Virus record (IMG/VR): IMGVR_UViG_3300042563_000746
Coordinates: 1 to 25,205 of that record
DNA from: a virus
Strand: one strand, 5' to 3'
Length of the DNA: 25,205 bases
Shown: positions 1 through 25,205 of the stretch, one piece after another
How positions within the stretch are numbered: position 1 is the stretch's first letter
How the letters are laid out: every line of letters begins with the position of its first letter
Translations under genes and position numbers: made by a program
Notes under the pieces: model-generated
Told to the model about the DNA's origin: nothing
The model's input: only the letters and a program-made list of their open reading frames with translations
Databases searched by the model: none

Positions 1-347
1 GCATCAGCATGAAGAAAATTGTTGCAAAGTTCATAGTTGAGATCAATGATCTATTAGCCGAGAAGCAACTTAAAATTCGCCTAAGTGAAGCAGCAGTTGA
101 TCATTTGTTAGTTAAGGGATTTGATCATAAAATGGGTGCAAGGCCACTAGCCAGAGCTATTAATGATCTTATTAAAGTTCCAGTTAGTAAGAAAATCTTG
201 TTTGAAGGGCTACCCAATGGTTCTGTTGTTAATATTGATTGTGTTGATGAGAAATTGACCTTTGATACTATCACTTACAACTTAGCATTACCATTAGATA
301 CAACATTACCATTGGTGGATGAGCATGGCTTTATACGATTGGACTAA
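1..347 (+). CDS. clpA: ClpA-like AAA+ unfoldase, C-terminal end only
   Basis: The frame is open from the left edge, so this is the last 115 or so residues of a longer protein; the ATG at 9 is internal. The text KFIVEINDLL followed by KGFDHKMGARPLARAI matches the C-terminal small domain of the second AAA+ module of ClpA, including the GARPxAR sensor-2 motif. ClpA is an ATP-driven unfoldase that feeds substrates to the ClpP protease. The ClpP-contact loop and both Walker motifs would lie upstream and cannot be seen. After the conserved part the protein carries about 25 extra residues, and its last codons overlap the next gene, so it is part of the compact phage genome and not a host insertion. 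ClpB or ClpX is less likely because the sensor-2 context fits ClpA best. Confidence 0.85.
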   Translation, partial: ISMKKIVAKFIVEINDLLAEKQLKIRLSEAAVDHLLVKGFDHKMGARPLARAINDLIKVPVSKKILFEGLPNGSVVNIDCVDEKLTFDTITYNLALPLDTTLPLVDEHGFIRLD

Positions 348-1047
348 GTTCAATCCAGGAGTAAAACTGGTTTCTACAAAGAAGAAATTCTTTAACCAGT
401 TTTATTACTCATTGAAATATCATGTACCAAAATGCAGAATTATTTGTTATTGGTCGGAAACTGATGCTGATACGCTACGCGAGAGAGTAGCATGGGCTAA
501 TGACAGCAACAAATATTTTTATCGTAGCTATACCACACAACATGCTAACTATGCTCAATTAATAGATTTTGCAAAGTTACACAGAGACAAAAACCTTGGG
601 GTTAAATTCAGACTTGAGGGCAATTTTTTTACTATATATGCTAAGACCGAATCTGAATTATATGAAGTAGCTAATAATCAGTTACAAGAATGGGGCAATG
701 ATATCCTTCAAGTAACTAGATTAGAAGATAATTCAGACGCAGTAGTATTAGATGACGGTAACATTTTAGTAAAGAAATCAAATGGATATGAATGGAAAGT
801 TTTAATTAAAGAAGGATTCTACAACTACCATGACAAAAATTCAGTTGCCAATTACTTAATTAGTCTTGGTGACCAGATAAAAATCTCAGCAAATTTATTA
901 CACCGACTACGATCCTCGAGTAAATACCAACGAGGCGGATATTTTTATACTACTGATCCACGAATAGCGGACATGATTAAATTAATATCTCCAGGCCTAA
1001 TAGGTACAATACACAAATTAGTTATTACACAACATCAACAAAGTTAA
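325..1047 (+). CDS. Conserved-looking hypothetical phage protein
   Basis: A soluble protein of about 240 residues that I do not recognise. It is rich in aromatic and basic residues, with no membrane segment, signal peptide or catalytic motif I can name. Two in-frame starts exist, at 319 and 325; I prefer 325 because GGTGG at 314-318 sits at a normal ribosome-binding distance from it but directly abuts 319. The start lies inside the end of the ClpA-like gene, so translation is probably coupled. Five bases separate its stop from the next gene. The function is unknown; calling it a structural or a host-takeover protein would be guesswork. Confidence 0.8.
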   Translation: MALYDWTKFNPGVKLVSTKKKFFNQFYYSLKYHVPKCRIICYWSETDADTLRERVAWANDSNKYFYRSYTTQHANYAQLIDFAKLHRDKNLGVKFRLEGNFFTIYAKTESELYEVANNQLQEWGNDILQVTRLEDNSDAVVLDDGNILVKKSNGYEWKVLIKEGFYNYHDKNSVANYLISLGDQIKISANLLHRLRSSSKYQRGGYFYTTDPRIADMIKLISPGLIGTIHKLVITQHQQS

Positions 1048-1051
1048 ATCA

Positions 1052-1915
1052 ATGGAAAACACTACACCTAATATTATCACAGCAATGCCAGAAAAACCTG
1101 AAATTTCATTACCAGGTAAAGATGCCACTTCAGTAGTTCAGCAAATTACAGATATAATGAAACAAAATAGTGCGACTGCAGTTCAAGAAGAGGGTCCGCC
1201 AGTTGAACGAGTTCCTTATAACTTCGGTAAAACTCATTTGCACATTGGAATTCCTTGTTATGGGGGAATGATGAGTGAACCAACAGTAACCAGTCTACTT
1301 AAATTTGTATTGATGGCTTCCAGGGCTGGATTAAACTGGAGTCTAGATACTATGGTAAATGAAAGTTTGATTACCAGAGGTAGAAACAATCTTATGGCTA
1401 AGATGATGACAAATACAGTGGCAACTCACTTTATGTTCATTGACGCCGATATTAGATTTGAAGCCGAATCAATTTTTCAAATGCTAGCTTATGAAAAAGA
1501 AGTAATTGGTGGGCTTTATCCTAAGAAATCAATTCCAACTAACTATGTAATCAACTTATTACCACAAACAAAAATTCAAGGTGATGTATTTACGGTTGAT
1601 ACAATGGGCACTGGATTCTTAATCTTTAGGCGTGATGTTTATGAAAAGCTATGTGCTGCATATCCACAAACAAAATATGTAGATGATGTTGGTTTGGGTA
1701 AGCAATATGAACCCACCATGTTTGCTATCTTTGATACTGAGATTGATGAAAAGGGACATTACTTGTCAGAAGATTGGTTATTCTGTAGACGCTGGCAAAA
1801 AATTGGTGGAGAGATTTGGGCACACTCTAAAACATTACTAAATCATATTGGTCATTATGAATTTAGAGGTAGCTTAGATCAAATGCCAGACTTTACACGA
1901 TCTACACCTAAGTAA
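1052..1915 (+). CDS. GT-A fold (family 2-like) glycosyltransferase
   Basis: A 287-residue protein. After a low-complexity N-terminus of about 60 residues come HIGIPCYGG (65-72) and a FIDADIRF segment containing D131-x-D133, the DxD-type metal and nucleotide-sugar site of GT-A enzymes. The late SEDWLFCRRWQKIG segment (239-252) supplies the acidic residues usually found near the acceptor, followed by NHIGH. These are the hallmarks of family 2/Anp1-like transferases that move a sugar from a nucleotide donor. The acceptor is unknown: phage structural protein, host surface glycan or modified DNA base are all possible. It is followed by a strong hairpin terminator and so ends a transcription unit. 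The fold is fairly sure, the substrate not. Confidence 0.8.
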   Translation: MENTTPNIITAMPEKPEISLPGKDATSVVQQITDIMKQNSATAVQEEGPPVERVPYNFGKTHLHIGIPCYGGMMSEPTVTSLLKFVLMASRAGLNWSLDTMVNESLITRGRNNLMAKMMTNTVATHFMFIDADIRFEAESIFQMLAYEKEVIGGLYPKKSIPTNYVINLLPQTKIQGDVFTVDTMGTGFLIFRRDVYEKLCAAYPQTKYVDDVGLGKQYEPTMFAIFDTEIDEKGHYLSEDWLFCRRWQKIGGEIWAHSKTLLNHIGHYEFRGSLDQMPDFTRSTPK

Positions 1916-1923
1916 TATAAATA
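1916..1923 (+). promoter_or_regulatory. T4-type late promoter box TATAAATA
   Basis: An exact match to the T4 late-promoter consensus TATAAATA, starting directly after the stop codon of the glycosyltransferase gene. In T4 this box is read by the gp55 sigma factor with clamp assistance. Initiation about 6 to 8 bases downstream would begin at the 5' arm of the following hairpin, so the late transcript of the 1972 gene would start with that stem-loop. The activity is inferred. Confidence 0.65.
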
Positions 1924-1930
1924 CTTATAG

Positions 1931-1959
1931 AATAGACTGATTATTCAGTCTATTTTTTT
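1931..1959 (+). terminator. Rho-independent terminator
   Basis: A perfect 10-bp inverted repeat, AATAGACTGA and TCAGTCTATT, separated by the 4-base loop TTAT and running into a T tract. It should stop transcription from the ClpA-like/glycosyltransferase unit. It lies just downstream of a late-promoter box. Confidence 0.85.
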
Positions 1960-1971
1960 ACCTTAAAAATT

Positions 1972-2205
1972 ATGAGAATAGAATTTACATTACCAGGGCG
2001 AGTAGGTGGAGTAACAGCAGGCATGTACCAGAAACATATACATACTAAGTTAAAACGGTGGGGAGCACATCATAATATAGTTGTACAAACTGCACGAACA
2101 ATGAGATATTTTAGTGTAACTTTACCCACTGCTAGTGATTATACTTTGTTTATGTTATCGTGGGATAAAGGAGATGACTTCTCTGCACCAGTGCTAGTTC
2201 CTTAG
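1972..2205 (+). CDS. Small hypothetical protein
   Basis: A 77-residue protein starting at ATG shortly after the terminator and late box at 1916. It has no recognisable motif. Its basic, His-rich middle (YQKHIHTKLKRWGAHHN) and beta-rich C-terminal half suggest a small folded soluble protein. There is no clear Shine-Dalgarno sequence. It is followed within 6 bases by a CATAAATA box for the next gene. Its isolation between two late boxes suggests late expression. The function is unknown. Confidence 0.6.
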   Translation: MRIEFTLPGRVGGVTAGMYQKHIHTKLKRWGAHHNIVVQTARTMRYFSVTLPTASDYTLFMLSWDKGDDFSAPVLVP

Positions 2206-2210
2206 ATTGT

Positions 2211-2218
2211 CATAAATA
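2211..2218 (+). promoter_or_regulatory. Late promoter box variant CATAAATA
   Basis: A one-base variant of TATAAATA, 20 bases before the start of the NMNAT-like gene, in the same stop-codon-proximal position as the other late boxes here. It probably drives the block of virion-associated genes that follows. Confidence 0.5.
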
Positions 2219-2238
2219 TGTTATGAGAAAGAAATACC

Positions 2239-3546
2239 ATGTTTATAAGTGAATTATTTGAGGCAGCAGAACCTTCAAATGTATTAGTAATATACCCGGG
2301 TAGGTTTCAACCTTTTCACAAGGGTCATAAAGCAGTATATGATTATCTTGTCAGCCGTTACGGCAGAGATAATGTATTCATAACTACCAGCAATAAAGTT
2401 GCACCACCTCGTAGTCCGTTTACTTTCTCCGACAAGATTCAATTTATGAAATTGACAGGAGTTCCAGTAGATAGAATAATAGAAACTCCTGAACCATATA
2501 AGGCTCAAGAATTAGTAAAAAATTACAATGCTAATACTACTAAATTGATTTTTGCAGTAAGTGAAAAGGATATGGCTGAAGATCCTCGCTTTGCCAAATG
2601 GACAAAGAAAGATGGACAACCAACATACTTTCAACCAATGCCTACTGATACTTCCCATATGACTAATTTAGATCAACATGGTTATATAATGACAGTACCT
2701 ACATTTAATTTTACTGTCTTGGGTCAACCAATGCGTAGTGCAACTGAAGTTAGATCACAGTTTGCAACTAGTGATGAAGACACTAAGAAAGCCCTAATTA
2801 AAGATTTATTTGGATCATATGATGAAGCTGTCTATAACATCATGACTCAAAAATTAACTGAAAGTGAGTATACAGTAAAGGATTTTAAGTTAGCGGTATT
2901 TGAATCAATGCAAACTTACATGCGTTATGTTAAGTCTGCATCAAATACCGCGAAACGAACCCCACGTTACTACCCTTCACGATATGATTCACTATTATAT
3001 GAATCATCAGATGATGCAATAGCACAAGCCAAGCAATTTAGTCAGAAATTTAAAAAGTTTGACCAGCGTGACCTAGTAAAAATTAAAGTAGGAAACTCTA
3101 TTGCTGTATTAAGCACAACATTGGCAAGTGACTACAAAGAGATTGAGCTAGACGGATTTGTTAAACCTAAAAAAATAAGTCTAATTAATTTAGATATTTC
3201 AGGAAAAATTGATAATATTCAATTTGAAGATGGAAGTGTATTCCCTGAACGAGCAGAATTTACTACAGTGCATGGACAGAATATCACTAATACAATCTTT
3301 TTTACTGATGCCCAATCTGCTAGTAAATCATTTACTGGAATATGGATGCTTATTTCACACATGGAATCTCAAGGATGGACAGTTAATAATCAATTAACTG
3401 AAGATGCTGCTGGAGTAGGTGTCATTGCTAGTAAAAGTCAAAAGAATGATCCAAGATACAAGACAAGTTTGACGGTTGATGTTCATCCAGACACTGCAAT
3501 TAAGAATATGAAAGCATTGAAGTTGATTGACAACAAATCTCGTTAA
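2239..3546 (+). CDS. NMNAT/cytidylyltransferase-like protein with capsid-targeting-like N-terminus
   Basis: A 435-residue protein. Residues 15-30 read VLVIYPGRFQPFHKGH, the nucleotidyltransferase signature with HxGH at 27-30, and MRSATEVR (165-172) fits the (I/M)SxTxxR motif that closes the active site in NMN adenylyltransferases and cytidylyltransferases. Such enzymes join a nucleotide to NMN or a related phosphate substrate. About 230 residues follow that I do not recognise. The first residues MFISELFEAA carry LFE followed by Ala, which fits the (L/I)xE cleavage rule of the T4 prohead protease and resembles T4 internal-protein leaders; further LTE and LYE sites occur near residues 206-255. 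It is preceded by a late box. I infer a virion-packaged enzyme acting on NAD-type substrates, but the exact reaction is not decided. Confidence 0.75.
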   Translation: MFISELFEAAEPSNVLVIYPGRFQPFHKGHKAVYDYLVSRYGRDNVFITTSNKVAPPRSPFTFSDKIQFMKLTGVPVDRIIETPEPYKAQELVKNYNANTTKLIFAVSEKDMAEDPRFAKWTKKDGQPTYFQPMPTDTSHMTNLDQHGYIMTVPTFNFTVLGQPMRSATEVRSQFATSDEDTKKALIKDLFGSYDEAVYNIMTQKLTESEYTVKDFKLAVFESMQTYMRYVKSASNTAKRTPRYYPSRYDSLLYESSDDAIAQAKQFSQKFKKFDQRDLVKIKVGNSIAVLSTTLASDYKEIELDGFVKPKKISLINLDISGKIDNIQFEDGSVFPERAEFTTVHGQNITNTIFFTDAQSASKSFTGIWMLISHMESQGWTVNNQLTEDAAGVGVIASKSQKNDPRYKTSLTVDVHPDTAIKNMKALKLIDNKSR

Positions 3547-3547
3547 G

Positions 3548-3555
3548 TATAAATA
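3548..3555 (+). promoter_or_regulatory. T4-type late promoter box TATAAATA
   Basis: An exact consensus box directly after the stop of the NMNAT-like gene and 27 bases before the next start. It would drive late transcription of the 3583, 3996 and 5942 genes. Confidence 0.7.
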
Positions 3556-3582
3556 TATTATTAACCCTATTGGTATACCCCT

Positions 3583-3999
3583 ATGAAGACAACTGATTTT
3601 ATCACCGAATCACATCACATTGTTGATTCTGCCTCTGCAATGCATTCTGATCACGAAATTCAAATGGCAAGAGAAGAGTGCTATCATGCAGCTTCAAATG
3701 CTATTGAACTACATAGAATGCTTAAAAAAGTAAGTGAGCAAAGAGGATTAGAAGCCTGGGCATCAGAGAAGATAACTCTTGCCAATGACTATTTACGCAC
3801 AGTCAAAGAATGGCTTGAATATGAAATGATGAGTGATGTTGAATCACATTTGCCAATTGATCAAGTATTCAGTGAAGATGCAGGAAGTACTGGTAGCAGT
3901 TCAATTGCAACTAGTATGGGTGGTGGTAATGGATTTGCCAATGGTGGTCCTGGAACAATTGCACGTCCTAAGTTAACAAAAAAGAAGATTAAACAATGA
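3583..3999 (+). CDS. Putative virion-internal protein with capsid-targeting-like leader
   Basis: A 138-residue protein. The leader MKTTDFITES closely resembles the T4 capsid-targeting peptide MKTYQEFIAEA, with a predicted prohead-protease cut after ITE (residue 9). A helical, acidic middle (about 20-95) rich in Glu, Ala and His follows, then a Gly/Ser/Asn-rich stretch and a basic end (KLTKKKIKQ). It overlaps the next gene by 4 bases (ATGA), so the two are translationally coupled. The late box at 3548 fits a structural or packaged role. No enzymatic motif is visible. It could alternatively be a prohead core protein. Confidence 0.75.
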   Translation: MKTTDFITESHHIVDSASAMHSDHEIQMAREECYHAASNAIELHRMLKKVSEQRGLEAWASEKITLANDYLRTVKEWLEYEMMSDVESHLPIDQVFSEDAGSTGSSSIATSMGGGNGFANGGPGTIARPKLTKKKIKQ

Positions 4000-5939
4000 A
4001 GTTTCTGAACGAAGGATCCATGTCGGATGTATATTATACATTCCAAGACATTGCAAATAATCCTGACTATTCAGATGCTGATGCTATTGCACAAATCAAG
4101 AATGTAATGATTCATCCTGGTGATGATTCCGAACAATTTGTAGCTAGAAAATTAAAATTGATGCATGATACCATAGCAAAGCATCCTTCTTATAAAAATG
4201 ACCCAATGGGTGTATATGAGGAGATGTTAGATATGATTCGTACTGAGTATCATGATGAAACATATGAAAGCAAAGAAATGAACCCAACTACGCAGACTTT
4301 TTCAGAAGACGATGACACGAATTCGCTTGAACAATGGAAAGCTGATGTAAGAAAACAATATCCACAGCAAGCTAGTCAGATTAAGTTTAAGGGTAAAGGA
4401 TTTGGTGATAGTATTGTCGCTGAAATTCCTGGAAAAGATCAAGCATTTGGAGAATTTAATATGAAAACAGGTGATGCCTGGGTTGCCCCAATGGATGAAG
4501 GTGTGTCAGAGGCATTAGATAAAGAAGGTGATTATCATGTATCCGTTCAAAAGGGAAAATTCTTGCCATCTGATCGCGGCGGCGGTAGTGATGAGAACCT
4601 CAACTATTTGCATGATCTAATGAATATTAGCGGAACTGGTGGCGGTCCTATGTTAGTAACCATCTCCGATCCAAGAATTGCTACAGAAGTTGCGGCTATG
4701 TACGGTGGAACAGTCCTAAAAACTCGCTATGGAACTTATAGAATAGTTCAAAGTAAAGGACAGAATCAAAAAACACCAACACCAGAACCCGAATTGGTAG
4801 GCATGCGTGAGTCAGGTGTGGCGGAAGGTGCAGCACTACCTCCTGAAGTAATTGAGTTGATAAAGAAAATTGCTCAAAGTTCAGCAACGCCAGAACATAA
4901 AAAAGCCACGATTGATGCCTTGGTTGCAAAACACAGTAACCAAGGTGTGGCGGAAGGAAATTATCCTAACTATCCCAAAGAGCCTGATTTGGATCAAGAT
5001 AAACGTGATTTTAAGAGGCAAGAACTACAACATGAGCTAGGTCACGAAAGAAATAACTATGCAGTAGTAATTGACGGTCGTACTTGGAAAGTTTTTGCAG
5101 ATCAACGTAAGGCACAGAACATTGCTAGGAATTTAAAGTCTAGAGGTAAAAATGCATCAGTACAAGAAACAGGAGCTAGCCCCACTTCTGAAAGTATAGA
5201 GGAAGTTAACTCGCCAGGTACTGCAAATAAAAAAGCTTGGGATAAAGGTCATGAAGCTGGTTACACCGGCAATGAAAAATGTCCATGCAAGCCAGGTTCT
5301 GCTGAAGAAAAAGCTTGGAATGCCGGTCATAAGGTTGGGCGGGATGAACGAAGCCATGAAAGACATGGAGTTAAAGAAGGCAATATGAAATCATCTGAAA
5401 ATAATCCAACTGGCCCTAGTTTTGCTGGTGGTAAATTGAAGGGTACTGATTCTGCTGCTCAAGCTAAAAACAAATACGTAGGAGAAGACACAATGCCATC
5501 TGTTAAACTAATGCGTAATATCGCTGAAGGCTTGGTTAGAGTAGATGATGTAGTTCTAAATCGTCCAGTTTACGGTAAACCAACTGATCAAGATCGCAGA
5601 GCAGTATATCGTATGGTTAGAGAATTTGCTGATGCCGGCATTGATTATAATGATGCAGTCATTGAACTTGTTGAATATTTCAAACATGAATTGTCAGAAC
5701 TAGCAGTTGCACCAACTATTCCAGCGGTAGGTGGACAACCAGCTACAACTACAGCACCTACTGGAACACCAAGTAGTACAACTGCAAATACCGCAGCAAA
5801 AACACCAGATACTGTTAGTTCTACTAATGTCGTAAAACCACCAGTAACTCAACAAGGAGTTGATGCTTTAGCACAAATGGTTAAGAATGCTGGATTAAGC
5901 CCCAGTCAGATCAGCAATTTAATGTCAAAGGCAAAATAA
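3996..5939 (+). CDS. Large modular virion protein with repeated (V/I)xEG motifs, possible polyprotein
   Basis: A 647-residue protein beginning MKFLNEGSMSD, a short leader with LNE then Gly that fits T4 prohead-protease specificity. Related tetrapeptides recur at about 170-173 (VSEA), 275-278 (VAEG), 318-321 (VAEG), 459-462 (VKEG) and 509-512 (IAEG), separating segments of very different composition. About 180-255 is a mixed alpha/beta domain; about 355-390 is a small AVVIDGRTWKVFAD domain; about 410-455 has a paired KKAWDKGHEAG and EKAWNAGHKVG repeat flanking CPC; about 515-565 is a helical domain; and a Pro/Thr/Ala-rich linker leads to a helical end. No catalytic motif is recognised. I infer a structural or packaged polyprotein cut during head maturation; the segments could instead be linkers in an intact protein. 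Confidence 0.75.
   Translation: MKFLNEGSMSDVYYTFQDIANNPDYSDADAIAQIKNVMIHPGDDSEQFVARKLKLMHDTIAKHPSYKNDPMGVYEEMLDMIRTEYHDETYESKEMNPTTQTFSEDDDTNSLEQWKADVRKQYPQQASQIKFKGKGFGDSIVAEIPGKDQAFGEFNMKTGDAWVAPMDEGVSEALDKEGDYHVSVQKGKFLPSDRGGGSDENLNYLHDLMNISGTGGGPMLVTISDPRIATEVAAMYGGTVLKTRYGTYRIVQSKGQNQKTPTPEPELVGMRESGVAEGAALPPEVIELIKKIAQSSATPEHKKATIDALVAKHSNQGVAEGNYPNYPKEPDLDQDKRDFKRQELQHELGHERNNYAVVIDGRTWKVFADQRKAQNIARNLKSRGKNASVQETGASPTSESIEEVNSPGTANKKAWDKGHEAGYTGNEKCPCKPGSAEEKAWNAGHKVGRDERSHERHGVKEGNMKSSENNPTGPSFAGGKLKGTDSAAQAKNKYVGEDTMPSVKLMRNIAEGLVRVDDVVLNRPVYGKPTDQDRRAVYRMVREFADAGIDYNDAVIELVEYFKHELSELAVAPTIPAVGGQPATTTAPTGTPSSTTANTAAKTPDTVSSTNVVKPPVTQQGVDALAQMVKNAGLSPSQISNLMSKAK
4815..4957 (+). repeat. 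Pair of identical GC-rich 14-mers encoding GVAEG
   Basis: GGTGTGGCGGAAGG occurs at 4815-4828 and again at 4944-4957, in the same frame and 129 bases apart. Both encode Gly-Val-Ala-Glu-Gly with identical, GC-rich codons in an otherwise AT-rich gene, whereas the related VSEA, VKEG and IAEG sites use other codons. Identity at the DNA level suggests recent copying or recombination and not only protein-level selection. Confidence 0.7.
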
Positions 5940-5941
5940 TC

Positions 5942-6382
5942 ATGTATGTATTGGAATTGTTTAATGGTGCCGAATCCCCGAGTCCTCGGAGGAAAGTGTC
6001 ACTTACAAATATAAAAGAAGATAGCACTATGCCCGATGTTACTGATCAACCTGTCACACAATCCAATCCTGAAGACAAAATAACATTAGATGTTCCATTG
6101 CTTATTCGCATCATGGAATATGCCCGAGAGGATGCAAAGACTGATATGGACTTACATGATGTTGCTGAACGCTTGATTTCATTAAGCGCAAATGGTAACA
6201 CATTAACTATGAGTGATTATGAATCAATTGTGGGTGGTGAAGCTGATAAGCAAGAACCAGTAGATAATAGTGAAGCAAATGCCGCAGCAATGCGTGGAGA
6301 AAGTGTAGAAAGAAAAGCTACAATAGTATCTGAAGATATCACTAGGTTCAAAGACTTAGTTGGAAAAATGAGAAGATTGTAA
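5942..6382 (+). CDS. Hypothetical virion-associated protein
   Basis: A 146-residue acidic protein starting two bases after the stop of the modular protein. The N-terminus MYVLELFNGAES is similar in style to the leaders of the three preceding genes but lacks a clean (L/I)xE followed by a small residue; NIKED near residue 24 could serve. A helical domain lies at about 48-90 (IRIMEYAREDAKTDMDLHDVAERLISL), followed by an acidic linker and a basic C-terminal helix. I do not recognise a function. By position it belongs to the same late block as the genes from 2239 on. Confidence 0.7.
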   Translation: MYVLELFNGAESPSPRRKVSLTNIKEDSTMPDVTDQPVTQSNPEDKITLDVPLLIRIMEYAREDAKTDMDLHDVAERLISLSANGNTLTMSDYESIVGGEADKQEPVDNSEANAAAMRGESVERKATIVSEDITRFKDLVGKMRRL

Positions 6383-6390
6383 GATAAATA
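6383..6390 (+). promoter_or_regulatory. Late promoter box variant GATAAATA
   Basis: A one-base variant of the TATAAATA box immediately after the stop of the preceding gene, but only 5 bases before the ATG at 6396. If transcription starts at the usual distance it would fall on or just after that ATG, so the box may instead serve the fibre gene at 6732. Weak evidence. Confidence 0.3.
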
Positions 6391-6395
6391 TTGAT

Positions 6396-6701
6396 ATGGC
6401 TAATACAGTATATGATAACTCATTAGTTCCAGATGGATATTCTAACTGGAATGCATACCTCAATTCATTTCCAAAAATTGAACGCGGAGCCATCAAATGC
6501 GATGAAATAGCCGAACCTGAACGCAAAAAAACAGGCACTAATAGCTATCGTGTTAATAATAATTATGTAGGTACAGTATCTCCTGTCATATCAAGACCCT
6601 GGTCAGCTTCGTTAGTATTAAATATAAACTTTATATCAGAAGAAACTGATGACACTCTAACAACTGAGGATAATAATCCTTTTATAATGGAAAACAACTG
6701 A
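6396..6701 (+). CDS. Small hypothetical protein upstream of fibre genes
   Basis: A 101-residue protein rich in Asn, Ser and Thr, without recognised motifs. It lies between the virion-protein block and the first fibre gene in the same direction, so a tail or fibre accessory role is possible but unproved. Its last 12 codons fall in the first copy of a tandem DNA duplication (6661-6731), meaning its C-terminus may have been created or altered by that duplication. Confidence 0.6.
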   Translation: MANTVYDNSLVPDGYSNWNAYLNSFPKIERGAIKCDEIAEPERKKTGTNSYRVNNNYVGTVSPVISRPWSASLVLNINFISEETDDTLTTEDNNPFIMENN

Positions 6702-6731
6702 GGATGATAATCCTCTTATAATGGAATAAAA
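6661..6731 (+). repeat. Imperfect tandem duplication of about 35 bases
   Basis: CAACTGAGGATAATAATCCT at 6661 and CAACTGAGGATGATAATCCT at 6695 are followed by TTTATAATGGAA and CTTATAATGGAA, so the two copies differ by only a few bases. Each copy contains the small inverted repeat AGGAT-NNNN-ATCCT. The first copy encodes the end of the 6396 protein; the second is non-coding and supplies the GGAA just upstream of the fibre start at 6732. Confidence 0.85.
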
Positions 6732-7604
6732 ATGGCAATTAAAATCAGTCAGTTAACCACACTTCCTTCTGCTACCACTAATACCCGATTTCCAGTAATT
6801 GAATCAGGTGTTAATTATGGTGCTTCTTTTGGAAATATAGTATCATTCGTTAGTACTAACTTAACTAGCATGTCTGGTAATTTATCAGTTAATATACTAA
6901 CTAGTACTAACAACGGTAACGGTACAAACTTTAAAGTAGGCGATGATGCTTGGATTGGTGATGTTAATATATCCAATACGCTTGCTGTCCGAGGTGTTCA
7001 AGATGCTGAACAGGGTTATATTATTTTTGGTAATGCTAACAATACCACATACATCGGGCGTAGCGGAACTGGCCCTATTACAGCAACAGGAAACTTCGCA
7101 GTAACTGGTAACATATCAACCACTAATATCACATGTACATTAGCTACTGCAGCACAACCAAATGTTACTTCAGTCGGCACATTAACTAGCTTAGCAGTAA
7201 CTGGAAGTTTAACTGCAGGTAACATATCAGCATCTGGGACCACAACAGTTAAGGGTATAAATGAAGCCTTTGTACTAAAAACTGGAGCCACTGGTGTAAT
7301 AGCACATGATTATAGTGCTGGTACTATCTTTAGTCATTCTTCCCTTGCGGCTGATTTTACTGTAAATATAACTAACTTAACACTGCCTACATTAAATACT
7401 ACCAACATTACATTGGCGTTAACACAAGGGGCAACTGCTTATATACCATCTGCTTTACAAATTGCAGGTGCAGCACAATCCATTAAATGGCAAGGCGGAA
7501 GTGCTCCAACTGGAAATGCTAATAAAACAGATATAGTATCATTTAGTATTATGAATAATGCTGGTACTTATACCGTACTAGGTCAATTAGTGACATTTGG
7601 ATAA
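6732..7604 (+). CDS. Tail fibre protein
   Basis: A 290-residue protein of low charge, rich in Thr, Asn, Gly and Val. The N-terminus MAIKISQLTTLPSAT is a type common at the start of phage fibre proteins. The middle has beta-strand repeats such as AAQPNVTSVGTLTSLAVTG (about 138-156) and TGNFAVTGNIS, typical of trimeric beta-helical fibre shafts. The last 90 residues form a separate beta domain (HDYSAGTIFSHSS onward) similar in style to the C-terminal domains of the collagen-like fibres at 15532 and 16784. A GGAATAAAA ribosome site precedes the ATG. It sits directly before a glycine-rich adhesin gene, as gene 37 precedes gene 38 in T2-like phages. A role in host recognition is inferred. Confidence 0.8.
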   Translation: MAIKISQLTTLPSATTNTRFPVIESGVNYGASFGNIVSFVSTNLTSMSGNLSVNILTSTNNGNGTNFKVGDDAWIGDVNISNTLAVRGVQDAEQGYIIFGNANNTTYIGRSGTGPITATGNFAVTGNISTTNITCTLATAAQPNVTSVGTLTSLAVTGSLTAGNISASGTTTVKGINEAFVLKTGATGVIAHDYSAGTIFSHSSLAADFTVNITNLTLPTLNTTNITLALTQGATAYIPSALQIAGAAQSIKWQGGSAPTGNANKTDIVSFSIMNNAGTYTVLGQLVTFG

Positions 7605-7607
7605 CAT

Positions 7608-8498
7608 ATGCCATTTCTTGGATCATTTTCAGGTACTTTCGCAAAACGAAGTGGACAATCATCGCCACTACTTGAAGTACTACTTGTTGCTGGTGGGGCT
7701 GCGGGCGGTAACTTTATTGGCGGTGGCGGTGGCGGTGGCGGATTGTTAACTGGTACTATGAGACTGGCTAATGGAACTTATTCTGTAGTATTAGGTGCAG
7801 GTGCTGCCACTGGTGCTAATCCTTCAAATTCAGGAAATGACACTTCGTTCATGGGTGCAACTGCATATGGCGGCGGAGGATCATTGAATTATGACCCCGT
7901 CGGACCTGGACTCCCAGGTGGCTCAGGTGGTGGTGGTACAGGAGTTCGTGGTGGTGGTGAAAACCCCGCAACATGGGGTGCAGGCGGTGCATCAACACAA
8001 ACATCACAGCTTGGTTTAATCGGATATGGTAATGCTGGCGGATTCGGCAAATCATCAGGTGATCCAATTCAGACCGGAGGTGGAGGTGGCGCTGGTGGAG
8101 TTGGTGGGGACGGTATAGCTACCGGAACAACTCAGGGTGGCAATGGAGGTATTGGATATCAATCTAGTATCTCAGGAACAGCTACTTATTACGCTGGTGG
8201 CGGGTCAGGTAATGGTTATAATTCAGCAGTTAATCCTTCTAGTGTGCCAGGTGGAGGTGGAGTTTCTATATCAAACGAGACTACTCCTGGCGCACCAAAT
8301 ACTGGAGGTGGCGGAGCTGGTGGAGGATTCGTATATGGACCGAATGCTGGTAACGGTGGATCAGGTATTGTCATTATTCGTTATTCATCTGCATTTCCTG
8401 CATTATCATCAACATCTGGTTCGCCCAGCATTGTAGTAGCCAATGGATATCGTACATATACATGGACTACTTCAGGATCATATTCACTAACTTATTAA
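7608..8498 (+). CDS. Glycine-rich tip adhesin-like protein
   Basis: A 296-residue protein. A short N-terminal peptide MPFLGSFSGTFAKRSG leads into LLEVLLVAGGAAGG and then many poly-Gly blocks separated by short variable loops, ending with NGGSGIVIIRYSS and a C-terminal beta segment ending YTWTTSGSYSLTY. The poly-Gly layers recall the stacked polyglycine-II helices of the T2-like gp38 adhesin, where the variable loops bind the host receptor, and the ending GGSGIVIIRY is typical of glycine-rich domain proteins in phages and bacteria. It starts three bases after the fibre gene stop, so the two are probably co-translated. I infer that it caps the fibre encoded just upstream. Confidence 0.75.
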   Translation: MPFLGSFSGTFAKRSGQSSPLLEVLLVAGGAAGGNFIGGGGGGGGLLTGTMRLANGTYSVVLGAGAATGANPSNSGNDTSFMGATAYGGGGSLNYDPVGPGLPGGSGGGGTGVRGGGENPATWGAGGASTQTSQLGLIGYGNAGGFGKSSGDPIQTGGGGGAGGVGGDGIATGTTQGGNGGIGYQSSISGTATYYAGGGSGNGYNSAVNPSSVPGGGGVSISNETTPGAPNTGGGGAGGGFVYGPNAGNGGSGIVIIRYSSAFPALSSTSGSPSIVVANGYRTYTWTTSGSYSLTY

Positions 8499-8528
8499 GT
8501 TATGCAAACAACAGGACATCCTTAGGAC

Positions 8529-8590
8529 CGTGGTAGTTACTACCATGTAGATGTGGCCGGCTGCTGGCCTGAAGAGTAACTATTCGCTAC
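8529..8590 (+). other. Hairpin-rich intergenic stretch, possible structured RNA
   Basis: Within the 111-base gap after the adhesin gene, 8529-8547 folds as CGTGGTAG-TTA-CTACCATG (8 bp, one G-T). 8555-8569 folds as GGCCGG-CTG-CTGGCC (6 bp, one G-T). GTAG at 8547-8550 can pair with CTAC at 8587-8590 around the second hairpin and a weak third one. The stretch is more GC-rich than its surroundings, has no open reading frame over 20 codons and lacks a terminator T tract. It may be an RNA element between convergent genes, or a remnant. Confidence 0.3.
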
Positions 8591-8609
8591 AGTGAAATTC
8601 AAAAGTGAG

Positions 8610-8810
8610 CTATATTACTTTACGCATTTCTGAAATGCGAATCACATGCGTTTGACCATCTATTAAATAAGGATCTAACAATCCAGCATCATGATCAATT
8701 GCAATCTGTTCTAATACATATCGCGGATCATATCCACCCTCAGGTGTCGATTCAACAACAAATGTTTTATACAATTGGTCATTTATATATACGGATAATT
8801 CTCGTGTCAT
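8610..8810 (-). CDS. Small hypothetical protein, only minus-strand gene
   Basis: A 66-residue protein read from ATG at 8810 to TAG at 8612-8610. A TTG at 8840 would add ten residues; I prefer the ATG, although neither start has a convincing ribosome site. The sequence begins MTRELSVYINDQLYKTF, has a balanced composition, predicted beta strands at both ends and no recognised motif, and no gene covers it on the other strand, so it is unlikely to be a shadow. It converges on the adhesin gene and diverges from the 8878 gene. The function is unknown. Confidence 0.55.
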   Translation of the reverse strand: MTRELSVYINDQLYKTFVVESTPEGGYDPRYVLEQIAIDHDAGLLDPYLIDGQTHVIRISEMRKVI

Positions 8811-8877
8811 GATTAAATACTTAACTACATCCTGTAACAAAATAACTATGCGTAAGCATTACTATTGAAAATAATTC

Positions 8878-9519
8878 ATGAACGACTTGCACCTAACCGA
8901 TAATTCACTTGATCCAATTGGATACTTTACTAAACCAATAGGTAAACTACTGTTTATTCCGACAGCTAGTGATATAAGTCTGTTTGACCAAAACGGATAC
9001 GATCTTACTGATCTTGAAAAACATTATTATAGGTCCAACCAGACCTCAATACAATCTCATCGGTATAAGTATACGGCCAAATCAACTTGGATGACACAGG
9101 CTGAAAACAAAATTTCAGGGGCAGTATTAAATCATGCCATGCTATTACAGCGCAATGGGTATCAGGGTGAGGCACTTAAACAAATGGAATACTGGGCAAA
9201 AACTCTACCACTAGTATATAAAGTAGCTAAAATCCGCCCTAAATGGGGATTTGATTTCAGTATGGACTATGTTGATACTAACGGTAATGTATTTGAAGTT
9301 CTTCACTATGAATATGACCTCTTTGATTATCAACAGGTACAGGATAAACTAGACAAATATCAACCCCAATTCTTGAACTGCGATTGGGACGATGCCGCCA
9401 AAAGTATATTGGCACATAAGGATAAATGGTTTCACTTGGATTTCTTCCCCCAATCCAAATGGAAATGTGATTACTTTGGTATTGACAGCGAGAACTTCGG
9501 TCACGTTATCTGGTCTTGA
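8878..9519 (+). CDS. Conserved-looking hypothetical phage protein
   Basis: A 213-residue soluble protein, rich in Asp, Tyr, Trp and Lys, with no motif I can name. ATG at 8878 is the first possible start after an in-frame stop a few codons upstream; there is no clear ribosome site. Repeated aromatic-acidic clusters (HYEYDLFDYQ near 142-151, WFHLDFFPQSKWKCDYFG near 184-201) suggest a compact globular fold. Its stop is only four bases from the -35 box of the next promoter, so it ends a unit. The function is unknown. Confidence 0.7.
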   Translation: MNDLHLTDNSLDPIGYFTKPIGKLLFIPTASDISLFDQNGYDLTDLEKHYYRSNQTSIQSHRYKYTAKSTWMTQAENKISGAVLNHAMLLQRNGYQGEALKQMEYWAKTLPLVYKVAKIRPKWGFDFSMDYVDTNGNVFEVLHYEYDLFDYQQVQDKLDKYQPQFLNCDWDDAAKSILAHKDKWFHLDFFPQSKWKCDYFGIDSENFGHVIWS

Positions 9520-9522
9520 GTA

Positions 9523-9551
9523 TTGACTTATCCAGTCAATTACTGTATAAT
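9523..9551 (+). promoter_or_regulatory. Sigma70 promoter with inverted repeat over the -35 box
   Basis: TTGACT at 9523-9528, 17-base spacer, TATAAT at 9546-9551: five of six -35 bases and all six -10 bases match consensus. A perfect 7-bp inverted repeat ATTGACT-TATCC-AGTCAAT (9522-9540) covers the -35 box and could be an operator. It drives the DsbA-like gene at 9580 and possibly the polymerase further on. Confidence 0.85.
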
Positions 9552-9579
9552 AGTTTTTTATAACTGTAAAGGAAATATA

Positions 9580-9840
9580 ATGACAGCACGAATGTTTAGT
9601 GGCGATCAAAAAATCCGTCTCGTTCAAATCATTAATGAAGGTATCAATGTTCTCCAGGAAGTTGAAGACTTGACTGCTGGACTTAATGAAACCATTAAGG
9701 CTATCGCTGAGGAAATGGAAATCAAACCAAGTATCTTGAAGAAAGCAATCAAAATTGCATCCAAGAGTACGCTAGGTGAAACTAATCGTGATAACGAGGA
9801 ATTGAACACCATCTTGGAAACTGTTGGCCGAACACTTTAA
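9580..9840 (+). CDS. dsbA: DsbA-like dsDNA-binding late-transcription accessory protein
   Basis: An 86-residue, mostly helical, charged protein. I chose ATG 9580 because it follows AAAGGA and lies about 22 bases downstream of the expected transcription start; an upstream in-frame ATG at 9523 overlaps the -35 box. Length and pattern, with a central LNETIKAIAEEMEIKPSILKKAIKIA helix pair and an acidic C-terminus, resemble the T4 dsDNA-binding protein DsbA, which binds near late promoters and aids late transcription. It is unrelated to the bacterial disulfide oxidoreductase of the same name. The match is by eye and moderate. The strong early promoter and nearby late boxes agree with such a regulator. 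Confidence 0.6.
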   Translation: MTARMFSGDQKIRLVQIINEGINVLQEVEDLTAGLNETIKAIAEEMEIKPSILKKAIKIASKSTLGETNRDNEELNTILETVGRTL

Positions 9841-9841
9841 G

Positions 9842-9849
9842 TATAAATA
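9842..9849 (+). promoter_or_regulatory. T4-type late promoter box TATAAATA
   Basis: An exact consensus box directly after the stop of the DsbA-like gene and 74 bases before the homing endonuclease start. It would give the endonuclease, and the polymerase after it, a late transcript in addition to early read-through from 9523. Confidence 0.65.
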
Positions 9850-9868
9850 CAATTGGGTGAACGGATTC

Positions 9869-9909
9869 GCTATCCTTCTGTGCCAATACACAGATAGCCC
9901 TCTTTTACT
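9869..9909 (+). terminator. Stem-loop with T-rich tail ahead of the homing endonuclease
   Basis: GCTAT (9869-9873) pairs with ATAGC (9894-9898) and CTGTG (9878-9882) with CACAG (9889-9893) around the loop CCAATA, with a CCTT bulge on one side. CCTCTTTTACTT follows. It may be a leaky terminator behind the DsbA-like gene or a leader hairpin on the late transcript. The T tract is interrupted, so efficiency is doubtful. Confidence 0.5.
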
Positions 9910-9923
9910 TATTGGAGTATATT

Positions 9924-10526
9924 ATGAAAGAATTCATTCCTACCTACTTGTATATAAAACAACACCGTGTCACTGGGTTAAAATACATAGGAAAAACGAT
10001 TAAAAATCCAATCCACTATAAAGGTAGTGGAAAATATTGGTTGCGGCACTTAAAAAAGCATGGGTATATAGTTGACACTATTTGGTATCAATTATATAAT
10101 GATGCCAAATCACTAACAGAAGCAGCAATAAAATTATCACTGGATAATAATATAGTAGAGTCTATTGAATGGGCTAACCAAAAAGCTGAAAATGGACTAG
10201 ACGGTGCATTACCTGGTGAATTGCATCATATGTTCGGGCATACCGGAAATGCACATCCACGATTTGGAACAACGCATTCAGAAAAAACAAAAAAATTAAT
10301 GAGTATTAATCATGCTAATTTCAAGAAAGAAAATCATCCATTATGGAATATAGGACACACTGATGAAACTAAAGAAAAAATGAAAAGAAATCACGCTGAT
10401 GTTTCAGGAACTAATAATCCTATGTATGGAGTTATTCGCGCCCGCATTGAATGTCCACACTGTGGTGAATCAGTAGCTGATGCTTGGCTGAGCAGGCATA
10501 TTAAAAAGGCCCACTCATGTACATAG
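9924..10526 (+). CDS. GIY-YIG homing endonuclease with NUMOD3 repeats and a zinc finger
   Basis: A 200-residue protein. The N-terminal YLYIKQHRVTGLKYIGKT (residues 8-25) is a divergent GIY-YIG core, followed by YKGSGKYWLRHLKKHG with the expected basic residues. Two HxExTKxxM segments, HSEKTKKLM and HTDETKEKM, are NUMOD3 DNA-binding modules, and the C-terminus has a CPHC-x12-H-x4-H zinc-finger pattern. The domain order is nuclease then DNA binding, as in phage Seg/I-TevI-type enzymes. I chose ATG 9924 because TTGGAG at 9912 is a good ribosome site for it. It overlaps the DNA polymerase start by 10 bases, a position typical of free-standing homing endonucleases that target a neighbouring replication gene. 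Confidence 0.85.
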   Translation: MKEFIPTYLYIKQHRVTGLKYIGKTIKNPIHYKGSGKYWLRHLKKHGYIVDTIWYQLYNDAKSLTEAAIKLSLDNNIVESIEWANQKAENGLDGALPGELHHMFGHTGNAHPRFGTTHSEKTKKLMSINHANFKKENHPLWNIGHTDETKEKMKRNHADVSGTNNPMYGVIRARIECPHCGESVADAWLSRHIKKAHSCT

Positions 10527-13228
10527 ATGTTATCTTTAATAAAGACAAAGAAGAACTTTGTGTAGTAGAGCGAGATTCTAAAGGACTACGAAGATTCGTT
10601 AACCATCCAGTAATATACACCATGTATTATCCGGACCGTAAGGGGAAATATAGAACTATATATGGAAATCCAGTTAGTAAATTTACTACCAATAGCAGGA
10701 CTGTATTTGAAAAGGAAAAACGAATACATTCCAATAAACAAGTATTTGAAAGTGATATCAATCCGATCTTTAGATGTTTAAGTGAAAACTATTTAGGGGT
10801 GGCTGCTCCTAAGTTACATACTTGCTTCTTTGACATTGAAACTGATTTCTCTCAAGAAAAGGGATTCTCTCCACCGGAGGATCCCTTTAATAAAGTCACC
10901 GCTATCACGGTGTACTTAGACTGGCTAAATCAACTGGTAACTTTGGTTATAGCACCATCACACATGAGTACAGAAACTTCACATGAAATAGTAAATTCAT
11001 TTGAAAATACAATACTTTTTACTGATGAAAAAGAGATGTTTTCTACTTTTTTTGAACTAATAGAAGATGCTGATGTGCTAAGTGGCTGGAATTCAGGTGG
11101 ATATGATATTCCTTATCTGGTAAATCGTGTCACTCGCATTATGAGCAAAGATGATACACGCCGATTTTGCCTTCAAGGACAATTACCTAAATCTAGACTA
11201 TATACTAAATTTGGGAAAGAACGGGAAACATATGATTTGGTTGGACGAGTCCACATGGACTATCTAGATTTATACACTAAGTATAACTACGAAAGTCGGC
11301 ATAGTTATAAACTTGACACCATTGGTGAAATGGAAGTAGGAGAGAACAAGACTGCGTATGAAGGAACTCTTGATCAATTGTATAACAAGGACTTCAACAA
11401 GTTCATTGAATACAATCGTCAGGATACAATGCTATTGGTAAAGATTCACAATAAACTACAATTCCTGGAACTGGCTAACCAACTGGCACATGAAAACACA
11501 GTCTTATTACCTACCGTTATGGGGTCGGTAGCAATGATTGAAATGGCGATCATGAATGAATCTCATGCTCGCGGTATGGTAGTTCCAGATAAAAAACGAA
11601 AGAGTAAAAATGATGATGAACAACAACAAGCAGCAGGTGCCTATGTTGCTACTCCCAAAAGGGGCATCCATGAATGGGTCGGTGCGACGGACATTAACTC
11701 ACTATACCCCTCAGCTATCCGCGCTCTTAACTTGGCCCCGGAAACCATTGTTGCCCAAGTCAGACAAAACTTAACTGACAAATACATGCTTGAAAAAGGC
11801 ATGAAACTTGCTAAGGATAAAGCTAGACACAAAGAAGGTGATGCCGATGTCACTGGTAGTATTCTTTGGGAAGGACTTTTTGGTAGCTTAGAATATACTG
11901 CAGTAATAAATCAAGATAGAGGAACCATCCTCACTGTTGATTTTGAAGACGGTAGATCAGTTGAGATGAGTGCTGCTGAAATATGGAAATTTGTATTTGA
12001 TAGCAATAATCCATATATGATCAGTGCCAATGGTACTATCTTTACCCATGCACACGAAGGTGTAATTCCAGGATTGTTAACTAAGTGGTATTCTGATAGA
12101 AAAATCATGCAGAAGAAGATGAAAGAGTCTACCACTAGTGAAGACCGTGATTTCTGGGATAAACGACAGCTTGTTAGAAAAATTTTACTCAATTCATGCT
12201 ATGGTGCAATTTTGAATGAGCACTGTAGATTTTATGATAAACGAATTGGACAAAGTGTAACTTTAAGTGGCAGGCAGATTGTTCGTCATATGATGAGCAA
12301 CATCAATGAGTGTATTACTGGTGAATATCAACATGACGGTGCTGCTATCGTATATGGTGATACTGACTCATGTATTTTCTCAGCCTGGCCTATGGTAAAG
12401 GATGAGGTTGCTCTTGGTAAGATGGAATGGAATAAAGAAATTGCAATTGGATTATATGATTCATTAGCAGATCAAGTCAACATTGGATTTCCTGCATTCA
12501 TGGAACAAGCATTTCATTGTCCACGAAAGAATGGTGAAATTATCAAAGCTGGCCGAGAGTATGTTGGTGATCGTGGTATCTTTATTACTAAAAAACGCTA
12601 TGCTATTAATATCTATGATAAAGAAGGAAAGCGTCAGGATAAAGATGGAAAGACTGGATCAATCAAAGCAATGGGTCTTGATTTGAAAAGGGCAGATACG
12701 CCTAAATATATTCAAGAGTTCCTATTAAATGTATTAACTATGGTTCTTGCTGGTACAGGACGAGAAGAGGTTGTTGAAACTATCAAAACTTTCAAAACAG
12801 CCTTATCAAACCAACCAAGTTGGAGTAAAGGTAGTCCAAAATCAGTAAACAATCTTACTATGTATGGTGATAAAGAAGCAAATAGTAAGACTGGCAAAGC
12901 AAATATGCCTGGACATGTTAGAGCAGCATTGAATTGGAATTTTTTACGCAGATTGAATGGTGATAATTACAGTCAAAAAATTGTTGATGGAATGAAAATT
13001 GTTATATGTAAATTAAAGTCTAACCCAATGGGATTTACTTCAGTTGCATATCCAACGGACGAACTACGATTGCCAAAGTGGTTCTGTGAGTTACCGTTTG
13101 ATGATATGTTAATGGAAACTACCCTAGTTGATGATAAGATACAGAATTTACTAGGAGTATTGGATTGGGATTTGATTGGCGATACAAATACCAACACAAC
13201 TTTTGGTGATTTGTTCAGTTTCTCATAA
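10517..13228 (+). CDS. 43: DNA polymerase, family B (T4 gp43-like)
   Basis: A 903-residue replicative polymerase, about the length of T4 gp43. Proofreading motifs: FFDIETDF with D106 and E108 (Exo I), SGWNSGGYDIPYL with D196 (Exo II), EYNRQD with Y298 and D302 (Exo III). Polymerase motifs: TDINSLYPSAI with D391 (A), KILLNSCYG at 554-562 (B), YGDTDS at 612-617 (C), then KKRYAINIYD (KKRY). The last residues TTFGDLFSFS fit the short hydrophobic C-terminal tail by which T4-like polymerases hold the sliding clamp. All catalytic residues are present. The gene has no sigma70 promoter of its own; its start lies inside the homing endonuclease gene, so it depends on transcription from 9523 or 9842. AAGG at about 10505 may be the ribosome site. 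Confidence 0.97.
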   Translation: MYIDVIFNKDKEELCVVERDSKGLRRFVNHPVIYTMYYPDRKGKYRTIYGNPVSKFTTNSRTVFEKEKRIHSNKQVFESDINPIFRCLSENYLGVAAPKLHTCFFDIETDFSQEKGFSPPEDPFNKVTAITVYLDWLNQLVTLVIAPSHMSTETSHEIVNSFENTILFTDEKEMFSTFFELIEDADVLSGWNSGGYDIPYLVNRVTRIMSKDDTRRFCLQGQLPKSRLYTKFGKERETYDLVGRVHMDYLDLYTKYNYESRHSYKLDTIGEMEVGENKTAYEGTLDQLYNKDFNKFIEYNRQDTMLLVKIHNKLQFLELANQLAHENTVLLPTVMGSVAMIEMAIMNESHARGMVVPDKKRKSKNDDEQQQAAGAYVATPKRGIHEWVGATDINSLYPSAIRALNLAPETIVAQVRQNLTDKYMLEKGMKLAKDKARHKEGDADVTGSILWEGLFGSLEYTAVINQDRGTILTVDFEDGRSVEMSAAEIWKFVFDSNNPYMISANGTIFTHAHEGVIPGLLTKWYSDRKIMQKKMKESTTSEDRDFWDKRQLVRKILLNSCYGAILNEHCRFYDKRIGQSVTLSGRQIVRHMMSNINECITGEYQHDGAAIVYGDTDSCIFSAWPMVKDEVALGKMEWNKEIAIGLYDSLADQVNIGFPAFMEQAFHCPRKNGEIIKAGREYVGDRGIFITKKRYAINIYDKEGKRQDKDGKTGSIKAMGLDLKRADTPKYIQEFLLNVLTMVLAGTGREEVVETIKTFKTALSNQPSWSKGSPKSVNNLTMYGDKEANSKTGKANMPGHVRAALNWNFLRRLNGDNYSQKIVDGMKIVICKLKSNPMGFTSVAYPTDELRLPKWFCELPFDDMLMETTLVDDKIQNLLGVLDWDLIGDTNTNTTFGDLFSFS

Positions 13229-13235
13229 ATTACTA

Positions 13236-13264
13236 TTGACTATTACTGGTGATTATAGTATAAT
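13236..13264 (+). promoter_or_regulatory. Sigma70 promoter with palindrome over the -10 box
   Basis: TTGACT at 13236-13241, 17-base spacer, TATAAT at 13259-13264. A perfect 9-bp inverted repeat with a one-base centre, GTGATTATA-G-TATAATCAC (13249-13267), covers the -10 box and looks like an operator. It drives the clamp and DpdA genes, with the clamp ATG about 34 bases beyond the expected start of transcription. Confidence 0.88.
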
Positions 13265-13304
13265 CACTTTATATTATTAAAAACAACCCTTTAAGGAATT
13301 AAAA

Positions 13305-14036
13305 ATGAAAAGCATCCTACAAAATATTATTGCATATACACATAACCTGGGCTTCATTGATCTAGTAAAGATTACTGGAACTAAAGGTGAGACAGTAATC
13401 AATGCAATTGCAGAAGACCGTAGTGTCATTATTTCTGGGACTTTGAGTGCCCCGTGTTCTGAATTTATTGGCACATTTGGTATGCCAAATTTACAGAAGC
13501 TTAAAACTATCTTATCATTTGATGATTATGATGAGAATTCAAAAATTACAGTTAATAGACGGCTTCGTGATGAGATTGACACTCCTGAATCTATCAGGTT
13601 TGAAACAAATACCAGTGATTTCGTCAATGATTACCGATTGATGCAAAAGGCATTAGTTGAAGAACGCATTAAGAATGTAACCTACAAGGGAACTGGATGG
13701 GATGTTACATTTGAGCCTGAAGTAGCAAATATTATGCGTTTGCGCAAGCAAGCACAAGCTAACAGTGAAGAAAAGACATTTGTTACCAGGTTGGAGAAGG
13801 GTGATCTAAGGATTTATTTTGGAGACCCATCAACTCATAGTGGAAATTTTGTATTTGCAGCAGGAGTAGGTGGTACTTTAACAAGAGATTTGACATGGCC
13901 TGTTAGTCAAGTTCTTAGTATTCTAAGTTTACCTGGAGACAAGATATTTCGCATCAGTGATAAAGGTGCAATAGAAATTGTGGTTGATAGTGGTATGGCA
14001 GTGTATGGATTTTTACTACCAGCACAAACTAAATGA
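13305..14036 (+). CDS. 45: Sliding clamp (T4 gp45-like)
   Basis: A 243-residue protein, slightly longer than T4 gp45 (228). The pattern is that of a phage clamp: an N-terminal helix, then alternating strands (VIISGTLSAPCSEFIGTFGMPNLQKLKTIL at 44-73 resembles the gp45 first-domain helix and strand), an acidic loop DDYDENSKITV, and a second similar half ending with DKGAIEIVVDSGMAVYGFLLPA. Identity to gp45 is low by eye, but position directly after the family B polymerase supports the call. The clamp rings DNA, gives the polymerase processivity and in T4 also activates late promoters. A strong ribosome site AAGGA precedes it, and its last four bases overlap the DpdA start (ATGA). Confidence 0.75.
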   Translation: MKSILQNIIAYTHNLGFIDLVKITGTKGETVINAIAEDRSVIISGTLSAPCSEFIGTFGMPNLQKLKTILSFDDYDENSKITVNRRLRDEIDTPESIRFETNTSDFVNDYRLMQKALVEERIKNVTYKGTGWDVTFEPEVANIMRLRKQAQANSEEKTFVTRLEKGDLRIYFGDPSTHSGNFVFAAGVGGTLTRDLTWPVSQVLSILSLPGDKIFRISDKGAIEIVVDSGMAVYGFLLPAQTK

Positions 14037-15505
14037 GTAATGGAGCAATGGAACGAGTGAATTTATCTGCGCAACAACAACCTGATTGGGCATTGTTCTT
14101 ACCCGCCATTAGCTCTTTTTACATTGCTGGCCTGGGCAAACAAATAAAAGGCGAACAATATTTCCCACAAGCCAGGATACCACAAGGTATTCCTGATCTT
14201 GAATCACTAAACTTCTTGAACAGTACCAAAGGATTGTTTACTTATAAATGGGGTCTGTATAGTGCAGGTCATGCCAACATTGATCCCAATGATCCTGATA
14301 GTAGTGAAACTATTATCCGTGAAAGAGAAGCCGGAACCTTTATGTTAGGTGATAGTGGTGGCTTTCAGATCATGAAGGGGCAATGGCCTGGAGATTGGAA
14401 AGATCCTTCTTGTCCAAAAGCAATGAAAAAGCGTAAAGCTGTCCTTAAATGGATGGATACTTATATGGATTACGGAATGGTGCTTGATGTACCTAGTCAA
14501 ACCGTTCGTAATCAACATCTTTATGACAAACACGGTATCAAAACAATTGGTGATGCAGTTACTGCTACTCATATCAATAATGAATACTTTATCAACAATC
14601 GGACTGGTGAATGTAAGTTTTTGAATGTATTACAAGGACTTACTCATAAACAAAGTGATGAGTGGTATGCTGAAATGAAGGATTATTGTGATCCTATTAA
14701 ATATCCAGGTAACCACTTTAATGGTTGGGCAATGGGTGGACAAAATAAAATTGACATTCATCTTTTTCTTAGACGAATAGTAAATATTATTCATGATGGA
14801 TTGCTTGTGCAGGGCAAGCATGATTGGATTCATTGTCTTGGTACAAGTATTCTAGAATATGCGGTTATCTTCAGTGATGTTCAACGAGCAATCCGCAAAT
14901 ATCATAATCCAGATGTAACTATCAGTTTTGATTGTGCTACTCCATTCTTTGCAGTTTCTAAGGGATTGATATACAACACCACCTTGATGGAACATAATAA
15001 AAAATGGACCTATACTGAAGAAAAAACGGCTGAGAATAAAAAATATGCAACTGATAATCGTAAATTCAAGGATGCTGTATTAGCAGATGCTATTCATAAG
15101 GTATTTTTTGATAGTCCAATTACTGATAAGCTATTGATTAGTGATGTATGTTATCGTGGTGTAGGTTTTCTTGGTCAACATGGTAAAGAAACAAAAACAA
15201 GTTGGGATACATTGTCATATACTTTAATCCAAGCACATAATGTATACAAACATATGTTATCTGTGCAGGATGCTAATCGTAGATATGATAGTGGAATTAT
15301 TCCTAAGATGTTAGTAGATGGATCATTTGATAATGTCAATTGTGCCGAGCTTATAGATGAAATTTTCTCTATCAAGGATAGACAGAAAAGTTTAGATTTG
15401 ATTGATCGTCATAGTAGGTATTGGATGCAAGTAAAAAGTGGTCAAGGATATAGTGGGAAAAAAGCAGTGAACTCTCTCACAATGTTTAATTCTTTATTCG
15501 CATAA
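14033..15505 (+). CDS. dpdA: DpdA-type DNA guanine transglycosylase
   Basis: A 490-residue member of the tRNA-guanine transglycosylase superfamily. LGDSGGFQIM has D107-S-G-G-F-Q, the base-recognition motif; LDVPSQ has D152; GWAMGG (231-236) matches the GGLAVG loop; and ISFDCATPFF has D300, the position of the nucleophile in the DCVMPTR motif of TGT. The CxCxxC zinc site of tRNA enzymes is not visible after D300, and the protein is longer than usual TGT, both fitting the DNA-acting DpdA families. It would swap guanine in DNA for a 7-deazaguanine base, protecting it from host nucleases. It overlaps the clamp gene by 4 bases. Its tail SLTMFNSLFA resembles a clamp-binding motif. The subfamily and the base inserted cannot be read from sequence alone. 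Confidence 0.88.
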   Translation: MSNGAMERVNLSAQQQPDWALFLPAISSFYIAGLGKQIKGEQYFPQARIPQGIPDLESLNFLNSTKGLFTYKWGLYSAGHANIDPNDPDSSETIIREREAGTFMLGDSGGFQIMKGQWPGDWKDPSCPKAMKKRKAVLKWMDTYMDYGMVLDVPSQTVRNQHLYDKHGIKTIGDAVTATHINNEYFINNRTGECKFLNVLQGLTHKQSDEWYAEMKDYCDPIKYPGNHFNGWAMGGQNKIDIHLFLRRIVNIIHDGLLVQGKHDWIHCLGTSILEYAVIFSDVQRAIRKYHNPDVTISFDCATPFFAVSKGLIYNTTLMEHNKKWTYTEEKTAENKKYATDNRKFKDAVLADAIHKVFFDSPITDKLLISDVCYRGVGFLGQHGKETKTSWDTLSYTLIQAHNVYKHMLSVQDANRRYDSGIIPKMLVDGSFDNVNCAELIDEIFSIKDRQKSLDLIDRHSRYWMQVKSGQGYSGKKAVNSLTMFNSLFA

Positions 15506-15508
15506 ATA
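15501..15508 (+). promoter_or_regulatory. Late promoter box variant CATAAATA
   Basis: A one-base variant of TATAAATA overlapping the stop codon of dpdA and 23 bases before the first collagen-like fibre gene. It would switch transcription to the late fibre genes while dpdA is expressed early. Confidence 0.55.
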
Positions 15509-15531
15509 TAGTATAACGATGGATTATCAAA

Positions 15532-16113
15532 ATGGCAACTATAATAACAACTAAAGGTGCAACTGGAGCTACTGGTGTACCCGGTCCTAAAGGCCCGCCC
15601 GGAAATACTGGGCCTGCCGGAATTGGACTAAAGGGTGCTACTGGTGCTGGAGCCACTGGTGCTAGAGGGCTACCAGGATCACCAGGTGGTGCTACTGGAG
15701 CTACAAGTATAATTCCTGGAGCTACTGGAGCTACTGGTACACAAGGTCCTATCGGTATTACTGGAGCTACTGGCCTATTAGGTGCTACTGGTGTAATGAC
15801 AGAAACGATATATATTAAGGGCAATGCAGGGTCAACCTTTACACCAAATTATAGTCTGGGATCTATCCAATCGTTGACTGCTAATATGAATTTTACATTA
15901 ACAGTCCCAAGTAACATCCCAAATGGTGGGTCATTGACATTGATCATAACTCAGGATGCTACTGGCTCCAGGCTAATGACAGCAAATACTGCATATAAGT
16001 TTGCAGGTGAAGGATTCAAGACTTTGAGTACCGCTGCAAATTCAATTGACATGATGAATATTTTTCGTGCTAGTACAACATATTATGTTACATTAACAAC
16101 AGGGTACAAATAA
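15532..16113 (+). CDS. Collagen-like tail fibre protein
   Basis: A 193-residue protein. MATIITTKG leads into Gly-X-Y repeats (about residues 9-87), mostly GAT and GPx, with one TSIIPG interruption. Residues about 88-193 form a beta-rich C-terminal domain ([20 protein letters not shown], then [24 protein letters not shown]). Phage collagen-like repeats form rigid trimeric shafts, and the C-terminal domain probably nucleates or caps the trimer. The 16784 protein is a clear paralogue in both N- and C-terminal parts. Its stop TAA shares one base with the next ATG (TAATG), so fibre and adhesin are translationally coupled. It was probably transcribed from the late box at 15501. Confidence 0.85.
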
Positions 16114-16784
16114 TGCCAATCGGTGCAACTAGGTTAGGGTATCGTTTTCTGCCTATCCCACCATCAGATGGAAGTGGTCCTCCGAGGCCACAATACTTTA
16201 ATAGTAGTTTTGAAGCCGGAATAAATGGATGGACTGTTATACCAACTCGTATCATATTAGGTACTACTACTATTTTAGGGTATCCTGTTCCCGGCACTGA
16301 GCCAACTCCCGTACAGGTTGTTACTGCGTCAGGTGGGGGGCCCGCCACTTACCTTTCTGCAATAGAACGGATAGATTTAGCATCTGATGGTGGGACTGCT
16401 TGCCTAAAATTATTTAATAACAATTTGCAGACTAGTGTTGCAGGTGCTACGGTGTATGGCCCAGCAGTATATTCAAATGTAGCAGTAATTGCTGAAGTAG
16501 GAGATTCAATAACATATGAATGGAAAGCAGTCTCTGGTGGTGATGCTTATAGATCGATTGCGTATCTTCTTGAAAAGAACACTGGTAGAATTATTATAAT
16601 GTTCACTGCTGCTGGGTTAAGCGTAGATGCTGCCACTGTTTGGCAAAAACAAACCAGAACTTTTGTCGAAGGAGAAGCAGGTGACTATCACTTTGTATTT
16701 GTAAGTGGATCGCAAGATTCTACCAATGGAAAAATACTTGGTGCTAGACTTTTGATTGACAATGTTGCAATAGTGAAAGCATAA
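16113..16784 (+). CDS. Fibre-tip adhesin candidate with carbohydrate-binding-like beta domain
   Basis: A 223-residue protein. The opening [17 protein letters not shown] matches in pattern the start of the 18038 protein (MAFGAARSGFWFLPTT), suggesting a shared docking peptide. Residues from [16 protein letters not shown] (about 28-43) to the end ([16 protein letters not shown]) have the layout of jelly-roll carbohydrate-binding modules, which open with N-x-x-F-E-x-G-x-x-G-W and end with a strand of the form IDNV. It therefore probably binds a host surface glycan. It is coupled by one-base overlaps to fibre genes on both sides (TAATG). No hydrolase residues are evident. The role comes from position and fold guess. 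Confidence 0.65.
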
Positions 16785-18037
16785 TGGTAACAACTGTAAC
16801 AACAAAAGGATCTACCGGTGCAACTGGAGCCACTGGGCTGAAAGGTCCTGCAGGCGTAAGAGGTAATAATGGGGTTGGATTAAAAGGTGCTACTGGGTTG
16901 TCTGGCTTAACTGGTTCTACTGGTCCGTCTGGCCCTTCTGGTGGACCAACCGGAGCTACAGGAGTAGGTTCAACTGGTGCTACAGGTATACAAGGCAATA
17001 TCGGGTCTACTGGTGCAACAAGTATAATTCCTGGATCAACTGGTGCTACAGGTATACAAGGCAATATCGGGTCTACTGGTGCAACAAGTATAATTCCTGG
17101 ATCAACTGGATCAACTGGCGCAACTGGTGCAACTGGTATCGAAGGTAATATCGGGTCTACTGGTGCAACAAGTATAATTCCTGGCGCAACTGGTGCAACT
17201 GGTATCGAAGGTAATATCGGGGCTACTGGTGCAACAAGTATAATTCCTGGTGCTACCGGTATACAAGGCAATATCGGGTCTACTGGTGCAACAAGTATAA
17301 TTCCTGGTTCAACTGGAGCTACTGGTATTCCAGGATCACCAGGTGGTGCTACTGGTTCTACTGGAATTTCATTCATAACTGCTGGTGTTATTGATGGTAA
17401 TTTGATCATAGAACGAAATCATCTAGGCTTCAGTAATGCAGGAGATCCGGGTGGTACTTACATTAATGCAGGATCAGTAATTGGATCAACTGGTCCTAGC
17501 GGTCGTGAAGTTACTTCTGCTGTATATGTAAATGGTCAACTTGGATTTCATAGGGACGATCTTTCCGAGTTTTGGGTACTAGATCCGACTAATTCAGGCG
17601 AACCAGCTATAATAACAGGCCCAGCCGGGGCTACTGGGGCAACAAGTATTATCCCTGGTGCAACTGGTTCCACTGGTGCTACTGGTAGTGGTGCTACTGG
17701 TGCTACTGGTGTAATGACAGAAATGATATATCGTGTTGGTCCTATCGGTCCAATTACTACCTTTACTCCAAATTATAGTCTAGGTTCTATACAAACAATA
17801 ACTGCTAATGTCAATTTTACACTAGCATTACCAATTAATATGCCTAACGGTGGATCAATGGCATTAATAACAACACAAAGTTCAACTGGCAATAAAGTAA
17901 TGACAGCTAATGCAGGATATAAATTTGCAGGATCAGGATTTAAAACTCTAAGTACTTCAGCAAATGCAATTGATATGTTAAATATTTTTCGGGCCGATAG
18001 TACATACTATGTGGCACTAACATTGAGTTATAGGTAA
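16784..18037 (+). CDS. Long collagen-like tail fibre protein
   Basis: A 417-residue paralogue of the 15532 protein. MVTTVTTKG is followed by Gly-X-Y repeats at about 8-195, dominated by GAT and GST triplets, with five copies of a [14 protein letters not shown]-like unit. Residues about 196-277 form a non-collagenous insert ([14 protein letters not shown], then [21 protein letters not shown]), followed by a second short collagen stretch at 278-309 and a C-terminal domain at 310-417 that matches the 15532 C-terminus almost throughout ([37 protein letters not shown]). It is probably a trimeric fibre shaft with a folding or capping domain. Its stop abuts the next adhesin start with no gap. The repeats make its length prone to change by recombination. 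Confidence 0.87.
16992..17307 (+). repeat. Five near-identical 43-base repeats in collagen-like gene
   Basis: A unit running from AAGGCAATATCGGG to ACAAGTATAATTCCTGG starts at 16992, 17058, 17142, 17208 and 17265. Copies differ at very few positions (C/T in AAGGNAATATC, T/G in GGGTCT or GGGGCT). Distances of 66, 84, 66 and 57 bases are all multiples of three, so the reading frame is kept. The shared ATAATTCCTGG block also occurs in the 15532 gene near 15710. Confidence 0.9.
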
Positions 18038-18628
18038 ATGGCTTTCGGAGCAGCAAGGTCAGGCTTTTGGTTTTTACCAACAACTAAAGAAACAGTGCTA
18101 GACCCCGGCAGTGCATTTACCTTTGTTGCGGAATATTTAACTATTTCCTATCACTTTACTACTGGCACTGATTTGGATACTAGAACTCAAATACATATAC
18201 CTTTACTATCTGGCTATCCAGGTATTGCTGTAAACACTGATTATATTGGATGGGGTAGAGATTCGTTCAGCACATATGTTACTCTTATCTGGGGTGGTGA
18301 TAATCAAGGAATCGGTGAGGAATCATTACTGTGTAATCTTAGCCTGATTAAAACTTTGTACGGTCCCACTCGTATTTCAATTGAATGTAATTGCTTCTGG
18401 TACGGTACTGTCGGTACCACCCCAGTATCAATAGTGGTGACTTTATATAAAGGTGGTGCAATGGTTAAATCCGGGTATACTTGGATCAATCCAACTGCAA
18501 TAGAAAAAGTAATAGTTGCTTCATTAAGTAAATCAATAACAATGAAAACGAAAAGTATTGGAACTAACGGTCAATCTCTATCAACCCTTGTATATGATCT
18601 ACCCACTCATCAAGGATGGTTCACTTAA
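18038..18628 (+). CDS. Fibre-tip adhesin candidate
   Basis: A 196-residue protein that starts directly after the collagen-like fibre stop. The opening MAFGAARSGFWFLPTT repeats the pattern of the 16113 protein, while the rest is unrelated: a beta-rich body with many Thr, Gly and aromatic residues (YLTISYHFTTGTDLDTRTQ; IECNCFWYGTVG) and no catalytic motif. The shared short N-terminus plus a divergent body is what one expects of interchangeable tip proteins attached to a common fibre end. No transcription terminator follows; a new promoter begins 26 bases downstream. The receptor is unknown. Confidence 0.6.
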   Translation: MAFGAARSGFWFLPTTKETVLDPGSAFTFVAEYLTISYHFTTGTDLDTRTQIHIPLLSGYPGIAVNTDYIGWGRDSFSTYVTLIWGGDNQGIGEESLLCNLSLIKTLYGPTRISIECNCFWYGTVGTTPVSIVVTLYKGGAMVKSGYTWINPTAIEKVIVASLSKSITMKTKSIGTNGQSLSTLVYDLPTHQGWFT

Positions 18629-18653
18629 ACAATTCAATAGGATGAGGTCACGC

Positions 18654-18682
18654 TTGACTTTTCATTAAAAATAGTGTATGAT
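18654..18682 (+). promoter_or_regulatory. Sigma70 promoter
   Basis: TTGACT at 18654-18659, 17-base spacer, TATGAT at 18677-18682 (one mismatch). GGTCACGCTTGACT forms a short imperfect inverted repeat over the -35 box. The expected transcription start, about 7 bases beyond the -10 box, coincides with the ATG at 18689. Confidence 0.78.
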
Positions 18683-18688
18683 TGTGCC

Positions 18689-19168
18689 ATGACTACAATC
18701 TTATCACCAATGCAAACTCGTTTTTTCATTGACCCGTCTTCAAAAACTCTATTCGTTGTAGGAGCGCATGAATCTTCCGTTGTACGAGAATGGGCCATTA
18801 GAAAAGATATCTCTAACATTTCTTTTGGTTATAACCATAGTTTTTGTACTCTAGGAGTCAATGACTCTGAAGGATGGATTAAATGGGAAAATATGATATT
18901 GCCTCTTCTTCAAGAAGGATGGAAATGTTCACTTGAACTAGATGTAAAAGATGTTGAAGGACTACATGAAAATGGTTTCTGTGAATTCAATAACTTTACT
19001 CCAATCATTAGTGTAAAAATTCCTTATATTAGTTTACTCAATTACAATACTACTGTAAAAATTGATGAACTTGGTCAAACAAATCCTGGCATTTGGGTTC
19101 ACCGATTGCATTCGTTAATAGATATTAAATCTTTCACTACTGAGCCTATCACACAAGAATTAGTATGA
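18689..19168 (+). CDS. Hypothetical protein, possibly leaderless
   Basis: A 159-residue soluble protein with no motif I recognise. A GTG at 18674 lies inside the promoter spacer and cannot be the start if that promoter is used. ATG 18689 falls about where transcription should begin, and the next ATG (18710) lacks a ribosome site, so the message may be leaderless or short-leadered. The protein has several aromatic-hydrophobic strands (NISFGYNHSFCTLGVND, IISVKIPYISLLNY). It overlaps the next gene by 4 bases (ATGA). The function is unknown; its own early-type promoter suggests a host-takeover or replication-period role. Confidence 0.65.
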   Translation: MTTILSPMQTRFFIDPSSKTLFVVGAHESSVVREWAIRKDISNISFGYNHSFCTLGVNDSEGWIKWENMILPLLQEGWKCSLELDVKDVEGLHENGFCEFNNFTPIISVKIPYISLLNYNTTVKIDELGQTNPGIWVHRLHSLIDIKSFTTEPITQELV

Positions 19169-19425
19169 TGTCAAATAGTTCTGTACAACTTACCATAAAT
19201 GATTACCAGTATTCAATTCTCAATGATTTGATTCAACAGGTTATCTTGGTAGGATTAATAGCAATAATAATAATGCTAATTATTATTGCAGTTTCAGTAT
19301 GGGAAAATAATAAAAATAATGAACAATTGAAAAAAGTTATTGATGATCAATCCAATAAAATACAGGACCTAACTATCAAAATTTCAAAAATAAAACCTAC
19401 TTCTGATCCATTCGGTAAAAAATAA
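19165..19425 (+). CDS. Small single-pass membrane protein with coiled-coil tail
   Basis: An 86-residue protein: a polar N-terminus of about 24 residues, one hydrophobic helix at about 25-46 (QVILVGLIAIIIMLIIIAVSVW), then a charged Lys/Asn/Gln helix (about 48-75) with heptad-like hydrophobics. ATG 19165 is followed by a second ATG at 19168; the first overlaps the upstream stop. The layout would fit an inner-membrane spanin subunit, a one-helix holin, or a superinfection-exclusion or lysis-inhibition protein. The early-type promoter argues against a lysis gene. No family assignment is possible by eye. Confidence 0.65.
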   Translation: MMSNSSVQLTINDYQYSILNDLIQQVILVGLIAIIIMLIIIAVSVWENNKNNEQLKKVIDDQSNKIQDLTIKISKIKPTSDPFGKK

Positions 19426-19428
19426 CTA

Positions 19429-19457
19429 TTGACTATGCTTGAATTTTCAAGTATAAT
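19429..19457 (+). promoter_or_regulatory. Sigma70 promoter with inverted repeats in spacer and -10
   Basis: TTGACT at 19429-19434, 17-base spacer, TATAAT at 19452-19457. The spacer holds the inverted repeat CTTGAA-TT-TTCAAG (19438-19451) and the -10 box lies in GTATA-A-TATAC (19451-19461). It probably drives the run from 19485 to queD, since no other strong promoter was seen before 22972. Confidence 0.87.
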
Positions 19458-19484
19458 ATACTCTCTTCAACATTCAACCAAATT

Positions 19485-19943
19485 ATGATTCAAGACCAAC
19501 GAGAACAAGCATTAGCAGATCGTAGATCAGCTATTTCATCCAAAGCAAAACGCATGGTTTGGATTACTTTCCGCAAGGAAGGCATTCACATGTATCCAGC
19601 AGCAGCAACTGATCCCGCCCTTAAAACAGGGGACGAATATGATGTTAGCTTTCTAGGGACTCCACATCGTCACATCTTTCATTTTAAGGTGGCAATTGAA
19701 GTGTTTCATAATGATCGTGATATTGAATTCATTCAATTCAAACGGTGGCTTGAGAATCTTTATTCACAAGGAACACTAGAATTGAATCATAAAAGTTGTG
19801 AAATGATTAGCGATTCTCTATATGGGGTTATCGCTACTCGCTACCCGAAACGGGACATCAATATCACAGTCAGTGAAGACGGTGAAAACGGTGCAACTAT
19901 CAGCTACAAAACACATCAACCAATTCAACAACTAGCTATCTAA
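19485..19943 (+). CDS. Conserved-looking hypothetical phage protein
   Basis: A 152-residue soluble protein, first gene of the unit running to queD. MVWITFRKEGIHMYPAA (about 24-40), then TPHRHIFHFKVAIEVFHNDRDIEF, a His- and aromatic-rich strand pair. The clustered His could bind metal but no known pattern is met. The leader is only about 20 bases and lacks a clear ribosome site, so ATG 19485 is the best but not certain start. The function is unknown. Position with the nucleotide and DNA-modification genes suggests an early metabolic or takeover role. Confidence 0.7.
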   Translation: MIQDQREQALADRRSAISSKAKRMVWITFRKEGIHMYPAAATDPALKTGDEYDVSFLGTPHRHIFHFKVAIEVFHNDRDIEFIQFKRWLENLYSQGTLELNHKSCEMISDSLYGVIATRYPKRDINITVSEDGENGATISYKTHQPIQQLAI

Positions 19944-19966
19944 CATAGCATAATAAGGAAATAAAA

Positions 19967-20206
19967 ATGGCCCGCGATAATAAGAAGTACCTAGTTATGA
20001 AACCTGAAGTTTCACGCATTTTTGATGATCTAGTGCGATATCAAGAATTTTGCATTGAATATGGGTTTGTCTACGATGAGGCCCATCTAGGCAATGAATA
20101 TAGTCCATATGGTGACTATCTGCGCAGTCAACAGGGCCGTCTACCCCGTGATAATTGGGGCTGGATGGTTCGTCAAGGTCGTAAGAACTTTAACCAAGAG
20201 CATTGA
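19967..20206 (+). CDS. Small hypothetical protein
   Basis: A 79-residue charged protein rich in Tyr, Arg and Asp, with a good ribosome site (AAGGAAATAAAA) before its ATG. No motif recognised; the C-terminal half DYLRSQQGRLPRDNWGWMVRQGRKN is basic and could bind nucleic acid. It ends four bases before the glycosyltransferase start. It belongs to the unit from promoter 19429. Confidence 0.65.
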   Translation: MARDNKKYLVMKPEVSRIFDDLVRYQEFCIEYGFVYDEAHLGNEYSPYGDYLRSQQGRLPRDNWGWMVRQGRKNFNQEH

Positions 20207-20210
20207 TTCA

Positions 20211-21386
20211 ATGCGGACCTTGTACCACATTGGGCTTGAATCTTATAAGGCCCGTTACACTTATCAACTTCAACAGTGGTACGAGGCTGTCTTCAAACGC
20301 CGTAATATTGATTACCATATCGTTGAAGGCGAAACACTAGATGATACTAAAGCTATTGTCACTGGGCAAGTATTAGATGCTCATGGGCGTAGCTATTACT
20401 CAATGACTCAGCTTGCACAATTAGTCAAGCTAATGAAACAGGGGAAACTTAATAATGAAGATGTTATCCTTTTTGAAGACATGTTCACTCCAGGTATTGA
20501 GAGCGTACCTTACATTCTCAATCAAGTGGACCCTGTTCATCGTCCTAGGGTTTTTGTTCGTTGTCTTGCTCAATCCATTGATCCTGATGATTTCGTTCAT
20601 GTTTGGGGTATGTCAACTTGGATGGGTCACTATGAAAAAATGGTTGACTCATGGGTAGATGGTGTTCTTGCTACCAATGAAGAAATGGTAATGCATATGA
20701 AAATTGCTGGGTGGAAAGCACCACTGTATAACATCAGTGGGCTAGCGTTCGGTAAGTCTGAAGTGCAAAGCCGAGTCGCTAATATCATTCCATTCAATGA
20801 ACGTAAGCGTAGAGTAGTCTTTAGTGCCAGGTGGGATCAGGAAAAGAATCCTGATTTCTACATGGACCTTAGTGATGCATGGTTTACTCGTCACCCTGAA
20901 AGTGCCGTTGAATTTGCAGTCTGTAGTGGTTCTTCTCTAAAATCAAATAATGATAGTTATATGGCTAGGACTCGTTCATATCAACAGCGAGGTCTATTAA
21001 CAATCCATGAGAATCTAGAAAAGAATGATTACTATAACATTGTCAATGACAGTCGCGTTGTGTTTAATTGCGCTTTACAAGATTGGGTCTCAAACACAGT
21101 ATCCGAAGCTGACGCTTTGGGATGTAATGTTCTCTATCCTGCTTATAGGTCTTTCCCTGAAACTTTTGCCAATGATCATACTCGCATGTATGTTCCTTGG
21201 AGTATAGAAGATGCTCTTAATAAACTAGAACCATTATTGGATTCTCCTCATCCTAAATTAGGTGCAATTAGTAGTTACAATGATGGTACTATTGATCGCA
21301 TTTGTGATATACTTGAGGGCAAGGGTGAATCTATGCTTAGAATGAGTACAGATTATCGTAAACACACAGTTGAAACAAAATACTAA
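20211..21386 (+). CDS. GT-B fold glycosyltransferase
   Basis: A 391-residue protein. I chose ATG 20211, four bases after the previous stop and behind AAGAG; the frame extends upstream to 20094, but that part is a shadow of the 19967 gene. The N-terminal half starts with RTLYHIGLESYKARYTYQLQQWY and the C-terminal half has VVFSARWDQEKNPDFYMDL, then CALQDWVSNTVSEADALGCNVLYPAYRSFPE, the donor-site layout of GT-B enzymes with the acidic residue of the E-x7-E region. Such enzymes move sugars from nucleotide donors. In T4-like phages relatives act on DNA bases or host glycans; the acceptor here is unknown. Its place in the same unit as folE and queD makes DNA modification worth testing. Confidence 0.75.
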   Translation: MRTLYHIGLESYKARYTYQLQQWYEAVFKRRNIDYHIVEGETLDDTKAIVTGQVLDAHGRSYYSMTQLAQLVKLMKQGKLNNEDVILFEDMFTPGIESVPYILNQVDPVHRPRVFVRCLAQSIDPDDFVHVWGMSTWMGHYEKMVDSWVDGVLATNEEMVMHMKIAGWKAPLYNISGLAFGKSEVQSRVANIIPFNERKRRVVFSARWDQEKNPDFYMDLSDAWFTRHPESAVEFAVCSGSSLKSNNDSYMARTRSYQQRGLLTIHENLEKNDYYNIVNDSRVVFNCALQDWVSNTVSEADALGCNVLYPAYRSFPETFANDHTRMYVPWSIEDALNKLEPLLDSPHPKLGAISSYNDGTIDRICDILEGKGESMLRMSTDYRKHTVETKY

Positions 21387-21398
21387 AGAAAGAATATC

Positions 21399-21605
21399 AT
21401 GGCTAGTCAAGAAAAAATCAATACAAATTACTCTCTGTCTTTCGGTAGCAGAGAAGATTCAACTAATGATACTTTAATGGATGTATCTATTAGCTTTGAT
21501 AATCCCAAGGACGATTCAGTTATCATTCATCGTCTTAATACTTGGCTTAAAGCTATTGGACGAACTAACATTGAAGTAATTCCAGTATCATTGCCTAAAG
21601 GATAA
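21399..21605 (+). CDS. Small hypothetical protein
   Basis: A 68-residue acidic protein 12 bases after the glycosyltransferase. The body consists of likely beta strands (TNYSLSFGSRED, LMDVSISFDNP) and a C-terminal helix then strand (IIHRLNTWLKAIGRTNIEVIPVS). No family recognised. The GATAAATA at 21600 overlaps its stop. It lies between a glycosyltransferase and folE in one unit. Confidence 0.65.
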   Translation: MASQEKINTNYSLSFGSREDSTNDTLMDVSISFDNPKDDSVIIHRLNTWLKAIGRTNIEVIPVSLPKG

Positions 21606-21610
21606 ATAAT

Positions 21611-21640
21611 ATATATTGCTGCACAAAGGTGGCAATATAT
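21611..21640 (+). promoter_or_regulatory. Leader hairpin upstream of folE
   Basis: A perfect 9-bp inverted repeat, ATATATTGC (21611-21619) and GCAATATAT (21632-21640), around a 12-base loop that can add a few wobble pairs. It is followed by an A-rich tail (TAAAATTAAAACC) and not a T tract, so it is not a standard terminator. GGT in the loop (21628-21630) can pair with ACC in the tail (21651-21653), a weak H-type pseudoknot. It could be a processing or regulatory element of the folE message. Confidence 0.4.
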
Positions 21641-21673
21641 TAAAATTAAAACCATCACAAAGGAAGGTTATCC

Positions 21674-22357
21674 ATGTCATTTAATAAAACAAAAACAGAT
21701 CCTGAATTGGGACTACAAGTACACGAATATCTAGTTAAAATGGGAGTTGAGACTCCCACTAATCCTAATGGATTAAATCGTACTGATAAGATTGAAATCA
21801 TTGAAACTCATATGAAGAAAATCATGGAGACTCTAGGATTAGACTTATCCGATGATAGTTTAACAGAAACTCCAAAGCGTGTTGCTAAAATGTATGTCAA
21901 TGAAATATTTTGGGGGCTTGATTATGAATCATTCCCAAAATGTACAACAGTTGATAACAAGATGAAATACAACGAAATGGTTGTAGAACGAAATGTTAAT
22001 GTTCAAAGCAATTGCGAACATCATTTTGTAATCATTGATGGTCTTGCTACAGTTGGATATGTTCCCAAAGATAAAGTATTGGGCCTAAGTAAAATCAATA
22101 GAATTGTAGAGTATTTTAGTAAGCGTCCTCAAATTCAAGAACGATTGACTGAACAGATTTTCCATACATTACAATTCATTCTAGATACAGAAGATGTTGC
22201 GGTAATGATTGATGCTAGACATTACTGTGTAGCCTCCCGTGGGGTAGAGGATACAGGTAGTTCTACTGTTACTACACGATTGGGTGGTGGATTCAAAACT
22301 GACATGGCCGCCCGTAATGAATTCTATCAAATAGCTAGACAAGGTTGTGCAAGATGA
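21674..22357 (+). CDS. folE: GTP cyclohydrolase I
   Basis: A 227-residue enzyme converting GTP to 7,8-dihydroneopterin triphosphate, the first step of 7-deazaguanine synthesis. TETPKRVAKMY (64-74) is the family N-terminal motif; SNCEHHFVIIDG has C114 and H117, and ARHYCVASRGVED has H183 and C185, so the zinc ligands Cys-His-Cys and the catalytic His are present. GLSKINRIVEYFSKRPQIQERLTEQI is nearly a textbook FolE core. Length matches bacterial enzymes. AAGGAAGG precedes the ATG. The stop overlaps a 47-codon gene by four bases, which in turn overlaps queD, so the three are translationally coupled. In a phage with dpdA this enzyme supplies pterin for DNA modification more likely than for folate. 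Confidence 0.96.
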   Translation: MSFNKTKTDPELGLQVHEYLVKMGVETPTNPNGLNRTDKIEIIETHMKKIMETLGLDLSDDSLTETPKRVAKMYVNEIFWGLDYESFPKCTTVDNKMKYNEMVVERNVNVQSNCEHHFVIIDGLATVGYVPKDKVLGLSKINRIVEYFSKRPQIQERLTEQIFHTLQFILDTEDVAVMIDARHYCVASRGVEDTGSSTVTTRLGGGFKTDMAARNEFYQIARQGCAR

Positions 22358-22497
22358 TTAATATCCTACTTATAATAATTATTATTGCAATTATCATCGC
22401 TATTATTAGATTGACTCCAGTGAGTAAAAAATCTATGTATTGCACTGGTAATTGTGAACAAGGTCGTAAATGTGACTGTAAGCAGGATACATTATGA
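22354..22497 (+). CDS. 47-residue membrane peptide with four-cysteine tail
   Basis: A short gene linked at both ends by ATGA overlaps, to folE at its start and to queD at its stop. The product has one hydrophobic helix (residues about 4-18, nearly all Ile/Leu/Ala), a short basic link, then YCTGNCEQGRKCDC, with four Cys in the pattern C-x3-C-x5-C-x-C that could bind zinc or an iron-sulfur centre. The exact double coupling is strong evidence that it is translated. I do not recognise a function. Possibilities are a metal-binding membrane peptide serving the metal-dependent FolE/QueD/QueE enzymes, or an unrelated exclusion or takeover peptide. Confidence 0.75.
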   Translation: MINILLIIIIIAIIIAIIRLTPVSKKSMYCTGNCEQGRKCDCKQDTL

Positions 22498-22970
22498 AAT
22501 ACCTATCAACTAAAGAGTATTCAAACATTGCCCCAGTAGCATATAGACAATGGCGGGCCGATAGTCATTGCAATAAAATTCACGGATATGCGCTATCATT
22601 TAAGTTTGAATTTGAATGTGATGAACTTGATGTAAGAAACTGGGCAATGGATTATGGTGGTCTTAAACCACTCAAATCCTTCCTTAAAGAACATTTTGAT
22701 CATGTGTTACTATTAGCTCAAGATGATCCTAACTATGCTGATATCAAACGATTAGGTGATCTAGGATTAGCCAAAATAACCGAAGTTGAAAAGACAGGGT
22801 GTGAAGGCTTGGCTGATTACCTTTACAAGTATGTGAATGGAATCTTTCTTCCTGACTATGGTAAATCAGAAGCTGATAGATTGTGGTGTTGCAAAGTAGA
22901 AGTAAGAGAAACTCCTAGCAATATGGCAATGCGTATGGGACATAGAGAAGACAACGAAGAGTTGTTTTAA
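22494..22970 (+). CDS. queD: QueD-like 6-carboxy-tetrahydropterin synthase with altered zinc site
   Basis: A 158-residue T-fold protein, longer than usual QueD (about 120). QueD turns dihydroneopterin triphosphate into 6-carboxy-tetrahydropterin. Retained: the catalytic Cys and its spacing C26-x3-H30-G, the FDH pair (D69, H70) and the VRET segment with E139. Changed: the third zinc His of the usual HGH is Tyr (H30-G-Y32), and the usual AAHR near the N-terminus reads VAYR (Y17), so two of three expected zinc His appear to be Tyr. H25, next to the catalytic Cys, could compensate. An insert of about 25 residues lies at about 80-104. Its place behind folE supports pathway membership, but altered chemistry is possible. 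Confidence 0.8.
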   Translation: MKYLSTKEYSNIAPVAYRQWRADSHCNKIHGYALSFKFEFECDELDVRNWAMDYGGLKPLKSFLKEHFDHVLLLAQDDPNYADIKRLGDLGLAKITEVEKTGCEGLADYLYKYVNGIFLPDYGKSEADRLWCCKVEVRETPSNMAMRMGHREDNEELF

Positions 22971-22971
22971 C

Positions 22972-23000
22972 TTGCATTTCCTATGTAATCATGATATAAT
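22972..23000 (+). promoter_or_regulatory. Sigma70 promoter with long palindrome around the -10 box
   Basis: TTGCAT at 22972-22977, 17-base spacer, TATAAT at 22995-23000. The -10 box lies in the 8-base centre of a perfect 9-bp inverted repeat: TGTAATCAT at 22984-22992 and ATGATTACA at 23001-23009. This looks like an operator for a dimeric repressor. It drives mazG-like, queE and the 24172 gene. Confidence 0.85.
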
Positions 23001-23026
23001 ATGATTACACCACCGTGAGGTACATA

Positions 23027-23299
23027 ATGAATAAACAAACCCAAGAAGTAATGTCAATTCTGGCAGAAGAATGTGCTGAAGTTATTCAAGCTATTTCTAA
23101 GTGCCAACGATTTGGTATTGACAATTTAAAGCCTGGTAAACCAAAAACTAACAGAGAACATCTTGAAGAAGAGATTGGTGATCTATTGGCTATGGTAGAT
23201 ATCCTACATGAATTAGACATTGTTTCATGGACTAATCTTGATGAGGCCAAGGACGCTAAGATTGAAAAATTGAAGAAGTGGTCAACAATTTATGAGTAA
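23027..23299 (+). CDS. MazG-like NTP pyrophosphohydrolase
   Basis: A 90-residue all-alpha NTP-PPase. EECAEVIQAISKCQRFG (E14, E15, E18) and HLEEEIGDLLAMVDIL supply the ExxE and ExxD Mg-binding motifs of the MazG fold. Such enzymes hydrolyse nucleoside triphosphates to monophosphate and pyrophosphate. I chose ATG 23027 because GTGAGG at 23015 is its ribosome site. It overlaps queE by 8 bases. It could clean up non-canonical nucleotides, alter the host nucleotide or alarmone pool, or favour modified DNA synthesis; its coupling to queE hints at the last, without proof. Confidence 0.85.
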   Translation: MNKQTQEVMSILAEECAEVIQAISKCQRFGIDNLKPGKPKTNREHLEEEIGDLLAMVDILHELDIVSWTNLDEAKDAKIEKLKKWSTIYE

Positions 23300-24158
23300 A
23301 ATTAAAGTAAGCGAACTGTTTTATAGTATCCAAGGAGAAGGCCGTTTCATGGGAGTACCAAGTGTATTCCTAAGAACTTTTGGATGCAATTTCACTTGTG
23401 GTGGATTTGGTATGCCTCGCGGTGAATTAAGTCAAGAGCGTATCAAAGTTGCCGCATTAGATGCCTTCGGTCCATACTCTAATTACAAAGAACTACCACT
23501 TGTGAGTACAGGTTGTGACAGTTATGCATCCTGGGATCCTGCATTCAAGCATCTTAGTCCTATGCTTGACACTAACACTATTGCTGATAGCATTTGTGAA
23601 ATGTTGCCCTTCAAGGAGTGGCGTGATGAACATTTAGTTATCACGGGTGGAGAACCATTATTGGGGTGGCAACGGGCTTACCCAGATTTGATTGAGCATC
23701 CAAAGATGAGTGGGCTAAATGAAATTACATTTGAGACTAATGGAACTCAGCCGTTAACTGACGAATTTACCAAGTACCTACAGACATGGAATCAACGCCA
23801 ATATCCGCATGGTCCTGGTGGAGAAATTACATTTTCAGTCAGTCCTAAACTACCCTGTAGTGGTGAGAAATGGGAAGATGCTATCTGTACTGACATTGTA
23901 CGCAGTTATGAAAATATTGGATATGCTTATCTAAAATTTGTAGTTGCTACTGAAGAAGATGCACAAGATGCCTTGAAGGCTACTGCTGAATACAGAGCCG
24001 CAGGGTTTAAAGGTCCTGTTTATCTAATGCCAGTTGGAGGTACATCAGACTCATACTTCATGAATAATCGTTCAGTTGCAGAACTGGCTATGAAAAATGG
24101 ATTAAGATACAGTGCTAGACTTCAGGTCGATCTTTGGAAAAATAACTGGGGTACTTAA
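23292..24158 (+). CDS. queE: QueE 7-carboxy-7-deazaguanine synthase (radical SAM) with unusual Cys spacing
   Basis: A 288-residue enzyme that rearranges 6-carboxy-tetrahydropterin to 7-carboxy-7-deazaguanine (CDG) using SAM and a 4Fe-4S cluster. LFYSIQGEGRFMGVPSVFLRT (the last residue at 29 precedes the cluster) is the QueE signature, TGGEPLL the SAM-binding loop, and FETNGTQ and SVSPKL later family motifs. Cysteines are C32 and C36 (C-x3-C), but the residue at the normal third position is F39. The GCDSYASW segment that normally carries the third Cys appears at C75, so the motif is C-x3-C-x38-C with a long insert. It overlaps mazG-like by 8 bases. The enzyme class is firm from the flanking motifs; whether the distant Cys completes the cluster is inferred. 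Confidence 0.92.
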   Translation: MSKIKVSELFYSIQGEGRFMGVPSVFLRTFGCNFTCGGFGMPRGELSQERIKVAALDAFGPYSNYKELPLVSTGCDSYASWDPAFKHLSPMLDTNTIADSICEMLPFKEWRDEHLVITGGEPLLGWQRAYPDLIEHPKMSGLNEITFETNGTQPLTDEFTKYLQTWNQRQYPHGPGGEITFSVSPKLPCSGEKWEDAICTDIVRSYENIGYAYLKFVVATEEDAQDALKATAEYRAAGFKGPVYLMPVGGTSDSYFMNNRSVAELAMKNGLRYSARLQVDLWKNNWGT

Positions 24159-24171
24159 ACAAAGGAAACAT

Positions 24172-24564
24172 ATGTTCAATAAATTAAAAAATCTTTTTTC
24201 ATCAGCCAAGCCTGTCTCTGATGTAGATAAAATTGTTCCTGTATTTGATGTGAGTTCAACGGAAAAGAGTCCTAAAGAAAGGGCCGAGGAATTGGGTGAA
24301 CCTTGGGTTTCCGTGACTGCTGTTGATTTAGATCCTGACAATATTGGCAATGGAAGCCTAACTCTTGATTGGAACGACAAGTTTATCACAAACTTAGTTC
24401 GTGCTGGCTATCAAGGGAAGACAGATCAGGCGCTGGTTGATTTTTGGTTCCAGACAATCTGCAGGAACATTTTGGCTGAGACCTATGAACAAGAGCAAGC
24501 TGATCCAGATAATAGACATATAAACAAACGAGATTTAGGATCAGGCCGATCGGAAATAAGTTAA
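24172..24564 (+). CDS. Conserved-looking hypothetical phage protein
   Basis: A 130-residue protein. I chose ATG 24172, behind AAAGGAAA and 13 bases after the queE stop; the frame opens upstream inside queE, but that part is a shadow. The N-terminus MFNKLKNLFSS is amphipathic and could touch membrane or another protein. The core GEPWVSVTAVDLDPDNIGNG, SLTLDWNDKFITNLVRAGYQG and ALVDFWFQTICRNILAETYEQ looks like a compact alpha/beta domain. I recall similar proteins in T4-like phages but know no function. The tail is polar and probably disordered. It is last in the mazG/queE unit. Confidence 0.75.
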   Translation: MFNKLKNLFSSAKPVSDVDKIVPVFDVSSTEKSPKERAEELGEPWVSVTAVDLDPDNIGNGSLTLDWNDKFITNLVRAGYQGKTDQALVDFWFQTICRNILAETYEQEQADPDNRHINKRDLGSGRSEIS

Positions 24565-24580
24565 ATTTCAAGAGGCTGTT

Positions 24581-24596
24581 GTTGTACAAATACAAC
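24581..24596 (+). other. Small intergenic hairpin
   Basis: GTTGTA (24581-24586) and TACAAC (24591-24596) pair around the loop CAAA, extendable by two G-T pairs. There is no immediate T tract; a short T run lies 18 bases further, just before the next promoter. It is possibly a weak transcript end behind the queE unit. Confidence 0.35.
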
Positions 24597-24621
24597 GGAC
24601 TCAATTGAATTGCTTTTTATC

Positions 24622-24649
24622 TTGACAACCTCCACAAAGGCTGTATAAT
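24622..24649 (+). promoter_or_regulatory. Sigma70 promoter, both boxes perfect
   Basis: TTGACA at 24622-24627 and TATAAT at 24644-24649 match consensus fully, with a 16-base spacer. It drives the helicase-like gene at 24682, with a leader of about 25 bases carrying GAAAGAGA as ribosome site. Confidence 0.88.
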
Positions 24650-24681
24650 TCAGACTTCACCAACCAACTGAAAGAGACATC

Positions 24682-25205
24682 ATGTCTTCACCAAATAGCT
24701 ATATCTATGATTTTTCTAAGAAAAAGCAAACGTTAACTATTAATCAGCAGCAATATATTATGCAGGGTATAACTACTGTTATTAAACAAAATATGTTAGT
24801 TCGTACTGGCAAGTTCAATATCTTAAAGGCTCCTACTGGTAGTGGCAAAACTACTACACTAGCCTACAATCTGCTGCCGAGTATCATTCGTGATTTTTCA
24901 ATGATAAAACGGTTTTTAATACTTGCCCCGCAGTCAGAGACAACGGATTCATTACATAAGATAATTCGGGAAGAACTTGACGGTTATATCATTGACGGCC
25001 GAGAAGTCATTGTGTATGATGATGATGATTACCGATCATTTTTGGCTGAAAAAGCTAAACGACCCCGCCACACTAAGCTTCTTGGAGATGTGCAGATTTT
25101 CGTATTCACCACTCAATATGCGTATAATCTGTTTATGAACTCTACTCTACCTAAGGTAGATATACTTTTCATTGACGAAGCTGGATATGGGGTGAGTTGT
25201 CCAGG
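24682..25205 (+). CDS. SF2 DEAD/DEAH-type helicase or ATPase, N-terminal part
   Basis: The gene runs off the right edge; 174 codons are visible. APTGSGKT (residues 50-57) is the Walker A motif, FLILAPQSETTDSL fits motif Ia, VFTTQYAYNLF fits motif Ic, and DILFIDEAG near the end is the Walker B/DExx motif, here DEAG. The order and spacing are those of superfamily 2 helicases and type III-restriction-like ATPases, e.g. the T4 UvsW class. It unwinds or translocates on nucleic acid using ATP. The C-terminal RecA-like domain lies outside the window, so the subfamily stays open. The strong early promoter fits a replication or recombination role. Confidence 0.85.
   Translation, partial: MSSPNSYIYDFSKKKQTLTINQQQYIMQGITTVIKQNMLVRTGKFNILKAPTGSGKTTTLAYNLLPSIIRDFSMIKRFLILAPQSETTDSLHKIIREELDGYIIDGREVIVYDDDDYRSFLAEKAKRPRHTKLLGDVQIFVFTTQYAYNLFMNSTLPKVDILFIDEAGYGVSCP

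Follow-up and report, generated by a model that had tools for sequence, protein, structure and literature searches.

The polyprotein-like open reading frame (ORF) at 3996..5939 (+ strand) of the analysed stretch of viral DNA, a window of 25205 bases, belongs to a group of phage ORFs whose modules are linked by one short sequence (joint), which seems both to let the pieces swap between phages and to release them in the virus particle. We consider it likely that these ORFs encode capsid-targeted effector polyproteins of T4-superfamily phages, which are cut by the prohead protease and reassorted via short-homology recombination. A capsid targeting sequence, predicted on the polyprotein itself in many relatives and, in the window, clear only on the coupled upstream gene, would probably direct the polyprotein to the prohead core. 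A gp21-type S77 prohead protease would cut after (V/I/L/M)xE, chiefly at GVAE↓G joints (the arrow indicating the cut), and the resulting small separate proteins would be packed with the DNA, injected and act in the host. Short-homology recombination between co-infecting phages would swap, duplicate and replace modules in frame. Since the joints are one DNA sequence of 14-17 nt in one phase, in-frame module exchange by ordinary recombination is possible.

The ORF of the window encodes 647 amino acids and may start at 3996, in an ATGA overlap with the upstream gene, or at 4020, which was favoured by the ribosome-binding-site score. A first, sequence-only reading had proposed six sites of the form (L/V/I)xE(G/A) in this protein, and exactly six were counted (residues 4 LNEG, 170 VSEA, 275 VAEG, 318 VAEG, 459 VKEG and 509 IAEG). 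Shuffles of the protein contained 1.31 such sites on average and reached six in 7 of 5000 cases; from the rate in 16 other ORFs of the window, 0.84 sites would be predicted. Two of the sites were indeed identical in DNA, as had been claimed: the exact 14-mer GGTGTGGCGGAAGG was detected, on the + strand only, at 4815-4828 (joint 1, GVAEG, residues 274-278) and, after CAA, at 4944-4957 (joint 2, QGVAEG, residues 317-321). Its 13-mer core, with up to 2 mismatches, likewise matched twice in the window, and at least two matches were obtained in 2 of 100 dinucleotide shuffles. The conserved joint DNA is restricted to residues 275 and 318. A diverged form, GGTGTGTCAGAGGCA, encodes GVSEA at residues 169-173 (4500..4514, + strand), and LNEG, VKEG and IAEG are matches at peptide level only, without conserved joint DNA. 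This applies e.g. for GVKEG (residues 458-462, 5367..5381, + strand), which sequence comparison indicates to be joint-like as peptide only; the homologue in L007 has HGVA at this position, just before the compared stretch stops. The elevated GC content was also observed (0.42 at the site region compared to about 0.35 directly up- and downstream), with other parts of the window reaching 0.47. Cutting after E at all six sites would yield residues 1-6, 7-172, 173-277, 278-320, 321-461, 462-511 and 512-647.

Residues 412-452 (5229..5351, + strand) showed a weak similarity to ribosome modulation factor (RMF; Pfam E 0.0094, NCBIfam E 0.0014, both below the curated cut-offs). This RMF-like piece matched no PDB sequence at E up to 1, and its AlphaFold model (mean pLDDT 58.6), as well as that of the whole 647-residue protein (39.4), was too poor for use.

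The 17-mer CARGGTGTGGCGGAAGG around GGTGTGGCGGAAGG (peptide GVAEG) matched at least 120 contig stretches of IMG/VR, compared to 7 matches for the reversed 17-mer used as control. The recurrence of the 14-mer at segment joints of related phages, on which the sequence-only reading had staked its claim, was thereby found in more than 100 contig stretches. Together with the window and 10 relatives, the 120 matched stretches form the joint set of 131 sequences (window and L001-L130). In this set, all 309 copies of the 14-mer with at most one mismatch are in the phase GGT GTG GCG GAA, read in the longest open frame over each copy. They are spread over 146 ORFs in 128 sequences; such polyprotein-like ORFs bearing joints are referred to as site ORFs. 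Nine long records (1.92 Mb) contained 21 exact 14-mers, again all in the same phase (19 within called ORFs, 2 in an ORF truncated at the contig end), and no reversed 14-mer. In the first four records examined, GVAEG was confined to one or two ORFs per record. The carriers are large T4-like phages known from environmental DNA alone, several of them jumbo phages.

Bacterial genomes were considered as a further source of the joint. An 18-mer gave 70 single matches there, with a longest-frame phase distribution of 48/14/8 (48 of 70 in the GVAEG phase), and the matching loci exhibited no homology to the modules at E 1e-6. As these matches are scattered and without module homology, they were taken as chance. 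When searched by tblastn against the isolates in INPHARED, P0001, L099 and window 3583-3999 gave no match, L124 matched one record over 9% of the query, and window 2239-3546 matched 2 records with less than half of the query covered. L047 and L060 matched mostly cyanophage records, covering at most 16% of the query among the matches listed; for L047 there were 367 matched records of isolated phages. Cyanophage ORFs near neck and terminase genes (L179 3671-4954, L180 2954-4468, L181 3959-4948) have short Cys-containing modules in common with the polyproteins, and some are annotated as structural protein. By sequence these ORFs resemble a modular protein of a related kind that lacks the fixed joint.

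Six of the 20 long records, including G020, the record of the window relative L004, encode the S77 (gp21-type) prohead protease, and gp23 was found in exactly these six; the window fragment stops short of the head genes. The T4-type portal was present in 7 of the 20, the seventh being G010, whose contig ends inside the portal gene, and S78 protease in none of them. Neither S77 nor gp23 was found in 14 records; three of these, G010, G011 and G018, were compared with G016 and are related to it (98/198, 190/392 and 158/323 proteins in common, respectively, with collinear best matches). From the N-terminal region of gp23 in the six records, (H/N/Y)L(A/L/K)E↓(N/T/S) can be proposed as maturation site, and the gene order can be read as placing a gp22-like gene between protease and gp23.

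For T4 gp21, cleavage after L/I-X-E has been described (PMC9026906; this and the other papers are cited from excerpts), whereas V predominates at P3 of the joint. Among the 67 one-mismatch joints, P3 was V in 60, M in 6 and A in 1, P1 was E in 65 and K in 2, P2 was A in 58 and P4 was G in 56. The comparison of constraint at P1 and P2 gave p 0.055 for one mismatch and 5.7e-6 when up to two were allowed, a set that includes chance matches. Real joints with 1, 2 and 3 mismatches numbered 67, 61 and 98, compared to averages of 19.7, 37.2 and 119.1 in codon-order permutations; since the latter come near or exceed the real counts at two and three mismatches, the constraint test is diluted by chance matches.

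Many starts of site ORFs resemble capsid targeting sequences, e.g. MRAQEFITE and MKTTDFITE. A strict targeting pattern was matched by 26 of the 94 site ORFs with complete 5' ends, 12 of 644 other genes and 2 of 2958 internal Met positions, and a looser one by 36, 34 and 30, respectively, both patterns having been devised after inspection of these same N-termini. The window ORF matches neither pattern, its best candidate being MKFLNE↓G with an ambiguous start. The upstream gene (3583..3999, + strand), which overlaps the ORF by 4 nt, begins with the capsid-targeting-like MKTTDFITE↓S. N-terminal segments like that of this gene (DHEVQMAR) were detected in joint-bearing ORFs of G012 and G016, and the ORFs with a start of this type contain four GVxE joints in G012 and three in G016. 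In G002, G011 and G016, several unlike proteins per record begin with MRAxEF(I/V)xE, which suggests a large further set of capsid-targeted proteins.

Cleavage by a prohead protease, as put forward in the sequence-only reading, is consistent with S77 and gp23 in the six records, the targeting-like starts and the retained hydrophobic-x-E; a depletion of cleavable motifs inside the modules was not clear ([LI]xE observed/expected 1.09, compared to 1.22 in other genes). Alternatively it might be that an uncut multidomain protein of the polyvalent type acts whole, with the joint serving as flexible linker and recombination site only. LxE motifs inside modules at near-background rates would fit with this, as would the multidomain nature of polyvalent proteins and the N4 virion RNA polymerase, which is packaged unprocessed (PMC5512222). 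Nevertheless we regard it as unlikely, as the one-mismatch joints keep hydrophobic-x-E while P2 and P4 are more variable, and as capsid-targeting-like starts and the S77 protease are present. Cleavage at the joints remains a prediction from sequence that we prefer to an uncut protein.

The conservation of the joint extends to the DNA itself. Because the presence of an exact copy had served to choose loci, one such copy was left out for each locus so chosen, leaving 249 sites, 207 of them GVAE from 87 sequences. Among these 207, GTG and GCG each occurred in 181 and the complete 12-nt GGTGTGGCGGAA in 148, whereas from codon usage elsewhere in the same ORFs GGTGTGGCGGAA would be expected in 0.45% of the sites. 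GCG comprises 6.8% of the Ala codons elsewhere in site ORFs and was kept across four GC classes of the contigs (3/3, 83/89, 68/82 and 27/33). P1' was unconstrained in the 207 sites (G 119, A 24, D 20, E 16, S 11, V 11, N 3, T 3). Any two sites agreed per codon at 0.92, 0.77, 0.78 and 0.83 across loci; 24 targeting-like peptides from nine records used the same codon per residue in 120 of 200 within-record comparisons, which is not a like-for-like control. The conservation spans about -5 to +14 and then stops. As the joint codons are fixed beyond codon usage, protease recognition alone is insufficient to explain the fixed DNA. Ribosome pausing or an internal start was rejected, no conserved start codon being found downstream of the joint. 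Aligned joints with homologous flanks on both sides amounted to 10 distinct pairs only, too few for a substitution test.

Shuffling of modules at the joint is well supported. The sequence-only reading had assumed that segments are swapped by recombination at the short sequences, and near-identical blocks do break at the 14-mer joints. We scored 332 interior ends of DNA blocks common to pairs of site ORFs. Ends inside the joint of both partners accounted for 42 of 58 at an identity of at least 95%, 29 of 51 at 90-95% and 50 of 223 at 80-90%, compared to 14 of 6640 after random placement. The block ends are partly non-independent, and merging nearby ends of one query gave 100 of 271 in joints overall. 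The adjacent module differed in 599 of 625 comparisons of non-clonal homologous module pairs, which are pairs and not independent events. The 146 ORFs comprise 143 distinct module strings, and 525 segments of at least 25 amino acids fell into 320 clusters, 232 of them singletons. Tandem copies of one module cluster were detected in L112, L006, L003 and L008, L003 and L006 being near-identical there.

In the window, the block 4498-4956 is shared with L006 at 98.5% in different surroundings, with its left end at the diverged joint GVSEA and its right end at joint 2, where the block shared with L003 ends, too. L004 resembles the window from 4499 to 4828, i.e. from GVSEA to the end of joint 1, at 97.0% and again from 5216 onward at 98.9%, the intervening modules being replaced. 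On the right, the break at 5216 is close to sites resembling IEE/VSE and has no GVAEG joint. L003 equals the window over 4956 bases up to joint 2 and is of the L006 type thereafter (99.8% over 5124 bases, with the shared block counted in). Within L003 2200-11820, the junction of window type and L006 type falls exactly at the joint. Recombination or chimeric assembly may have produced L003, and the argument stands without it.

Recombination at the joints may be carried out by the general phage machinery. T4 reportedly recombines at microhomologies of typically 6-10 bp (PMC9391042), so that no special enzyme is needed. In the vicinity of site ORFs, a cluster of RecA-family recombinases was found in 10 loci and a gp32-like protein (just below the Pfam cut-off) in 12. 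Further frequent neighbours within 4 kb were ferritin/Dps-like proteins (38 loci), DNA polymerase (44) and UvdE (7). A dedicated site-specific nuclease or recombinase recognizing the joint DNA could account for the kept third codon positions, for conservation beyond codon usage and for its limited extent, and a homing-endonuclease-like ORF (PHROG 655, NUMOD3) adjoins the DNA polymerase gene at window 9912-10526. We nevertheless find such an enzyme quite unlikely in view of the general recombination of T4 and as no site-specific recombinase was recognized by eye in the 22 clusters listed from 765 neighbouring ORFs, with 7 of these clusters, plus one further cluster member, UvdE, checked with Pfam.

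The modules themselves are of varied content. Pfam assigned 18 families to the 55 longest of the 146 site ORFs, including GNAT, ParB_N, the SutA RNA-polymerase-binding domain, NT5C nucleotidase, cytidine deaminase, LysM and GH19. Unlike domains within one polypeptide are thus a property of the group, the window ORF itself showing the one weak RMF-like match. PADLOC gave no match. T4 Ip1-3, which have the leader alone in common, are injected and inhibit type IV restriction enzymes (PMC12373910), and by analogy we infer a similar role for the modules. As structural filler of the head core or scaffold, cut and expelled like T4 gp22 and gp67, the modules would resemble T4 core proteins, which are cut by gp21 into several fragments (PMC9026906), and some similar modules belong to the cyanophage ORFs annotated as structural protein. 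This appears very unlikely, however, considering the open, fast-changing module set, the enzyme-like GNAT, NT5C, deaminase and ParB_N domains and the distinct gp22-like gene read from the gene order. That short repeats merely caused chimeric joins during assembly can practically be dismissed, although all data are metagenome contigs and L003, whose sample also yields the window-type L002, looks like a fusion of window type and L006 type: the conserved core of 14-17 nt is shorter than the usual assembly k-mers, diverged copies also end at joints, the phase is kept in every copy and the window junction at joint 2 recurs in L001.

The closest known systems to the effector polyproteins proposed here are the T4 internal proteins and the polyvalent proteins. 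IPI, IPII, IPIII and Alt of T4 contain a capsid targeting sequence (PMC9026906, PMC3012670, PMC12373910). Common features are a gp21-type protease, diverse bodies behind one type of leader, those of T4 being injected with the DNA, and, as predicted for the group here, a short N-terminal targeting peptide ending in hydrophobic-x-E. In contrast to T4, many modules are present here in one ORF with repeated GVAE↓G joints of fixed DNA, and their cutting, packaging and injection are predictions. Polyvalent proteins of phages and conjugative elements, which also combine many disparate domains in one phage polypeptide, are predicted to be packaged and injected, and DdrB of P1 is processed before packaging (PMC5512222). 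A built-in peptidase domain has been proposed for their processing, whereas here the head protease would act on a standard joint; a joint at DNA level, as observed here, is not described for polyvalent proteins in the excerpts of that paper.

According to excerpts of PMC3029335, conserved boundary sequences cannot be identified at most phage mosaic boundaries. Recombination at short sequences common to modules is a shared feature, but the joints described here are intragenic, coding, in a single phase and several per ORF. Short shared DNA was found at the junctions and identity ended there. The joint represents a clear example of a mosaic junction with a conserved boundary sequence. In the full-text literature searched, no paper on this joint was found and none pairing GVAEG with phage, most subscription papers and all preprints lying outside its scope. 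Repoila 1994 and Arbiol 2010 reportedly deal with T-even internal-protein loci and T4-type mobile regulatory cassettes, where small host-interaction genes are shuffled at conserved flanks, a feature in common with the joints. Those cassettes are said to be whole genes plus regulatory sequence, unlike the in-frame joints in a polyprotein.

A tentative extension is a protein-integron-like cassette system, in which the 14-17 nt are kept by selection both as DNA recombination joint and as head-protease site. If so, T4-like phages would share an open pool of injected effector modules and rebuild their payload combinatorially with the frame intact. Head-protease specificity would be linked directly to module exchange, which can be tested with one protease and one substrate. 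Dividing ORFs at GVAE↓G would provide a sequence handle for finding hundreds of metagenomic phage proteins that are probably packaged in virions and target the host.

The window is, judged by its sequence, the virus record of a myovirus in the T4 superfamily. The DNA polymerase encoded there has matches in phage DNA polymerase families, with Sinorhizobium phage Phosso (49%) and Agrobacterium phage Atu_ph07 (46%) as best isolates. The sequence TATAAATA (3548..3555, + strand) ahead of the gene pair 3583-5939 resembles what we take to be the T4 late promoter motif. ATAAATA occurs on the + strand at 1916, 2211, 3548, 6383, 9842, 15501 and 21601, all seven copies 12-72 nt ahead of an ORF start, and is absent from the - strand of the window. 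These copies are predicted T4-like late promoters of this phage, and the gene pair may accordingly be expressed late. In nine other records, none of 17 polyprotein ORFs had TATAAATA upstream, compared to 1 of 41 ORFs with targeting sequence and 40 of 1866 other ORFs, and in the loci it preceded 4 of 93 site ORFs; being that rare, it is not a general feature of them.

The gene at 2239..3546 (+ strand), nucleotidyltransferase-like according to sequence matches, starts with the capsid-targeting-like MFISELFEA. It matched CTP_transf_like and, weakly, nicotinamide-nucleotide adenylyltransferase, and in 47 loci a relative is situated near a site ORF; an NAD-related enzyme, if packaged, would be of interest. 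Consecutive genes for GTP cyclohydrolase, 6-pyruvoyl tetrahydropterin synthase (PTPS) and a QueE-like protein at 21674-24158 likely belong to a 7-deazaguanine pathway that may serve DNA modification. The tail-fibre genes at 15532-18037 are collagen-like and contain repeated domains.

Follow-up and report, generated by a model that had tools for sequence, protein, structure and literature searches.

A polymerase-like, predicted clamp-binding tail on a phage DpdA-like transglycosylase encoded beside a sliding clamp gene

The window analysed in this study is a stretch of viral DNA of 25,205 bases, which is an entire virus record in itself (IMG/VR record IMGVR_UViG_3300042563_000746). The genes for a family B DNA polymerase, a sliding clamp and a DpdA-like protein lie in this order on the plus strand, and the interval 13305-15505 takes in both the clamp gene and dpdA. 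The features were as follows.

10517 to 13228, plus strand: family B DNA polymerase, 903 amino acids (Pfam DNA_pol_B, E 3e-42; phrog_262, E 3e-198)
13196 to 13225, plus strand: C-terminal tail of the polymerase, TTFGDLFSFS, predicted to bind the clamp (tail type as in relatives)
13305 to 14036, plus strand: sliding clamp gene of PCNA/gp45-type fold, 243 amino acids (phrog_12062; predicted structures of relatives)
14033 to 14036, plus strand: ATGA overlap of the clamp stop and the dpdA start (from the sequence)
14033 to 15505, plus strand: dpdA-like gene, 490 amino acids, TGT-fold 7-deazaguanine transglycosylase, action on DNA predicted
15470 to 15502, plus strand: C-terminal tail of DpdA, NSLTMFNSLFA, with the predicted clamp-binding motif FNSLF at 15485 to 15499
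21674 to 22357, plus strand: folE-like GTP cyclohydrolase I, preQ0 pathway (PF01227, E 1e-61)
22494 to 22970, plus strand: queD-like PTPS, preQ0 pathway (PF01242, E 2e-15; phrog_2389)
23292 to 24158, plus strand: queE-like radical SAM protein, preQ0 pathway (phrog_2076, E 2e-54)

No queC was seen in this 25 kb fragment, though folE, queD and queE are present. The genes 3' of dpdA (15532-18037) carry collagen-like Gly-X-Y repeats (GATGATG and so on), and a Lys-rich ORF directly 5' of the polymerase (9912-10526) is of homing-endonuclease type in appearance. The phage Paride has an annotated homing endonuclease flanked on either side by a DNA polymerase gene.

By sequence, the 243-residue ORF belongs to phrog_12062, a family of "unknown function" that carries no family name. 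PDB sequence searches with the clamp and DpdA profiles found no relative, and fold comparison succeeded for the clamp. The predicted structures of clamp relatives (about 60% identity) matched PCNA, with Foldseek E values of about 1e-10 for a model fused to DpdA and 4e-11 for the clamp alone. The top matches of the clamp model (E 4e-11) were filled by PCNA chains, with a TM of about 0.6-0.7 depending on the target. Because of these matches of its relatives, the ORF was assigned as a PCNA/gp45-type clamp. An earlier note, made from the sequence alone, had named a gp45-like clamp gene beside dpdA; its fold is indeed PCNA-like by prediction, although the sequence family is unnamed. The clamp was modelled as a monomer, and a ring of three protomers was assumed from the PCNA/gp45 fold. 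By this assignment phrog_12062, so far a large group of phage proteins without a name, gains a function as sliding clamps.

The 490-residue protein had no match of its own in Pfam, NCBIfam or PHROGs at E<=0.001. The NCBIfam DpdA model NF041059 was matched by one of 23 family members (E 9e-5), but not by the window protein itself. Furthermore, a BFVD fold search with a 71%-identical relative fused to its clamp gave the tRNA guanine transglycosylase of Achromobacter phage Motura (E 8e-12). In the alignment of 23 diverse members, D107, S108, G109, G110 and Q112 of the DSGGFQ motif were invariant, the F of this motif was conserved in at least 90%, and D152 and D300 were also invariant. We take these conserved residues, in the DSGGFQ motif and elsewhere, to include the catalytic ones. 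Given the DSGGFQ motif, the NCBIfam match among relatives, the TGT fold match and the preQ0 genes of the window (folE, queD and queE), DpdA is the best name for the protein, and its action on DNA is inferred.

The DpdA protein ends in ...KKAVNSLTMFNSLFA, i.e. NSLTMFNSLFA, and the polymerase of the same window in ...TNTNTTFGDLFSFS, i.e. TTFGDLFSFS. The tail of the RB69 polymerase is SLFDMFDF. A scoring matrix made from polymerase tails only was applied to every ORF end. The DpdA tail scored 13.4 bits and ranked second of the 34 window ORFs, behind the polymerase, while the next ORF reached 3.6 bits; the resemblance to clamp-binding polymerase tails, which the earlier note had pointed out, was thus borne out. 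With the same matrix, the DpdA tail ranked 2/334, 1/100, 1/55 and 2/70 in four related records. It was third in record G002 and in Paride when the last 45 residues were scanned, and fourth of 513 ORFs in Vibrio phage 2.275.O.

The gene order and the motif were then compared over 160 related loci, comprising 80 close relatives (66-100% identity) and 80 loci with about 35% identity to the Vibrio DpdA. The second set was found by an alignment query, after the Paride and Vibrio DpdAs, each scanned as a single sequence, had given no match. In each of the 156 loci whose contig was long enough to assess (78 per set), the same strand carried the clamp gene just upstream of dpdA, at a distance of no more than about 1.5 kb, and the order polB-clamp-dpdA was kept down to about 30% DpdA identity. 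The four-base overlap that the earlier note had described is present, as the ORFs 13305-14036 and 14033-15505 share the ATGA. As evidence of coupling it was rejected, because relatives that retain the motif have clamp-dpdA spacings anywhere between -4 and about 1,000 bp. In loci L066 (2384-2411) and L006 (1355-1390), the clamp gene and dpdA share a reading frame, interrupted only by stop codons and a few other codons, so that read-through would yield a clamp-DpdA fusion. About 360 bp separate the two genes in many near-identical phages (loci L044-L067), and this stretch is missing in L066.

Counting only the C-terminal 50 residues, 46 of the 62 DpdA representatives and 24 of 907 other ORFs had the pattern [FY]xx[LF]F (Fisher p 4e-47), some of the latter being polymerases or a DpdA fragment. 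Shuffled DpdA tails gave a mean of 1.6/62. The second F of the motif was conserved in at least 90% of the 23 diverse DpdAs. Twelve of the 62 representatives had no motif by the pattern used; several of these carried variants (NLFDF, SFFEE, FNKHF), and L164, L206 and L227 seemed to have none at all. Judged from the sequences of these relatives, it is unlikely that the resemblance arose by chance.

In the 80 close relatives, the motif stands at the same alignment position, and most of these proteins then extend by 20-35 acidic residues, closing with another conserved block, for example EDSDDAINEVLE. A naked C-terminal motif is exceptional, being found in the window and a few others (L002, L028, L033, L075 and L076). 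The second set of loci gave the same picture. The earlier note had held that the tether would be refuted if related DpdA proteins beside a clamp gene ended differently. Taken literally this is what was found, since most relatives add the acidic residues; the extension does not refute the tether, because the position of the motif is unchanged. Moreover, where the usual motif had decayed, a new polymerase-like C-terminus was found (NPDLFSIS at the end of L019, NPLFSFGG at the end of L047, and NEDLFSE in L014).

Several further observations were made on such ends. The acidic linker and second terminal block (EDSDDAINEVLE, NPDDDELRALEE) follow the motif in most large DpdAs, for example L057, L072, L183 and L224, and the window DpdA has lost this block. 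The gene next after dpdA in locus L084 (7615-8727; gene 469 of Vibrio phage 2.275.O) encodes an N-terminus of the same motif type, MFNELFDFND. Candidate clamp partners with the polymerase-like ends NFDDFFSVEI, NPDFFSFPE and GESLFEFV were noted at 146576-147370 and 213315-213824 of MG592671 and at 225901-227271 of record G002.

The DpdA motif also resembled the polymerase tail of the same phage. The sequence NTFGSLFSF is found on polymerase and DpdA alike in L224. In Vibrio phage 2.275.O, the polymerase ends in TDLFDW and DpdA in NDLFGW; in L161 and L168, the ends are FFEF and NEFFEF, and in L201 they are FDDLFEL and FHNLFE. The Paride polymerase ends in FDSLFGW, and its DpdA has an internal FNSLFDV. 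Polymerase and DpdA covaried at the fourth position of the motif, which is Leu or Phe, with five FF, no FL, one LF and 44 LL pairs (p=2.8e-6, not corrected for kinship). On the polymerase tree, Phe at this position needs five changes, and DpdA also has Phe in three of about four such lineages; L028 and L169 have Phe in DpdA without Phe in the polymerase. Many of the sequences are related, and the covariation amounts to about three independent lineages. The p values therefore overstate independence. Among the clamp columns searched for covariation with the Leu/Phe switch, window position 35 came out best, but it was not exclusive, Val being present in 82% of the F-type phages and in 15% of the L-type ones, and no conclusion rests on it.

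For structure prediction with AlphaFold2, the clamp and DpdA of L006 were joined as one chain through the in-frame stops, with 51 further rows in the alignment. Both domains were well folded. The DpdA tail, from residue 718 onward, had pLDDT <50 except for residues 729-735, and part of it (residues 724-737 of the fusion) was predicted to be helical. No docking of the tail on the clamp was obtained in this model, for which the alignment was shallow and the interdomain linker short. Packing of the tail inside the DpdA fold, which the earlier note had named as a finding that would refute the tether, was not seen with confidence either; with pLDDT <50 from residue 718, the tail is neither confidently packed nor docked. 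In a second model, the last 15 residues of the L009 polymerase were read through into the clamp gene. This relative's polymerase tail, STFDDLFSFG, joined to its own clamp had pLDDT >50 at residues 4-16 (block means 67 and 64 including the low ends), the linker being <50, and formed a PIP-like turn at residues 8-11 followed by a strand at 12-14. In the AlphaFold2 model the polymerase tail thus seems to lie on the clamp in the PIP style; the pocket is inferred, and contacts were not read from coordinates.

A second group of DpdA proteins was found to behave in a similar way. CAjan and 9g had been considered as clean negative controls, which was wrong, as they form a second positive group instead. 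Their classical dpdA adjoins a beta-type clamp gene (Pfam PF02767, E 1.7e-4, below its cut-off), and the proteins end in RVMELF (CAjan) and LQDLFDE (9g). In an alignment of seven classical DpdAs, the final LF was invariant after a divergent linker. A beta-clamp-like gene was near the classical dpdA in 75 of 77 IMG/VR loci. Furthermore, [LMI][FY] followed by at most two residues was found at 52 of 55 distinct classical DpdA ends, compared with 10 of 964 other ORFs of the same loci, and Qx[LMI][FY] at 38 of 55 compared with 1 of 964. The consensus of the classical ends was a terminal Q[E/Q]LF. The bacterial beta-clamp consensus is QL(S/D)LF (PMC9690074), and the classical end was regarded as a variant of it, because in most cases one residue fewer separates the Gln from the Phe. 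The DpdA of Streptococcus phage Dp-1 ends in RQRRLF, and dnaN lies about 620 bp downstream.

DpdAs without a clamp neighbour were also compared. Six DpdAs near a ParB-like gene and not near a clamp (Brownie5, Sour, Finch, phi3ST:2, Mufasa8 and Nadezda) had no such C-terminal motif. In the loci L332-L336 and L248, from actinobacterial and Cellulophaga phages, a tail-less DpdA gene was beside a ParB-like nuclease-domain gene or one small ORF from it; this protein is perhaps another recruiter of tail-less DpdA. The DpdA2 of the T4-like phage nt-1 has no clamp-like tail, and its gene lies about 20 kb from that of the polymerase, which ends in LESFFG. In Phosso, dpdA is far from the clamp and the protein ends in VEGLF, an ambiguous case. 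For cultured phages, the comparison of DpdA C-termini with and without an adjacent clamp gene, which the earlier note had proposed, came out in favour of its idea, as the motif was found in 11/11 compared with 0/7 clear cases (Fisher p 3e-5, or 1.6e-4 when Phosso is counted as having a tail, kinship being ignored).

The best explanation is a tether between DpdA and the replicative clamp, with the enzyme modifying DNA behind the fork. We consider this likely; the binding is inferred and has not been shown. In this sense, comparison strongly supports the earlier note, which had proposed a modifying enzyme that would ride on the clamp. It is improbable, though possible, that the motif binds a replisome component other than the clamp, such as the clamp loader, the polymerase or a single-strand binding protein. 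The model gave no docking between DpdA and the clamp, and the second acidic block that follows the motif in many relatives may bind something else. However, the polymerase tail, with the same motif, gave the PIP-like turn and strand when joined to the clamp, tails of this type bind gp45 in the T4 system (PMC2988020, PMC7892883), and two DpdA families with two motif types each stand beside the matching clamp class.

Still less probable is that the tail is a structural element of DpdA, capping its fold or a dimer interface, with a likeness to the polymerase by chance and a gene order that reflects only a replication module. The partly helical prediction and the conservation of the second F would fit such a role. 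In contrast, the low pLDDT of the tail, the tracking of the same phage's polymerase tail and a motif that moves (internal, terminal, lost and regained) speak against it, as do the invariant LF end of the unrelated CAjan-type DpdA and the lack of a tail on DpdAs without a clamp neighbour. Least probable is an ordinary tRNA-guanine transglycosylase, or an enzyme with another non-DNA substrate, beside the clamp gene incidentally: the protein has the TGT fold and no direct family-model match, and DNA as substrate is untested for this subfamily, but a clamp-binding tail makes little sense on a tRNA enzyme, preQ0 genes are in the window, and 7-deazaguanines occur in the DNA of CAjan and Dp-1, whose LF-ended DpdAs are encoded next to a clamp (PMC6884629).

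According to the tether to the clamp, the short linear motif in the flexible C-terminal tail of DpdA (FNSLF in the window) would hold the enzyme on the replicative clamp of the phage, filling the same hydrophobic pocket of a clamp protomer as the polymerase tail TTFGDLFSFS. The assumed three-protomer ring could hold polymerase and DpdA together. DpdA would then be carried on the newly made duplex and, behind the fork, would replace guanine with preQ0 or one of its derivatives. It is inferred that DpdA and the clamp bind each other, that the two tails share a pocket, that modification is coupled to replication and that DNA is the substrate of this DpdA. In this phage and hundreds of relatives, the DpdA tail probably copies the clamp tail of the polymerase, and the DNA is probably modified while it is copied. 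That two unrelated DpdA families follow the same rule with two clamp classes (PCNA/gp45-type and beta-type) was unexpected. With somewhat less assurance, we lean towards the view that most phage 7-deazaguanine DNA transglycosylases are parts of the replisome, at least two DpdA families independently carrying tails matched to their own clamp class, while DpdAs without an adjacent clamp are tail-less and six small ones lie near a ParB-like protein, a possible other recruiter.

The level of modification does not simply follow the tail. It was 28% of G in Rosebush, 1.7% in Dp-1 and low in nt-1 (PMC6884629); Dp-1 is tailed and nt-1 tail-less. Rosebush belongs to the same genus as the tail-less Brownie5, which means that heavy modification does not in general require a clamp tail. 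It is not yet understood how DpdA chooses guanines or at what stage of replication it works. For both DpdA families beside a clamp, a tether would offer a simple answer, with modification following the fork, ahead of restriction enzymes. The contact is predicted to lie in the final few residues of DpdA, and the tether can therefore be tested directly in the laboratory phage CAjan. In addition, the polymerase-like tail offers a rule for finding further clamp partners in jumbo phages. No report of a clamp-tethered DpdA was found in the literature on DpdA with clamp or processivity, subscription journals being mostly outside the coverage, and neither the main DpdA paper nor the MED16 paper mentions a clamp. 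Clamp-tethered modifying enzymes are already known; for DpdA the tether is apparently new, as far as could be found.

Among the known systems, the T4 alpha-glucosyltransferase is a phage DNA-modifying enzyme that binds the sliding clamp of its phage, as is inferred for DpdA, and modification during replication has been proposed for it. It co-purifies with gp45 in pull-down (PMC13216743; contact also in Sommer 2004), and this contact does not set the 60:40 ratio, or share, of alpha-glucosylation in T4 (PMC13216743). Unlike DpdA, it adds a sugar to 5-hmC and exchanges no base. Dnmt1 modifies new DNA and likewise carries a short motif for the clamp; it binds PCNA by a PIP motif, according to work cited in PMC9690074. 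Unlike DpdA, it is an unrelated enzyme of eukaryotic maintenance methylation. The DpdA proteins of CAjan, 9g and Dp-1 (PMC6884629) are likewise TGT-fold enzymes beside preQ0 genes, and their clamp gene neighbour and LF end were found in the present analysis. 7-Deazaguanines are present in the DNA of CAjan and Dp-1 and are lost in CAjan delta-dpdA (PMC6884629). These proteins differ from the window protein in their length of about 310 residues, in belonging to another DpdA family, in the beta-type clamp neighbour and in the terminal Q[E/Q]LF in place of FxxLF[S/D]F. The tails of T4/RB69 gp43, gp55 and gp33 are, as is predicted of the window DpdA tail, hydrophobic-acidic C-terminal motifs on a flexible linker, which dock on the hydrophobic patch of gp45 (PMC2988020, PMC7892883). 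In T4 these tails are interchangeable, and a fused gp55-gp33 is functional with the gp55 motif in an internal position (PMC2988020). Their bearers are a polymerase and transcription factors, whereas here the motif is carried by a modifying enzyme.
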